The notes under the pieces were generated by a model that was not told the DNA's origin, did no database searches, and saw only the letters and a list, made by a program, of their open reading frames with translations. A stretch of 64,000 nt of DNA from Candidatus Paraluminiphilus aquimaris (GTDB taxonomy: Bacteria; Pseudomonadota; Gammaproteobacteria; Pseudomonadales; Halieaceae): positions 1,178,001 through 1,242,000 of the forward strand of contig NZ_CP036501.1 of the NCBI RefSeq assembly GCF_026230195.1, written 5' to 3'. Below, piece by piece: positions 1 to 64,000 of this stretch. Numbering within the stretch: position 1 is the first letter of the stretch; every line of letters starts with the position of its first letter. A program made the position numbers and the translations under genes.

Positions 1-1018
1 TCGAGAGTTCTTGCGCAGAGTCGTAAGCAATAGAGCTGTCGTACATTCTCGCGCGCTGACGACCTTCCGCTTTGGCGGCGTAGGCCGCGGAGTCGGCGCG
101 AACAAGTAGTTCTTCAGGTGCACGGCCGTGATCTGGGGCCATCGCAATGCCAATGCTGGGTGTAATGACCAACGTATGACCCGGGATTTGAATCGGTTCA
201 GACAAACAGTCTATAAGGTGCTCGGCAATTTGGTTGAGTTGCTCTTCGCCGTAGGGGTTTCTGACAATGACTGAAAATTCATCGCCGCCGGGGCGGGCAA
301 TTTCCAACGCAAAGGCATCGAGTGGATATGTTTTCTTCGCGCCGGGGTATTCGGAAGCGATGGGACCAATCTCAGCCGCGCACGTCTGCAGACGAGACGC
401 TATTTTCTTGAGGACAAGATCACCGCGCTCATGCCCAATGGAGTCATTGATCCGCTTGAAGTGATCGATATCGATCATGATCAAGCCTGTCTGGCCTTCG
501 TTCTTTTCGGAGTTGACCAAATTTCTTCGTAACTGCTCGGTAAAGCTACGTCGATTAGGAAGGTCGGTTAAATGGTCAAAGTAGGCCAGATATCGAAGGT
601 GATCTTCTTTTGATTTAAGTTCTTTGTAGGTGTCGGCAGAGCGCAACATGTATTTGACCAGCCTGCCTAGCAGCGGCCAATTCAAGGGCTTGGTAATGTA
701 GTGGGTGGCGCCGGCTTCGAACCCCAGGTCAATCGTTTCCTGGTCATCCGCCCCAGTAACAATAAGTATGGGGGTGTCTTCGCTCTCTACCCGGGCACGC
801 AGATGTCGGCAGGTTTCAATGCCACTGATACCCGGCATATCGACATCCATAAAGACAAAGTCAGGGTTGTTATTGGCGACGAGGTCGAGCGCCTCGTGCC
901 CGTCTTGGGCTTCTAAGATTCGCATACCCTCCGACTCTAGGCACTGTCGGATAAGAAGGCGTTGCATGCTGTCATCGTCACATACAAGTACCAATGGGTT
1001 GTCGTTTGGTTTTACCAC
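1..1018 (-). CDS. Response regulator with GGDEF domain (diguanylate cyclase), 3' end cut by the window edge
   Basis: Reading leftward from a GTG at 1018 (or a TTG at 1021) gives an open frame that runs off the left edge. About 339 codons are visible. The N-terminal receiver domain has the acidic DDD cluster near residue 15, the phospho-acceptor region FMDVDMPG, and the conserved TKPL lysine. It is followed by a DHLTDLPNRRSF linker typical of GGDEF proteins and by an intact GGDEF active-site motif. The protein should make cyclic di-GMP from GTP in the cytoplasm when phosphorylated by an unknown kinase. No ATG start fits the frame, and an AAGGGA-like ribosome site lies 8 to 11 bases upstream of the two candidate starts. 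It is divergent from nadA. An EAL or other output domain beyond the edge cannot be excluded. Confidence 0.85.
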   Translation of the reverse strand, partial: MVKPNDNPLVLVCDDDSMQRLLIRQCLESEGMRILEAQDGHEALDLVANNNPDFVFMDVDMPGISGIETCRHLRARVESEDTPILIVTGADDQETIDLGFEAGATHYITKPLNWPLLGRLVKYMLRSADTYKELKSKEDHLRYLAYFDHLTDLPNRRSFTEQLRRNLVNSEKNEGQTGLIMIDIDHFKRINDSIGHERGDLVLKKIASRLQTCAAEIGPIASEYPGAKKTYPLDAFALEIARPGGDEFSVIVRNPYGEEQLNQIAEHLIDCLSEPIQIPGHTLVITPSIGIAMAPDHGRAPEELLVRADSAAYAAKAEGRQRARMYDSSIAYDSAQELS

Positions 1019-1150
1019 CAAGTCTTCATTCCCTTATGTACGCATTGCTTCTCAGTCATGTCATCGGTATTACTTTATTATTAGGTCGTCACCCTAGCTG
1101 AGTCTTTACGCTTCATCACTCACCGGCTGGCGACACAGCCTTACTGAGGC

Positions 1151-1172
1151 AAAGCCTGAACTTCGGGCTTTT
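1151..1172. terminator. Hairpin with flanking A and T runs in the divergent dgc/nadA region
   Basis: AAAGCCTGA and TCGGGCTTT can pair with one G-T wobble around a 3-base loop, and the right arm ends in TTTT. It looks like a bidirectional intrinsic terminator. However, it lies between two divergent genes, upstream of both, so it could instead be a leader hairpin for nadA. Confidence 0.4.
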
Positions 1173-1176
1173 ACTT

Positions 1177-1190
1177 CCTTCATATGAAGG
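1177..1190. promoter_or_regulatory. 14-bp perfect palindrome upstream of nadA
   Basis: CCTTCATATGAAGG is a perfect 14-bp palindrome about 37 bases before the nadA start. Its position suits an operator for nadA. I do not recognise the motif as a known NAD-pathway regulator site such as NrtR or NadR, so its role is open. Confidence 0.3.
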
Positions 1191-1226
1191 TAAACTGCGC
1201 GCTACGCATTGTGAAGGCTTTTTTTG

Positions 1227-2300
1227 GTGTCGATTGCAGATCAAAAACTCCGTGAGATACGCGAGCAAGTTCAGACGCATTTAGCGAGCGTACCCGCTCG
1301 GTTGACGCCCGAGCGGCAGTCAGCGTTGGAGAATAAGATTCGTGCACAGTTAGATGCCCATAACGCAGTGATTGTCGCGCATTACTACACCTCACCAGAG
1401 ATACAGGCCCTGGCCGAGGCCACTGGTGGCTGTGTGTCGGACTCCCTGGAGATGGCGCGCTTTGGGCGAGATCATCCCGCTGAGACCCTGCTCGTAGCGG
1501 GCGTACGATTTATGGGGGAGACCGCAAAAATACTGACGCCAAACAAGCGCGTGTTGATGCCTACACTCGAAGCTACCTGTTCGCTCGATGAAGGGTGTCC
1601 TATCGACGAGTTTTCCGCTTTTTGTGATGCGCATCCAGATCGGGATGTGGTCGTCTACGCCAACACCTCTGCGGCGGTGAAGGCGCGAGCCGATTGGGTG
1701 GTCACCTCAAGCATTGCGCTTGACGTTGCCGAGCACCTCGCAGATGAGGGTAAAAAGGTGCTGTGGGCACCCGATCGACATTTAGGCGATTATGTTCGCC
1801 GCGAGAGTGGTGCGGATATTTTGGTCTGGGATGGTGCTTGTATCGTGCACGAGGAGTTCAAGGCCAAAGGCATATTAGATCTCAAAAACGTACACCCAGA
1901 TGCCGCGGTGCTAGCGCATCCAGAGTCGCCTGCCTCGGTACTTGAGATAGCAGACCACATCGGATCAACGACACAAATCATAAGAGCCGCAACCGAATTA
2001 CCCCAGCAAAAATTTATCGTGGCGACGGATCAGGGCATCTTCTACAAGCTGCAGAAAGCCGCTCCTGACAAAACCTTTTTGATTGCGCCAACGGCGGGAG
2101 AGGGTGCTACCTGCAGAAGCTGTGCCAACTGTCCCTGGATGGCCATGAATGAACTCGAATTGCTCTCTGACGTGCTCGATGCGCCGGAAGGTCGGGAGGT
2201 TTTTGTTGATCCTGCGCTGGCTGACCGCGCTATGAAGCCGCTAGACCGAATGTTGTCATTTGCGCAGTCGTTAAACACGAGTGTCGTAGGGCGAGCTTAA
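1227..2300 (+). CDS. nadA: Quinolinate synthase NadA
   Basis: NadA condenses iminoaspartate with dihydroxyacetone phosphate to quinolinate, the first committed intermediate of de novo NAD synthesis. It uses an oxygen-sensitive [4Fe-4S] cluster. The three expected cluster cysteines are at about residues 119 (in [10 protein letters not shown]), 206 (in DGACIVHEE) and 297 (in TCRSCANCP), matching the spacing of the E. coli enzyme. The length of about 357 residues is normal. The start is either GTG at 1227 or the adjacent TTG at 1224; an AAGG ribosome site about 9 bases upstream slightly favours GTG. Its stop overlaps that of the convergent bepA-like gene by 3 bases. The later pathway enzyme NadE is elsewhere in the window, near 51.5 kb. 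Confidence 0.95.
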
Positions 2301-3763
2301 GAGTTCTCCAGCTCCTCTCTTATGTCCATTACATCTCGCAGCCGCTCATTAATGGTGGCCGACTGCGTGAAGTTATTGTTCACAAGCTTAAGCGCATAGC
2401 TGAGCTGGCTCTGGGCGGCATCGAGCGCGCCGACCAAAATGAAGTATTCGGCCCTAGATTGATGAAGACCAATAATGTCACCTGCTAAACCCTGCACTTC
2501 AGCTAAGCGGTACCAAACGCCAGGGTCCTCTGGCTTGCGCTTGCTTTGAGTCTTCAATATCTGGGCGGCGATGTGGGGCATTCCCGCCTGCCATAGGGCA
2601 TCGGCATAAGCCATGGTGAGGGGATGGTTGCCAGGTGACAAATTCAATCGCCGCTTGAGTTGTTTCAAAGCCGACTGATGTCTTCCTAGAGCCGTGTCGA
2701 TGGTTGCATTAGCGATAAGAAAGGCGATGTTGTTGGGATCCGGTTTCATCGCTTGTTCGAGCGCATTGCGAGCTTTTACAGGCTCGTTAGAGTCTAGCTG
2801 AGCTAGCGCCAGTCCGTACCATCCGGCGGCGGCCTCAGTTCCGCCTTTGAGTGTCTGCTCTTTGAAAAGATCGATGGCTGCCTTAGGCGTTCTGGCGAGT
2901 TGGTGCCGGACGCGTGCTTGCATGAGTTGAAAATCAAAGCTCTTGGGCCGTATAACGCGTCGCTCGGCCCGAGCACGGTTGCGCATATCGGCAACGCGCT
3001 TCTCCGAGAGCGGGTGTGTTCGCAAAAACTCGGGAAGTCGATTGGTGCTGTAAAGGCGGTGGGATGCAAGCATTCGCTCGTGCATATCGGCCGCTGCATG
3101 AGGGTCACGACCAGAGGCAACGAGCGTTCTTAGACCAATGCGATCGGCTTCGGATTCGTTAGCGCGTGAGTACCGTAGCCGGGAGTCTTGAGCCGCCGCT
3201 TGTGTGGCCGTCATCGCCGCAAGTCCCGCATCGGATCCGGCAGTAGCTGCCAGCGCGATAGCGGCCATCAGTCCGGCAATGGTTAAAGAGCTTTGACTCT
3301 GCGCTTGTTCCCGCTGTCGAGAGAAGTGGCGCTGACTTAAGTGCGCGATTTCGTGCGCGAGGACCGCCGCGAGCTCGTCTTCAGTTTCAGCCTGGTGGAC
3401 CAGACCATTGTGAACGCCAACAATGCCACCTGGTACCGCGAACGCGTTAATCGTGGGGTTGTCAACGACGACAAGCTGAAGCTGTCTGTCGTGAAGATCG
3501 CTGTGAAGAACCAATTGAAAAATTAAATTCTCGATATAATCGTAGAGCAGAGGGTCATCGAGAACAGGAGCCTGTGCGCGAAAAACTTTTAGCCACAAGC
3601 TACCAAGCCGACGCTCGTATTCCTCGGAGTAGAGACTCGTGCTCGAAGCACCGAGATTCGGAATCTTTAAGTTCTCATTAGCGGCTAAGGCTTGTGCGAA
3701 GCCGAGCGTCACCATCGCGGTTGCGATAAAAATAAACAGGCGGTGAAGGAAGGCTTTTAGCAT
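2297..3763 (-). CDS. bepA: BepA-like periplasmic M48 metalloprotease with TPR domain
   Basis: This 488-residue protein has an N-terminal signal peptide (cleavage near residue 27, after a hydrophobic stretch ending AQALA). It has a zinc-binding HEIAH motif at residues 137-141, and a further glutamate ligand is likely in the NESEADRIG motif. The C-terminal half (about 270-480) is made of tetratricopeptide repeats. This architecture and length match BepA/YfgC, a periplasmic protease and chaperone that helps assemble LptD and other outer-membrane proteins and degrades stalled ones. It is convergent with nadA and divergent from the tusA-like gene. BamD, a partner of the outer-membrane assembly machinery, is encoded at 53-54 kb. 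The assignment to BepA rather than another M48 TPR paralogue rests on architecture. Confidence 0.88.
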
Positions 3764-3872
3764 GGCGAGACTTTAACTGACTTTCGCGTCTGTGGCTTCG
3801 TAAGGTGTGACAAAAGAACCGCTTGTTGGTTCCTAATGAGGGTATACTCGCCCCGGAGGCTCTGGATTCTCG

Positions 3873-4121
3873 ATGTTTAATGTCCAAACAATAGATGCTC
3901 GCGGCAAGCGATGTCCCATACCGGTGTTAATGGCGAAACGCGCTATTGCCAAGGGGGTACTTACAGACAGCCTCAAGGTTTTGGTAACAGACCCATCAGC
4001 TCCGAAAGATTTTGAAACCTTTGCGCGACTCGAAGGTCATACCGTCAGCTGGGAGCGATTGGAAGCGATGTTTGCGATTACACTTAAGCTGAAATCGCCG
4101 GCGCCTGGAGATAGTCCATGA
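3873..4121 (+). CDS. TusA/SirA-family sulfur carrier protein
   Basis: An 82-residue protein with the family signature DARGKRCPIPVLMAK; the active cysteine is residue 14 in the CPxP motif. TusA-like proteins carry persulfide sulfur for tRNA 2-thiouridine formation or molybdenum cofactor synthesis. Whether this is TusA itself or one of its several paralogues cannot be told from sequence alone. It overlaps the next gene by 4 bases (ATGA), so the two are translationally coupled. This tusA-like/permease/protease order suggests a three-gene operon. Confidence 0.85.
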   Translation: MFNVQTIDARGKRCPIPVLMAKRAIAKGVLTDSLKVLVTDPSAPKDFETFARLEGHTVSWERLEAMFAITLKLKSPAPGDSP

Positions 4122-5173
4122 TCGATACAATCAAGCAGTGGTACGAGCAACACTTGACTCACAAAGAGTCTGTGATCCTCGTGATCATTATGGCGCTAAC
4201 GTTCTTGCTGCTAACGACAATGGGCGATGTATTAATGCCTGTGTTCGTCGCGCTGATTCTGGCTTATCTCATGCAAGGTGTCGCAGATAGACTTGTGGGC
4301 TGGGGGCTTAATGAAACGCTTGCACTGGCCGGGTCAGCCTTTCTGTTTTTGGGTATCTTCACAGGCTTTACGGTGGGTCTTGCGCCGTTGGTTTGGCGCC
4401 AGCTTGGCAGTCTGATTAGAGAAGCACCGGCCATGGTGGAGGCGGTACAGACTGAGGTTGCAGGAATTGTTGCGAAGTATCCCACCATGATTGAGCAAGC
4501 GCCGATCGACGAGTTGATGTCGACCCTCCAAGGGCAAGTTGCATCGTTTGGGCAAGCAGCCTTGGGTTTTGGCCTCTCATCGATACCGGGAGTCCTGACG
4601 TTTGCTATTTATATGGTGCTTATTCCGCTCATGGTGTTCTTTTTCCTTAAAGACCGTGAAGTCATTTTGCAATGGGTGCTCAATTTCTTTCCGACGGAGC
4701 GGCCGCAGCTTGATCAAATTGGGCGGTTAATGAACGTGCAAATTGCGAACTATGTTCGTGGCAAGGGTATCGAGATTTCTATTATCGGCGCCGTGAGTTA
4801 TGCCGCCTTCACAACCTTCGATTTGAACTACACCGCTTTACTGGCACTACTGGTTGGGTTGAGTGTCATCGTGCCCTATATCGGAGCGTTTCTGGTGACA
4901 ATTCCCGTCATGCTGGTGGCGCTACTTCAGTTTGGTCTTGCAGGTGACTTTTACTGGGTGGTTGGGCTTTACATGCTGATACAAGTGCTCGATGGCAACG
5001 TGCTTGTTCCACTCTTATTTTCTGAGGCGGTAAATTTGCATCCGGTGGCGATCATTATTGCGGTGCTCGTCTTTGGCGGTTTGTGGGGTGTTTGGGGCGT
5101 CTTTTTTGCTATACCCCTGGCAACACTTTGCAACGTCCTACTCGTATCTTGGCCAAAGGCAGCCACTGAATGA
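4118..5173 (+). CDS. AI-2E/PerM family transporter
   Basis: A 351-residue inner-membrane protein with about 7-8 hydrophobic segments: two close to the N terminus, a soluble region around residues 90-145, then a dense C-terminal membrane block. This layout is that of the AI-2E transporter (PerM/YdiK/TqsA) family. Motifs such as the FFFLKDRE stretch near residue 170 and the IVPYIGAFL stretch near 250 are characteristic. The family exports varied substrates and the real one here is unknown. The gene overlaps both neighbours by 4 bases (ATGA at each junction), indicating a tightly coupled operon. Confidence 0.85.
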   Translation: MIDTIKQWYEQHLTHKESVILVIIMALTFLLLTTMGDVLMPVFVALILAYLMQGVADRLVGWGLNETLALAGSAFLFLGIFTGFTVGLAPLVWRQLGSLIREAPAMVEAVQTEVAGIVAKYPTMIEQAPIDELMSTLQGQVASFGQAALGFGLSSIPGVLTFAIYMVLIPLMVFFFLKDREVILQWVLNFFPTERPQLDQIGRLMNVQIANYVRGKGIEISIIGAVSYAAFTTFDLNYTALLALLVGLSVIVPYIGAFLVTIPVMLVALLQFGLAGDFYWVVGLYMLIQVLDGNVLVPLLFSEAVNLHPVAIIIAVLVFGGLWGVWGVFFAIPLATLCNVLLVSWPKAATE

Positions 5174-5193
5174 ATCAATTGAAGGGAGAAGCT

Positions 5194-8061
5194 ATGCAGG
5201 TTTGGGGTTGTCTTCGCGCGGGTATTGGCGCTGTTTTATTGGCCCTTATGGTTGGGTGTGGTTCAGAGGAAACTGAATCGATTGAGCCCGTGGTCGTCAA
5301 TAAAAGCCCTAACGATAATCGTAGTTACGCGGCAGTAACCTTGGATAATGGTCTAAAGGTACTGATGGTCTCAGATAGCGAAACTGAGAAATCAGCGGCC
5401 GCCTTGAGTGTCGGTGTTGGTGCGTTCTCGGATCCAATGGATTTCCAAGGGATGGCTCACTATTTAGAGCATATGTTGTTCATGGGCTCAGAGAGCTTCC
5501 CAGAGCCCGATGGTTATATGAATTTCGCGGCTGAGAATGGGGGCAGTTCGAATGCCTACACCTCGAGTGAAATCACGAACTATATGATTACCATCGAGAA
5601 TCAGGCGTTCCCGGAGGCCTTACATAGACTCTCGGAGTTCTTCTCGGCACCTATATTGGATCCGGATTACATCCAAAAAGAAAAAAATGCCGTTAATGCC
5701 GAGTGGTCTATGCGCCGAGAATCAGAAGGTCGCTCGATTTACCGGCTACAGCGTGAGTTGTTGGGGGAGCACCCGGCGAACCGATTCACAATCGGGAATC
5801 TTGAAACGCTGGCTGACAAGGAGACCCGTCAGCTTCACCCGGCGACGGTCGAGTTCTTTGAGCAGTACTACTCCGCCAATCTTATGGCGTTGGTTTTGAT
5901 TAGCCCGCTGCCTGTTGCCGAAATGGAAGCCTTGGCAAGTCAATACTTTGCACTGATTCCCAATAAAGAAACTGATAAACCCACCGTGACGACCGAGCTC
6001 GATTTCTCGAAAGTGGCGGGTAAGTTAATTCGGTTTAAACCTCAGCGCGATCTCCGGGAAATGCGGATCAGCTACATTATCGATAACAATCAGGCCGAGT
6101 GGCGGAGTAAGCCCGGTGATTACCTTGGTTATGTTATCGGCTCTGAGATGCCCGGTGCCCCGGCCGATAAGCTTAAGTCGCTCGGTTTGATCAGTGAGCT
6201 CTACACATCAAGCTACGAATCGCTCTATGGTAACTACGGAACCTTTGAGGTCAGCGTTCAGCTGACCCCTCAGGGGATGAAACGCCGCGAGGAAATTTAT
6301 GATGTTGTGACGGGCTATATTGAGCTACTTCGCCGCGAGGGCGTGGATGATCGATACGTCGAGGAATACCGGCAATCGCTGCAGAATCGATTTACGTTCC
6401 TCGAGAAGACAGATGACTTCTCCTATGCGTCCAGCCTAGCTGCGGCCATGCAGGATTACCCGATTGAAAATGTCATTGATGCCCCCTACCGATTTGATGG
6501 CTTTAACCAGGAAGCCGTTGATACATTGCTGTCCCAGCTGGTCGCTGAGCGCTCCAACGTATGGTTTATTTCGCAGGAAGAGCCGACAGACAAAGAATTG
6601 CAATTCTATGTCGCCCCGCACTCGGTTGAAGAGTGGCTGCCTCGTGATACATCGGCAGCGCTTGCGTTGGTTGATCGACTAGGGCTGACCTTGCCTAGCC
6701 AGAATGCGCTGCTACCTGAACGTTTTGATATCAAGTCCCCGCCTCAGGTCGCCACGGCGGTCGAGGTCGCTGATAACGTGACGTTCTGGCTGAAAGGAAG
6801 TGAGAACTTTGAGGGGCTTCCCAAGGGCTTTACGCGCATCCAGATAAATACGCCGAAGGCTTTTAATGATGTGGATAGCTTTGTTTATCTGGCGTTGTGG
6901 GAGTCACTTTACAACCTCAAGCAGGCGCGTCTAGCGACAGAGGCTTCCGTTGCCGGTATGTCATTGTCGATGTCCGCTGGAAGTGGTGTCTCCCTCACCA
7001 TGTCGGGCTTCACCGATAAGCAGCCAGAGTTGCTGTCTCGGGCTTTAGCGGGTCTTCGGGTTGAGGCGACTGAGCTTGAATTAGGTCAGGCGGTCGAGCG
7101 TTATCTCCGGTCAATAGAAAACGCGAAGCGGGCCTTCCCCTACACTCGGCTATCACCTTTACTCGGGCTTCTGACGAGAGAGGGCCAATTCACCGACAGT
7201 GCACTTGCCTTGTCCGCGGCAAAAGCGACGCTAACCAACTTGGAAGCGTTTATCGACGCAACGTTGTCCGAGAGTCACTTGCGCGGCTTCTTCTTTGGTA
7301 ATTACGATGAGGCCGATGTCATTTCGACCTACGAGCGGATGGCTAAAGTGGTTAATGCAAGTCCAAGTGCCGGTTATGCCCGAGCTGATGTGTACGATCC
7401 CCAGCCAGGTGCAACCTACCTACTCAACCGCGATGTTCCGGTAGAGGATCTTGGCATGCTGTACGCCTTTGCTGCGCCGGAGGCGAGTGTGAAGAATCGT
7501 GCGCTGAGTCGGATTCTTGCGAGGCACCTGCGCGTGCGAGCCTTTGAGACGCTTCGCACGGAAGAGCAGTTGGGCTATGCAGCGGGCGGAGGGTCGCTCG
7601 ATCTATATCAACACCCGATGGTCATTTTTTATATCCAAACACCCGTGAAGGGACCGCAGGATATGCTCGATCGCTTCAATCAATACACGATTGAATATCG
7701 GGAGGAATTGGCTGACTTGTCACAAGATTCCTTTGAGAAGTTTAAAGCTGGAGTTTTAACCTCTCTAACTGAACCGCCCAAAAATTTATCGTCGGAGGCG
7801 GGTCCCTTTGCGTCTGATTGGGCGATCGAAAATTATGATTTCGATAGTCGCGACGAACTGATTACGGCGGTTGAGTCTGCCACGCTCGATGATGTTAGAG
7901 CGTTTTTTGACAGCACCGTTTTCTCAGAGGAGCGCTCAAGGTTGGTGATTCAGCTGCGTGGAAAACGTTTCGCCGATGAAGCCTTTGCGACCCTAGATGG
8001 CGGTGTGGTGGTCGATGACATCGACCAATTCCATAGCGAAATGGCCGTTCAGGCCAAATAA
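5194..8061 (+). CDS. M16 family zinc protease (pitrilysin-like), lipoprotein
   Basis: The ATG at 5194 begins a lipoprotein signal (MQVWGCLRAGI, then a hydrophobic stretch ending LMVGC), preceded by GGGAGAAGC as a ribosome site. An upstream ATG at 5170 overlaps the permease stop and would add 8 residues. The inverted zinc motif HYLEH, with the downstream glutamate helix, lies near residue 90. The length of about 955 residues with two-half M16 architecture matches protease III/insulysin. The lipobox suggests membrane anchoring facing the periplasm, unlike soluble E. coli PtrA. It probably degrades peptides in the periplasm. It is the last gene of the run begun by the tusA-like gene. Confidence 0.88.
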   Translation: MQVWGCLRAGIGAVLLALMVGCGSEETESIEPVVVNKSPNDNRSYAAVTLDNGLKVLMVSDSETEKSAAALSVGVGAFSDPMDFQGMAHYLEHMLFMGSESFPEPDGYMNFAAENGGSSNAYTSSEITNYMITIENQAFPEALHRLSEFFSAPILDPDYIQKEKNAVNAEWSMRRESEGRSIYRLQRELLGEHPANRFTIGNLETLADKETRQLHPATVEFFEQYYSANLMALVLISPLPVAEMEALASQYFALIPNKETDKPTVTTELDFSKVAGKLIRFKPQRDLREMRISYIIDNNQAEWRSKPGDYLGYVIGSEMPGAPADKLKSLGLISELYTSSYESLYGNYGTFEVSVQLTPQGMKRREEIYDVVTGYIELLRREGVDDRYVEEYRQSLQNRFTFLEKTDDFSYASSLAAAMQDYPIENVIDAPYRFDGFNQEAVDTLLSQLVAERSNVWFISQEEPTDKELQFYVAPHSVEEWLPRDTSAALALVDRLGLTLPSQNALLPERFDIKSPPQVATAVEVADNVTFWLKGSENFEGLPKGFTRIQINTPKAFNDVDSFVYLALWESLYNLKQARLATEASVAGMSLSMSAGSGVSLTMSGFTDKQPELLSRALAGLRVEATELELGQAVERYLRSIENAKRAFPYTRLSPLLGLLTREGQFTDSALALSAAKATLTNLEAFIDATLSESHLRGFFFGNYDEADVISTYERMAKVVNASPSAGYARADVYDPQPGATYLLNRDVPVEDLGMLYAFAAPEASVKNRALSRILARHLRVRAFETLRTEEQLGYAAGGGSLDLYQHPMVIFYIQTPVKGPQDMLDRFNQYTIEYREELADLSQDSFEKFKAGVLTSLTEPPKNLSSEAGPFASDWAIENYDFDSRDELITAVESATLDDVRAFFDSTVFSEERSRLVIQLRGKRFADEAFATLDGGVVVDDIDQFHSEMAVQAK

Positions 8062-8279
8062 GCTTGTTTCTCGCTCGGCCATCGTCTCACAGTAAGAGAG
8101 TCGATGGTCTGAATGGGAAGGGTCTCGTTACACCGTACCCCCAGCGTTATCACCCATTACTTTGCAGCAACGTTCCGCCAGTCCGTCAATAAGGCGCCGC
8201 ATTACGTGGCGCCGTAGCGCGACGTAAAACCGCCAACCCCTCTCCAGCGCACGCTTTTCGCGCTATTTTGTTGTTTTTA

Positions 8280-8370
8280 AGTTCTAAAACAGAACTATAT
8301 AGAAAGATTAGGGCTAAATGTGTAGTCTGCGCGCTGAGAAGAAGCAATAAATAAGTTCTAAAATAGAATC
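8280..8370 (+). promoter_or_regulatory. Pair of operator-like repeats upstream of aceE
   Basis: Two near-identical sites share AGTTCTAAAAyAGAA. The first (8280-8296) is a perfect inverted repeat AGTTCT-N5-AGAACT. The second (8354-8370) is a degenerate copy 74 bases downstream and 16 bases before the aceE ATG. The spacing is close to seven helical turns, which would suit cooperative binding or looping by a repressor. The motif differs from the E. coli PdhR site, and I cannot name the protein. The rest of the 324-base gap (8062-8385) holds a GGCGCC-N9-GGCGCC hairpin (8194-8214) that may end the protease gene, and nothing else recognisable. Confidence 0.5.
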
Positions 8371-8385
8371 TATAGCGGGGATACG

Positions 8386-11037
8386 ATGAGTTCGCAGCTT
8401 GATCCAATTGAAACACGAGAGTGGTTAGAGTCATTTGATGCGCTTAAGCGCGTTAACGGGGAAGGTGCATCGAGTGAGTTGATCGGCAAACTGACTGCGC
8501 ATGCGCGCGATCAAGGTGTCAGCTTACCCGCGGCCATAACAACGCCCTTTAAAAATACGATTAATCCGAGGGATGAGCGGGTCATGCCGGGCGATCTCTT
8601 CATGGAGCGTCGTATTCGGTCGTTAATTCGATGGAATGCAATGGCGATGGTTATGCGCGCCAATGACAATGAAGACGGCCTGGGCGGTCACATCTCAAGT
8701 TTCAGCTCCAGCGCGACCTTGTATGACGTTGGAATGAACTACTTCTTCAGAGGAACGGCAAACGGCCATCCCGGTGATCTTGTTTTTTACCAAGGTCACA
8801 GTGCACCTGGCATGTACGCCCGCTCATACTTAGAAGGGGTGTTTGACGAAAATCATTTAGAGAACTTCCGACGTGAGGTGTCAGGGGATGGACTGTCCTC
8901 TTACCCACACCCCTGGTTAATGCCGGATTACTGGCAATTCCCGACAGTATCTATGGGCCTGGGGCCGATTCAGGCGATCTACCAAGCACACGTTATGAAA
9001 TATCAGCAAAAGCGGGGACTGGTTGACCATCGGGACCGCAAGATCTGGTGTTTCCTCGGGGATGGGGAGTGCGATGAGCCGGAATCGTTGGGCGCGATCG
9101 GTCTTGCTGGCCGCGAGGGCTTGGGAAATCTCCACTTCGTTGTGAACTGCAATTTGCAGCGGCTTGATGGGCCGGTCCGAGGTAATAGCAAGATCATTCA
9201 AGAGCTCGAAGGCGTTTTCCGCGGGGCCGGTTGGAACGTCATCAAAGTTATTTGGGGGCGCAGATGGGATCCGCTGTTTGACCGTGATGAGTCGGGCATG
9301 CTGCTAAAACGCATGGATGAAGTCTGCGATGGAGAGCTGCAGAATTGTAAATTCAACGGCGGCGCGTACACGCGTGAGCACTTCTTTGGAAAGTACCCAG
9401 AGACCCTGGATCTCGTCAAAGACCTGAGTGACGACGACATCATGTACCTCAACAGAGGAGGGCATGATCCCTATAAGGTCTATGCAGCCTATGCGGCAGC
9501 TTGTGAAGAAACTGAGCGACCCACTGTCATTTTAGCAATGACTGTTAAAGGGTACGGCACCAGTGAAGCGGGAGAGGCCAGTAACGAAACCCACTCGCTG
9601 AAAAAGCTGGACATCAAGAGTCTCAAGGCCTTTCGCGACCGTTTTGGCGTGCCAATACCGGATAAAGATCTGAAGGATGTGCCTTTCTACAGGCCTCCCG
9701 AGGACAGTCCGGAAATGCGTTATTTGCGAGAGAAGCGTGCGGAACTCGGGGGTAGCATACCGGCGCGACGAGCGACGTCTTATAGCTTGCCTGTTCCCGC
9801 CAAGTCCGTTTATGCAAGTCAGCTAAAAGGCAGTGGTAAACGCGAAATATCGACCACCATGGCGTTTGTGCGTGTGTTGTCATCCCTCGTGAAGGATAAG
9901 CAAATTGGCGAGCGTGTCGTGCCAATTGTGCCTGATGAGGCAAGAACATTTGGCATGGAAGGCATGTTCCGCCAGCTGGGCATTTACTCTTCAGTGGGGC
10001 AGCAATACACGCCTCACGATGCAGGTCAGATCCTCTACTACAAAGAGGAAGAGACCGGGCAGATCTTAGAAGAAGGTATTAATGAGGCGGGCGCTATGTC
10101 TGCCTGGCTAGCTGCGGCTACCTCTTATTCGGTCTCTGATTACCCTATGGTGCCGTTTTACATCTTCTATTCGATGTTTGGCTTCCAACGTATTCACGAT
10201 CTAGCCTGGGCGGCGGGCGATAGCCAAGCACGAGGTTTTCTCATGGGAGCGACGGCGGGTCGGACTACGCTCAATGGCGAGGGGCTGCAGCACCAAGACG
10301 GGCACAGTCACTTGATGGCAACAACGATTCCAAACTGTATTTCATACGATCCAACCTACAGTTACGAGCTAGCGACCATTATTAGCTCGGGTATGAAGCG
10401 CATGTTCGAGGACGGCGAAAACGTTTTCTATTACATCACGACGATGAACGAAAACTATGTCCACCCGGATATGCCCGAGGGTGTCGAGGACGGCATCGTA
10501 AAGGGGCTTTACCCGCTTAAAGTATCGACAGCTAAGTCGAAGAAGCGTGTGCAGTTGATGAGCGCGGGAACGATCATGCGTGAAGTCGAAGCGGCGGCAG
10601 AAATTCTAGAAAGCGACTACGGTGTTGCTGCAGACATCTGGAGCATGACGAGTGTTAACGAGCTCGCTCGTGATGGCCAAAGAGTGGTTCGACAAAACAT
10701 GATGAATCCTGCTGAGGCGCCTCAGATCCCCTATGTTACGCAATGCCTCGAAGCGACTGAGGGGCCTATCATTGCCGCCACGGATTATATACGAGCGCAT
10801 ACGAACCAAATCCGAGAATTCATGCCGAGGTCCTTCACGGTACTGGGTACTGATGGCTTTGGTCGAAGTGATACCCGAGCTCGGCTCCGAGAGTTTTTTG
10901 AGGTTGATCGCCGGTACGTTGTATTCGCCGCGATGACCGCTTTGGCTGACGAGGGTGTCATCCCGCGATCAGACTTGGCAAAAGTGATGAGTGATCTCGG
11001 CATTGATCCCTCAAAGCCTGATCCTACAACGGTTTAA
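8386..11037 (+). CDS. aceE: Pyruvate dehydrogenase E1 component, homodimeric type
   Basis: The 883-residue protein is collinear with E. coli AceE (887). It decarboxylates pyruvate with thiamine diphosphate and passes the hydroxyethyl group to the lipoyl arms of AceF. The thiamine-binding motif is visible as GDGECDEPES near residue 225, ending in the NCNLQRLDGPV stretch. The C-terminal half carries the transketolase-like pyrimidine and C domains. The ATG is followed by MSSQLDPIETREWLES, a normal AceE N terminus. aceF starts 12 bases after the stop, with GGAGGAG between them, so the two form an operon. Two operator-like repeats precede the gene, suggesting dedicated transcriptional control. Confidence 0.97.
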   Translation: MSSQLDPIETREWLESFDALKRVNGEGASSELIGKLTAHARDQGVSLPAAITTPFKNTINPRDERVMPGDLFMERRIRSLIRWNAMAMVMRANDNEDGLGGHISSFSSSATLYDVGMNYFFRGTANGHPGDLVFYQGHSAPGMYARSYLEGVFDENHLENFRREVSGDGLSSYPHPWLMPDYWQFPTVSMGLGPIQAIYQAHVMKYQQKRGLVDHRDRKIWCFLGDGECDEPESLGAIGLAGREGLGNLHFVVNCNLQRLDGPVRGNSKIIQELEGVFRGAGWNVIKVIWGRRWDPLFDRDESGMLLKRMDEVCDGELQNCKFNGGAYTREHFFGKYPETLDLVKDLSDDDIMYLNRGGHDPYKVYAAYAAACEETERPTVILAMTVKGYGTSEAGEASNETHSLKKLDIKSLKAFRDRFGVPIPDKDLKDVPFYRPPEDSPEMRYLREKRAELGGSIPARRATSYSLPVPAKSVYASQLKGSGKREISTTMAFVRVLSSLVKDKQIGERVVPIVPDEARTFGMEGMFRQLGIYSSVGQQYTPHDAGQILYYKEEETGQILEEGINEAGAMSAWLAAATSYSVSDYPMVPFYIFYSMFGFQRIHDLAWAAGDSQARGFLMGATAGRTTLNGEGLQHQDGHSHLMATTIPNCISYDPTYSYELATIISSGMKRMFEDGENVFYYITTMNENYVHPDMPEGVEDGIVKGLYPLKVSTAKSKKRVQLMSAGTIMREVEAAAEILESDYGVAADIWSMTSVNELARDGQRVVRQNMMNPAEAPQIPYVTQCLEATEGPIIAATDYIRAHTNQIREFMPRSFTVLGTDGFGRSDTRARLREFFEVDRRYVVFAAMTALADEGVIPRSDLAKVMSDLGIDPSKPDPTTV

Positions 11038-11049
11038 GGAGGAGCAGTC

Positions 11050-12720
11050 GTGGCGAATTATACGATTTGTGTTCCTGATATTGGCGGTGCTGAAGGCGCT
11101 GAGGTTGTTGAGCTCCTCGTTGGGGTGGGCGATCAGATTGACGTCGAGCAGAGCCTGATTGTGCTTGAGTCAGACAAAGCCTCTATGGAAATTCCGGCTT
11201 CCCATGCGGGCATTGTCTCCGAGCTAAAAATGGCTCTTGGCGATGAGCTCTCAGAGGGCGATGCGATCTTGGTCATTGAACTCGCAGACGGCGAAGCCGT
11301 GGCCACTGTGCAGGAGGAGACCCCGTCTGTCACCGCCGAGGAAAGTGCGGTCGTCGCGGTGGACAACGCTGCCGTGAACGATCAGCCGGCGGATACGAGT
11401 GGTAGCGATGCAGTGCGCGACATTGTTATCGCAGTACCTGATATTGGTACCGACGGTGATGTCGAGGTTGTTGAAATCCCAGTTGCCGTGGGAGACGTGT
11501 TGGAAGAGGGGGATTCGATCGTCGTTCTCGAGTCCGATAAAGCGTCTATGGAAGTTCCGTCAACGACTGGCGGAGAGGTACTCGCTTTATTGGTTGAGGA
11601 AGGTGCTCAGGTGAAGGAGGGGTCTTCCTTAGTACGGATACGCACTTCAGGCTCTAGTGAGTCTGCGGGAGCAGCATCTGAAGCACCAGCACCAGCACCA
11701 GCACCAGCACCAGCACCAGCAGCACCAGCACCCGCACCCGCACCAGCACCCGCACCTATGGCACCGCGACAGCCGGCAGAAGCGGCGCAATCTGCTGAAT
11801 CAAATGATTCCAGCAGTCTTTATGTGGGGCCTGCGGTGAGAAAGTTGGCTCGGGAGTTCGGTGTTGATCTGTTCAAGGTCACGGGGTCTGGTCCGAAAGG
11901 GCGCATTATTAAAGAGGATGTTCAGGCGTACGTTGCCAAGCGACTGTCAGAGCCGTCCGCGGGGTCCGTTGTAACAGAGTCCGGGATCCCATCCGTCGCC
12001 GATATCGATTTCTCAAAATTTGGCGCCATTCGGCATGAAGATCGGTCGCGTATTGAGAAAGTCACCGCCGCTAACATGTCGAAGTCTTGGCTCAACGTAC
12101 CGCATGTGACGCAATTTGATGATGCTGACATTACCGATATGGAAGAGTTCCGTAAGTCTTTAAAAGCGGAGGCCGAAAGGCGAGGAAGTAAGCTTTCGCC
12201 GCTTCCGTTCATCATTAAAGCTGTGGCGCTTGCGCTCAATGAAAACCCCAAAATTAAATCCTCCCTCGCAGAGCAGGGCGAGGCACTGATTTACAAGGAC
12301 TACTGTCATATCGGTATGGCGGTCGATACACCTAATGGGTTGGTGGTTCCGGTTATCCGGGATGCGGATAAGAAGTCGATCTGGGTGTTATCCGATGAGA
12401 TTCGCGATCTCGCTGCAAAGGCGAAAGATAAGAAGCTCAGGCCTGATGAAATGCAGGGCGCTGTATTTACTATCAGCAGTCTCGGGAATATTGGCGGTCG
12501 CGGTTTTACGCCCATCGTTAATACCCCAGAGGTGGGCATTTTAGGTGTGAGTAAGGCATCCACTCAGCCAGTCTGGGATGGTGAGGCGTTTCAGCCAAGG
12601 GTGATGTTGCCCGTTGCGCTGTCATACGATCATCGCGTTGTTAACGGCGGGGATGCGGGACGCTTCCTGACCTACCTTGTGTCCTTGTTGAGTGACATCC
12701 GCCAGTTGGCTATGAGCTAG
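11050..12720 (+). CDS. aceF: Pyruvate dehydrogenase E2, dihydrolipoyllysine acetyltransferase
   Basis: AceF forms the core of the pyruvate dehydrogenase complex and transfers acetyl groups to CoA. Two lipoyl domains (about 1-80 and 122-200) carry the lipoylation motif ESDKAS with lysines near 43 and 164. An alanine-proline linker (about 210-240) follows, then an E3-binding domain (about 258-295) and the catalytic domain with the SYDHRVVNGG motif near the C terminus. The catalytic acid position is Asn rather than Asp; as I recall, Pseudomonas and Azotobacter E2 also carry Asn here, so activity is expected. The start is GTG at 11050 with GGAGGAG upstream. No lpd gene follows, so E3 must be encoded elsewhere. 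Confidence 0.96.
   Translation: MANYTICVPDIGGAEGAEVVELLVGVGDQIDVEQSLIVLESDKASMEIPASHAGIVSELKMALGDELSEGDAILVIELADGEAVATVQEETPSVTAEESAVVAVDNAAVNDQPADTSGSDAVRDIVIAVPDIGTDGDVEVVEIPVAVGDVLEEGDSIVVLESDKASMEVPSTTGGEVLALLVEEGAQVKEGSSLVRIRTSGSSESAGAASEAPAPAPAPAPAPAAPAPAPAPAPAPMAPRQPAEAAQSAESNDSSSLYVGPAVRKLAREFGVDLFKVTGSGPKGRIIKEDVQAYVAKRLSEPSAGSVVTESGIPSVADIDFSKFGAIRHEDRSRIEKVTAANMSKSWLNVPHVTQFDDADITDMEEFRKSLKAEAERRGSKLSPLPFIIKAVALALNENPKIKSSLAEQGEALIYKDYCHIGMAVDTPNGLVVPVIRDADKKSIWVLSDEIRDLAAKAKDKKLRPDEMQGAVFTISSLGNIGGRGFTPIVNTPEVGILGVSKASTQPVWDGEAFQPRVMLPVALSYDHRVVNGGDAGRFLTYLVSLLSDIRQLAMS
11683..11757 (+). repeat. GCACCA hexanucleotide repeat in the aceF linker
   Basis: Six consecutive GCACCA units are followed by one GCA triplet and six more units ending in A, C or T. 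They encode the Ala-Pro flexible linker of AceF. Copy-number change by replication slippage would alter linker length in steps of two residues without a frameshift. Confidence 0.9.
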
Positions 12721-12731
12721 CTATACGGCTG

Positions 12732-12786
12732 GGGCGTTGCATAACGCCCTAGGCGTTGGTGTTTTGAAGGGCCATATCAGCCCTTC
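12732..12786. terminator. Two hairpins between convergent aceF and ppc
   Basis: GGGCGTT-GCAT-AACGCCC (12732-12749) and GAAGGGC-N7-GCCCTTC (12766-12786) are perfect stems in the 107-base gap between the convergent genes. Neither has a clear U-run on either strand, so they may help end transcription or protect 3' ends but are not standard intrinsic terminators. Confidence 0.35.
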
Positions 12787-12827
12787 ACGATCAGCGGGTT
12801 AGCGCTCTTTTAGGGTTTGGTGTGCCA

Positions 12828-15443
12828 CTAGCCGGTGTTACGCATGCCCGCAGCGACGCCGGCAATGGAGACCATCAGCGCACGCTGTACCGATTCACTC
12901 TCACTTTCTCTCACCCGGCGTAGCAGCTCTATCTGCACCAGATTCAATGGCGCAGTGTAGACGTTGCGAAGACCTATGGATTCGAGGCCCCAGGGGTCTG
13001 AAGCCATAAGCGTGTCCACGTCGAGAATCTCCATGAGTGATTCAATGTCAGCGCCGAGCTGCTGTCGCAAATCGCGCCCCAAGCTTCGTAAGTCCTCGCG
13101 CACGAGCGTGTCGTCGTAAAGCGAATTGATGACGAGGTCGGATTTGGCGTACACCATATCCAACATTGACAGACGCGATGCAAAGAAAGGCCACTGGTCA
13201 CGCATTTCTCTTAGCTCGGCCAACTTGCCATTCTGGACGGCCGCGCTGAGCGCCGAGCCTGCACCTAGCCATGCTGGCAATACCAGGCGACTTTGGGACC
13301 ATGCAAATATCCAGGGAATGGCTCTAAGCGTCTCGATGCCTCCGCCGGTTCGTCGCCGAGCGGGACGTGAGCCGAGGGGGAGGCTTGCCAGTTCAGGCTC
13401 GGGTGTCGCTTGCCTGAAGAACTCGACAAAATTTGGATTGTCGCGTACCCAACTCCGGTAGTCTGCGCAGGCTTGGTCAGCAAGTGCATTCATGAGCTCT
13501 CGCCACTCAGGTTTTGGGATAGGCGGTGGCGTTAGGTTGCCTCGCAAGATGGCACTGGTGTATTGCCCCAGCGTATTGCTCGCTAGGGGTTTGAGCCCTA
13601 ACTTAACCCGAATCATCTCGCCTTGTTCAGTTACTCTGAGCCCTTGCTCAAGGGAGCCAGGAGGTTGTGACAAGAGTGCCTGGTGAGCGGGCGCTCCACC
13701 TCGACCAATTGTGCCGCCACGCCCATGAAATAATTGCAGGCTTACATTGTGGGACCGGCAGATATTCAGCAGGGCTTCTTGCGCTCGATACTGCGCCCAG
13801 CCAGCTGACAGCATGCCAGCATCCTTTGCACTGTCTGAATAGCCGATCATGACAACCATCGAATGATCGATTCTCGATCGGAACTCAGCATCACTGAGCA
13901 GCGCGTCAAGCGTGCTCGGTGCGCCGTCTAGATCGTCCAATGTTTCAAAGAGCGGTGATACGGGTAAATCGAGTGGGCCGCCCGTTGCCTTCAGGAGTAA
14001 TTGAACCGCCAGCACATCTGACGGTTCTGCTGCCATTGAAATGACATAGCAGCCTAATGCTTCACGCGGTGTGTCGGCGATTACACGAAACGTATCGATA
14101 ACTTCCTGACAGGGCTCTGAGGCCGCAAAGTCCAATGGCAGAAGTGGCCGTGGATTCGTGATTTCTGCCTTTAAAAACGCCTGCTTATCCTCTTCGGACC
14201 ACGAGGTGTAATCACCGAGTCCAAGTGCAGTTGTAATTTCGTTAATGACGTCACTGTGGCGAGTGCTTTCCTGGCGCACATCAAGCGTAACGAGATGCGC
14301 TCCAAATGACTCGAGTCGGCGAACGAGATCCAGCAGCTTTCCGTCACCGATAGCTGACAAGCCGACTTCAGATAGCGAATTTCTGCATTTTTCCAGTGTT
14401 GCAATGATATCGGCGGTGAAAAGCACCGGTGGCAGCGGATTTACGCTGTCCTGAATATAGGCGCCAAGCTCATCGCGTTGTCGTCGCACGCTATCGCGCA
14501 GTGGTTTTAAAATAGCGCGGTAGGGCTCTCTTGCATCGGCCGCTTCTGCGCGAAGGTCGTCGGTTGCGCGGGTGACAGATAACTCTTCGTAGATGGCCTC
14601 GAGATCCCGGTTTATAAGGTCTGCAGCTTGCCATCGACTGATGATCATGACCCGCCGCGTCACTTTGGCTGTGACGTTGGGGTTACCGTCGCGATCACCC
14701 CCGATCCAGCTCGAGAGACGCACAACGGGTTTCGTTCGTGGGGGTAATTGAAGGTCAAATTTACGCGCAATCGCGTCAAGGTCTCTCATAAACTCGGGAA
14801 TCGCATTCCACAGCGAGTTTTCGATAACGGCAAAGCTCCACCGCGCTTCGTCGATGGGAGTTGGCCGCTGCTCTAAGAACTCTTCGGTATGCCAGATTTG
14901 CGCGATGAGATCCGCTAACCTCGACTGAATTCGGGCCTCATCAGCAAGGCCTGATTCGAGGTCAGAAAGACAGTCATGTATCTCCCCATGCTTATGAATC
15001 AGTGTGCGTCGCGTGATCTCAGTCGGATGGGCCGTAAGCACAAGGTCGATGTGCAAATTAGCGATCGCCTCCGCCAGCGATGCCTTGCTTACAGACTGGC
15101 TTAAATCCTCAATGGTGCTTGATATGCGGTTGTATGCGCCGAAGTGATCACTCACCGACTTGCTGGTGGTGAAATGCTGGTCGGCAATATTTGCCAGGTT
15201 TAGAAACTGTGCAAAGCCGCGCGATATCAGTAGCAGCTGCTCCGAATCAAGCCTTTGCAGCGCGTTGAAAAGCGCCGTGGTTTGCTCTCGTTCGGTAGCA
15301 GACTTCGACGCTTGTCGAATCGATTCGATGGTTTGATAGAGCTCTTCGCCGACCGTGGAACGAATAACGTCGCCCAGCGTATCGCCGAGCAGTCGCACAT
15401 TCTGCCGCAAGGGCGATGTGTCCAATAGCGCATTGTTTGTCAT
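12828..15443 (-). CDS. ppc: Phosphoenolpyruvate carboxylase
   Basis: Ppc carboxylates phosphoenolpyruvate with bicarbonate to oxaloacetate and so refills the TCA cycle. The catalytic histidine motif VLTAHPTEITRRT is near residue 135. The second motif, GYSDSAKDAGMLSA, and the glycine-rich loop FHGRGGTIGRGGAP follow. The protein ends in GMRNTG, the classic invariant C terminus. The length is 871 residues, against about 883 in E. coli. It starts only 3 bases after the hexR stop, so hexR and ppc are likely co-transcribed. That would tie anaplerosis to the sugar regulator. Confidence 0.97.
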   Translation of the reverse strand: MTNNALLDTSPLRQNVRLLGDTLGDVIRSTVGEELYQTIESIRQASKSATEREQTTALFNALQRLDSEQLLLISRGFAQFLNLANIADQHFTTSKSVSDHFGAYNRISSTIEDLSQSVSKASLAEAIANLHIDLVLTAHPTEITRRTLIHKHGEIHDCLSDLESGLADEARIQSRLADLIAQIWHTEEFLEQRPTPIDEARWSFAVIENSLWNAIPEFMRDLDAIARKFDLQLPPRTKPVVRLSSWIGGDRDGNPNVTAKVTRRVMIISRWQAADLINRDLEAIYEELSVTRATDDLRAEAADAREPYRAILKPLRDSVRRQRDELGAYIQDSVNPLPPVLFTADIIATLEKCRNSLSEVGLSAIGDGKLLDLVRRLESFGAHLVTLDVRQESTRHSDVINEITTALGLGDYTSWSEEDKQAFLKAEITNPRPLLPLDFAASEPCQEVIDTFRVIADTPREALGCYVISMAAEPSDVLAVQLLLKATGGPLDLPVSPLFETLDDLDGAPSTLDALLSDAEFRSRIDHSMVVMIGYSDSAKDAGMLSAGWAQYRAQEALLNICRSHNVSLQLFHGRGGTIGRGGAPAHQALLSQPPGSLEQGLRVTEQGEMIRVKLGLKPLASNTLGQYTSAILRGNLTPPPIPKPEWRELMNALADQACADYRSWVRDNPNFVEFFRQATPEPELASLPLGSRPARRRTGGGIETLRAIPWIFAWSQSRLVLPAWLGAGSALSAAVQNGKLAELREMRDQWPFFASRLSMLDMVYAKSDLVINSLYDDTLVREDLRSLGRDLRQQLGADIESLMEILDVDTLMASDPWGLESIGLRNVYTAPLNLVQIELLRRVRESESESVQRALMVSIAGVAAGMRNTG

Positions 15444-15446
15444 GTC

Positions 15447-16304
15447 TTAACTCGTTGGGAATCGGGTGTCCTTAAGGCTGTCTTTGATTCGAGCGAGATG
15501 TGGTGTGAAGCCCTCTCCACGGCGCAATGTCACGCCTGTGGCAAGAACATCCAAAATGACAAGCTGTACCAGTCGAGACGTCATGGGCAAATATTGCTCT
15601 GTGTCTTCTTCTACTTTTACATTGATACAGCAGTGACTTTTTTCAGCCAGGGGCGAGCCCTCGGCAGTCAAAGAGACGACGGTCGCCTCGGTTTGGCGGG
15701 CAATCTCTGCTGCCTCAATCAAAACTTTCGTCCGGCCCGTGTGTGATATGAAAAAGAACAAATCACCCACCCCTGCCGATGCGGCAAGCATTCGCTGCAT
15801 TAGAGGGTCTTCATGCGTGAAGACAGGGACGTTAAATCGAAAAAACTTGTGTTCTGCATCCCGCGCAACCGCGGCTGATGTGCCAAGGCCAAAGAAATAG
15901 ACGCGTCTCGCTTGTGCGATTTGATCAACGGCCTGTGCGATAGCCTTTAGTGGTAGTCCTTCTTTTGCCGTCAAGAGCGCATTAATGGCGTTATCAAAAA
16001 GCTTCGATGGGAATGTATTGATGTCGTCTGAAAATTCTACCGCGCGGCTAACGTATTTAACGCCCGAAGCCAGCGAGGTGGCGAGTTGTAATTTGAAGTC
16101 AGGGAAGCCTGTTGCACCGAAGCGCTTACAAAATCGATTAACGCTTGGTTCGCTTACACCTGCTGCCGCGGCTAAAGACGCAATACTGGACCGTGTCGCT
16201 TCTTCCGGCGCCTTGAGTATGGCCTTCGCTACTTTTGCTTCAGACTTATTCAGCTCGCCAAGTTGGCGCTGGATGACCGCAAGCAGATTGGGTTCAGACG
16301 TCAT
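15447..16304 (-). CDS. hexR: HexR-like transcriptional regulator, RpiR family
   Basis: A 285-residue protein with an N-terminal RpiR helix-turn-helix domain (about 1-77, including the AAGVSEPSVNRFCKRFG recognition region) and a C-terminal SIS sugar-phosphate-binding domain (about 115-250, with the YFFGLGTSA stretch). HexR proteins repress Entner-Doudoroff and central carbon genes and release DNA on binding 2-keto-3-deoxy-6-phosphogluconate. Its place next to gap, and the HexR-like palindromes near gap and edd, support the name strongly. A degenerate site (GTAAGAATATTAC, 16321-16333) just upstream of its own ATG suggests autoregulation. Confidence 0.9.
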   Translation of the reverse strand: MTSEPNLLAVIQRQLGELNKSEAKVAKAILKAPEEATRSSIASLAAAAGVSEPSVNRFCKRFGATGFPDFKLQLATSLASGVKYVSRAVEFSDDINTFPSKLFDNAINALLTAKEGLPLKAIAQAVDQIAQARRVYFFGLGTSAAVARDAEHKFFRFNVPVFTHEDPLMQRMLAASAGVGDLFFFISHTGRTKVLIEAAEIARQTEATVVSLTAEGSPLAEKSHCCINVKVEEDTEQYLPMTSRLVQLVILDVLATGVTLRRGEGFTPHLARIKDSLKDTRFPTS

Positions 16305-16320
16305 TATGAAGTCTTCGTTG

Positions 16321-16333
16321 GTAAGAATATTAC
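16321..16333. promoter_or_regulatory. Possible HexR autoregulatory site
   Basis: GTAA-GAATA-TTAC is an inverted repeat 16 bases upstream of the hexR ATG and resembles half-sites of the HexR operator. It is weaker than the gap and edd sites. Confidence 0.35.
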
Positions 16334-16393
16334 GAATAATGCCTCAATTACGTAGCTTTCGCACCGAAATTTTCAAGTTCTTCTTCAATAATT

Positions 16394-16459
16394 TGTAATA
16401 AAACTAAAATTTAGCCCATTTTTCTGATTTTATGTTTGTAATTTTGTAAATTTACTACA
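16394..16459. promoter_or_regulatory. HexR-like operators at the hexR/gap divergent promoter
   Basis: Sites resembling the HexR consensus (TGTAAT-N3-ATTACA type) occur at 16394-16408 (TGTAATAAAACTAAA), and as two overlapping copies at 16437-16451 (TGTAATTTTGTAAAT) and 16445-16459 (TGTAAATTTACTACA). The last is the best palindrome and sits about 28 bases before the gap start, where bound protein would block RNA polymerase. The consensus is from published HexR regulon work; the match was judged by eye. Confidence 0.7.
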
Positions 16460-16486
16460 TAATGTCGGTCATTAGAGGGGGACCTT

Positions 16487-17515
16487 ATGGTTAACGTAGC
16501 TATCAACGGTTTTGGCCGTATTGGACGCAATATCTTGCGGGCGCTGTATGAGCGACCTGAAATGGCGTCTCAACTTCGTATTGTTGCGATTAATGATCTT
16601 GGCACCCCCGAAATCAACGCCCATCTTCTGCAGTTTGATACAACGCACGGACGCTTCGGCGCATCCGTGGTCGTGGAAGACGACGCGATGGTGGTTAACG
16701 GTGATCGCATCGCGGTTTTTGCTGAGCGGAATCCAGAAGATTTACCTTGGGGTGATCTCAATATTGATGTCGTGTTTGAGTGCACGGGCATCTTTACATC
16801 TCGCGATAAGGCCGCCGCTCATCTCAGAGCCGGTGCCCGCAAGGTTTTAATATCAGCTCCGTCAAACGACGCGGATGCAACCATCGTCTATGGCGTTAAT
16901 CACGACGTAATAAATGATGATGCCGTCATTGTTTCCAACGCCTCCTGCACAACGAATTGCTTAGCACCCATTGTGGCCCCCTTGAATGCGTCTGTTGGCG
17001 TTGAGAGTGGTCTGATGACGACGGTTCATGCCTACACAAACGATCAGAACTTGAGCGATGTGTATCATTCGGATTTATACCGTGCGCGCTCAGCAACGCA
17101 CAGCATGATTCCTACAAAGACAGGTGCAGCGGCAGCCATTGGCTTGGTTTTACCCGAATTGAAAGGCCGACTCGATGGGTTGGCGGTTCGTGTCCCTACA
17201 ATCAACGTATCGCTGGTTGATCTGACCTTTACCGCTTCCCGGGATACGTCCATTGAAGAAATTAATGCCATTTTGGCAAAGGCGGCGGCAGCAGATCGTT
17301 TGGGCGTTTTGTCTTGCAACACGCAGCCTCTCGTATCAGCTGACTTTAACCACAACTCGTTTTCGAGCAACTTCGACGCAAACCACACGCGTGTAAGTGG
17401 ACGCCTAGTTAAGGTGCTCGCTTGGTATGACAACGAATGGGGTTTTTCGAATCGGATGTTGGATACCGGCTGTCTGCTAGCAGCGGGTAGTTTACCGGTC
17501 AGTAACGCGGCATAG
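16487..17515 (+). CDS. gap: Type I glyceraldehyde-3-phosphate dehydrogenase
   Basis: This enzyme oxidises glyceraldehyde-3-phosphate to 1,3-bisphosphoglycerate with NAD. The Rossmann motif [10 protein letters not shown] starts at residue 6, and the catalytic cysteine lies in [12 protein letters not shown] near residue 154. The length is 342 residues. The ATG is preceded by GAGGGGGACC as ribosome site. It is divergent from hexR and carries HexR-like operators upstream. In ED metabolism it processes the glyceraldehyde-3-phosphate released by Eda. A strong intrinsic terminator follows. Confidence 0.96.
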
Positions 17516-17535
17516 ATTTTTGAGTGTGAGTGTTT

Positions 17536-17563
17536 GGGGGCCTTAGTGCCCCCTTTTTTTTTT
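17536..17563 (+). terminator. Intrinsic terminator of gap
   Basis: GGGGGC-N6-GCCCCC stem followed by ten T residues, 20 bases after the gap stop. Confidence 0.92.
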
Positions 17564-17566
17564 GGC

Positions 17567-17598
17567 TTCAAAAGCCCCTTGGTTCAAAAGCCCCTTGG
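17567..17598 (+). repeat. 16-bp perfect tandem duplication after the gap terminator
   Basis: TTCAAAAGCCCCTTGG is present twice head to tail with no mismatch, followed by the first three bases of a third copy. It is non-coding as far as I can see and probably arose by slippage. Confidence 0.85.
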
Positions 17599-17632
17599 TT
17601 CTTAAGTCACTGTTGGTGAGGACAGGGCACGC

Positions 17633-17743
17633 GTGATTTACAAAAGAAGACGCTTTGCATGCGCATGCCTTCTGGTCGGCGTCGCAACCCTGACAGCCGA
17701 ATGGGCTATTTTCTGTAGAGGTCCTAGCCTCTTTAAGCCCTAG
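17633..17743 (+). CDS. Possible 36-residue small membrane protein
   Basis: A GTG-started frame lies in the 219-base gap between the gap terminator and the pgl 3' end. It encodes a basic N terminus (IYKRRRF), then a hydrophobic stretch (ACACLLVGVATL) and a short tail ending SLFKP. GAGGACAG upstream could act as ribosome site but is somewhat distant. A basic start followed by one membrane segment is the usual form of small bacterial membrane proteins. A chance frame this short is quite possible. No family is recognised. Confidence 0.22.
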   Translation: MIYKRRRFACACLLVGVATLTAEWAIFCRGPSLFKP

Positions 17744-17782
17744 TGAACTTCAAATAGAGAAGTCACGATTGAGTAGCCGAAT

Positions 17783-18463
17783 TTATTCAGCAAACCAGAG
17801 GCTAAACTCGTCGTGATGAGCGAAGTGACTAATCGGGTGCATGTCGTCATCGGCGTACTTTGTAGCCTTGTCGAAGACCTCTAACTTGCTGGCACCCACG
17901 ATATGAATTACGCCAAGCTTGGTATCCAGAAGTCGCTTTTTTGAAAGCGATAATCGACGATGAGGTGCGGTCGTTGGCTGCGTCATCAGTGCATCGTTTT
18001 GTGTTGTTAATCCCTCGTCGAGCTCAATGGCGCAAGGAAACAGCGATGCTGTGTGAGCGTCGTTGCCCATCCCTAGAATGACAACATCAAAGGTGCCTAA
18101 ATGAGCCAGCGATTCGTTTACCTGCCGCAATTTCCCGTCAACATCTATGCTACCCGCACCGAAGTCGACCCAGTTTGCTTGCTTGGCCGCATTTTGCAGA
18201 AGCAACGTCTTTACCATGGCGGAATTGCTGTCTTCGTGGGTTTCATCGACCCAACGCTCATCCGCTAACAGAACGGTGATGTTTTTCCAGTCCAGCTCGG
18301 TTTGAGACAGCGCTGCGAAGAGACCCTTTGGTGTACTTCCGCCCGAGACGACCAGCGACGCACAGCCTTTGTCCACGAGACCCGCGCTGAGTTGTTCGCT
18401 AATTTTTTTGGCTAGCGCGGTGTCTAGTTCAACTCGCGATGAAAAATTATGCCGACTAGACAT
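17783..18463 (-). CDS. pgl: 6-phosphogluconolactonase
   Basis: Pgl hydrolyses 6-phosphoglucono-lactone made by Zwf. Family motifs VSGGSTPKGLF and LLADERWVDETHEDSN are visible, as is GMGNDAHTASLFP. I place the start at the ATG at 18463, which overlaps the zwf stop by 8 bases and gives 226 residues. The open frame continues upstream to 18634, but those codons lie inside zwf and encode nothing conserved. It is the last gene of the edd-glk-eda-zwf-pgl operon. Confidence 0.93.
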   Translation of the reverse strand: MSSRHNFSSRVELDTALAKKISEQLSAGLVDKGCASLVVSGGSTPKGLFAALSQTELDWKNITVLLADERWVDETHEDSNSAMVKTLLLQNAAKQANWVDFGAGSIDVDGKLRQVNESLAHLGTFDVVILGMGNDAHTASLFPCAIELDEGLTTQNDALMTQPTTAPHRRLSLSKKRLLDTKLGVIHIVGASKLEVFDKATKYADDDMHPISHFAHHDEFSLWFAE

Positions 18464-19904
18464 GCCAGCTCCGGAAATCTTTCTCGATGAGTACCTCTGC
18501 TTTGGCTGGCCCCCAGGCGCCTGCCTGATAGGGGAGCGCTGGCACTTGTTGTTCTTTACAGGCTTCAATGAGTTGATCACACCATCGCCAGCTTTCCTCA
18601 ATCTCCTCGCGACCGACAAACAACGATTGGTCACCCTGAATGGCGTCTAGGAAAAGACGTTCGTAGGCATCGGGGATGCGGTCAAGATCGCTGCCTTCTC
18701 TGAAGTCCAGATCTAAAAGATGTGATTGAAGCGACATGCGCTCCTTCAAACTTTGTTTCTTGGAGACCATGCTGAGCTCGATACCCTCGTTAGGCTGGAG
18801 GCGAATAACGAGCTTGTTTGGGATGTTTGCGCCGTTTCCGAAGATGTTATGTGGAAGACTCTTGTACTGGATAACAATTTCGGTGACTTTTTCTGGTAAT
18901 CGCTTCCCAGTGCGCAAGTAAAAGGGCACTCCCGACCAACGCCAGTTGTCGATGTGAGCCTTAATGGCAATGTAAGTTTCGGTATCACTACTGTCCATCT
19001 CACAGCCGTCTTCATCTAAATAGCCCGGAACCGCCGTGCCGCGGATCCAACCGTTGATGTACTGACCTCGGACAACTTTTTCATTGACGGACTGAGAATC
19101 GATACGTCGCAATGCACGAACAATCTTTACCTTCTCGTCGCGAATACTCTCAGCTTCGAGCGAGTTTGGTGGCTCCATGGCAACCAGGCACATGAGTTGC
19201 ATTAGGTGGTTCTGCACCATGTCGCGCAGCTGTCCGACCTTGTCGTAATAGGACCATCGACCCTCGATGCCTACCATCTCCCCTACCGTGATTTGAACGT
19301 GATCGATGCAGGTGTTGTCCCATTGGCTATTGATGAAGCTGTTTGCGAAACGCAAAACCAGCAGATTTTGGACCGTTTCTTTACCCAAATAGTGGTCGAT
19401 TCGGTAGATCGCCTTTTCATCAAAGTATCTTGAAAGCGCCTCATTAACATTGATCGACGACTCAAGATTTTCGCCAATCGGTTTTTCAACAACAATGCGA
19501 CAGTCACCGGCTAGGCAATTTGTGGTGCTGAGGTGTTCGCAAATTGGCGCAAAAAGTGAGGGCGGCGTCGCGAAGTAGAACAGGCTTACTCGCTCGTCAT
19601 CCAGCCATTCCCGTAACTCACCGTATTCATCCGGCTCTGAGAAATTGACAGCGACGTAGCTAAAACGCTGAGTAAAGCTCGCCCACTCATCGTCGCTGGG
19701 CGCGTCATCTCCCATATAGGAGGCCATCTTGCCCTTCAATACGGGCAAAAACTCATCAAGTGTTTGCTTGGTTCTCGCGACGGCTGCGATGCGCAGGTCT
19801 TTTTGCAGTAGGTTCAGGCGCTCCAGTTGGAAGAGAGCGGGAAACAACTTTCTCGCGGAAAGGTCGCCAGAGGCGCCAAAAATAATCAGATCGACAGCTG
19901 CCAT
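18456..19904 (-). CDS. zwf: Glucose-6-phosphate 1-dehydrogenase
   Basis: Zwf oxidises glucose-6-phosphate with NAD(P) to 6-phosphogluconolactone, the entry step of the ED and pentose phosphate routes. The nucleotide-binding motif IFGASGDLSARKLFPAL is at the N terminus and the substrate motif YRIDHYLGKE is near residue 167. The length is 482 residues (E. coli 491). It starts 15 bases after the eda stop and overlaps pgl, so it belongs to the ED operon read from the HexR-controlled edd promoter. Confidence 0.97.
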   Translation of the reverse strand: MAAVDLIIFGASGDLSARKLFPALFQLERLNLLQKDLRIAAVARTKQTLDEFLPVLKGKMASYMGDDAPSDDEWASFTQRFSYVAVNFSEPDEYGELREWLDDERVSLFYFATPPSLFAPICEHLSTTNCLAGDCRIVVEKPIGENLESSINVNEALSRYFDEKAIYRIDHYLGKETVQNLLVLRFANSFINSQWDNTCIDHVQITVGEMVGIEGRWSYYDKVGQLRDMVQNHLMQLMCLVAMEPPNSLEAESIRDEKVKIVRALRRIDSQSVNEKVVRGQYINGWIRGTAVPGYLDEDGCEMDSSDTETYIAIKAHIDNWRWSGVPFYLRTGKRLPEKVTEIVIQYKSLPHNIFGNGANIPNKLVIRLQPNEGIELSMVSKKQSLKERMSLQSHLLDLDFREGSDLDRIPDAYERLFLDAIQGDQSLFVGREEIEESWRWCDQLIEACKEQQVPALPYQAGAWGPAKAEVLIEKDFRSWHV

Positions 19905-19919
19905 GTAAGGGTCTCCCAG

Positions 19920-20546
19920 CTATTTGCTTAAGGTTGAAGCGCGGCGAGCGATGGCTTCGATTTCGTCCCAGCGTCCGGTTTGAATGGCTTCACTGGGGGT
20001 CAGCCAGGTCCCTCCCACTGCTCGCACGTTGGAGAGTGAGAGGTATTCGTGAGCGTTATCAGGCTTGATGCCACCTGTTGGCACAAACTGAATGTCCGCA
20101 AAAGGGCCGCTAAATGCTTTGATCGCAGCAGCGCCACCCGATGTTCCTGCTGGGAAAAATTTTAAAATAGAAAATCCTGCTGTTTTCGCCGCCATCACTT
20201 CAGTGGCCGTCACAGCACCGGGTAAAAACGGTATATCAGTCAGTAAAGCACGCTCAAATAGCTCATCAGATTGACCCGGCGACACCACAAACGACGCACC
20301 TGCATCGAGCGCCGCATCAAATTCTTTAGCTGAGCACACGGTACCAACACCCACGTTCGCAGCCGGCACATGCTCACTGATTTGTCGGATTGCGTCCAAC
20401 CCGTACTGAGTGCGAAGCGTCACCTCTAAGTTAATGATGCCACCGGCGACTAAGGCTTCGGCAAGTGGGATCGCATGTTCAAGTGACTCAATCGCAATAA
20501 CCGGAATCACAGGTGATGCGTTTAGAAAATCGTAAGAAGCGGTCAT
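19920..20546 (-). CDS. eda: 2-keto-3-deoxy-6-phosphogluconate aldolase
   Basis: Eda cleaves KDPG to pyruvate and glyceraldehyde-3-phosphate. The class I aldolase features are present: the EVTLRT motif and the Schiff-base lysine in ILKFFPAGTSGG. The length of 208 residues is normal. It begins immediately after the glk stop with no gap. Its substrate KDPG is the known effector of HexR, so this enzyme also resets the regulator. Confidence 0.96.
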   Translation of the reverse strand: MTASYDFLNASPVIPVIAIESLEHAIPLAEALVAGGIINLEVTLRTQYGLDAIRQISEHVPAANVGVGTVCSAKEFDAALDAGASFVVSPGQSDELFERALLTDIPFLPGAVTATEVMAAKTAGFSILKFFPAGTSGGAAAIKAFSGPFADIQFVPTGGIKPDNAHEYLSLSNVRAVGGTWLTPSEAIQTGRWDEIEAIARRASTLSK

Positions 20547-21542
20547 TTAAGTTTTATCCCTCAGCCACAAGGCGGCTCCGAGCAGCCCCGGATCTTCATG
20601 AGTTATGACATAGGTGCCAATGTTTGTTGTGTAGTCGGCAAAGCGACCTTTTGCTAAAAATCGTGCGCGAAAGTCGCTTCGGCGAAGCAGGTCGATGTAT
20701 CTCGGCGCAATGCCCCCAGCAATAAAGACACCACCCATGGCGCCTGCGGTCAGTGCGAGATTCCCGGCCGACGATCCGAGCACCGCAAAGAACATAGCCA
20801 TCGCTTCGCTGGCAATGGGGTTACCTTGCTGGGCCGCTTCACCGATATCACCGGGCGCTTCAAATTCGGCATGCTGCCCTCTGATTTCGGCGAGCGCTTG
20901 ATAAATGTTGACGATGCCAGCACCGCAAAGCAGTCGCTCGATCGAAACGCGGCCGAAACGCGCTCGCAGACGTTTCAGTAATTCAAATTCCATATCAGTG
21001 ATAGGTGCAAAATCGACGTGTCCACCTTCACCCTCTAAAACGACCGACCTTCCGCGTTCGTCAAAGACGACTGTTGCAACACCTGTGCCGGTTCCTGGCC
21101 CAAGGGCGACCATGGGTTTCTGGCTTTTCGATTCACCGGCGCCAATTTGCTCTACATCGCTCGCGGTAAGCGCCGGTAACGCTCTCGCAATGGCAGCAAA
21201 GTCGTTAATAATTTCAATGCCTGAGTTTCCCAAGTGCTCCGAAAGGAGTGCGCGATCAAAGCGCCACGGACTATTAGTGAAGCTAATGGTGTTCAAATGG
21301 GGTGGCGCAGCGACGGCGAGACAGGTCTGAGAGGGACCGGAAGTAGGCAGCCCTTGCGCCTGCCAGTCTGCCGTCAAGTGTGCGAGTACGTCGGCAAAGC
21401 TAGCAAAATCGGCGACACGATACTTTGCAAGCGGTAATGGCGATGCCGACTCAGGTGTAACGTATGCAAAACGTGCATTCGTCCCCCCAATATCGCCAAC
21501 GAGGTAATGCCCTTTGTCTGTCTCAGAATTTGCTGTCGTCAT
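20547..21542 (-). CDS. glk: Glucokinase (Glk family)
   Basis: A 331-residue hexokinase-fold kinase of the proteobacterial Glk family. The phosphate-binding motif is GDIGGTNARFA near residue 17. NSPWRFD and a GPGTGTGVA motif follow, with EGEGGHVDFAP next. It phosphorylates glucose for entry into the ED pathway. It lies between edd and eda, 8 bases after the edd stop. Confidence 0.93.
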   Translation of the reverse strand: MTTANSETDKGHYLVGDIGGTNARFAYVTPESASPLPLAKYRVADFASFADVLAHLTADWQAQGLPTSGPSQTCLAVAAPPHLNTISFTNSPWRFDRALLSEHLGNSGIEIINDFAAIARALPALTASDVEQIGAGESKSQKPMVALGPGTGTGVATVVFDERGRSVVLEGEGGHVDFAPITDMEFELLKRLRARFGRVSIERLLCGAGIVNIYQALAEIRGQHAEFEAPGDIGEAAQQGNPIASEAMAMFFAVLGSSAGNLALTAGAMGGVFIAGGIAPRYIDLLRRSDFRARFLAKGRFADYTTNIGTYVITHEDPGLLGAALWLRDKT

Positions 21543-21550
21543 AGGGTTAC

Positions 21551-23356
21551 TCAGCTAAAGAGCGAGGACGCTCCCTCTTCTGCACTGCTCACGGCATTGC
21601 GGTTATTAGCGAACATCTGACGACCAATTGTTCGGGGAACAACCGGCGCCACTGCCGCAACGCGGCTCGATAGAACATCTTGATCAACCAGTGCGGACAA
21701 TACGCCTGTCGTCGCATCAAGACGAATCACGTCGCCATTATGTATTTTAGCAAGTAAGCCGCCTTGGGAGGCTTCGGGAACCAAGTGGATTGCAGCCGGT
21801 ACTTTTCCCGAGGCACCGCTCATGCGCCCATCTGTAACGAGCGCTATTTTGTATCCTTTGTCCTGCAGAACACCAAGCATTGGCGTTAATTTATGGAGCT
21901 CTGGCATGCCGTTGGCGGCTGGGCCCTGGAAACGCACAACCACAATGCAGTCCTTATCAAGTTCTCCGGCTTCAAACAGCGGCTTCAGGTCATCTTGATC
22001 ATCGATTACCACGGCAGGTGCTTCGATAATGTAGTGCTTTTCCTGTACCGCTGACGTTTTGATCACGCTCCGTCCCAGGTTTCCTTCAAGCAACTTCACG
22101 CCGCCGTTGGCTGCAAAAGGTGTAGAAGCTGTGGTGAGAATCTCAGAGTCGAGGCTCTCTTTTGCCGCGGGTCGCCATTTAATTTGCTTGTCAGTCAGCA
22201 CCGGCTCTTGGCAAAAATCGCCAAAACTGTCGCCAAAACACGTTTTGGCATCATTATGCATGAGACCTGCATCAAGAAGCGCTGTGAACAACGTGCCTGT
22301 ACCACCTGCCGCATGAAAGTGATTCACGTCAGCCGAGCCATTGGGATAAACCCGCGCAATAAGTGGGGTAACCGCTGAAACCGCGTTGAAGTCAGACCAG
22401 TTCATTCGGTAGCCGGCCGCGCGAGCGATCGCAATGAGGTGGATACAGTGGTTGGTGGAGCCGCCTGAAGCGAGTAGGGCCACGAGCGCATTAACCAATG
22501 CCCGGGCATCCACGACGTCCGCCATTGGGCGATAGTCTCGGCTTTGTGCCGTTATTCGGGTTACGTGTTCAGCGGCAAAGTCGGTGAGCGCGTCTCGCAA
22601 GGGCGTGCCGGGATTAACAAATGAGCTGCCGGGCAGTTGAAGCCCCATAGCCTCAACCATGACTTGGTTGCTATTAGCCGTGCCATAAAAAGTGCAGGTT
22701 CCCGGCGAGTGGTAAGACTGACTTTCTGCCTCGAGTAGCTCGTCGCGCCCTATCTTGCCTTCAGCGAAAAGCTGTCGAATGCGCACCTTTTCCTTATTAG
22801 GTAACCCTGACGTCATGGGTCCCGCAGGGACGGTCATCACCGGAAGGTGTCCAAATTGCAGGGCGCCAATCAGTAGTCCCGGAATAATCTTGTCACACAC
22901 ACCCAGTAGGAGTGCCGCATCAAACATTTGATGTGACAGTGAAACCGCTGTTGCTTGGGCGATAATATCTCGACTGAATAGGCTCAATTCCATGCCGGGT
23001 TGGCCCTGTGTGACACCGTCGCACATGGCGGGAACACCACCGGCAATTTGGGCGGTGCTACCCACTTTTCTTACCGCAGCTTTAATGCGTTCAGGGTAGT
23101 CCTTGTAAGGTTCGTGCGCCGACAGCATGTCATTGTGCGCAGTCACAATGGCAATGTTGGCAGAATCCATCAACTTGATGACAGATTTGTCATCGCTCGA
23201 ACAAGCGGCCATGCCGTGAGCAAGGTTGCCACAGCTCAATTGCTTGCGATCGGGAGCTCCCGTGCGCATGGCTTCTACATCGCCCAAGTACTCATCACGA
23301 AGATCTTTACTGCGATCTTCGATAGCGCGCGTTACCCGCACAATTTCAGCGTGCAT
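21551..23356 (-). CDS. edd: 6-phosphogluconate dehydratase
   Basis: Edd dehydrates 6-phosphogluconate to KDPG and is the defining ED enzyme. It belongs to the IlvD/Edd family, which holds an Fe-S cluster; matching motifs include [20 protein letters not shown] and [27 protein letters not shown] near the C terminus is also diagnostic. The length is 601 residues (E. coli 603). It is first in the operon and is preceded by two HexR-like palindromes. Confidence 0.97.
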
Positions 23357-23390
23357 AGCGGTTCCAGTCCCCCAATAATCTGCCGCGCAT

Positions 23391-23409
23391 TATGTAATAA
23401 AAATACATA
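23391..23409. promoter_or_regulatory. HexR-like operator upstream of edd, proximal
   Basis: TATGTA-N7-TACATA forms a near-ideal 19-bp palindrome containing TGTAATAAAAATACA, 34 bases upstream of the edd ATG. It fits the HexR consensus seen also at gap. Confidence 0.75.
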
Positions 23410-23443
23410 ATTGGCGATAAAAAACAGATTATGCGTCTATTTT

Positions 23444-23458
23444 TGTAATTTTATTACG
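23444..23458. promoter_or_regulatory. HexR-like operator upstream of edd, distal
   Basis: TGTAATTTTATTACG contains the perfect palindrome GTAAT-TTT-ATTAC. It lies 51 bases (about five helical turns) from the proximal site, which would put both on the same DNA face. Confidence 0.75.
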
Positions 23459-23468
23459 CGCGTGGGCC

Positions 23469-24368
23469 TTAAGCTGACGCCGCACCGAGCATAAACGCCC
23501 CTCGGATGCCGGAATCTAGGCCGAGACGTGCTGGCTGGATTAAATCTGCAACAGCGTCAGCATTGTCTAAGTTGGGTAGGTAGCCGGCGAGCGCAACTTG
23601 AAATTGCTCTCGAATTCGGGGAAGTAGGTGGGGTGTTTGGTTAACGCCACCGCCGAGAATTAGTCTCTCAGGTCGATGATGAAGAACAATATGCATGGCG
23701 AGCTGGCCGAGGTAATACGCTTCAATCTCATGCGCAATATGGTCAGTGTCGAGATCAGACAGTGTCGCCTGCCATCGCGCAAAAATGGCGGGGCCCGATG
23801 CCATGCCCTCTATACAATTTCCATGGAACGGACACACGCCAGAGAACGCAGTGTCCTTTGAATGTGGCGGTACACGGATGTGGCCCATTTCTGGGTGGCC
23901 AGTACCGTTAGCAATAATTCCGTTGTGGATAACGCCCACCCCAATACCGGTGCCCACCGTGACATAAGCCAGGTGGTTGATCGGGATTGGCCGTCCCCAG
24001 TGCGCTTCAGCCAGCGCGGCGCCGTTTACGTCCGACTCAATGCCAGTAGGGCAGTCAAACGCCTGTGAAAAATAGCTTTGCAAATTAACGCCTGCCCAGC
24101 CGGCCTTGGGCGTGGCGCCTATTTCTCCGTAGGTTTGGCTTTGTTTATCAATGTCTATGGGACCAAAGCTTGCGATGCCAATTGCGTTAAGCGTATCGCC
24201 GTCGAGTTCGATTTTGATGGCATCGACCACGGCTGAGAGCGTGGTATTGGGATCAGTCGTGGGAATGGTTACCCGTGCGCCTATCTGATCACCGCGACCG
24301 ATCGCGACCACAAATTTGGTGCCACCTGCTTCAATCGCGGCGACGGTCTTGCTGGTTGTGAGGTCCAT
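23469..24368 (-). CDS. ROK family sugar kinase, fructokinase-like
   Basis: A 299-residue ROK kinase with the phosphate motif AIEAGGTKFVVAIG at the N terminus, catalytic GIESDVNGAALAEAHWG, and a zinc-binding block GHPEMGHIRVPPHSKDT followed by CPFHGNC. The GHPEMGHI form with these Cys and His residues is typical of ROK fructokinases. It likely feeds fructose-6-phosphate to isomerase and Zwf. It lies just upstream of edd in the same direction, but operators and promoter intervene, so it is a separate unit. Mannose or another hexose is an alternative substrate. Confidence 0.82.
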   Translation of the reverse strand: MDLTTSKTVAAIEAGGTKFVVAIGRGDQIGARVTIPTTDPNTTLSAVVDAIKIELDGDTLNAIGIASFGPIDIDKQSQTYGEIGATPKAGWAGVNLQSYFSQAFDCPTGIESDVNGAALAEAHWGRPIPINHLAYVTVGTGIGVGVIHNGIIANGTGHPEMGHIRVPPHSKDTAFSGVCPFHGNCIEGMASGPAIFARWQATLSDLDTDHIAHEIEAYYLGQLAMHIVLHHRPERLILGGGVNQTPHLLPRIREQFQVALAGYLPNLDNADAVADLIQPARLGLDSGIRGAFMLGAASA

Positions 24369-24394
24369 GTGGTCGGTTTAGCGGTGAGGTCAAT

Positions 24395-24420
24395 AAAAGG
24401 CCGACCCTTTCGGGTCGGCC
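24395..24420 (-). terminator. Intrinsic terminator of the MAPEG gene
   Basis: On the minus strand a GGCCGACCC stem with a GAAA loop and GGGTCGGCC is followed by TTTTATT. It lies 19 bases after the MAPEG stop and just upstream of the ROK kinase start. Confidence 0.88.
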
Positions 24421-24438
24421 ATGACGTCATAGGTCAGA

Positions 24439-24867
24439 TTAGAGTTGAACGGTAAACATGACTGCGTGAACGGTCAGTACCGTAAGTGCCAGTGTTCCGA
24501 TTAGGAACAACAAAAATCGCACCGTAATTGTGTTGACGTACATTTGCCAAAAGCTGTGAACAATGCGAGATAGGGTGTATGTCCAGGCAGCATAGAGCGA
24601 GTAGATGGAGGTATCTCCCGCCATTGCCAAGATGAGAACAGCCGCATAAAAGATCGTGGGCTGTTCCATCAGGTGGGTATAGTTGTGAGCGGTCCAGTTC
24701 GCACCCTGTGGCATTGACGCCTCACCGTCAGCGCCTCGCATGCCGGGTGGCAGGTCTCCGAGTTTCATCCCGCCGCCAACGCGTCGTGCCACTAGGATAA
24801 AGGTCATAAGTGTTGACCAAAGTGCAAGTACGGCGGCAGCGCCGAGAATTGGATTAAGCGTCTCCAT
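24439..24867 (-). CDS. MAPEG family membrane protein
   Basis: A 142-residue protein with four hydrophobic helices and the MAPEG pattern: AHNYTHLMEQPTIFYAAVLI after helix one, and YAAWTYTLSRIVHSFWQMYV before the last helices. The family includes membrane glutathione transferases and eicosanoid enzymes; bacterial members are poorly characterised and a detoxification role is only a guess. It is monocistronic, with its own terminator, and divergent from fabV. Confidence 0.85.
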   Translation of the reverse strand: METLNPILGAAAVLALWSTLMTFILVARRVGGGMKLGDLPPGMRGADGEASMPQGANWTAHNYTHLMEQPTIFYAAVLILAMAGDTSIYSLYAAWTYTLSRIVHSFWQMYVNTITVRFLLFLIGTLALTVLTVHAVMFTVQL

Positions 24868-25027
24868 TGTTGATCTCCGTTGTTGTCGTCTGTGTCGTTA
24901 TTAATCTTATAGTCCGCGAGTCACTTGTCAGCCTGAGGCATGCATACGACCGCGTGCCCAGAGTGTCTAACGAAATGCTGGATGCATGCTAGACTCTTGC
25001 ACCGAAATTTTGAGTGAGAGCGTTACC

Positions 25028-26218
25028 ATGGTTATCAAACCCAAAGTCCGCGGATTTTTATGCACTACCACGCATCCTGTTGGATGCGATGAAAATGTCC
25101 GTCGTCAGATTGATCACGTTAAGTCAAAGGGCGAGATATCTGATGGGCCCAAGCGAGTGCTGGTGCTGGGATCCTCTACTGGTTACGGTCTAGCCTCTCG
25201 CATCACGGCGGCTTTTGGCTCAGGCGCTTCGACCATCGGTGTATTTTTCGAGAAAGAAGGTAATGAGAAAAAACCTGGAACGGCTGGCTGGTACAACTCC
25301 GCTGCCTTCCATCGTTATGCAGATGAAGCGGGTCTTTACGCAAAAAGTATCAACGGAGATGCGTTCTCGGCAGAGCTCAAAGATCGTGTTATCGACTTGA
25401 TTAAAGAAGATCTTGGACAGGTTGACCTTGTGGTTTACAGCCTTGCGGCGCCACGTCGTACGCATCCGCTCACAGGTGATGTCCACGTCTCAACACTAAA
25501 GCCCATTGGTGCTCCGGCTGTTCAAAAAGGCATCAACACTGATAAAGGGTTGATTCAAGAGTTTCATTTGGAGCCTGCATCCCAAGAGGAGATCGATAAC
25601 ACCGTTGCCGTTATGGGTGGTGAGGATTGGGAGATGTGGATCGATGCTCTGGATGACGCTGGTGTCTTAGCCGCGGGCGCTAAGACCACGGCGTACACTT
25701 ATATTGGCGAAAAAATCACCTGGGACATTTATTGGCACGGAACCATTGGTGCGGCGAAAAAGGATCTCGATAAACGCGTTCTCGCCATACGAGAGCGCCT
25801 GGCTGCTAAGGGCGGTGATGCCCGCGTATCCGTTTTGAAAGCGGTCGTAACACAGGCCTCAGCGGCGATTCCTGCCATGCCCATCTATTTGGCGATCTTA
25901 TTTAAGGTCATGAAATCGAGGGGTACACATGAAGGTTGTATCGAGCAGATTGATCGCCTATTCCGCGACGCTATGTATGGCGATAAGGCATTAGATGAAG
26001 AGGGTCGCCAGCGGGTGGACGACCTGGAGCTGCTGCCGGAGGTTCAAGCAGAGGTGGCTGATCTGTGGGCGCAGATAGGCACCGATAACCTCGACGAGTT
26101 GTCTGACTTTGCGGGCTATCGCGAGGAATTTCTTCAGTTATTCGGTTTCGAAGTTGAGGGAGTCGATTACGACGCGGATGTCGATCCGGCGGTCACCATA
26201 GCGCAAGTGGTGAGTTGA
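25028..26218 (+). CDS. fabV: FabV-type enoyl-ACP/trans-2-enoyl-CoA reductase, NADH-dependent
   Basis: The protein starts [17 protein letters not shown], exactly like known FabV proteins, so I use the ATG at 25028; the frame is open upstream to 24986 without conserved residues. The NADH-binding motif [13 protein letters not shown] and the catalytic Y-N8-K arrangement ([10 protein letters not shown]) are present. The length of about 396 residues is normal. It catalyses the last step of fatty-acid elongation. FabV enzymes are far less sensitive to triclosan than FabI. The MBL hydrolase starts 1 base after the stop, suggesting co-transcription. Confidence 0.95.
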
Positions 26219-26219
26219 G

Positions 26220-27047
26220 ATGCAGGCCTACGACGAAGCTGTTCAAGTCTCGCCAAGGATCCGGCGCTTAGTGGCACCGAATCCCAGTGTCATGACAGGG
26301 CCTGGCACCAATACCTACATCATAGGAACGGATGATCTAGCGGTAATTGATCCGGGTCCGGCGATTGACGAGCACATTGAGCACATTTTGAAAGTAGGCG
26401 ATGGCCGCATAACACGCATTCTCTGTACCCATACACACCCTGATCACTCGCCGGCGGCAGCGCATTTAGCGCGAAAGCTCGACGTGCCCATGATTGGTGC
26501 GGTGACCGCAGATGATCAACATCAAGATCTTACGTTTCAGCCAGACGTCCATCTGACCCAAGACGCGATATTCTCAGGTCAGGATTGGTCGATTCGTGCA
26601 ATTCATACTCCGGGGCATGTGGACAATCACTATTGCTTCCTTTTAGAGGAGGAGGGGATGGTGTTTGCAGGTGACCACATTATGAATGGCTCCACGGTGG
26701 TCATTGTGCCGCCGGGCGGCAATATGAAAGATTACATTGACTCTCTAAAGCGCTTACTCGATTACGACGTTAAAGCGATTGCACCAGGGCACGGCGAGGT
26801 GATTCAAGGTTGCCGCGACGAGGTTGAAAAGTTGGTGCGGCACCGACTCATGCGAGAGGCTAAGGTGGTTGCAAATCTTGAGCGGGGGGGGGCTGTCCCT
26901 ATCGAAACGCTTGTAGTATCCGTATACGATGACGTCCCTGAGACAATGCATCGGTGGGCGCAGCTGTCGCTGTTAGCTCATCTGCTAAAACTAGAAATTG
27001 AAGGCCGAGCCAGACAAGCGGCGGGTGTGTGGTCGCTCACCCATTAG
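26220..27047 (+). CDS. Metallo-beta-lactamase fold hydrolase, LACTB2-like
   Basis: A 275-residue protein with the metal-binding motif THTHPDHSPAA near residue 65, a further histidine in HTPGHVDNHYCF, and AGDHIMNGSTVV. The C-terminal helical part (about 215-270) matches the LACTB2-like subgroup. Members hydrolyse thioesters, phosphodiesters or RNA, so the substrate is unknown. It begins at an ATG with the fabV stop one base before, and the acyl-CoA ligase follows in the same direction after 61 bases. The neighbours suggest a role in fatty-acid metabolism. Confidence 0.83.
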   Translation: MQAYDEAVQVSPRIRRLVAPNPSVMTGPGTNTYIIGTDDLAVIDPGPAIDEHIEHILKVGDGRITRILCTHTHPDHSPAAAHLARKLDVPMIGAVTADDQHQDLTFQPDVHLTQDAIFSGQDWSIRAIHTPGHVDNHYCFLLEEEGMVFAGDHIMNGSTVVIVPPGGNMKDYIDSLKRLLDYDVKAIAPGHGEVIQGCRDEVEKLVRHRLMREAKVVANLERGGAVPIETLVVSVYDDVPETMHRWAQLSLLAHLLKLEIEGRARQAAGVWSLTH

Positions 27048-27108
27048 TTGTAAAAGCAGACGGTCAGGCAAATATACTAACGATAATAGCGAGACAGAGA
27101 GGTAGCTC

Positions 27109-28734
27109 ATGCAAGGCTTGATGATGGATTTCCCATTAACAATTACGTCAATCATGGAGCACGCTGAGCGTGTTCATGGGGCGCAGGAGATCGTATCCGT
27201 AACGCGAGATAACCCAAGACACCGATACACCTATGCCGACGCATTTGGGCGGGTCCGCCAACTAGCCAATGCGATGAACGCGTGGGGCATGGCTTCGAGT
27301 GATCGCATTGCAACGCTTGCTTGGAACGATTATCGGCACTTTGAGACTTATTACGCATCAGCCTGCTCAGGGTATGTCTGCCACACGATCAACCCGCGCC
27401 TGTTCCCGGAACAAATCGTCTACATCATTAATCATGCTGAAGATCAGTTTGTCTTTTTAGATCCGGATTTTTGGCCGCTGATAGAGCAGGTTGCGCCTCA
27501 GTGTCCCGGTGTCAAAGGCTGGGTGGTAATGACAACCGCGGAACATATGCCCGAGACAACTTTGGCAAACGTTCACTGCTACGAGGATGTGATAGCGAAT
27601 CAGCCTGACAGCTTCGATTGGCCTGCGATCGATGAGAACGAAGCCTGTGCGCTTTGCTATACCTCGGGTACCACCGGCAACCCTAAGGGTGTTCTCTACA
27701 GCCACCGCTCAACGGTCCTTCACACGTACGCGACCATGATGCCCGATTCGATGAATATTTCGTCTGCCGACGTCGTGCTGCCAATTGTCCCTATGTTCCA
27801 CGTCAACGCTTGGGGTAACCCCTATGCCTGTCCAGTGGCGGGCGCCAAGATGGTCATGCCGGGCAATAAAATGGGCGATGGCCCGACGCTTGCGGCGCTT
27901 ATCAACGAGGAAGGTGTCACCATGTCAGCGGGTGTGCCCACTGTTTGGCTGAACCTCCTGGCGCATTTGCGCTCAACTGGTGAGCGTGTGGATACGCTGC
28001 AGCGGGTTGTTGTAGGCGGCTCCGCCTGCCCGCTCTCGGTGATGGAGGAGTTTGATACCTACGGTGTTGATACTCGCCATGCCTGGGGTATGACTGAGAT
28101 GAGTCCGCTTGGCACTTCAAACTCTTCGGGCGCCCGCCGGCATCAGTACGACGCTGAGACGTTTGCAAACATGCGAACCAACGTAGGTCAGCCTATTTTT
28201 GGCGTTGAAGTAAAGATTACCGACGATGACAACAAAGAGCTCCCTTGGGATGGCGTTGCGTTTGGTGCGTTGAAAGTGCGGGGACCGTGGATCTGCTCGA
28301 GTTACTTCAAGCTCGACGGCAGCTCTGCACATGAGGACGGAGACTGGTTTGAGACCGGTGATGTGGCGAGTATCGACTCCCGCGGCAATGTATCGATCAC
28401 AGACCGAACCAAGGATGTCATCAAGTCCGGTGGTGAGTGGATTTCTTCGATTGAAGTCGAGAACTGTGCGACAGGGCACCCCATGGTGGCCGAGGCCGCG
28501 GTTATTGGTCGTATCCACCCTAAATGGGGTGAGCGGCCACTTCTGATTGTGGTTAAAAATGGTGAGGGTGATGTTTCGCCCAGTGAGCTAAAAGCCTTCT
28601 TGGACGGGAAGATTGCCAAGTGGTGGATCCCCGACGATGTGCAGTACATTGAGGAAATGCCTCATACGGCTACCGGTAAAATTCAGAAGATGAAACTCAG
28701 GGAAATGTTCAACGACTATCAATTCCCAGCCTAA
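27109..28734 (+). CDS. Fatty acyl-CoA ligase (AMP-binding, AlkK-like)
   Basis: A 541-residue member of the adenylate-forming family. The P-loop motif is CYTSGTTGNPKGVLYSHRS near residue 185. The AWGMTEMSPL motif and the hinge TDRTKDVIKSGGEWISSIEVE follow, as does a terminal TATGKIQK lysine motif. It activates fatty acids with ATP to acyl-AMP and then acyl-CoA. The sequence form resembles medium-chain AlkK-type ligases more than FadD, but chain length is not deducible. An alternative ATG at 27121 gives MMDFPLTIT. A terminator follows. Confidence 0.87.
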   Translation: MQGLMMDFPLTITSIMEHAERVHGAQEIVSVTRDNPRHRYTYADAFGRVRQLANAMNAWGMASSDRIATLAWNDYRHFETYYASACSGYVCHTINPRLFPEQIVYIINHAEDQFVFLDPDFWPLIEQVAPQCPGVKGWVVMTTAEHMPETTLANVHCYEDVIANQPDSFDWPAIDENEACALCYTSGTTGNPKGVLYSHRSTVLHTYATMMPDSMNISSADVVLPIVPMFHVNAWGNPYACPVAGAKMVMPGNKMGDGPTLAALINEEGVTMSAGVPTVWLNLLAHLRSTGERVDTLQRVVVGGSACPLSVMEEFDTYGVDTRHAWGMTEMSPLGTSNSSGARRHQYDAETFANMRTNVGQPIFGVEVKITDDDNKELPWDGVAFGALKVRGPWICSSYFKLDGSSAHEDGDWFETGDVASIDSRGNVSITDRTKDVIKSGGEWISSIEVENCATGHPMVAEAAVIGRIHPKWGERPLLIVVKNGEGDVSPSELKAFLDGKIAKWWIPDDVQYIEEMPHTATGKIQKMKLREMFNDYQFPA

Positions 28735-28740
28735 CTTTTT

Positions 28741-28765
28741 AAGCCCCGTTCTTGCGGGGCTTTTT
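28741..28765 (+). terminator. Intrinsic terminator of the acyl-CoA ligase gene
   Basis: AAGCCCCG-N6-CGGGGCTT stem with a T run, 6 bases after the ligase stop. Confidence 0.92.
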
Positions 28766-28898
28766 GTTTCTGCTCGTTTATGGGTACAGTCCTTGTAGTG
28801 ATGGGGGCCATGTTCCAAGGGATAGCGTCTTGGGTTTCAGCATGCTTGCTTCTCAGCAGCCTCCTACCGGGAATGACAGATCAAGCTGGATAGTTCAG

Positions 28899-30431
28899 AT
28901 GCAAGGTTTTCTTGACTCAATGTCTACGTACACGCATCCCCGCGTGCTGGCCATGTTGTTTCTCGGCTTTTCGGCAGGGCTGCCGTTGTTACTTATTTTC
29001 TCGACCTTGTCTATTTGGCTGAGCGAGGCGGGTGTTGAACGCAGTGCCGTGACCTACTTCAGCTGGGCTGCGCTCGGTTATTCGTTCAAGTTTGTTTGGG
29101 CGCCACTGGTCGATAAATTGCCTTTGCCGCTTCTCGAACATTGGTTGGGTAAGCGACGAAGCTGGCTATTGCTATCGCAGTTGATGGTGATTTCAGCAAT
29201 GTTGTGGATGGCTATGAGCGATCCGGCGAGTACTGAGGGCCTTCGGTACATGGCATTTGCGGCCGTCTTGCTCGGTTTCTCGTCCGCCACACAAGACATC
29301 GTCATCGACGCTTACCGGATTGAAGCTGTTGAAGAAAAATTACAAGCGTTAATGTCAGCCTCTTACGTGGCAGGCTACCGGATAGGGATGATTGCTGCGG
29401 GTGCGGGCGCACTCTATCTCGCCGCGGGGCTGGGTACCACGAAAGAAGCCTACGTCTATTCGTCATGGCAACTCACTTACATAGCGATGGCGGGCACCAT
29501 GCTGGTTGGTGTCGCCACCACCTTGATGATCGAAGAACCGCGTCGTCGCAGTGAGTTAAGTTTCCTTGAGTCAACCAGTGACTACCTCCGATTCTTACTT
29601 TTGTTTGCCTGTTTTGTTTCCACGCTTGTGGGTGGCTACGTTTTGCTTGCCGATGGCATTACTGAACTTCGGATAGGGCTTGAGGGCCTTGGCCTCGGTG
29701 CGTCACTAGCGGCATTCTCGGCTGAGGCTATCTGGCTGCTGGCCACTGTTGCCATGGCGGCGGTCACGAGTTGGATGCTGGTGATGTTAAACATTGCTAA
29801 TCGGCGGGCACTGCAAGAAACCTATGTTAATCCGATTGCTGAGTTTTTTGGCCGCTACGGCAGGATGGCGTTCTTGGTGTTGCTACTCATTGGCTTCTAT
29901 CGCGTTTCCGATATTGTGTTGGGCGTGATCTCCAACGTCTTCTACGTGGATATGGGGTTCAGTAAAAATCAGATCGCGACCGTCACTAAAGTGTTCGGTC
30001 TATGGATGACTATTCTGGGTGGCTTTGTCGGGGGTTTCCTCACCATCCGATACGGTGTGCTCAAGATCTTGATGTTAGGTGCTGTGATGACCGTCATCAC
30101 GAATTTGTTATTCATCCCCCTTGCCAATAACCCCGGAAATCTCTCGTTGCTCTATGTCGTCATCGGCGCAGATAACCTCACCGCCGGGTTAGCGGCTGCT
30201 GCCTTCATTGCTTATCTCTCAAGCCTGACAAACCTGTCTTTTACTGCGATGCAATACGCCATGTTCAGTTCAATGATGACCCTATTCCCCAAATTACTGG
30301 GTGGCTATTCAGGCTCAATCGTTGACTCACTGGGCTATGAAAGCTTTTTCCTCATCTCATCCATGATGGGTGTGCCGGTCCTCGTTTTAATTTGGGCTGT
30401 TGATCGCTACGTGAAAGAGATCAAGCCGTGA
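28899..30431 (+). CDS. AmpG-like MFS permease
   Basis: A membrane protein with about 12-14 hydrophobic segments and the AmpG-type N terminus: HPRVLAMLFLGFSAGLPLLL, then SWAALGYSFKFVWAPLVD and a basic loop GKRRSWL. SATQDIVIDAYRIE is a strong family signature. AmpG imports anhydro-muropeptides for cell-wall recycling. The frame opens at 28752 within the previous terminator; no start has a good ribosome site. I use ATG 28899 (alternatives 28842 and 28920), giving about 510 residues. The next gene overlaps it by 4 bases (GTGA). Confidence 0.83.
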   Translation: MQGFLDSMSTYTHPRVLAMLFLGFSAGLPLLLIFSTLSIWLSEAGVERSAVTYFSWAALGYSFKFVWAPLVDKLPLPLLEHWLGKRRSWLLLSQLMVISAMLWMAMSDPASTEGLRYMAFAAVLLGFSSATQDIVIDAYRIEAVEEKLQALMSASYVAGYRIGMIAAGAGALYLAAGLGTTKEAYVYSSWQLTYIAMAGTMLVGVATTLMIEEPRRRSELSFLESTSDYLRFLLLFACFVSTLVGGYVLLADGITELRIGLEGLGLGASLAAFSAEAIWLLATVAMAAVTSWMLVMLNIANRRALQETYVNPIAEFFGRYGRMAFLVLLLIGFYRVSDIVLGVISNVFYVDMGFSKNQIATVTKVFGLWMTILGGFVGGFLTIRYGVLKILMLGAVMTVITNLLFIPLANNPGNLSLLYVVIGADNLTAGLAAAAFIAYLSSLTNLSFTAMQYAMFSSMMTLFPKLLGGYSGSIVDSLGYESFFLISSMMGVPVLVLIWAVDRYVKEIKP

Positions 30432-30994
30432 GTTTCGTAGAGTTCACAGATAGCACCACGAAGACTGCACATACACCGACTGGGATGAAAAACGTCAAGA
30501 AAGACGCTCTCGTCGCAACAAGACACCTTAATGGGCCGCCCCTTGGATGGGCGATACGTCTCACCCTGTTAATCTGCTTTGCAACCTCAGCGCTTGGGAT
30601 GGAGGCAGAGTCCAGTAGCGAAGAAGAATTAACGAGCCGCCCCGTGGGAAAGACACAACTTACAACCGCTCAGATTACCGACCTATTTTCTGATGTCATT
30701 GATCGTGGCGAGGTTCAGAACCAGCGCGGTATATCCGCAGAGACACGCTGGCACGCAGATGGAACCTTTGTCAGCCAATGGACCAGAGAAGCCAATGGCG
30801 ATGGTGACCCGATAAAACGGCAGGTCAGGGGTCGTTGGCGAGTCGAGAATGACCTCCGATGCGTGACGTTTAGCACAGGAAATCAGTCTGATTGGTCATG
30901 CGCTGAGGTCTGGATGCTTGACGATGAACGCGTGCTGTCTCTCAACCCTGATGGGAGCATTCACGGCCTGCATCGGCTGTCTCCCTTGAAATGA
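30428..30994 (+). CDS. Hypothetical exported protein
   Basis: A 188-residue protein I cannot assign. A basic region is followed by one hydrophobic stretch (GWAIRLTLLICFATSALG, about residues 40-57), consistent with a signal peptide or membrane anchor. The remaining 130 residues include an acidic linker and a beta-rich, lipocalin-like pattern (GRWRVENDLRCVTF and a later Cys, which could form a disulfide). The GTG start overlaps the ampG stop; a later ATG at 30485 would shorten the leader and look more like a normal signal peptide. Coupling to ampG hints at a cell-envelope role. Confidence 0.7.
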   Translation: MSFVEFTDSTTKTAHTPTGMKNVKKDALVATRHLNGPPLGWAIRLTLLICFATSALGMEAESSSEEELTSRPVGKTQLTTAQITDLFSDVIDRGEVQNQRGISAETRWHADGTFVSQWTREANGDGDPIKRQVRGRWRVENDLRCVTFSTGNQSDWSCAEVWMLDDERVLSLNPDGSIHGLHRLSPLK

Positions 30995-31079
30995 GCGCTA
31001 AAAACCCACATTACCTAACATATCGCGGCGCAATGGAACGACGTACACTGGGTACAGATGCGTGGGCGAGGAAAACCTT

Positions 31080-31529
31080 ATGCCGTTTTTGCTGATTGCA
31101 TATCCGTTTTTGGAGTTTTGGTCATTACTTGAGCTCAGCGCTCAAGCCGGTGCACTCGCTACCGTCGGTTACATCCTACTCATGATCACCCTAGGCTATT
31201 GGCTACTTCAATTAGCAGGACGTTCTGCACTACTCACTGCAGGACGATTCCCTTCGGCCGCGGCTATTCGTGGCCAGCTCTTTGCTGGAGAGATAAGCGT
31301 GGCCTTCGGTGCCGTGCTGTTAATGATCCCCGGGTTAATCTCTGATTTCCTCGCCCTCTACGTTTTTTTGAGGGCGGCTGTAAAAGCTGTGTTTGGTGGG
31401 GTGAGTTCACGCACAAGTTCACGTTCCGCGGCACCTGAGCGAGACATTCCTGATCGCACGCCAGATATCCCCACCGATCGCGGCCCCATTACGCTCGAGG
31501 GTGATTATTCGCGCGTTGAAGACGATTAA
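31080..31529 (+). CDS. fxsA: FxsA family membrane protein
   Basis: The ATG at 31080 is preceded by GAGGAAAACC; the frame is open from 31062. The 149-residue protein starts MPFLLIAYPFLEFW and has three to four hydrophobic helices. The GLISDFLALYVFL motif and a polar tail rich in Ser, Arg and Asp follow. In E. coli FxsA affects exclusion of phage T7, and fxsA lies close to groES-groEL as it does here. Its normal cellular role is not settled. Confidence 0.88.
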   Translation: MPFLLIAYPFLEFWSLLELSAQAGALATVGYILLMITLGYWLLQLAGRSALLTAGRFPSAAAIRGQLFAGEISVAFGAVLLMIPGLISDFLALYVFLRAAVKAVFGGVSSRTSSRSAAPERDIPDRTPDIPTDRGPITLEGDYSRVEDD

Positions 31530-31562
31530 AGCGCGGTTATTTCTGTTTTTTTTTAATGCTTT

Positions 31563-31589
31563 TTAGCACTCTCACCTCTTGAGTGCTAA
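31563..31589. promoter_or_regulatory. CIRCE operator (HrcA binding site) upstream of groES
   Basis: TTAGCACTC, nine bases, then GAGTGCTAA: an exact match to the CIRCE consensus, the target of the HrcA repressor. The symmetry extends two bases further on each side. It lies 6 bases upstream of the sigma-32 -35 element. hrcA is not in this window. Confidence 0.93.
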
Positions 31590-31595
31590 AAAAGG

Positions 31596-31621
31596 CTTGA
31601 AATTGTTTTTGGAGTCCCCAT
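31596..31621 (+). promoter_or_regulatory. Sigma-32 heat-shock promoter of groESL
   Basis: CTTGAAA (31596-31602), a 13-base spacer and CCCCAT (31616-31621) match the RpoH consensus elements and spacing exactly. Expected transcript start is near 31630, about 50 bases before groES. Confidence 0.92.
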
Positions 31622-31680
31622 TATTCCCTCAGCCCTCAGTGGGGGATAAAAAATAATCGTCATTTTGGAGATTGAAACCC

Positions 31681-33650
<1,970 letters not shown>

Positions 33651-33673
33651 GCCACGCTCATTGCGACTTAGAA

Positions 33674-33699
33674 ACCCGGCCGAGCGCCGGGTTTTTTTT
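33674..33699 (+). terminator. Intrinsic terminator of groESL
   Basis: ACCCGGC-N5-GCCGGGT stem with eight T residues, 23 bases after the groEL stop. The rest of the 462-base gap to 34112 holds no gene, RNA gene or repeat I can support. Confidence 0.94.
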
Positions 33700-34112
33700 G
33701 CGCAGAAAAACGTGTGTCCGCGATTTAGGCGCTTCTCAGCCCGCCACCTAAGCTAGTTTTTGGTTAACTAATGGTGAGTGCGTGATGGGTGCGTGGTGGG
33801 TGGCCGAGAGGTTCCGAGAGCATTCACCCTTACCGACAGGCACTCGGGTCATTTGCAGGGTTTTTGACCTTGGCGTCTGTCGCGCCTTGCCATCACGCAG
33901 TATAAACATTGGCAGGCGTTCTTATTGCGATGTGTCAGCCTCCGATTGTTGCTTTGCATATCGTGCACTGCACAAACCGCTTCTCATTAAACGGATTATG
34001 GTGAAAGCCGCCCTTTAAAACGGTGGTTGCGGGTTCTTTTTTTTTGATGTGCGGATATACTGACCCTAGGGCAGGGCGTCGAAGACGCTGTTTTACAAAA
34101 GAGGAAAAATAA

Positions 34113-34739
34113 ATGGAATACGCGATCGGTTTCATCTTTCGTTACGTGCATGTGCTTGCCGGTATCACTTGGATCGGCATGCTTTACTACTTCAACTTTG
34201 TACAAACTGAGTACTTCAAAGAGGCTGAGGCTGAGGCGAAGAAAGACGCCATGGCGAAGCTTGCGCCGCGTGCGTTGTGGTGGTTCCGTTGGGGTGCAAT
34301 GTTTACCTTCATCACCGGTCTTTACCTGTTCCACAAGTTAGGTGCATTTACCAACTTTAATCAGGCAGCTATTTGGGTAGGCGCCACGGCCGGAACATTT
34401 ATGTTTCTCAATGTGTGGCTCATCATTTGGCCAAACCAGCAAGTTGTCCTGGGTATGAAGGAAGGTGACGGTCCTTCAAGTGCTGCGAAGGCAGGACTAG
34501 CAAGCCGCACTAACACTTTGTTCTCGGGTCCAATGCTGCTCGGTATGCTCGGATCGAAGCATCTCTCGCCCATTTTGGGTGGTAGCTCAACAGGACTGAT
34601 GCTCGCATTGGGTTTGATCGTCTTGCTGGAGATTAATGCCATCATGGGTAAGCAGGGTCCGATGACCACTGTGAAAGGTGTGATCCATATGTCGTTGCTA
34701 CTCACAGTCGTGGTTTGGGCTCTGCTCAACTACGTTTAA
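34113..34739 (+). CDS. PuuD-like (urate hydroxylase domain) membrane protein
   Basis: A 208-residue protein with about six hydrophobic segments. The first carries IFRYVHVLAGITWIGMLYYF, characteristic of the PuuD family. KLAPRALWWFRWGAMFTFITG and NVWLIIWPNQQ are other family-like stretches. PuuD urate oxidases have this membrane domain fused to a C-terminal cytochrome c; here the protein ends at the last helix with no CxxCH motif. It may be a stand-alone membrane subunit of unknown function. The ATG follows AGAGGAAAAATAA. It is monocistronic, with a terminator. Confidence 0.75.
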   Translation: MEYAIGFIFRYVHVLAGITWIGMLYYFNFVQTEYFKEAEAEAKKDAMAKLAPRALWWFRWGAMFTFITGLYLFHKLGAFTNFNQAAIWVGATAGTFMFLNVWLIIWPNQQVVLGMKEGDGPSSAAKAGLASRTNTLFSGPMLLGMLGSKHLSPILGGSSTGLMLALGLIVLLEINAIMGKQGPMTTVKGVIHMSLLLTVVVWALLNYV

Positions 34740-34760
34740 GTTGCTGGGTTGTGCAATGAG

Positions 34761-34782
34761 GGCGGCTTAGGCCGCCTTTTTT
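34761..34782 (+). terminator. Intrinsic terminator of the PuuD-like gene
   Basis: GGCGGC-TTAG-GCCGCC stem followed by six T residues, 22 bases after the stop. Confidence 0.92.
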
Positions 34783-34851
34783 GTGCCCGAATAATCGCCA
34801 CGAACCCCGGTTGGTCGCGGTATACTGATGCTTCTAGGGGGGAGGAGTGAC

Positions 34852-35625
34852 ATGGCCCAAGATGAGCTAACCGAAATTCCATCATTTGCGGCTCGGCGAG
34901 ATGAAGCCGTAGACAGCGCGCCGCGCAACGCGATACCGAGTCGAGGCCGTGAAACCGTGGGGATGTCGAGTGCGGGTAAATTTGCGCTGGCGTTTTCGTT
35001 TATCGCGGTTTGTTTTCTGTCGGCTTATGCCTGGTATAGCCATCAACTCATTACTGAATTGACGGTCGATCAAGCGCGGACAGGGAAGCAGGTGCAAGGT
35101 CTTGAAAATTTACTGACAGATACAGACGAAACGGTCACCAAATCGGCGGCCGCCATGGGTGCCCAGCTCAACTTACTCGATACTGAGGTGCGCAAACTTT
35201 GGGATGCACGAAAGATCTCTAACAGAAAGCTTTCTGATCTGGAAAAGACTGATAAATCAGCCGCCAAAACCGTACAGACACTCCAAGACAACGGTTTCCG
35301 GCAGAAAAAGACCTTAGATGCCCTCACAGCCGACCTTAAGGCTCTACAGACACTCTCTGCCGATATTGAGCGTCTAGCGGGGTCCGCTCGGCAAATACAG
35401 AGCGATGTTGAGCGGCTCGCGGACAACGTCAACCGATCGAAGTTAGAGCGTGCGGCGCTAGGGAAGCGCGTTGGAGCGAATGAAGAGTGGGTCGCTTCGA
35501 TAAATAATTTCCGGAAGCAAGTGAACACGAACGTTAACCAACTTAGGGCGGATATTCGCGCGTTATCCGCAAAAGTTGATGCGATAGGTGCGGCGCCGGC
35601 GGTAGTGACGCCCGCGGTTCAGTAA
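34852..35625 (+). CDS. Hypothetical membrane-anchored coiled-coil protein
   Basis: The ATG at 34852 has GGGGGGAGGAG eight bases upstream and gives 257 residues. A polar N terminus of about 40 residues is followed by a single membrane helix (FALAFSFIAVCFLSAYAWY). A long predicted coiled coil then occupies most of the rest, with heptad-like Leu spacing and many Lys, Asp and Gln; the protein ends in an Ala/Pro/Val tail. The topology suggests a cytoplasmic N terminus and a periplasmic rod. I do not recognise a family, and nothing in the neighbours (PuuD-like upstream, fumarase downstream) fixes a role. Fumarase starts 22 bases after its stop. Confidence 0.75.
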   Translation: MAQDELTEIPSFAARRDEAVDSAPRNAIPSRGRETVGMSSAGKFALAFSFIAVCFLSAYAWYSHQLITELTVDQARTGKQVQGLENLLTDTDETVTKSAAAMGAQLNLLDTEVRKLWDARKISNRKLSDLEKTDKSAAKTVQTLQDNGFRQKKTLDALTADLKALQTLSADIERLAGSARQIQSDVERLADNVNRSKLERAALGKRVGANEEWVASINNFRKQVNTNVNQLRADIRALSAKVDAIGAAPAVVTPAVQ

Positions 35626-35647
35626 TACGAGTTTAAAGAGGTAATGC

Positions 35648-37165
35648 ATGACGGTAATTCAAGACCGCGACGTTGTTGAAAGTGTAGCCGACGCACTTCA
35701 GTTCATCTCCTACTACCATCCACAGGATTTTGTGCAGGCGGTGCACCGAGCCTATGAAATGGAGCAAAGTCAGGCTGCAAAGGATGCGCTAGCTCAGATT
35801 TTGATTAACAGCCGAATGTGCGCAATGGGTAAGCGACCCATCTGCCAGGACACCGGTATTGTGACGGTGTTTGTCGACATCGGTATGGCGGTTCGCTGGG
35901 AAACGTCACAACCGCTGGAGGACCTGATCAATGAAGGCGTCCGACGCGCTTATTTGCACCCAGATAATAAGCTTCGTGCATCGATTCTTGATGACCCTGC
36001 CGGTGCACGAAAAAACACTAAGGACAACACGCCCGCCGTTATTCATACCCGCATGGTCGCAGGCAATACCGTCGATTTTCGCGTTGCAGCGAAAGGTGGT
36101 GGATCCGAGAACAAATCAAAGCTTGCCATGTTGAACCCGTCTGACAGCATCGTCGATTGGGTTGTAAAGACAGTGCCCACTATGGGAGCTGGGTGGTGCC
36201 CTCCCGGCATGCTCGGTATCGGAATTGGTGGTACGGCTGAAAAGGCCATGGTGATGGCGAAAGAGTCTCTGATGGATCCCGTTGATATTCACGAACTTCG
36301 TGAGCGTGGTGCGTCAAGCAAAGCCGAAGAACTTCGCATTGAGATTATGGATGCCGTCAACAAGTTGGGGATTGGTGCGCAAGGTTTAGGCGGGCTCACC
36401 ACAGTGCTCGATGTGAAAATCATGGATTACCCCACACACGCGGCGTCGCTACCTGTGGCAATGATCCCGAATTGCGCTGCAACGCGTCACGCCCACTTCG
36501 AGCTTAATGGTGAGGGACCGGTTTATCAGGAAGCACCGAGTTTAGAGGCATGGCCGGAGGTAACTTGGGAGCCGGGTGAGTCAGTACGGCGGGTTGATCT
36601 GGATACTGTGACCCAAGCGGAAACACTGACTTGGCAGCCCGGCGATACGCTGTTGCTATCGGGCACGATGTATACCGGTCGAGATGCCGCCCACAAGCGC
36701 ATGACGCAGATGATTGCCGACGGGGAGGAGCTCCCGGTTAACTTGCAGGGCAAGTTTATTTACTACGTCGGCCCGGTGGATCCTGTGGGTGACGAGGTGG
36801 TGGGTCCTGCAGGCCCTACAACATCGACACGAATGGATAAATTCACCGACAACATTCTCGAACATACGTGCCTATTAGGCATGATCGGTAAGGCTGAGCG
36901 GGGACCCGTTGCCATCGAAGCGATTCGCAAGCACAAAGCGGTTTATCTCATGGCCGTTGGGGGCGCTGCTTATTTGGTCTCAAAAGCCATTACGAACGCG
37001 GAGGTTGTCGCGTTTGAAGATCTCGGCATGGAAGCAATTTACGCGTTTACCGTAAAAGATATGCCAGTAAGCGTAGCGGTGGATGCTCAAGGTGAGTCGG
37101 TTCACATTACCGGACCCAAGGTGTGGCAAGCAGCTATTGAAGAGCAGGCGATTGAGCTGTTCTAG
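35648..37165 (+). CDS. fumA: Fumarate hydratase, class I (iron-sulfur)
   Basis: A 505-residue enzyme interconverting fumarate and malate in the TCA cycle. Class I signatures are present: cysteine in RPICQDTG near 75, NCAATRHAHF near 280 and HTCLLGMIGKAERGP near 400. The cysteines would hold an oxygen-sensitive [4Fe-4S] cluster. GSENKSKLAMLNPSD and PAGPTTSTRMDKFTD are other typical stretches. The single chain contains both alpha and beta parts, as in FumA/FumB. The symbol fumA is by family; FumA and FumB cannot be told apart here. sbcB starts 36 bases downstream. Confidence 0.94.
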   Translation: MTVIQDRDVVESVADALQFISYYHPQDFVQAVHRAYEMEQSQAAKDALAQILINSRMCAMGKRPICQDTGIVTVFVDIGMAVRWETSQPLEDLINEGVRRAYLHPDNKLRASILDDPAGARKNTKDNTPAVIHTRMVAGNTVDFRVAAKGGGSENKSKLAMLNPSDSIVDWVVKTVPTMGAGWCPPGMLGIGIGGTAEKAMVMAKESLMDPVDIHELRERGASSKAEELRIEIMDAVNKLGIGAQGLGGLTTVLDVKIMDYPTHAASLPVAMIPNCAATRHAHFELNGEGPVYQEAPSLEAWPEVTWEPGESVRRVDLDTVTQAETLTWQPGDTLLLSGTMYTGRDAAHKRMTQMIADGEELPVNLQGKFIYYVGPVDPVGDEVVGPAGPTTSTRMDKFTDNILEHTCLLGMIGKAERGPVAIEAIRKHKAVYLMAVGGAAYLVSKAITNAEVVAFEDLGMEAIYAFTVKDMPVSVAVDAQGESVHITGPKVWQAAIEEQAIELF

Positions 37166-37201
37166 AGGCTGTTTAGTCGCTGCGAGAGCGGAGGACTGAC
37201 C

Positions 37202-38665
37202 TTGCCGGTCGAGACGCTTTATTGGCACGATTATGAAACTTCGGGTGCGTCACCGGCGCATGACCGGCCCTGGCAGTTTGCCGGGGTCAGGACCACGCTA
37301 GATCTTGAAGTGATTGGCGAGCCTCTGACGGTCTATGCCAAGCCCTCTCTCGACGTGATTCCCCACCCTACAGCCATCAGGGTGACGGGAATCTCGCCCT
37401 ACGAATGCGAAGCCAAGGGATTAACTGAGCAGGGTTTTATTGCCCGTATTCATGATGAATTATCTCAGCCTGGTACCTGTGGCGTTGGCTACAATTCCTT
37501 GCGGTTCGACGATGAGGTTACGCGCTTTAGCCTGTGGCGAAATTTTTACGACCCCTACGCTCGTGAGTACAGCAGAGGTAATAGCCGCTGGGATCTTATC
37601 GATGTCGCGCGCGCTTTCTATGCTTTACGCCCCGATAGCCTCCAATGGCCCACTCACGATGATGGCTCTCCAAGCTTTAAGCTTGAGGACTTAACCACCG
37701 CTAATGGCTTGGAGCATGGCGCGGCGCACGATGCCATGTCGGATGTGACGGCGACACTGGCATTGGCGCGGGCATTGAGATTGGCGGACACCCCCTTGTT
37801 TGAGCGCCTTCTGGGCCAGCGCTTCAAAGCGAGGACCGAGGCGATGGTGGATACACAGCGTATGACACCGCTGCTACATATATCGGGGCTTTTTGGTACC
37901 GATCGTCATTGTCTTGGAGTCATTGTCCCGTTAGCTATTCATCCCGAATACAAGTCCGACGTGATTTGCGCTGATATTACGCGCGAGCCGAAATTCCTTG
38001 ATATGTCAGTTGAGGAGGTCAAGGTGCGCTTGTTTGCGAAAAAGGAAGATTTGCCGTCTCCCAATGACCGCCCTAGCTTGATGACCATTAAGGTCAATCG
38101 AGCACCCGTACTGCTGCCTATGTCGGAGATTAACGCTGAGGATGCTAAGCGTCTGGGACTTGATGGGGATCGTTTGCGCGATCGCTTGAGTCAAGTGCGA
38201 GTCGCGCGGCAGGAGCGTGGACAAGCCTTTATCACCCAATGCCAAGACATTTACCGCTCGGCATCAAAGCCTGTAGATACCAATCCAGATACGGCGTTGT
38301 ACGGCAGCTTCGTCCCCAATGCGGATAAGCGCTTAATGCAAGAGGTGCGAGATGCCTCACCCGCAGAGCTGCGCGATAGACGCTTTGCATTTGTCGACTC
38401 GCGGTTGCCCGATCTCTTATTTCGCTACCGAGCCCGAAATTGGCCAGAGATACTCGACAATGAGGAGCAATCAGCGTGGCGGGAGCACTGTAAGGTGCAA
38501 TGGGAAACCAGTGATCACCTCAATTTGTCTGTGTTTCACTCGGCCCTTGAGGTGGAAGAGCGCACCGAGGGCTTGAGCGCAAAGCAGCAAAGCGCACTCA
38601 AGGATTTACGGCGCTGGGTGTCCGAGAATGCCAAAGTTTTAGGTGTTAACGCGGCATCGGTTTAA
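37202..38665 (+). CDS. sbcB: Exodeoxyribonuclease I
   Basis: A 487-residue 3'-5' single-strand exonuclease acting in recombination and mismatch repair. The first DEDD acidic motif is YWHDYETSGASP at residue 5, and the last is HDAMSDVTAT near 180. The C-terminal SH3-like and helical domains follow. The start is TTG at 37202 with GCGGAGGACTG as ribosome site. No in-frame ATG precedes the first catalytic motif. Confidence 0.94.
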   Translation: MPVETLYWHDYETSGASPAHDRPWQFAGVRTTLDLEVIGEPLTVYAKPSLDVIPHPTAIRVTGISPYECEAKGLTEQGFIARIHDELSQPGTCGVGYNSLRFDDEVTRFSLWRNFYDPYAREYSRGNSRWDLIDVARAFYALRPDSLQWPTHDDGSPSFKLEDLTTANGLEHGAAHDAMSDVTATLALARALRLADTPLFERLLGQRFKARTEAMVDTQRMTPLLHISGLFGTDRHCLGVIVPLAIHPEYKSDVICADITREPKFLDMSVEEVKVRLFAKKEDLPSPNDRPSLMTIKVNRAPVLLPMSEINAEDAKRLGLDGDRLRDRLSQVRVARQERGQAFITQCQDIYRSASKPVDTNPDTALYGSFVPNADKRLMQEVRDASPAELRDRRFAFVDSRLPDLLFRYRARNWPEILDNEEQSAWREHCKVQWETSDHLNLSVFHSALEVEERTEGLSAKQQSALKDLRRWVSENAKVLGVNAASV

Positions 38666-38758
38666 ACTACGCTCCCAAGAGCGTACGCGTCCTATGTTGA
38701 GCGTTGCGCTACGTCATGTGCCTGATATGCGCAAACCGATGCGCTTGGAGAACGTGCT

Positions 38759-39772
38759 GTGAAATTTGCCGGCCATCACATTTTGGGGATCAGCCAGTTC
38801 GACCGCGGTCATGTAGACCGCATCTTTGAGGTGGCGGATCGCATGAGGCCTTACGCTCGACGCGAGCGAAAAACCTCAGTACTTGAGGGCGCCATTCTCG
38901 GTTCTATGTTCTTTGAGCCATCGACGCGGACGCGAATCAGTTTTGGCAGTGCGTTTAATCTACTCGGCGGTCATGTGAGAGAGACCACGGGTTTTGAAAG
39001 CACGGCCATCGCCAAAGGCGAGTCGTTGTACGACACAGCACGGGTTCTTAGCGGGTATTCCGATGCAATCGTTATGCGCCACCCCACCGAGGGTTCGGTA
39101 AGTGAATTTGCTACGGCCAGCCGTGTGCCGGTCATAAACGGGGGGGATGGTGCTAACGAACACCCCAGTCAAGCGTTATTGGACCTTTTCACCATTCGCA
39201 GTGAACTAGCCGATCGAGGAAGAGGTATCGACGGGCTTCGAATCGCTATGGTGGGTGACCTTCGGTTTGGCCGGACGGTCCATTCGTTGTCGCGTCTCCT
39301 CACCCGTTTTAGCAACGTGCGCGTGAGTCTCGTTTCACCATCGGAACTTCGCATGCCCGAGGCGTTAGTCGAAGAAATGCGAGAAAGGGGTGTCGATGTT
39401 GTGGAGACTGATCAACTTGAGGTCGGCATTGCTAATGTCGACATTGTCTATTCAACGCGGATTCAAGAGGAACGTTTTGCCTCACAGGCTGATGCTGATC
39501 TCTATCGTGGGCGATTCCGACTGAACCAGAGTATTTATACAGCGCTTTGCGAGCCAAATACGGTCATCATGCATCCGCTGCCCCGAGACTCGCGCGTGGG
39601 TGCACAAGAGCTCGATGAGGATCTGAACGACGATCCCAACCTGGCCATTTTTAGGCAGTCTGACAACGGAGTTTTGGTCAGAATGGCGCTCTTCGCGCTG
39701 ATCCTCGATGTAGCAGACCAAGTCGATGATTACTCAAAGCCTGTTAATTGGAGCACGGAGCGCCGATTTTGA
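38759..39772 (+). CDS. pyrB: Aspartate carbamoyltransferase catalytic chain
   Basis: PyrB joins carbamoyl phosphate and aspartate in pyrimidine synthesis. Key motifs are present: EPSTRTRISF (carbamoyl phosphate), KGESLYDT, MRHPTEG, GDGANEHPSQALLD and MHPLPRD. At 337 residues it is longer than E. coli PyrB (311). No pyrI regulatory subunit or pyrC-like gene follows, so regulation may differ from the E. coli enzyme. The start is GTG at 38759 with a GGAG ribosome site. The next gene overlaps its 3' end. An ornithine transcarbamylase is ruled out by the HPLPRD-region motifs. Confidence 0.9.
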   Translation: MKFAGHHILGISQFDRGHVDRIFEVADRMRPYARRERKTSVLEGAILGSMFFEPSTRTRISFGSAFNLLGGHVRETTGFESTAIAKGESLYDTARVLSGYSDAIVMRHPTEGSVSEFATASRVPVINGGDGANEHPSQALLDLFTIRSELADRGRGIDGLRIAMVGDLRFGRTVHSLSRLLTRFSNVRVSLVSPSELRMPEALVEEMRERGVDVVETDQLEVGIANVDIVYSTRIQEERFASQADADLYRGRFRLNQSIYTALCEPNTVIMHPLPRDSRVGAQELDEDLNDDPNLAIFRQSDNGVLVRMALFALILDVADQVDDYSKPVNWSTERRF

Positions 39773-40395
39773 GCGAGCTGTCCCTCGCCTACGGTGCCGA
39801 TGATGCACAGGTGATCACGCAAGACACGGTATTTCAGGGGTACTTCCGGATGGACGCACTCACACTGCGTCATAAGCGATTTGACGGCAGTTGGACCAGC
39901 GGCATCCGCAGAGAGCTGTTTCAACGCGGTGATGCAGTGGCGGTGCTCCCCTGGGATGTTGAAGCAGACCGCGTCATCCTGATTGAGCAGTTTCGACCCG
40001 GTGCCATTCGAGGGGCTGAATCTCCCTGGATGCTTGAGGCGATTGCAGGCGTTGTTGAAGCGGGCGAGACAGACGAGGCGGTTGCGCACCGCGAAGCATC
40101 AGAAGAGGCGGGGTGTACCATGGATGCACTAATGCCCATTGTCTCCTACTACCCAAGTCCGGGTGCCTGCACCGAACAAATACGGCTTTTCATTGGACGT
40201 CTTACCGAAGCCGCAATTGGCGAAGTGCGAGGCGTTGAAACCGAGCATGAGGACATTTTGGTGCACTCGGTTGCGCGTGAGGACGCTATTGCATTGCTCG
40301 ATGCCGGTAAGATCAACAATGGACTCACCCTCATCGCCCTGCATTGGCTGGCACGCCATGGCGATCGTTTGCGCTCGGAGTGGCGTCCCTCATGA
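39748..40395 (+). CDS. nudF: NUDIX hydrolase, ADP-ribose pyrophosphatase-like
   Basis: A protein of up to 215 residues with a complete Nudix box: GVVEAGETDEAVAHREASEEAG, Gly, Glu and REXXEE residues in place (about residues 105-127). The N-terminal domain and the PSPGACTEQIRLFIG stretch match NudF-type ADP-ribose hydrolases, which recycle ADP-ribose to AMP and ribose-5-phosphate. The start is ATG 39748, inside pyrB, or TTG 39769, which overlaps the pyrB stop by 4 bases. Its own stop overlaps the murJ ATG by 4 bases (ATGA). The substrate call is by family likeness. Confidence 0.85.
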   Translation: MEHGAPILSELSLAYGADDAQVITQDTVFQGYFRMDALTLRHKRFDGSWTSGIRRELFQRGDAVAVLPWDVEADRVILIEQFRPGAIRGAESPWMLEAIAGVVEAGETDEAVAHREASEEAGCTMDALMPIVSYYPSPGACTEQIRLFIGRLTEAAIGEVRGVETEHEDILVHSVAREDAIALLDAGKINNGLTLIALHWLARHGDRLRSEWRPS

Positions 40396-41984
40396 CTGAG
40401 GTGAGCGAGGTGGCTCCGGTTAAGAAGCGCGGTTTACTGGGCTCAAGTTTTGTCGTGAGCATGGGCACATTGTTGTCGCGTGTGCTTGGGCTGGTGCGTG
40501 ATGTTGTCTTCGCCAATTTACTCGGTGCGGCGCCCAACGCAGACGCCTTTTTTGTTGCCTTTAAAATACCGAATTTTCTCCGGCGCTTATTCGCAGAAGG
40601 CGCATTCTCGCAGGCCTTTGTGCCCGTGCTCACCCAAGTGAAAGAGACGGGAACTCACGCCGAGGTAAAGGCGCTGATTGACCGCGTGGCGGGGGTGCTT
40701 GGCGGTTCGCTATTCGTGCTAACGGCGTTTGCCATGCTGATGGCACCCTGGGTGGCGCTCATTTTTGCTCCCGGTTTTAGCCGCGATGTGGCGAAACTTG
40801 CGCTGACGGCGGACCTTATCGTCTGGACCTTCCCCTATTTACTACTCATCAGCCTAACGGGTTTCTGTGGGGCTATTCTCAATACGTACGGGCGCTTCGC
40901 TGTGCCCGCGTATACGCCTGTATTACTCAACCTGTCACTTATTTCAGCGGCTATCTTTTGGGCGCCCACTATGCCTGAGCCTGCCCTCGGTTTGGCGATG
41001 GGCGTTGCGCTGGCAGGTGTCATTCAGCTGCTCTTTCAGCTGCCCTCTTTACACACCTTGAAACTGACGCCTCGGCCCGTTTGGGATACACGTGATAAAG
41101 GCGTTCGAAAAATTTTGGCACTGATGGTCCCGGCGCTCTTTGGTGTCTCAGTCAGTCAAATCAATTTGTTGTTCGATACGGTGCTTGCGAGCTTATTGCC
41201 CGATGGCAGTGTCGCGTGGCTGTACTACTCCGACCGGCTGACGGAGCTGCCCCTAGGTGTATTTGCGATTGCCATTGCAACCGTGATTTTGCCGACTTTA
41301 TCGGCGCTCAATACACGAGCTGATCCAGACGCCTTCTCTCAAACATTGGTATGGGCGATTCGAAATGTTCTGCTGATAGCAGTGCCTGCTACCGCGGCCT
41401 TGTGGCTCCTTGCCGAGCCGATTTTAGCGACCCTATTTCAGTACGGTGCGTTCTCTGAAAGCGATGTCACCATGGCTGCAGCAAGCCTCCGCGCTTACAC
41501 CATTGGCTTGGGGGCGTTTATGCTCATCAAGGTTTTGGCCCCGGGCTATTACGCGCGTCAGGATATGAAAACACCTGTGAAGATCGGCATCATCGCGATG
41601 GTGAGTAATATGGTGCTGAACGTGGTCTTTGTCTTCCCGCTGATGTGGTATTTCGACATGGGCCATGTGGGGCTCGCACTCGCAACAAGCGTATCGGCTT
41701 GGCTTAATGCGGGGCTCTTGTTTATGGGACTTCGACGCGGTGGTGTTTCGCTATCGGGTTTATTCGCCGGTAAGTATGCGCTGCGTTTATTGCTATCCGT
41801 CATGGTGATGGCAGCTGTGTTGGCATACGCGACGCCCAGTGTTCAAGAGTGGCTCGCGGCGGATGTCTGGTGGCGTGTGTCTCACATCCTCGGATTGGTT
41901 ACGGCAGGAATGGGCGCGTTTGTCGTCTTGCTTGCCGTTCTCGGTACGCGGCTTCAGGAGATTCGGGATCCCGGCTACCACTGA
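40392..41984 (+). CDS. murJ: Lipid II flippase MurJ
   Basis: A protein of about 530 residues with 14 hydrophobic helices. The N terminus SSFVVSMGTLLSRVLGLVRD and the following GAAPNADAFFVAFKIPNFLRR and FAEGAFSQAFVP are highly characteristic of MurJ/MviN. It flips lipid II across the inner membrane for peptidoglycan synthesis. The start is ATG 40392, overlapping nudF by 4 bases; the frame runs upstream to 40344 but those codons belong to nudF. ribF begins 62 bases downstream. Confidence 0.95.
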   Translation: MTEVSEVAPVKKRGLLGSSFVVSMGTLLSRVLGLVRDVVFANLLGAAPNADAFFVAFKIPNFLRRLFAEGAFSQAFVPVLTQVKETGTHAEVKALIDRVAGVLGGSLFVLTAFAMLMAPWVALIFAPGFSRDVAKLALTADLIVWTFPYLLLISLTGFCGAILNTYGRFAVPAYTPVLLNLSLISAAIFWAPTMPEPALGLAMGVALAGVIQLLFQLPSLHTLKLTPRPVWDTRDKGVRKILALMVPALFGVSVSQINLLFDTVLASLLPDGSVAWLYYSDRLTELPLGVFAIAIATVILPTLSALNTRADPDAFSQTLVWAIRNVLLIAVPATAALWLLAEPILATLFQYGAFSESDVTMAAASLRAYTIGLGAFMLIKVLAPGYYARQDMKTPVKIGIIAMVSNMVLNVVFVFPLMWYFDMGHVGLALATSVSAWLNAGLLFMGLRRGGVSLSGLFAGKYALRLLLSVMVMAAVLAYATPSVQEWLAADVWWRVSHILGLVTAGMGAFVVLLAVLGTRLQEIRDPGYH

Positions 41985-42046
41985 GCCGGAGATTGTCGGG
42001 CCGCGCTTCTGTATACTGCGCATACTTTGTAGATCGTCTGATAAAC

Positions 42047-42991
42047 ATGAACCTCATACGCGGATTGCACAACCTGTCTGATTTGAGCCTCTCAGAGAGC
42101 GCAGTCACGATTGGCGCCTTTGATGGTGTTCATCGAGGGCATCAGGAGGTATTGGGACATCTCAAGCGCGAAGCGAATGCCCGAAAATTGACGACGACGG
42201 TTATAACGTTTGAACCCCTGCCCGGAGAGTTCCTTTTTCCCGATCGGGCGCCGCCTCGATTAATGACGTTTAGGGAGAAATTCACAGCGCTTGCGGAGCA
42301 GGGCATCGATAATTTGCTTTGTCTGCGCTTTAACAACCCGTTAAGAGCCATGAGCCCTCGAGCCTTTGTGGAAGATATTTTTGTGAAGGGACTCAATGCG
42401 CGCTACATCGCCTTTGGAGATGACTTTCGCTTTGGCAAAGATCGTGCGGGTGATCTTGCTTTCACTGAGTCGCTTGGTGCTGAGTTCGGTTACGAGGTGG
42501 TTCCCACATCCACCTTCGATTTCGCGGGGGAGCGAGTAAGCAGTACACGTATCCGCGCTTCATTGGTCGACGCAGATTTCGTTCAAGCGGCGGATTTATT
42601 GGGTAAACCCTTCAAACTTTCGGGAAAAGTACTCAAAGGCAAGCAGTTAGGGCGAACTATTGGCTCGCCAACCGCCAATATTGCGCTCAAGCGTGTAAAG
42701 TCGCCGCTGCATGGTGTTTACGCTGTAAGGGTGTCAGGGGGCGGATTGACCGAGGCGCCCGGTGTGGCAAATGTCGGCGTTCGACCCACTGTTAACGATG
42801 GCATGCTCGCCAACCTTGAGGTTCATCTGCTTAATTTTAACGGTGATCTCTATGGTGAACGTTTAGACGTGGAGTTTATGACAAAGCTCCGGGATGAGAA
42901 GAAATTTGACTCGTTGGATGCATTGAAGACGGCCATCGCGGCTGACCAGCAGGCTGCTAGGCAGTGGCATGCATCGCATCCTGTGACATAA
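42047..42991 (+). CDS. ribF: Bifunctional riboflavin kinase/FAD synthetase
   Basis: RibF makes FMN and FAD. The N-terminal adenylyltransferase domain has [16 protein letters not shown] near residue 20 and SSTRIRASL near 165. The C-terminal kinase domain has [13 protein letters not shown] and the [11 protein letters not shown] region. The ATG at 42047 gives 314 residues; the frame is open back to 41849 inside murJ without conserved residues. It heads the ribF-ileS-lspA-fkpB-ispH group, a gene order common in gammaproteobacteria. Confidence 0.95.
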
Positions 42992-43011
42992 AAAGAGAAG
43001 ACAGTTCAAAA

Positions 43012-45813
43012 ATGACTGACTACAAAACTACATTAAACCTGCCACAAACAGCGTTTCCCATGAAGGCTAACCTGACCCAACGTGAGCCACAGCGGCTCAA
43101 GCAATGGGAGGGCATGGGGCTCTATCAGAAAATGCGCGCAGCTGGCGCGGGCAAGCCAACGTTTATTCTTCATGATGGCCCTCCCTATGCGAACGGGGAG
43201 CTGCACGTTGGCCACGCCGTTAACAAGATTCTCAAAGATATAATTACCAAGTCGAAAACCCTGTCGGGTTTTGATGCGCCGTATATTCCGGGATGGGATT
43301 GTCACGGTCTTCCGATTGAGCTCAATGTTGAAAAGAAGGTGGGTAAGCCGGGACATAAAGTTACCGCTGCCGAGTTTCGTCAAAAGTGTCGTGACTATGC
43401 GGCGAAACAAGTCGATAACCAGCGTGAAGATTTTAAGCGCATGGGGGTTGTGGGCGACTGGGACGAGCCTTATCTGACAATGAATTTTAAGTTCGAGGCG
43501 AACATTGTTCGAACGCTCGGCAAGATCATTGAAAACGGGCATCTACAGCAAGGTGCTAAGCCTGTTCATTGGTGCTTGGACTGTGGGTCTGCGCTTGCGG
43601 AAGCGGAGGTTGAATACCAAGATAAAGTCTCCTCGGCGGTGGATGTAGCGTTTCCTTTCGCCGATTCTAAACAAGCCGCCGCGCTGATCGGTGACACGGG
43701 ACTCGATGAGTTATCAGTGGCCATATGGACGACAACACCTTGGACGCTTGTGGCGAACCGCGGTGTCAGTCTTGCTGCAGATCTTGATTACGTTGTGCTG
43801 AATGTGGGTGGTCGAGGCGTTTTAGTGGCCGAGGCGCTAGCTGAGCAATGCGCTGCGCGTTTTGGTGTCGATGAGGTGGATATCCGTGCCACTGTAAAAG
43901 GCGAGGTGCTTGATCGTATTTTGGTGGTGCCGCCTTTTTCTAACGAGCCCGTACCGATTATGCTGGGCGATCACGTCACCACAGATGCGGGTACTGGCTG
44001 CGTGCATACGGCACCGGCGCACGGTCTTGAAGATTTTCAGATAGGCAAGACTTATGACCTCGAGGTCTATAACCCCGTCGGTGGAAACGGTGTTTATTTG
44101 CCAGGCACACCGGTTTTCGAAGGCAAACATATTTTTAAAGCGAACGATGAGATCGTGGCGGAGCTAGAGGCGCGTAATGTGCTTCTGTGCCACAAGCCGT
44201 TTACGCATTCCTACCCTCATTGCTGGCGCCATAAAACACCGATTATTTTCCGGGCGACACCACAGTGGTTCATCTCGATGGAGCGTCAGGGACTACTCGA
44301 GGAGGCCAAGAAGGCGGTTGATGTCGTAACGTGGATACCCGATTGGGGACGCGCACGTATCGACGCTATGTTGGAGAGCCGGCCTGACTGGTGTGTCTCG
44401 CGTCAGCGCACGTGGGGCGCGCCGATTCCACTGTTCGTCAATAAAGTTGATGGATCTCTGCACCCCAATAGCGTATCGCTCATCGAGGATGTGGCCGTGC
44501 GCATTGAATCCAGAGGGGTGGATGCGTGGTTTGATCTCGAGCCAGTTGAATTGCTGGGTGATGACGCTGAGCAGTACTACAAGATTACCGACACGCTTGA
44601 TGTATGGTTTGACTCCGGCGTCACGCACGCCTGCGTTTTACGCGATCGAGACGGTCTGTCCTCCCCAGCAGACTTATATTTAGAGGGGTCGGATCAGCAT
44701 CGAGGCTGGTTTCAGTCATCCTTGCTTACAGGTATCGGTGCCTTTAACGAGTCGCCCTACCGTCAGGTATTGACGCACGGGTTTACGGTGGACGGTGAAG
44801 GTCGAAAGATGTCTAAGTCGATCGGCAATATCATCCCCGCTAAAAAAGCGATGAACGATATGGGAGCGGATATCTTGCGCCTATGGGTGTCGTCCGCTGA
44901 TTACCGAAATGAAATCGCTGCAAGCGATGAGATTTTCAAGCGTACGTCCGATACGTATCGACGGATCCGAAACACTGCGCGTTTTCTACTGGCAAATTTG
45001 GCAGGCTTTGAACCGGCCACTGACTTGGTGGATAGCACCGAACTCCTTCCGCTTGACCGTTGGATCGTTTCAAAGACACGAGACTTGCAGGCCGAGCTGA
45101 TCGAGGCTTACGACACCTATCAGTTCCATCACGTGTATCACAAAGTTCATAACTTCTGCAGCGGTGAGCTCGGTGGTTTTTACCTGGACGTGATTAAGGA
45201 TCGGCAGTACACCACACAGACCAACTCGGTGGCGCGACGATCTTGTCAGACCGCGCTGTATCACATGGCGGAGGCGATAAGCCGGTGGATTGCCCCTGTC
45301 CTTAGCTTCACAGCGGAAGAAATTTGGGAAAACTTACCAGGCGAGCGGGCAGAGTCGGTATTCTTGTCTGAGTGGTATGACTTACCCTCGATGGACGCCG
45401 ACGACGAGATGGGCGATGCCTTCTGGACGACCTGTCTAGCGGTGCGACAAGACGTTAACAAAGCCATGGAAGCTGAGCGTGCGGCTGGCAATATTCGCGG
45501 CTCGCTCGATGCAAGCGTTGCGCTGTATGTCTCGGACGAGCTTATGTCAGCGCTTGCAGCCCTTGGCGATGAGCTGAGGTTTGTCCTGATTACATCGGGT
45601 GCCACGCTCTTGTCTCTAGGGGATGCTCCTGAGGAGGCATTGGCCGGTGACGTTCAAGGACTAAAGGTCGTTGTCGGCGCAAGTGACGCGGCAAAGTGTG
45701 AGCGCTGTTGGCACCGACGGGATGACGTAGGTGCGCACGCTGAGCACCCAACACTGTGCGGACGCTGCGTCTCAAATGTCGCAGGTGATGGCGAGACACG
45801 GCACTATGCCTAA
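43012..45813 (+). CDS. ileS: Isoleucyl-tRNA synthetase
   Basis: A class I synthetase of 933 residues. The HIGH-like signature is [14 protein letters not shown] near residue 60, and KMSKS lies in [12 protein letters not shown] near 600. A C-terminal zinc site is formed by CERCWHRR and CGRCVSN. The ATG at 43012 gives [17 protein letters not shown], the usual N terminus; the frame opens earlier at 42964 within ribF. lspA overlaps the end by 8 bases. Confidence 0.98.
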
Positions 45814-46351
45814 GGACGCGCTGGCGGCTAATACCCAGGCAAATGGATCCTCCTCGGTTTGGATGAGAGCACTCGCCAACCCTTGGATTGGATTCTTGCT
45901 GGCTGTGATAGTGATTGGTCTTGATCAGTACACTAAGGCGTTGGCAACGGCGCAGCTGGCGTATCGTGTGCCGGTTGAGGTCACTTCTTGGTTTGATCTC
46001 ATGCTTGCTCACAACACGGGCGCCGCCTTCAGTTTTTTGGCGAGCGCCGGCGGATGGCAGCGCTGGTTTCTAACGGCAGTCGCTGTTGCCGTGAGTGTTG
46101 TTGTCGTCATTTGGCTGACGCGACTCAAGCAGTCTGAGCGGATGTTAGGTGTTGCCCTAGGGTTGGTACTGGGCGGCGGTGTTGGGAATCTTATCGATCG
46201 CGTGAGTCTTGGTTACGTCGTTGATTTCATTTCATGGCACTACAACGATTGGTACTGGCCAGCATTTAATATTGCAGACGCCGCCATATGTCTCGGTGCG
46301 GTGTTGCTGGTGTGGGATAGCTTCTTTGGCGAGACGAGTAAGCAAGTATGA
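45806..46351 (+). CDS. lspA: Lipoprotein signal peptidase
   Basis: LspA is the inner-membrane aspartic protease that cleaves diacylated prolipoproteins. Four hydrophobic helices are visible. The motifs [37 protein letters not shown] and the second catalytic aspartate in [11 protein letters not shown] are all present. I choose ATG 45806, overlapping the ileS stop, for 181 residues; upstream ATGs at 45776 and 45788 would add length with no homology support. The next gene overlaps it by 4 bases. Confidence 0.95.
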
Positions 46352-46800
46352 CGAGCGATCTTCAAGTCACCGAAAATACAAAAGTATCGTTGAATTTCTC
46401 AATAACGCTCGACACGGGTGAGGTGGTCGATGGTAATTTTGACCGCGAGCCCGCCAGTTTCGTCATGGGCGACGGCTCCCTACTGCCTGGCTTTGAGGCC
46501 TGCTTAGTTGGTATGAAAGCCGGCGAGGAGGGCGCTTTCACGATCCTGCCGGAACAGGGGTTCGGTGAGCCTCAAGAGGCGAACTATCAAGACATACCGC
46601 GTCATACGTTTAGCAGCGACTCAGAACTCGAAGTTGGCATGGTATTTAGCTTCGCCGATGCAGCGGGTGGCGAGGTCCCAGGTGTTGTTGACTCTTTCGA
46701 CGAAGATACAGTCCGTGTTAACTTCAACCACCCACTCGCGGGACGCACCCTCAGGTTTGAGGTGAAAATCGACCGCGTGGAACCAGCGGAGTTGCACTGA
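46348..46800 (+). CDS. fkpB: FKBP-type peptidyl-prolyl isomerase, SlpA-like
   Basis: A 150-residue SlyD/SlpA-like isomerase. The FKBP half-motif [20 protein letters not shown] is at the start, then [18 protein letters not shown]. An insert-in-flap domain (about 70-125) and the [16 protein letters not shown] end follow. It speeds proline isomerisation and helps folding in the cytoplasm. It overlaps lspA by ATGA and shares one base with the ispH start, so the three are coupled. Confidence 0.94.
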
Positions 46801-47753
46801 TGACAGTGATGCTTGCCAACCCGCGCGGATTTTGTGCTGGTGTCGACCGTGCTATCGACATCGTTAATCGCGCGCTTGAGGTCTTCGGACAGCCCATATA
46901 CGTTCGTCACGAAGTGGTGCACAACAAAACAGTCGTGGACGATTTGCGTAATCGCGGTGCGGTGTTTGTAGAGGAGCTCGATGAGGTTCCCGATGACGCG
47001 ATAGTGATTTTCAGCGCTCACGGCGTCTCAAAAGCGGTCCAAGATGAAGCAGCGACCCGCGGCTTGCAGGTGTTCGATGCAACCTGCCCATTGGTAACGA
47101 AAGTGCATGTTGAGGTGACGGCGTTTAGCCGCTCGGGCAAAGAGTGCATTCTTATTGGGCACGAGGGGCACCCCGAGGTTGAGGGCACAATGGGCCAATA
47201 CAACAGCGCTAACGGCGGAAAAATGTACCTTGTCGAAGACGAGGAACAGGCCTCAAACCTTGTAGTGCGAGACCCAGATAATTTGTCGTACGTCACGCAA
47301 ACGACACTTTCAGTCGATGATACGGCGAAGGTAATCGAGGCGCTGAGAGTGCGATTTCCCAATATTCAGGGGCCGCGCAAAGACGATATTTGCTATGCCA
47401 CGCAAAACCGTCAGGATGCGGTGAGAGCCTTGGCAGAGAAAGCGAATGTTGTTCTCGTGGTCGGCTCGCCCAATAGTTCAAATTCAAATCGCTTGAAAGA
47501 GCTCGCGGAACGTTGTGGCGCGAGCGCCTACCTCATTGATTCTGCGGACATGATAGAGCCAGAATGGGTATCCGAGGGAGATACGGTGGGTGTCACCGCT
47601 GGCGCCTCTGCCCCAGAACATTTGGTTGAAGGCGTGATCTCTTGGCTTAAAAACCAGGGTCATACGAATGTTGAGTCCCTCGATGGTCAGCCAGAGAATA
47701 TTACGTTTTCGCTCCCGAAAGAGCTGCGCATACCGACCACGGAGATAAGCTGA
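46800..47753 (+). CDS. ispH: 4-hydroxy-3-methylbut-2-enyl diphosphate reductase
   Basis: IspH makes IPP and DMAPP, the last step of the MEP isoprenoid pathway, with a [4Fe-4S] cluster. Cluster cysteines sit in [13 protein letters not shown] (near residue 13), [11 protein letters not shown] (near 97) and a later one near 198 in [11 protein letters not shown]. The catalytic glutamate is in EGTMGQY. The length is 317 residues, as in E. coli (316). It ends the ribF-ispH cluster. Confidence 0.97.
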
Positions 47754-47855
47754 CGATCAGCTCTTTTCTGGCCATTTTTCTGTCAGCTTGTTCGTAAAAC
47801 ACCTTGTCTAACCACGGATCTGTATCGTTCTTGCCGCGGCTCTACCGTCACAAGG

Positions 47856-48383
47856 ATGAAGGCTAGAGCGTATCGATCCGGATTTACTGTCGTGGAGTGC
47901 CTCATCACGCTTGCGGTACTTAGTATTCTGCAGGCGCTTGCGTTGCCCTCACTTAGCTTCCTTCGCGATCGAGCGCTGCAACTTCATACCGTCGACCAGT
48001 TGGAAACAGCCGTTGCAGCCGCACGGCATTTCTCGGTCAACAACGGGACGACCGTAACCCTCTGTGGATGGTCCGGGCCTCCGGGTTCCGTCGCGTTGCA
48101 AGCCACTGACTTTCCGCGCTGCGGTGAAGACTATGCGAAGGGTGTCAGTATTTGGGTTCTCGAGACGTTCGGCTGGCGCTTATACCGGGTATGGGAGTGG
48201 GAGCAACGCACCGTCACCAATCGCTCGGGAAGCCGCTTGGTAAGCGAGCATGTCGTTTTTTCGGAAAGGGGACTCGCCCATCGGAATATGACGTGGTCAA
48301 CCTGTGCAAACGGCGCGAATTTATCGTTGGTGCTCAACCGCGTGGGTCGGCCTAGTAGACGAATGGGCTGGGGCAGTTGTTAG
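47856..48383 (+). CDS. fimT: FimT/GspH-like minor pseudopilin
   Basis: A 175-residue protein with a type IV prepilin leader: MKARAYRSG before FTVVECLITLAVLSILQA, so cleavage after Gly9 leaves Phe at +1 and Glu at +5. A long hydrophobic helix and a beta-rich C terminus with paired cysteines follow. FimT/GspH-family pseudopilins prime pilus assembly or bind DNA in natural transformation. It is convergent with pilR, overlapping by 4 bases, and is about 10 kb from the other minor pilins. Confidence 0.85.
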   Translation: MKARAYRSGFTVVECLITLAVLSILQALALPSLSFLRDRALQLHTVDQLETAVAAARHFSVNNGTTVTLCGWSGPPGSVALQATDFPRCGEDYAKGVSIWVLETFGWRLYRVWEWEQRTVTNRSGSRLVSEHVVFSERGLAHRNMTWSTCANGANLSLVLNRVGRPSRRMGWGSC

Positions 48384-49771
48384 TCTTCGAGCCCTAATTT
48401 TTTGAGACGATAGCGCAGGCTTCTAAAGCTAACCCCCAGCGCCTTAGCGGCCGCTGTTTTATTCCAGCGATATTCGGTCATGGCATTTTGCAGAATCATT
48501 CTCTCGATCGAATCCATATGGCCCTCAAGGTCACCGCCGACAGCCGCAAGCGTTGTGACGTCTTGCGTGACGGTTGCCTCCAGAGCAAAGTCCAGATCGT
48601 GGCTTTGCGGATGTTGCGAAGCAACGATGGTGCTTGAGGAGCCTATTATCTCGAGGTCGTCGATCTGGATAACCTCGCCCTCTGCTAGGGCTGCGGCTCG
48701 CGCTAATACGTTCTCAAGTTGGCGCACGTTTCCAGGAAAGTCTGCGTGGCTTAGATGCGATAGCGCAGAGGGTGAAAGCCGTTTTACTGGCTCAGCATTC
48801 TCCTCGGCTATTTTTTCGAGAAGGTACGACGTGAGATCTGGAATATCGTCTCGGCGCTCTTTGAGGGCGGGTACCGCAATGTCAATGACATTGATCCGAT
48901 AAAAAAGATCGTCTCTAAAGCGCCCGGCTGCTACCTCTTGATTTAGCTGTTTGTGGGTCGCACTGATGAGTCTTACGTCAATACCAATCTCGGTTTCGCT
49001 GCCCACCGGACGAACGGCTTTTTCTTGCAGGACGCGAAGAAGCTTTACTTGGGTGGCAAGAGGTAGGTCTGCCACCTCGTCAAGGAGCAGCGTGCCGCCC
49101 TCTGCCGCCTTAAAAAGCCCTTGTTTGTCGTGCATCGCACCTGTGAAAGATCCTTTTAAGTGACCAAAGAGCTCACTTTCAACCAACTCTGGCGGGATAG
49201 CACCGCAATTGACTGCGATAAAGGGACCGTCCTGACGAGAGCTCGATTGATGAATGAGTCGGGCAACAACTTCTTTACCTGCACCGGATTCGCCATGGAC
49301 ATGAATCGGAGCCTGACTCCGCGCAACTTTCGCGATTTTCCCTCTCAATCGCTCTGTTGCCGGCGAGGGCCCAATAAGGTCACGCACGTTGCGAGCGCCG
49401 TCCGTTCGCTTCAAATTGAGTGCGTGCCCAACCAATTCACGCAGTTTGTCCAGCGCTACCGGTTTCGAGACAAAATCAAAGGCGCCGAGTTTTAGTGCGT
49501 CGATGGCCGCTTCAACACTACCGTGAGCGGTAATCACCGCTACGGGAAGCTCTCTCTCCATTTGCTGCACATGCTCCACGAGCTGAAGGCCGTTGCCGTC
49601 GGGAAGTCGCATGTCGGTGAGGCATAGATCGGGCTCATGGTGCGCAAGCAGCTGCAGAGCCTCGGTGAGTGACTTTGCGCTCAACGTATTGAGGTTCATT
49701 CGCGCAAGCGCGATCTCCAGCAAGTGAAGAATATCGGGCTCATCATCGACTAAAAGTACTGTTTGATTCAC
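48380..49771 (-). CDS. pilR: PilR, NtrC-family response regulator
   Basis: A 463-residue sigma-54 activator. The receiver domain (1-120) has the phospho-acceptor in LCLTDMRLPDGNG. The AAA+ domain (140-380) has Walker A GESGAGKEVVAR and a GSFTGA loop, the form I recall for PilR. The C-terminal Fis-type helix-turn-helix carries NKTAAAKALGVSFRSLRYRL. It activates type IV pilin transcription. It overlaps pilS by 4 bases. Confidence 0.94.
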   Translation of the reverse strand: MNQTVLLVDDEPDILHLLEIALARMNLNTLSAKSLTEALQLLAHHEPDLCLTDMRLPDGNGLQLVEHVQQMERELPVAVITAHGSVEAAIDALKLGAFDFVSKPVALDKLRELVGHALNLKRTDGARNVRDLIGPSPATERLRGKIAKVARSQAPIHVHGESGAGKEVVARLIHQSSSRQDGPFIAVNCGAIPPELVESELFGHLKGSFTGAMHDKQGLFKAAEGGTLLLDEVADLPLATQVKLLRVLQEKAVRPVGSETEIGIDVRLISATHKQLNQEVAAGRFRDDLFYRINVIDIAVPALKERRDDIPDLTSYLLEKIAEENAEPVKRLSPSALSHLSHADFPGNVRQLENVLARAAALAEGEVIQIDDLEIIGSSSTIVASQHPQSHDLDFALEATVTQDVTTLAAVGGDLEGHMDSIERMILQNAMTEYRWNKTAAAKALGVSFRSLRYRLKKLGLED

Positions 49772-51372
49772 TGCGCATCCCTTGACTGCATTCGCAGGCT
49801 TAGCCGGAAGCTACTTCGGCCATCATGCGTACGACGATAACTAATTTCCGCGCCATTACTCTCGCAAAGCTCTTTGCATAAATAAAGACCCAACCCTGTT
49901 CCGTCAGGGCGCGTGGTGAAGAAGGGCTCGAACAAACGCGCCTGCGCACTATCGGGTACACCGTCACCGTTGTCGATAACATCGATAAAGCATAGGCGTT
50001 GCACGACACTTTGCCCGATATGCAAATCCACCGCACGCTGACCTGTTGCTGACGCGCTGTGTCGTAATCCGTTGTCGATGAGATTATCCAGTACGCGTTT
50101 CAGTTGACTCTTATCGATTGAGATTGGCCACGTACAACCGCCAGTGACTGTGAGAGACGCTTCTTCTGAACTTGCTTCTTTGAATTCGTGCACAACCCCC
50201 AGAATCCAGTCATTGACGTCAACTTGCGTTAGGTTTGGAGGAACGCGTCGTGATAGTTCGAGCACATTACTGACAGTGTCGTTCATGCGTTGGGTGTTGC
50301 GGACAACAATATTTGCCAGTTCGCGATCGCCATCACTCATGTTTTCGTTTTCTGCGAGTAACTGAACGGCATTGCTGACCGCGGCAAGCGGATTACGAAT
50401 TTCGTGCGCAATGCTGCCGGTAAGTCTGCCCAAGGAGTTCAGTTTGAGAGATTGGGCAAACTGAGTCATGGGTGTGTAATCGTCGATGAACAAAAGGGCG
50501 TCGCCCTCTCTACCACTCTCAAGTGTCGTGAAGCGCGGCAGTAGTGTCCGGTGCCCTCCGTCGGGTTTGAAAGGCGACGGCATTAATGTATCGCCATTGC
50601 GCCACTCGTCGAGCGCCATGGCCAGCTGCGAGTCCACCAATTTCGCGGGTCGCTCGCTATTTGATTCCAGCATGAGCAAGTCTTTTGCCGCAGAGTTGAC
50701 GGGCTTTAGGCTGTCTTTGGGTGTGACAAGCAAAATGCCAGTTTGCATATGTTCAACGATTTGATCATTAAACAATTTGAGGCGACGTGCTTGGCTGGAG
50801 GCCACCTCTGCACGTTGCGCGGCCTGCACTAAAGTGGCCGCGGCAAGCTGGCCCAACCATCCAACCAGAAAGACAAGGACGCCTCGGAGCCCCGCATACA
50901 AAAGACCCCCTGTTTCCGAGCCGCCGCGTGAAATGATAAACAGCGTATCGGCCAGCATGGCTAGGACCGTTAGCGCCGCAACGAGCGTTGCGAGCTGTCG
51001 ACTAACCAGTAACATGCTTGCCGCCGCAACGGTGACGAGATACAACGTGGTAAATCCGCTGGTGAGCGATGTGGTGGGGTCCGCAACGAGCGTTGTGGCT
51101 AACACGTCGATCATCATTACGCCGAAAATGCCGCTTTCAGTCGTAAACTTTGAGGGTGAACCCAACAGCGCGATAATGAGGCTGCTGATAATGAAAATGC
51201 TGGCGCCGATCATCTGGAGTGCACTATCGTCCGATAACAGTCCAGATCCTGTGTCAGCGAGAGTAAGTGCGAATAAAACCGATCCGATTACTAGCCGGTA
51301 AACGTTGTAAACAGCGAAGACCTGAGTGCGGTCGATGGTATTTTTGTCGCCCAGAGATGTGCCGTCAGACAT
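49768..51372 (-). CDS. pilS: PilS, sensor histidine kinase
   Basis: A 534-residue membrane kinase. About six hydrophobic helices fill residues 25-180, followed by a PAS-like region (200-310). A HisKA domain holds the phosphorylated His in GSIAHEIRNPLAAVSN. The ATPase domain has IDNGDGVPDSA and the GLGLYLCKE glycine loop. In Pseudomonas, PilS senses pilin in the membrane and controls PilR. It is upstream of pilR in the same operon and divergent from nadE. Confidence 0.93.
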   Translation of the reverse strand: MSDGTSLGDKNTIDRTQVFAVYNVYRLVIGSVLFALTLADTGSGLLSDDSALQMIGASIFIISSLIIALLGSPSKFTTESGIFGVMMIDVLATTLVADPTTSLTSGFTTLYLVTVAAASMLLVSRQLATLVAALTVLAMLADTLFIISRGGSETGGLLYAGLRGVLVFLVGWLGQLAAATLVQAAQRAEVASSQARRLKLFNDQIVEHMQTGILLVTPKDSLKPVNSAAKDLLMLESNSERPAKLVDSQLAMALDEWRNGDTLMPSPFKPDGGHRTLLPRFTTLESGREGDALLFIDDYTPMTQFAQSLKLNSLGRLTGSIAHEIRNPLAAVSNAVQLLAENENMSDGDRELANIVVRNTQRMNDTVSNVLELSRRVPPNLTQVDVNDWILGVVHEFKEASSEEASLTVTGGCTWPISIDKSQLKRVLDNLIDNGLRHSASATGQRAVDLHIGQSVVQRLCFIDVIDNGDGVPDSAQARLFEPFFTTRPDGTGLGLYLCKELCESNGAEISYRRTHDGRSSFRLSLRMQSRDAQ

Positions 51373-51474
51373 CGTTAGATCGTTTGCTTTATCATTGTTC
51401 CTGCACTATAGCAGTGCGCACGATGGCAGTAACAGTACCGCGAGTAATCAACTCGTGATGAGGAGAAACAGCGC

Positions 51475-53094
51475 ATGAAAGTTGTCATGGGACAGCTCAA
51501 TACTTGGGTAGGAGACCTGCAGGGCAATACTGACAAGGTGATTAAGACCGCTTTGGCAGTAGAGCAGCAGGAAGAGCCCATCATGCTCGTTTTTCCAGAG
51601 CTCACGCTAACGGGTTATCCGCCCGAAGACTTATTGATGCGAGAGAGCCTGCATGACCAGATCGAGGTCGCCTTGCAACGCTTAGCATCTGAGCTGCCCC
51701 CTGAGCTCTACGTGGTCGTCGGGTATCCGCGTCGCGCGGGCGAGCAGTTGTTTAATGCGGCGGGGGTTATCCACGGCGGTGACCTTGTTGGTGAGTACTT
51801 CAAGCAGCGTCTCCCAAATTATCAAGTCTTCGACGAGAAGCGGTATTTTGCTGAAGGCGTAAGAGCCTGTGTCGTGGATGTGGCAGGTATCAAAGTTGGC
51901 ATCACCATTTGCGAGGATATTTGGCACAAGGAGCCGGCGGATGCGGCTGCAAACTTAGGTGCTGAGTTTCTAATCAACCTAAACGCAAGTCCGTTTCACC
52001 GGGGTAAGCACAAGGAGCGTTGGCAGGTACTCGCTCAACGCGCCACGGAGCAGAATATTCCAATGGTGTACGTCAACCAGGTAGGCGGACAAGACGAGCT
52101 GGTATTTGACGGTGGATCTTTTGCGGTTAATGCCAACGGCGAGCTTGCGATGGTGGCGCCCGATTTCGAGGAGGGGACATATGAACTGTCTGTTTCGCGA
52201 ACTGTCCGTGGTGTCGAAATCGACCAGGGCGTAGCGGCCTCCGCACTGTCAGACACAGCCGCTGTGTGGCAGGCATTGGTCCTAGGTGTTCGTGATTATG
52301 TTGAAAAAAATGGCTTTCCAGGCGTTGTTCTGGGGCTCTCAGGTGGCATTGACTCAGCGGTGACCCTCGCGGTGGCGGTAGATGCGCTGGGTGCTGATCG
52401 CGTGCAAGCTGTGATGATGCCCTTTAAGTACACGGCAGATATGAGCGTCGAAGATGCGGGTGAGCAAGCCGCGACGATGGGGGTTGAGTACGATGTTATC
52501 TCGATCGAGCGTATCTACGAGATGTTCATGTCGGGGTTATCAGAGCAGTTCGAGGGCACGAAGGCCGATACAACTGAGGAGAATCTTCAGGCGCGTTGTC
52601 GGGGTGTGCTCCTGATGTCGATTTCAAACAAAAAGCATCGTCTTGTGCTCACCACGGGTAACAAGAGCGAGTTGGCGGTGGGCTATTCCACATTGTACGG
52701 TGATATGGCCGGTGGCTTTGATGCCCTGAAAGACTGTCCAAAGATGCTTGTGTACGCGTTGGCGCGTTACCGCAACACACTGAGTTATTGCATCCCCCAA
52801 CGAGTGATTGATCGACCACCTTCAGCTGAGCTGGCGCCGGATCAGACGGATCAAGACAATCTTCCACCCTATGACGAACTCGATGAAATTATTGAGCGCT
52901 ACGTGGAAGGTGACGAGAGCGTTGAGCAAATTGTTGCGGCCGGCTTTGCTGAGTCCGATGTCAGGCGTGTGGTGAGATTAATCGATCTAAACGAGTACAA
53001 ACGGCGACAAGCGCCTGTTGGAGTCCGCATCACAACTCGCGGCTTTGGACGAGATCGGCGCTATCCCATTTCGTGGGCGTGGCGCAAGAGCTAG
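51475..53094 (+). CDS. nadE: Glutamine-dependent NAD synthetase
   Basis: A two-domain enzyme of 539 residues. The N-terminal glutaminase (nitrilase-like) domain has FPELTLTGYPPEDLL, GITICEDIWHKEP and NLNASPFHRGK, giving the Glu-Lys-Cys triad. The C-terminal ammonia ligase domain has the ATP loop GLSGGIDSAVTLAVA near residue 285 and TTGNKSELAVGYSTLYGD. It converts nicotinate adenine dinucleotide to NAD. The ATG follows GAGGAGAAACAGC. It is convergent with bamD. Confidence 0.96.
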   Translation: MKVVMGQLNTWVGDLQGNTDKVIKTALAVEQQEEPIMLVFPELTLTGYPPEDLLMRESLHDQIEVALQRLASELPPELYVVVGYPRRAGEQLFNAAGVIHGGDLVGEYFKQRLPNYQVFDEKRYFAEGVRACVVDVAGIKVGITICEDIWHKEPADAAANLGAEFLINLNASPFHRGKHKERWQVLAQRATEQNIPMVYVNQVGGQDELVFDGGSFAVNANGELAMVAPDFEEGTYELSVSRTVRGVEIDQGVAASALSDTAAVWQALVLGVRDYVEKNGFPGVVLGLSGGIDSAVTLAVAVDALGADRVQAVMMPFKYTADMSVEDAGEQAATMGVEYDVISIERIYEMFMSGLSEQFEGTKADTTEENLQARCRGVLLMSISNKKHRLVLTTGNKSELAVGYSTLYGDMAGGFDALKDCPKMLVYALARYRNTLSYCIPQRVIDRPPSAELAPDQTDQDNLPPYDELDEIIERYVEGDESVEQIVAAGFAESDVRRVVRLIDLNEYKRRQAPVGVRITTRGFGRDRRYPISWAWRKS

Positions 53095-53143
53095 CATGAC
53101 GGCAGAGACGGGGAAGGCATAGTGCCCGCCGCGCTGATGTTGC

Positions 53144-54067
53144 CTAAGACTCGAAGCCCGGTCGGTAATCGAATTGTGGTGCCTTCGGCGGATCGAGTAG
53201 GCCAAATGTTGCTTCGTTGAGCCAAGATCGCTCGAAGCCCTCGATGTCATACCCGCCTTTAAAGTTGCACTCTGCATCCATGTTGGGGTGCTCTGGGTAG
53301 TTAGCACAGAGGACGCGGACTGAATCTTTAGCAAGCTCGCTCATTTCCAGCAGAATATAGGCTTGGGCCATAACGGCCAGGCCATCTGCAACGGCCGTTG
53401 TCTCCTGCATATTCTCAACAACGTTCTGGCCTCGCTTGAGGGCGGCCATGTACGCGCCACGCTTGAAATAATAGTTCGCCACATGAATTTCGTGGCGCGC
53501 GAGCATGTTACGGATATAAACCATCCGCGCCCGCGCGTCCTGTGCATAGCGACTGTTGGGATATCGAGTCAGTAGCTGGGTGAATTCGTCAAAAGCTTCA
53601 CGGACGCCACTGACATCACGTTTTGAATCGTCGCTAGGAATGAGCGAGGAAAAGAAGTTCTCGTTCATGTCGTAGGCTGAGACGCCTTTCATGTAATACG
53701 CGTAGTCTACGCTTGGGTGTTGAGGGTGAAGACGGATAAAGCGGTCGGCTGCCTCGATGGCGGCTTCACTCTGGTAGGCGCCATGATGGGCATAAATCAG
53801 CTCGAGCTGCGCTTGTTCTGCATACTTGCCAAACGGGTATCGACTTTCCAGCTGCTGTAATGCGCTAATCGCCAGGTCAAAATTCGACGTGTCCAAGAAT
53901 CGTTGGGCACGGCGATACATTTGTTGCTCACCGGAGTTGAGATCAACTTCCAGTTCGTCGTCACTCTCAAATAGCGCACAACCCGATAACCCAAAACTCA
54001 ATATGAGTAGGGTAATGAGCCATTTGCCCCCAAAATTTACAGGCTTAGTCACTGCTGTTGCTTCCAT
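53144..54067 (-). CDS. bamD: Outer-membrane assembly lipoprotein BamD
   Basis: A 307-residue protein with a lipoprotein signal ending LSFGLSGC (cysteine near residue 30) and five TPR motifs (about 45-250). The segment SRYPFGKYAEQAQLELIYA and the RYPNSRYAQDARARM repeat are typical of BamD/ComL. It is an essential member of the BAM complex that inserts beta-barrel proteins. At 307 residues it is longer than E. coli BamD (245), with an extended C terminus. It is divergent from rluD, a common arrangement. Confidence 0.94.
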   Translation of the reverse strand: MEATAVTKPVNFGGKWLITLLILSFGLSGCALFESDDELEVDLNSGEQQMYRRAQRFLDTSNFDLAISALQQLESRYPFGKYAEQAQLELIYAHHGAYQSEAAIEAADRFIRLHPQHPSVDYAYYMKGVSAYDMNENFFSSLIPSDDSKRDVSGVREAFDEFTQLLTRYPNSRYAQDARARMVYIRNMLARHEIHVANYYFKRGAYMAALKRGQNVVENMQETTAVADGLAVMAQAYILLEMSELAKDSVRVLCANYPEHPNMDAECNFKGGYDIEGFERSWLNEATFGLLDPPKAPQFDYRPGFES

Positions 54068-54143
54068 CTGATAGCATCACACCTTCACATTCTAACCCGC
54101 GGTTCCGCTTTGATCACAGCTCTCATTTCATTTGGTAGAAAAG

Positions 54144-55115
54144 ATGTCGACGATTGATCCCAACAGCAACATCTTGACTGCCCAGGTGCCTATCCAGCAG
54201 CACGGCATGCGATTGGACCAAGCTGCTGTCGAATTGTTCCCGGACTATTCTCGAAATCGTCTCGCCACCTGGATAAAGGAGGGTCGATTAACGCTGGACG
54301 GAAAGCAGGTTAAGCCGAGGGAGAAGGCTCTCGCAGGCGCTTTGCTTCGACTCGAGGTGGATGACGAACCCGCTGTCGATTGGCAGCCGCAGGAGATGCC
54401 ACTCGACGTGTTGTATGAGGACGAGCATATCCTCGTCATTAATAAACCGATGGGTGTGGTGGTACATCCGGCCGCCGGTCATGCCGACGGCACGCTGGTG
54501 AATGCGCTGCTTGCTTATGCACCCGAACTCGACGCTCTGCCACGCGGCGGTATTGTCCATCGCCTAGATAAAGAAACCTCGGGCATCATGTTTGTTGCGC
54601 GATCGCCGCTGGCGCACAAATCTTTGGTGGCTCAGTTATCCGAGAGGTCAGTATCACGAACGTATTGCGCGGTTTGTACGGGTGCGCTCACCGGCGGAGG
54701 TAAAATCGATGCCCCGATCGATCGACACCCGAGTGCTCGAACTAAAATGGCCGTGGTGGCCGATGGTAAGCCGGCTGTAACGCATTACCGCATCGCACAT
54801 CGCTTCAAGCATTACACGCAGCTGCAGGTGAATTTGGAAACGGGACGAACTCACCAGATTCGCGTGCACATGGCGCATCGAAAATGGCCGCTGATAGGCG
54901 ATCCGGTATACGGCGGTCGGCAGCGGGTTCCGGCCGGAGCATCCGAGCTACTGATTACGACATTGCGTAATTTCCCAAGACAGGCGCTCCACGCGCAGGC
55001 GTTGGAGTTTGAGCATCCGGCGACGGGCGATTGGATGGAGTTCGAGACCGATCTCCCGGACGATCTGATGAATCTCCTTGAGGTATTGGACAGCGAGGAT
55101 CGCTTTGGCAGCTGA
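54144..55115 (+). CDS. rluD: 23S rRNA pseudouridine synthase RluD
   Basis: RluD makes pseudouridines 1911, 1915 and 1917 in helix 69 of 23S rRNA. An S4 RNA-binding domain is at about 15-75. The catalytic aspartate is in GGIVHRLDKETSGIMFVA near residue 142. TGRTHQIRVHMAH and PLIGDPVYGGRQR are strongly conserved. The ATG at 54144 gives 323 residues; a TTG at 54132 would add four. pgeF overlaps its end by 11 bases. Confidence 0.94.
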   Translation: MSTIDPNSNILTAQVPIQQHGMRLDQAAVELFPDYSRNRLATWIKEGRLTLDGKQVKPREKALAGALLRLEVDDEPAVDWQPQEMPLDVLYEDEHILVINKPMGVVVHPAAGHADGTLVNALLAYAPELDALPRGGIVHRLDKETSGIMFVARSPLAHKSLVAQLSERSVSRTYCAVCTGALTGGGKIDAPIDRHPSARTKMAVVADGKPAVTHYRIAHRFKHYTQLQVNLETGRTHQIRVHMAHRKWPLIGDPVYGGRQRVPAGASELLITTLRNFPRQALHAQALEFEHPATGDWMEFETDLPDDLMNLLEVLDSEDRFGS

Positions 55116-55860
55116 CCAAAAGGTATCGACATGGCTTGAGCCCGATCTTGGCGTGCCTGGTGTGCGCGTGGTAAGTACCCGTCGCCAAGGAGGGGTAAGT
55201 ACCGGCCGCTATGCCGGACTTAATTTGGGCGATCATGTTGGTGACGACATAGAATGTGTCGAGAGTAATAGGGCTCTGCTTGATGCCTATCTGCCTCCTG
55301 AGCGCGCCGTAACCTGGCTAGCGCAGGTCCACGGCACTCGAGTTCTCTATGCACCGACCGATTATGTTCAAGGTGTACAGGCCGACGCCATCTGGACTGA
55401 TACGGAAACCTTTGCCTGCACCATCATGACAGCTGACTGCTTGCCAATCGTGCTTGCTGACCGCAAAGGGCGCTGTATTGCGGCGATACACGGAGGCTGG
55501 CGTGGTCTAGCGAATCATATTCTTCGCCAAACAGTCGAAGCGTTGCCAGTGCCTGCGAGTGAATTGATTGCCTGGCTAGGACCTGCCATTGGACCAACTG
55601 CGTTTGAGGTCGGCGGTGATGTATTGGCAGCATTTTATCTTGCTGAGACCGACGCCGCGGTCAGCCGCATTTCAGGGGTCGATGATAAATACCTTTTAGA
55701 TCTCAACATGATAGCGAGGCGTCAGCTTTTATCGCTGGGACTCGATGCTCAGCACGTCACCGGTGGAGACATCTGTACATTTTCGGATTCGAGTGATTTC
55801 TATTCGTATCGCCGCGATGGCGTCACAGGTCGGATGGCAACCGTTATTTATTTTGACTAG
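55105..55860 (+). CDS. pgeF: PgeF/YfiH-type multicopper-fold purine nucleoside enzyme
   Basis: A 251-residue laccase-domain (DUF152) protein. The metal-site motifs LAQVHGTRV, MTADCLPIVLADR and AAIHGGWRGLAN are all present. Members remove misincorporated L-Ser from muropeptide precursors in E. coli and cleave purine nucleosides in some bacteria. I choose TTG 55105, which has AGGA 5 bases upstream, overlaps rluD, and leads directly into the conserved domain. The rluD-pgeF-clpB order is the same as in E. coli. Confidence 0.88.
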   Translation: MAADQKVSTWLEPDLGVPGVRVVSTRRQGGVSTGRYAGLNLGDHVGDDIECVESNRALLDAYLPPERAVTWLAQVHGTRVLYAPTDYVQGVQADAIWTDTETFACTIMTADCLPIVLADRKGRCIAAIHGGWRGLANHILRQTVEALPVPASELIAWLGPAIGPTAFEVGGDVLAAFYLAETDAAVSRISGVDDKYLLDLNMIARRQLLSLGLDAQHVTGGDICTFSDSSDFYSYRRDGVTGRMATVIYFD

Positions 55861-55889
55861 TGCGCTCGCTTCTCGGCAAACCGCAAGGT

Positions 55890-55918
55890 CTTGAAAAATA
55901 ACCTTACAAATCCCATGT
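55890..55918 (+). promoter_or_regulatory. Sigma-32 promoter of clpB
   Basis: CTTGAAA (55890-55896), a 14-base spacer, and TCCCATGT (55911-55918) match the RpoH elements with one mismatch in the -10. Expected transcript start is near 55925. Confidence 0.85.
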
Positions 55919-55940
55919 CTATTGCTAAGAAGGAACAAAG

Positions 55941-55961
55941 GCACCGAAGCGGTGCTTTTTT
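55941..55961 (+). terminator. Terminator-like hairpin in the clpB leader
   Basis: GCACCG-AAGC-GGTGC stem (the arms GCACCG and CGGTGC pair around AAG) followed by six T residues. It lies after the pgeF stop but also downstream of the sigma-32 promoter and 32 bases before the clpB ATG. It may end pgeF transcripts, attenuate clpB, or both. Confidence 0.75.
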
Positions 55962-55992
55962 GAGCTCAATAAGAGCTTGTTAGGAGACAGAC

Positions 55993-58614
55993 ATGCGAAT
56001 GGATAAACTGACGAATCCGCTGCAGCAGGCGCTCGGTGACGCGCAGTCACTGGCCGTCGGCCGCGATCATTCGATGATCGAGCCGGCGCACCTATTAAGT
56101 GCATTGATTAACCAGTCAGGCAGCGCAATATTGCCGTTGCTGCAAAAAGCCGGTGCAAATATTTCAGTGCTGCACGCAGGCGTAGACAAAGCGCTGTCAA
56201 AGGTGGCAAAGCTTGCCGATAGCACCGGTGATGTTCAGGGCTCACAGGCTTTGGGACGGTTACTTAATCGAGCGGATAAGCTGTCACAGGAGCGCGGAGA
56301 TGCCTACATTTCCAGTGATGTCGTCTTACTGGCAATGGCCGAGAAAAACTCTGCGCTCTCTGCCCTAATCAGGGATGCTGGTCTGACCGAGGCCTCGCTT
56401 AAAAAAGCGATCGATGACGTTCGCGGGGGTGAGGCCGTCCAATCAGCCGATGCCGAGGAGCAGCGTCAAGCTCTGGAGAAATACACGGTTGATCTAACAG
56501 CGCGCGCCGAAGCCGGAGAGCTCGACCCCGTTATTGGGCGCGATGACGAGATTCGTCGAACGATTCAAGTACTTCAGCGACGAACAAAAAATAATCCGGT
56601 TTTAATCGGTGAGCCTGGCGTTGGGAAGACAGCGATTATCGAGGGACTGGCGCAGCGCGTAGTAAATGGTGAGGTGCCCGAAGGGCTCAAAGGTAAGCGG
56701 ATCTTGGCCTTGGATCTCGGGTCGCTTCTCGCCGGTGCCAAATTCCGCGGTGATTTTGAGGAGCGCTTGAAAGCGGTGCTCAATGAGCTTAGTAAGGAAG
56801 ACGGACGTGTGATTCTGTTCGTCGATGAGCTCCACACCATGGTGGGGGCGGGTAAGTCTGAAGGTTCTATGGATGCGGGGAACATGCTCAAGCCTGCCCT
56901 TGCTCGGGGCGAATTGCACTGCGTGGGCGCGACGACGCTTGATGAGTATCGGCAATACGTTGAAAAGGACGCCGCGCTTGAGCGCCGGTTCCAGCGCGTA
57001 CTGGTAGATGAGCCCAACGAGGAAGATACGATTGCGATTCTTCGCGGCTTGAAGGAGCGCTACGAAGTGCACCACAGCGTCGCCATTACTGACAGCGCGA
57101 TTATTGCAGCGGCGCGCTTGAGCCAGCGTTACATCACCGATCGGCAGCTCCCAGATAAAGCGATTGACCTGATTGACGAGGCGGCGAGTCGAATAAGAAT
57201 GGAAATCGACTCCAAGCCCGAGTCAATGGACAAGTTAGAACGACGTCTTATTCAGCTCAAAATTGAGCGTGAGGCGGTAAAAAAAGACACTACAGAGGCA
57301 GCGACTAAACAAGTTGAGCTGCTGGATGAGCAGATAGACCTTGTACAACGCGAATTTGCCGACCTCGAAGAAGTATGGACGGCGGAGAAGGCCGTGGTCC
57401 AAGGGTCCGCTCAGATCAAGAGCGATATTGAGCAGGCGAAACAAGAGCTCGAAGCGGCGCACCGTAACGGCGACTTGGCACGTATGTCAGAGATTCAATA
57501 CGGTGTGATTCCTGAGCTTGAGAAGCGATTAGAGGCCGCCGAGGGCGCTGATATGCCAGAGCCTACCCTGTTGAAGTCGCGGGTAACCGAAGATGAGGTG
57601 GCCGGTGTCGTCTCGCGTTGGACGGGCATTCCCGTATCGAAAATGCTGGAGGGGGACCGCAGTCGTCTGCTTCGTATGGAGGCATCGCTCAAGGAGAGAG
57701 TGGTGGGTCAGGATGAGGCAGTAACGGTTGTTGCAAACGCGGTAAGGCGCTCGCGAGCCGGGCTCTCTGATCCCAAGCGCCCCAACGGTTCTTTTTTGTT
57801 CTTAGGGCCGACAGGGGTTGGAAAAACCGAGCTTTGCAAGGCACTTGCGGAGTTCTTGTTTGATTCTGAGCAATCCATGGTGCGTATCGATATGTCGGAG
57901 TTCATGGAAAAACACTCAGTCGCTCGTTTGATTGGCGCGCCTCCGGGGTACGTCGGTTATGAAGAGGGAGGGTACCTTACCGAGGCCGTGCGCCGTCGAC
58001 CCTACTCGGTGCTGCTGCTGGACGAAATTGAAAAGGCGCATCCTGATGTGTTCAATATTTTATTGCAGGTATTAGACGATGGGCGTCTCACAGATGGTCA
58101 GGGCCGCACGGTGGATTTTCGCAACACGGTCATTGTCATGACCTCAAATTTAGGCTCCGACATTATTCAAGATATGGCGGACGATGATTACGACGAAATG
58201 AAGCGTGAGGTCATGGGTGCGGTAGCAGAGAATTTCCGTCCCGAGTTCATTAACCGTATTGACGAGTCTGTGGTCTTCCATCCGTTGGGCGCAGACAACA
58301 TACGCGCAATTGCCAAGATACAACTTGCAGGGCTTGCTGAGCGACTTGAGGAACGCGAGCTGACACTCGAAATTTCGGATGCGGTATTCGAGCAGCTGTC
58401 TCGCGTTGGGTTCGATCCGGTGTTTGGTGCGCGGCCCTTGAAGCGCGCTATTCAACAATTGGTTGAAAATCCATTGGCTCAGGCGATTCTCGAAGGGCAA
58501 TTCAACCCTGGTGACAGAGTTTACGCGGCGCTCGATGGGTCATCGCTTAAGTTCGCTCGCGAGGCAGTACGCGATCGAGCACCCGAAGCGCCGGCAACAA
58601 AGAGTTTGCATTAA
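55993..58614 (+). CDS. clpB: ClpB disaggregase
   Basis: An 873-residue Hsp100 ATPase that resolubilises aggregated protein with DnaK. The N domain (1-150) is followed by AAA-1 with Walker [10 protein letters not shown] near 205. A coiled-coil middle domain lies at about 400-520 (the [12 protein letters not shown] stretch), followed by AAA-2 with GPTGVGKTE near 605. The middle domain distinguishes it from ClpA. The ATG at 55993 follows TTAGGAGACAGAC; an in-frame ATG at 55999 is also possible. A sigma-32 promoter precedes it and a terminator follows. Confidence 0.98.
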
Positions 58615-58635
58615 CTCAAAGGGACGTCCGCCCCC

Positions 58636-58659
58636 AGGCCTGTTGTGACAGGCCTTTTT
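58636..58659 (+). terminator. Intrinsic terminator of clpB
   Basis: AGGCCTGT-TGTG-ACAGGCCT perfect 8-bp stem with a T run, 21 bases after the clpB stop. Confidence 0.93.
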
Positions 58660-58677
58660 ATAGGGGCTCTCCTTGCG

Positions 58678-58749
58678 ATGCCCTTCGCACAGCCCTTCGC
58701 ACAGCCCTTCGCAATGCCCTTCGTAATGCCGTGAGTGATGCCCATTGCG
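58678..58749. repeat. Six 12-bp tandem units between clpB and the minor pilins
   Basis: Units based on CAGCCCTTCGCA: two are identical, two start ATG instead of CAG, and two at the right end are more diverged. The period of 12 keeps reading frame. No start with a ribosome site leads into a frame that spans it, so I treat it as non-coding repeat DNA. The rest of the 283-base gap holds the clpB terminator. Confidence 0.8.
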
Positions 58750-58897
58750 ATGTCGACTTCTCTTGCAGTGCAACTAAGCGTCGCGCGACTCGAGGGCATC
58801 AAAAAAAACCAGGTACTGACACAAGCAACCTCAGATGTCTGAGTTATTGAAAAAGTGCGGATCATGAGACCCGTGCTTCTTTGAAAGGAAAGGGTGG

Positions 58898-59317
58898 GTG
58901 CCGCAACAGGTTAAGTCGGGTGGAACGCTGAAAGAGGCCCGATCCAAAAGTGGTTTTAGCTTAATCGAACTCGCGGTCGTTCTCGCCATCATAGGAATTC
59001 TTGCGTCGATCAGCTATCCCAGCTACCTGCATCAGGTGGCACGCTCAACAATGACTGAAGGACGGCTTTATCTCGAGGTTTTAGCGGCGCTACAGGCGCA
59101 GTCGCGATTAGAGAACGGAAGGTTTTTGCTACTTGAAGACCTCCTCGACAAAGCATCGCCCTCTAGCCGTATGGCCAAATCATTTGAGGTGTCACAAACA
59201 CTCAGTCCGGATTTTCTCCGTTTCCGAATCTTGCTTGTGCCTAAAGCCGGTAAGGACCTGCTAGGTCCAATGACGCTGGATAACTGGGGCCAGTTTCACA
59301 GCGATTACGCGTGGTAG
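58898..59317 (+). CDS. PilE-like minor pilin
   Basis: A 139-residue prepilin. The GTG start is followed by a basic leader ending KSG, then FSLIELAVVLAIIGILASISYP, so cleavage after Gly19 gives Phe +1 and Glu +5. The extended YLHQVARSTMTEGR helix continuation is typical of PilE and related minor pilins. The protein has no disulfide pair near the C terminus. It is the first gene of a four-gene pilin set. Confidence 0.85.
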   Translation: MPQQVKSGGTLKEARSKSGFSLIELAVVLAIIGILASISYPSYLHQVARSTMTEGRLYLEVLAALQAQSRLENGRFLLLEDLLDKASPSSRMAKSFEVSQTLSPDFLRFRILLVPKAGKDLLGPMTLDNWGQFHSDYAW

Positions 59318-59324
59318 AGGCGTT

Positions 59325-59714
59325 TTGGGCAAGGTTGGGGGGAGGGTGTGAGCCATGCTGATTGACTACTTGGTAGGCGCCGCCTTAGCGATCTCAGGTA
59401 TGCTGGCCCTGCTCGTTTTCGGCACAGATATCATTCGCATGAACACTGAGGCGCGAGAGAACTGGCAGGCCCAAAATGCGCTGGCGGATTTTGCGGGGCG
59501 CAGATCAATCAACCCGAGTCATGACCTTGCCTCAGGCGACCTTTGTCAGGGGAGCGATCCAGCGTGGGTCGCGGCCTGGTGTCAATCACCCCAAGTTCAG
59601 TCGCTACCTAATGTCTGCGTGCACCTGAATCTCGAGAGCGCGAACATGACCCTTCGCTGGGGACAAGATGGCTGTGCGGGTGAGCGAGCGCTCTTTGCAA
59701 TGCGCAGACTGTGA
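59325..59714 (+). pseudogene. PilV-like minor pilin with a disrupted or missing leader
   Basis: The translatable part begins at ATG 59355, with GGGGGAGG nine bases upstream, and gives 119 residues. It starts MLIDYLVGAALAISGMLA, which matches the mature helix of PilV-type pilins from position +2 onward, with Asp at +5. No prepilin leader is present. In the same frame upstream, TTG 59325 opens GKVGGRV, then a TGA at 59349, then Ala and the ATG. If that stop were Gly, a normal cleavage site would exist. Either it is leaderless and functional, or the leader was broken by a point change or a read error. Confidence 0.6.
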
Positions 59715-60778
59715 AGAAACACGGCACCATAGCGTCGCCTGTTAAGTACGCGCTGGGTTTTACCCTTACCGAACTGATGATCTCCCTGACTCTGGGGTTG
59801 GGGCTTGTGACGCTCATGATCGACACCATCGCTAGCATTTCTCGAGCGGGTCGGGTATCCGCTGAGGCCGCTGAAGCGACCGAGCGAGCCTATTTTATGA
59901 TTGATGTCCTCGACGCCTGGGTGAGCCAGGCCGCTCCACTCATTGATCTTCCTTGGTTATCAATGAGTGAATCAGAACCCGTGAATGCAGGCTTAGTCTC
60001 TAAAAAAACCAGGACGGCAGGTGTTGCTTGGGCCTCGAACGCGTCGGGTGCAAGCGCTGCCCTTGGAAAAAAGAAAGCGCCTCTAGACATGGCACAAGAA
60101 ATAGAGACGGTCCAAGCGACCCAAAAAGAGGGGAGCCCGAGAGTCGTTTATCCAATCCTGCTCAGTGATGATTCCATTGCAGCCGTCGATTTATGTGAAT
60201 CGCCCACCATGTCGATATTTCCTTTAAACCGCTGGGGAGTAGCCGTCGCGAGTCCTGATAACTTGGCGTGCATCCCAGCACGTTATCGTGATACGTCAGC
60301 GCCCGCTCTCTTTATAGAGCGGCGTCTCAGATGCCCAAAGAATTGCAGCGGTGCCGGATTTTACGCGCTGTCACCCACCTGCTTTTGGGGTGATGAGACA
60401 CGGCACTATCGTATTATCTGGGTGGAGGATCCGAGTGTGTTTTCCAAATGTTTCGCTACCGGAGATGCCGTTCGAGTATCTCGTTCGCTCGTCTATGTCC
60501 GAGACTACTCTTGGCGCGTCGGTGACGGTATGCCCGCAGTGATGTTGCGTGATTTGGCTCGCGAGCCGGATGCGCGATGGCTCCGCTCGACAATGCTTGC
60601 CCACAATACCAACGACTGGCGGATAATCTGCGTGAGCGAATGTAATGCTTTGGGCGGTGGCGCGCTCCTTGCGGGTGCCATTGATGTTCATTTCATAGCA
60701 ACCCATCGGGACCAGTCGATCGGTATCCATCGAGTGCTTCCATCGGCGGATCGAGACGGTCCACAGAAGGATCCATAG
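59711..60778 (+). CDS. PilW-like minor pilin
   Basis: A 355-residue prepilin with a 16-residue leader ending YALG, followed by FTLTELMISLTLGLGLVTLM, so Phe is +1 and Glu +5. The large C-terminal domain (about 60-350) has several Cys pairs, as PilW proteins do. The GTG start overlaps the previous stop by 4 bases. PilW-family pilins belong to the priming complex at the pilus tip. The identity rests on size, position and leader; the C-terminal domain shows no detailed match I can state. Confidence 0.75.
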   Translation: MKKHGTIASPVKYALGFTLTELMISLTLGLGLVTLMIDTIASISRAGRVSAEAAEATERAYFMIDVLDAWVSQAAPLIDLPWLSMSESEPVNAGLVSKKTRTAGVAWASNASGASAALGKKKAPLDMAQEIETVQATQKEGSPRVVYPILLSDDSIAAVDLCESPTMSIFPLNRWGVAVASPDNLACIPARYRDTSAPALFIERRLRCPKNCSGAGFYALSPTCFWGDETRHYRIIWVEDPSVFSKCFATGDAVRVSRSLVYVRDYSWRVGDGMPAVMLRDLAREPDARWLRSTMLAHNTNDWRIICVSECNALGGGALLAGAIDVHFIATHRDQSIGIHRVLPSADRDGPQKDP

Positions 60779-60783
60779 CAAGC

Positions 60784-61114
60784 GTGACTAAGAACAAGGA
60801 ACTTCGCCTCTCCTTGAGTAAACCCTCTAGGGATTTTGGAGCTGACAGGGTGTTGATGCCGCGTGAAGAGGGACGCGTGCTGTCGAGTGGTAGCGCTAAA
60901 TCGACTGCTGTAACACGGGGTGGGCAGCGCGGCATGATCGTCACACTCACCGTAGCGCTTCTTTTGAGCATTGGACTGTTTCTATTGTTGGGGCCCTTTG
61001 AAATGGCGAGAGCAACGTGGTTATTGAGTCAAGGGTGAGAACCTAGATGCGACGACAGCGTTATTAGGTAAGCGCTCATTTTGTCAGCTGGGCGCGCTTG
61101 CGGGGTGGTTTTAG
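60784..61114 (+). pseudogene. PilX-like minor pilin with apparent frameshift
   Basis: The intact frame (60784-61038, 84 residues) has a long polar leader, then QRG followed by MIVTLTVALLLSIGLFLLLG and FEMARATWLLSQG, then stops. Removing one G of the GGG at 61033-61035 lets the reading continue as ENLDATTALLGKRSFCQLG and on to a stop at 61112-61114, about 110 residues in all. The added peptide looks protein-like, with no rare-codon run. It may be a real frameshift, a read error, or chance. The PilX assignment is by position after PilW. Confidence 0.5.
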
Positions 61115-61513
61115 GCTGTTTGTCGATCAAAAAGTGGTCTTAGAATCGTCAATAATCACGATTTTGGCTCATTGCTTGACTTCAATAGGGGCGATAAAGA
61201 CACTACGGAAAGTCACGCGAACGGCAACGGTTATTGGTGAGTACCCTTACCCTCTGACCCACTCTTATGACGGGATAGTTATTTGGGCTGTTTGCGGGTT
61301 CCGTCAGTGTTGCGCAGGTCTATGCGCCTCACGCTCGGGCTCGACACTGCGCTACCTCGCAGGACGGCCGAACACGGGTTTCGTGATCGATGTTCTGGAT
61401 GGTGTCCGGAGCGATCCGGCCAGTGGTTCGTGCGACAGACCTCGGTGCGCACGCAAGAAGCAAACTCATTCAGCGTTCTCACCGTAAGGCATTAACACGG
61501 AGGGAGCGACACA

Positions 61514-63262
61514 GTGGAACAACTTTCAGGCGGAGACATGATCGTTCGCGCACTCGAAGACGAGGGCGTGGAATACATCTTTGGTTACCCCGGCGGTGCA
61601 GCACTGCACATCTATGACGCCATTTTTAAAGCCGATTCGGTACCCCATATTCTGGTTCGACACGAGCAGGCGGCAACGCACGCGGCGGACGGTTATGCGC
61701 GTGCAACCGGTAAGCCCGGTGTCGTCCTGGTGACCTCAGGGCCTGGCGCAACCAATGCTATTACGGGCATTGCGACGGCCTACATGGACTCGATACCAAT
61801 GGTCGTTATTTCTGGTCAGGTACAGAGTCACCTGATCGGTGAGGATGCGTTCCAAGAAACCGATATGGTGGGGATTTCGCGGCCAATCGTGAAGCACTCC
61901 TTCATGGTTCAGCGGACTGAAGACATCCCAAGCATTATCAAAAAGGCGTTTTACATTGCGACGACAGGACGACCCGGCCCTGTTGTTGTTGATGTTCCGA
62001 AGGATCTCACGCATCCCGAACACAAATTCGATTACGCCTACCCAGAGACAGTCTCGATGCGCTCGTATCAACCGTCCGAAAAAGGTCATTCAGGACAAGT
62101 TCGCAAGGCGGCGCGGTTGTTGCTTAACGCCAAGCGCCCCGTGATCTATGCAGGTGGCGGCGTTATTCAGGGTGAGGGTAGTGAGTTGCTCACCCAATTG
62201 GCGCGTAAGCTCAATTATCCAGTGACTAACACCTTAATGGGTCTTGGCGCATACCCTGCGACCGATCGTCAGTTCCTCGGGATGCTCGGCATGCATGGTT
62301 TCTATGAAGCGAACATGGCTATGCATCACAGCGACGTCATTTTGGCTGTGGGCGCGCGCTTCGATGACCGGGTGACCAACACCGTTAGTAAGTTCTGTCC
62401 CGGCGCCAAGATCATTCACATCGATGTCGATCCTGCATCGATTGCAAAGATTGTCCCAGTTGACGTCCCTATCGTCGGCCCTGTGACCACCGTGCTGAAA
62501 GATCTCGACACACAGATTGATCAGCAGATGGTGGCCTCTGAGCGTGTCATGCCTGACGCAGACGCACTCGCTGAATGGTGGACACAAATCGAAAGCTGGC
62601 GCGAAGCGCATGGCTTGTGGCACGGGCGACGTTACGGTGAGTCCGATTTCATCATGCCGCAAGACGCGATTACGGCCTTATATGAGGCTACAAACGGTGA
62701 AGCGTATGTCACATCAGATGTTGGTCAGCATCAGATGTTTGCCGCGCAGTACTACAAGTTCGATTATCCGCGTCGCTGGATTAACTCAGGTGGCTTAGGG
62801 ACGATGGGTTTCGGCTTGCCTGCGGCCATGGGTATTAAGCTTGCTTTGCCCGATTCGGACGTAGCGTGTGTCACGGGTGAGGGGAGTATTCAGATGAATA
62901 TTCAGGAATTATCGACCTGCGCTCAGTACGACGTGCCCGTGAAGATAGTAAATCTTAGAAACAATTACTTGGGAATGGTGAAGCAGTGGCAGGACATGCA
63001 ATACGACAGCCGTTATTCAGAGAGTCACTATGCAAGTTCCCTGCCTGATTTTGTGAAATTGGCCGAGGCCTATGGGCATGTAGGTATGCAGATCAAGGAA
63101 AAAGCGGATCTGGCACCCGCAATGCGAGAGGCCTTTGCAATGAAAGATCGTTTGGTGTTCCTCGATATTTTCGTAGAGCCACACGAGCATGTGTATCCCA
63201 TGCACGTAGCACCCAACGGCGCGATGAAAGATATGTGGTTGAGCAAGACGGAGAGAACCTAG
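61514..63262 (+). CDS. ilvI: Acetolactate synthase large subunit
   Basis: A 582-residue thiamine diphosphate enzyme that makes acetolactate or acetohydroxybutyrate for valine, leucine and isoleucine. The N terminus [26 protein letters not shown] and the [18 protein letters not shown] motif are conserved. The thiamine-binding stretch is [15 protein letters not shown] near residue 455, followed by [13 protein letters not shown]. The start is GTG with GGAGGGAGCG upstream. ilvH follows with a 3-base gap. The 399 bases before it hold no gene, attenuator or promoter I can support. Confidence 0.96.
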
Positions 63263-63264
63263 AT

Positions 63265-63756
63265 ATGAGACGTATACTTTCCGTTTTGATGGAGAACGAG
63301 CCCGGGGCGTTGTCGCGGGTGGTGGGGTTGTTCTCCCAGCGTGGTTACAACATTGAAAGTCTTAATGTGGCACCGACGACTGATCATACGTTGTCGCGGC
63401 TGACACTAACCACAACCGGTGACGATCTGAAGATTGAGCAAATTACGAAGCACCTTAACAAGATTGTTGATGTGGTGAAGGTTGTCGATCTCACAGAGGG
63501 TGCACACGTTGAGCGCGACATGCTGTTAGTTAAAGTTCGGGCTGAGGGTGCTCATCGAGATGAGGTTAAGCGAACAACCGATATCTTTCGGGGGCAGATC
63601 ATCGACGTGGGTCCTTGCACTTACATCATTCAGCTTACAGGACCTATCGATAAGCTAGACTCGTTCCTTGCGGCACTCGGTGAGGCCGAAGTACTCGAGG
63701 TCGTTCGATCAGGGGTTGCGGGTATGGCACGAGGTGAAAAGGTACTCTCTGCCTGA
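63265..63756 (+). CDS. ilvH: Acetolactate synthase small subunit
   Basis: The ATG at 63265 gives a 163-residue regulatory subunit, equal in length to E. coli IlvH. The N-terminal ACT domain shows ILSVLMENEPGALSRVVGLF and YNIESLNVAPT. A second ACT-like half (about 80-160) contains the LVKVRAEGAHRDEV stretch. It binds valine and stimulates and feedback-inhibits IlvI. The frame starts earlier at 63235 inside ilvI without conserved residues. Confidence 0.95.
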   Translation: MRRILSVLMENEPGALSRVVGLFSQRGYNIESLNVAPTTDHTLSRLTLTTTGDDLKIEQITKHLNKIVDVVKVVDLTEGAHVERDMLLVKVRAEGAHRDEVKRTTDIFRGQIIDVGPCTYIIQLTGPIDKLDSFLAALGEAEVLEVVRSGVAGMARGEKVLSA

Positions 63757-63791
63757 GCGACGTGTTTGCGAGTGTTAGGAGCCTAGTGCGT

Positions 63792-64000
63792 CTATGCAAT
63801 GTGTTTGAGTAGGTAAGGGGCCCTTGGCTGCCGTGCTGTGGGCTTTTCAACTAAATGAGCAGCCTCCATTTGAGAAAGCGCCCTTTCAATTGCCCCAACC
63901 GAAAGGCTTCCTGTCTTGTCGTCCGTCACTAATTTACGGGTGCTAAAGTAGTGGTTGACTCGCCGAAAGAATGGCCTTTTCGGCGAGTTAAAGAGCCGGT
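63792..64000 (-). CDS. C-terminal part of an unrecognised protein, cut by the window edge
   Basis: Reading leftward from the right edge, an open frame encodes 68 residues ending in PYLLKHIA and a TAG at 63794-63792. It contains FFRRVNHYF and, further on, SVGAIERALSQMEAAHLVEKP. The latter resembles a helix-turn-helix or winged-helix segment, which is common at the C terminus of ATPases and regulators. I do not know the family. It is convergent with ilvH, 35 bases away. Confidence 0.55.
   Translation of the reverse strand, partial: RLFNSPKRPFFRRVNHYFSTRKLVTDDKTGSLSVGAIERALSQMEAAHLVEKPTARQPRAPYLLKHIA

Follow-up and report, generated by a model that had tools for sequence, protein, structure and literature searches.

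A terminator-like hairpin behind the sigma-32 promoter of clpB is probably a lineage-specific form of a heat-stable leader stem-loop

The clpB leader of Candidatus Paraluminiphilus aquimaris contains, directly downstream of its sigma-32 promoter, two stable stems, the first of which ends in a run of six U and resembles an intrinsic terminator. The terminator form is not conserved in relatives, the stems are predicted to withstand heat, and the Shine-Dalgarno sequence (SD) is mostly open at all temperatures. We studied the site in a window of 64,000 nucleotides (the whole stretch of DNA that was analysed) and consider it fairly probable that the hairpin is an ordinary heat-stable stem-loop of the clpB leader, in a form specific to this lineage, with at most partial and temperature-independent termination. 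The function of the leader and the degree of read-through past the hairpin are what we infer from these patterns. The results speak against the tempting story of a clpB attenuator that melts on heating and put a plain and testable one in its place: the clpB mRNAs of the family carry stable stems tending to leave the ribosome site open, so that heat control can rest on sigma-32 alone. They also advise caution, as a leader stem paired through A and U can, in a single genome, mimic a terminator that the relatives lack.

The clpB locus and its leader

The 64-kb window belongs to a 2.72-Mb genome (G000:C1) and has the gene order rluD - pgeF - clpB, the same as in E. coli K-12 (rluD - yfiH - clpB). 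The products of clpB and pgeF match ClpB (TIGR03346, 1391.5 bits) and PgeF (TIGR00726, 185.5 bits), both above the cut-off, with the RluD gene upstream, and the best named match to the pgeF of the window comes from an uncultured Halieaceae bacterium (L002). The features of the locus are as follows.

55078-55860, + strand: pgeF, given as the longest frame; the true start may lie further in
55890-55896, + strand: sigma-32 -35 box CTTGAAA, from the sequence and the presence of the boxes throughout the family leaders
55911-55918, + strand: sigma-32 -10 box TCCCATGT, 14 bases from the -35 box
55924-55927, + strand: predicted transcription start (unmapped), from the distance to the -10 box
55937-55959, + strand: leader hairpin of 10 pairs with loop AAG (core 55941-55955), from the sequence, the fold and a matching stem in loci L073-L080
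55956-55961, + strand: U6 run (six T in the DNA), from the terminator score
55962-55978, + strand: second leader hairpin, GAGCUC-AAUAA-GAGCUU, 3 nt upstream of the SD, from the fold
55982-55987, + strand: SD, AGGAGA, from the sequence
55993-58614, + strand: clpB coding sequence, with its ATG at 55993

The clpB leader is about 68 bases long and consists of the two hairpins followed by the SD and the start codon. The first hairpin, with arms AAAGGCACCG (55937-55946) and CGGTGCTTTT (55950-55959), and its U run occupy about +17 to +37 of the predicted sigma-32 transcript, and four of the six U are paired in the minimum-energy fold, where they form the lower 3' arm of the stem. A sequence-only reading of this DNA had described a terminator-like hairpin lying between a sigma-32 promoter and clpB, shortly after the predicted start. 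This description stands, with the promoter (55890-55918), the stem, the U run and the ATG following one another and the hairpin beginning at about base 17 of the predicted transcript; the second hairpin, and the matching stem that sister species have without a free U tract, had gone unmentioned there.

The sigma-32 promoter is shared across the family

We searched 140 genomes of the family, 57 of them from the genus, for ClpB and handled 119 loci (L002 and L070-L187), from which L098 was dropped, its contig beginning 29 bases before clpB. For the remaining 118 leaders, 116 of them distinct, the transcription start is predicted and placed 7 bases downstream of the -10 box. One and the same 5,390-base contig evidently underlies L002 and L072, so the 118 rows correspond to 117 records, and the 113 pgeF-clpB junctions described below to 112 if both were counted. 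Two more ClpB matches (in G063 and G105) lie outside the leader set. As controls we took the best 30 loci of the 108 and 138 genomes with a match to groES and dnaK, respectively, together with the window for groES; 30 of 31 groES and 30 of 30 dnaK loci could be placed, and filtering for the promoter left 29 and 27 distinct leaders.

The consensus of a sigma-32 promoter upstream of a heat-shock gene is CTTGAAA-N(13-14)-CCCCATNT, to which the clpB promoter of the window is near-perfect (7/7 and 6/7 matches, spacer 14). A -35/-10 pair with a spacer of 13 or 14 is found in all 118 clpB leaders of the family, and the same test is passed by 17 of 2,360 shuffled stretches. The sequence-only reading had proposed looking for both promoter and hairpin in relatives; this comparison bears out the first (118/118 leaders) and not the terminator form of the second (1/118). 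A block of 39 bases that includes bases past the -10 box (55890-55928) is identical in G003, where the DNA match ends on either side of it, and 97% identical in G047. In 7 of the 113 junctions the end of pgeF reaches into the promoter box.

As an observation apart from the hairpin, an inverted repeat between spacer and -10 box is frequent in the clpB promoters (L070-L187): repeats of at least four pairs occur in 43% of 104 distinct promoters, compared with 23% when the spacers are shuffled, and the clpB promoter of E. coli has one too (TGAGG...CCTCA). The window and its 13 nearest relatives have three pairs or fewer.

The hairpin has a terminator form beyond chance

To score terminators we used d, the d'Aubenton Carafa score. 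The leader site reaches d=12.6, a value attained by none of 40 shuffled leaders, and has a GC stem (six core pairs, three-base loop) directly followed by the U6 run, the features in which it resembles an intrinsic terminator. Its 28-nt hairpin piece folds better than 200 of 200 shuffles (z -3.89) and a 41-nt piece better than 197 of 200 (z -2.76), and over both strands of the window we find nine sites with d>=0, compared with 1, 3, 1, 0 and 0 in five shuffled copies. The hairpin and its terminator shape are beyond chance. A mechanical consensus scan reports the leader hairpin on the minus strand only, with 2 sites in the hairpin region and 2.4 in shuffles; in our view it misses the plus-strand hairpin because the stem extends into the U run there. 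The 19-base hairpin pattern has a single exact copy in the genome, which is the site itself, and four places with three mismatches, ruling out a repeated element.

The positive score means that the leader site may terminate well, which counts against our favoured explanation. A working, constitutive intrinsic terminator could have been gained in this lineage, stopping read-through from rluD-pgeF and, whatever the temperature, also ending some of the sigma-32 transcripts. Besides the score and the six U, this alternative draws on the other d>=0 sites of the window, which mostly follow a gene on the same strand, and on the stop codon of pgeF, which lies just 29 bases before the -35 box and so leaves little room for a terminator further up. 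Against it, the site is the weakest of the six with d>=0 on the plus strand, and five intergenic sites after genes in the window have d of 32.5-56.3; such a terminator would cut the cell's own heat-shock clpB mRNA; and it is absent from nearly all pgeF-clpB junctions of the family, as described next. We regard it as rather unlikely, though deserving of real weight. The stem of the window perhaps has part of the function of an intrinsic terminator as well as its look; it departs from the usual kind in lying within a heat-shock leader, in its partly paired U run and in its lack of conservation among relatives.

The terminator form is confined to one genome

Among the 118 clpB leaders, d is positive in one, that of the window, and the next best value is -26.9; of the 113 pgeF-clpB junctions, read from the end of pgeF onwards, 1 has a site with d>=0, again that of the window. 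No site with d>0 is found in the 29 groES or 27 dnaK leaders of the same family, and 49 clpB loci from more distant gammaproteobacteria have no terminator site in their 180 upstream bases. A pgeF terminator is outside the shared design of the junction and is not a conserved arrangement. The suggestion that a pgeF terminator merely overlaps the clpB leader is accordingly left as possible for this one genome and fails as a conserved feature, 112 of the 113 junctions having no such site. Given these 112 junctions, read-through from pgeF into clpB is probably normal in the family.

The gene pgeF was undetected in the stretch fetched for 5 of the 118 loci, of which two (L146, L172) are short and three (L156, L166, L170) comprise about 700 bases, so that gene order may differ in these three. 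A second genome of the same species (G001) has one weak partial ClpB match, which we take to be ClpA, and no match to the leader DNA. In G110 the ClpB N-terminus is split across two overlapping matches (G110:C1:3189923-3190521), possibly by a frameshift or an assembly error. Inspection by eye of Colwellia and Thalassotalea loci (e.g., L021, L028, L042, L056) shows a common block like CCAGTAATATGGCA just before the clpB SD.

Sister species have the same stem without a free U tract

Eight sister species (L073-L080) have a 49-base leader whose stem, AAAACACC/GGUGUUUU, lies two bases before the SD. The stem of the window, AAGGCACC/GGUGCUUU, matches it arm by arm and pair for pair, with 97.2% of cells in the alignment paired, one double change from A-U to G-C, and G-U variants. 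The covariation level is equalled by 117 of 500 shuffles and is no better than chance because so little varies. The stem is intact in most of the eight, one pair being broken in L079 and L080. The U run of these species is the paired lower half of the 3' arm, leaving no free U tract; that of the window is two U longer and is followed by the second hairpin.

By ClpB identity, the closest loci to the window here are L071 (92%) and L072 (93%), with L073-L080 at 84-86%. L071 and L072 have a hairpin at the same place as the second hairpin of the window, and their first hairpin is longer, different and without a U run, so the stem match depends on the more distant L073-L080. Taken across relatives, the comparison indicates that the leader sequence evolves fast while the presence of stems is steady. 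A separate feature of L071 (1411-1500) and L072 (2101-2190) is that the leader opens with CUAAC, which pairs with a GUUAG that overlaps the SD and closes a three-way fold; the window could form only four pairs of this type, and they are absent from its minimum-energy fold.

These comparisons are consistent with our preferred reading, in which the hairpin would be part of the clpB 5' leader, a compact and stable stem between the sigma-32 start and the ribosome site, with the second hairpin following it before the SD. The lower half of the stem, which pairs through A and U, would in this genome have become AAAG/UUUU with a run of six U, and to this change it would owe its terminator look. Any termination at 55961 would be partial and would not act as a temperature switch.

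The leader stems are predicted to be heat-stable

Bacterial RNA thermometers include the ROSE, FourU and rpoH types. The clpB leader of the window resembles them in that a heat-shock gene is preceded by a leader stem; it differs in its unmasked SD and in a stem predicted to be stable beyond 60 °C. The core stem is predicted to be closed with probability 0.98 at 37 °C, 0.97 at 42 °C and 0.91 at 60 °C. Folding of the leader plus 16 bases of clpB at ten temperatures between 4 and 70 °C gives minimum-energy structures in which both stems persist, each losing one pair at most, and in which the terminator arms have no rival pairing.

The SD is likewise predicted to be mostly free at every temperature (pairing of bases 55981-55986, 0.28 at 25 °C and 0.23 at 42 °C). 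The start codon loses its pairing only gradually (0.59 at 25 °C, 0.39 at 42 °C), and the pairs concerned are weak ones outside both stems. The pattern of an RNA thermometer, with SD pairing over 0.8 at 25 °C and under 0.4 at 45 °C, is seen in none of the 116 distinct leaders. Heat melting of the terminator stem and masking of the SD were therefore both rejected.

By these predictions, melting would be unable to release the terminator in the heat-shock range. The sequence-only reading had offered a heat-released attenuator, with a stem that terminates at normal temperature and melts on heating as a thermosensor on top of sigma-32 control. The layout of promoter, stem, U run and gene is what this proposal has in its favour, and the predicted folds do not support it: at 42 °C the core stem remains 97% closed, no competing structure appears among the minimum-energy folds, the SD is unmasked, and the U-tract form is peculiar to this leader, with d>0 in none of the other 117 rows. 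We consider such an attenuator extremely unlikely.

Structured leaders are common in heat-shock genes of the family

Stable stems between the transcription start and the SD are likewise a feature of the sigma-32 leaders of clpB, dnaK and groES across the family, from which the window differs by its positive d, absent in the 115 other distinct clpB leaders and in the groES and dnaK leaders. From start to SD, the 116 distinct clpB leaders fold with a mean z of -1.38 relative to shuffles (31 below -2, 11 above 0), and the 27 dnaK and 29 groES leaders with mean z of -2.04 and -1.11, respectively. The signal is modest leader by leader, with 40 of the 116 clpB leaders having at most 5% of shuffles that fold as well. 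The last stem ends no more than five bases from the SD in 84% of the clpB set (68% in shuffles) and 81% of the dnaK set (72% in shuffles); groES shows the opposite, with 14% compared with 63%.

For 13 members of the genus, picked by eye, the stem near the SD has double changes at three of six pairs, reached by 1 of 500 shuffles, and a covariation score reached by none of 500; the outermost pair of the stem is unpaired in 6 of the 13. Pairing of the SD stands at 0.288 over the clpB leaders and 0.371 when the upstream part is shuffled, and is lower in 88 of the 116. The Wilcoxon p of 2.7e-10 for this difference ignores the relatedness of the leaders and overstates the evidence, because leaders of related species are not independent. 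In the window itself the opening of the SD is unexceptional, 11 of 30 shuffles giving a value at or below its own.

We read these patterns as stems that may stop upstream RNA from pairing with the SD, and protection of the mRNA is another possible role. In the leader stem-loop explanation that we favour, stems of this kind would be found in the majority of the family's clpB, dnaK and groES leaders in our sample, heat control would come from sigma-32, and the stems would tend to leave the SD free and perhaps protect the mRNA.

Known RNAs and a possible short transcript

At the site all Rfam families stay below their thresholds, so a known RNA family was rejected as the identity of the hairpin; in a lax search the best hit is SraG (E 1.4), far below its gathering score. 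The annotation of E. coli K-12 has a small RNA, RyfD, that overlaps both the clpB leader and the first codons of the gene. This locus matches the RyfD family (RF02768) at 125.3 bits; the window has no match to it at the gathering score, nor any at E up to 10 within 55800-56100.

A short RNA of about 35-37 nt that is induced by heat, ends in the U run and has its own role would fit a stem and U tail placed right after a sigma-32 promoter, and the RyfD annotation over the clpB leader offers a parallel, as a short RNA at the same place. RyfD is however a different RNA, since its 5' end lies upstream of the sigma-32 boxes and its 3' end within the clpB coding sequence, and with no Rfam family at the site and a U-run form that is not conserved we think a functional short RNA quite improbable. 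Very improbable, in our estimate, is a combined arrangement in which a promoter-proximal clpB terminator gained in this lineage is overcome on heating without melting of the stem, leaving the 35-37-nt by-product as a heat-induced small RNA; a changed polymerase speed, an antitermination factor or coupling to translation would be candidate means of overcoming it.

Premature 3' ends are described as widespread in E. coli 5' leaders, some of them in the leader with the rpoH thermometer (PMC7815308). The name clpB is absent from the main text of this 3'-end mapping paper and from that of PMC8297930, as well as from the main texts of PMC4606813 and PMC9426594, which mention RyfD; the text of PMC6561320 leaves RyfD and clpB unlinked. 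Among the open-licence papers found in our searches, titles and opening lines of abstracts show no report of clpB leader attenuation. For Pseudomonas putida, a supplementary alignment of sigma-32 5' leaders is named in PMC4263515.

Other regulatory elements in the window

Beginning 23 bases past the clpB stop, a terminator-like hairpin with U5 (58637-58654, + strand, d=15.1) is perhaps the terminator of clpB. Further down, an ilvB-OMG cis-regulatory RNA (RF02919, 208.8 bits) lies at 61212-61425 on the plus strand. A perfect CIRCE element (31563-31589, + strand), the operator of HrcA, stands directly before a sigma-32 promoter of groES (groES match 31684-31965); the genome has an HrcA gene (G000:C1:1154233-1155234), and groES possibly combines two heat-shock controls on one promoter.
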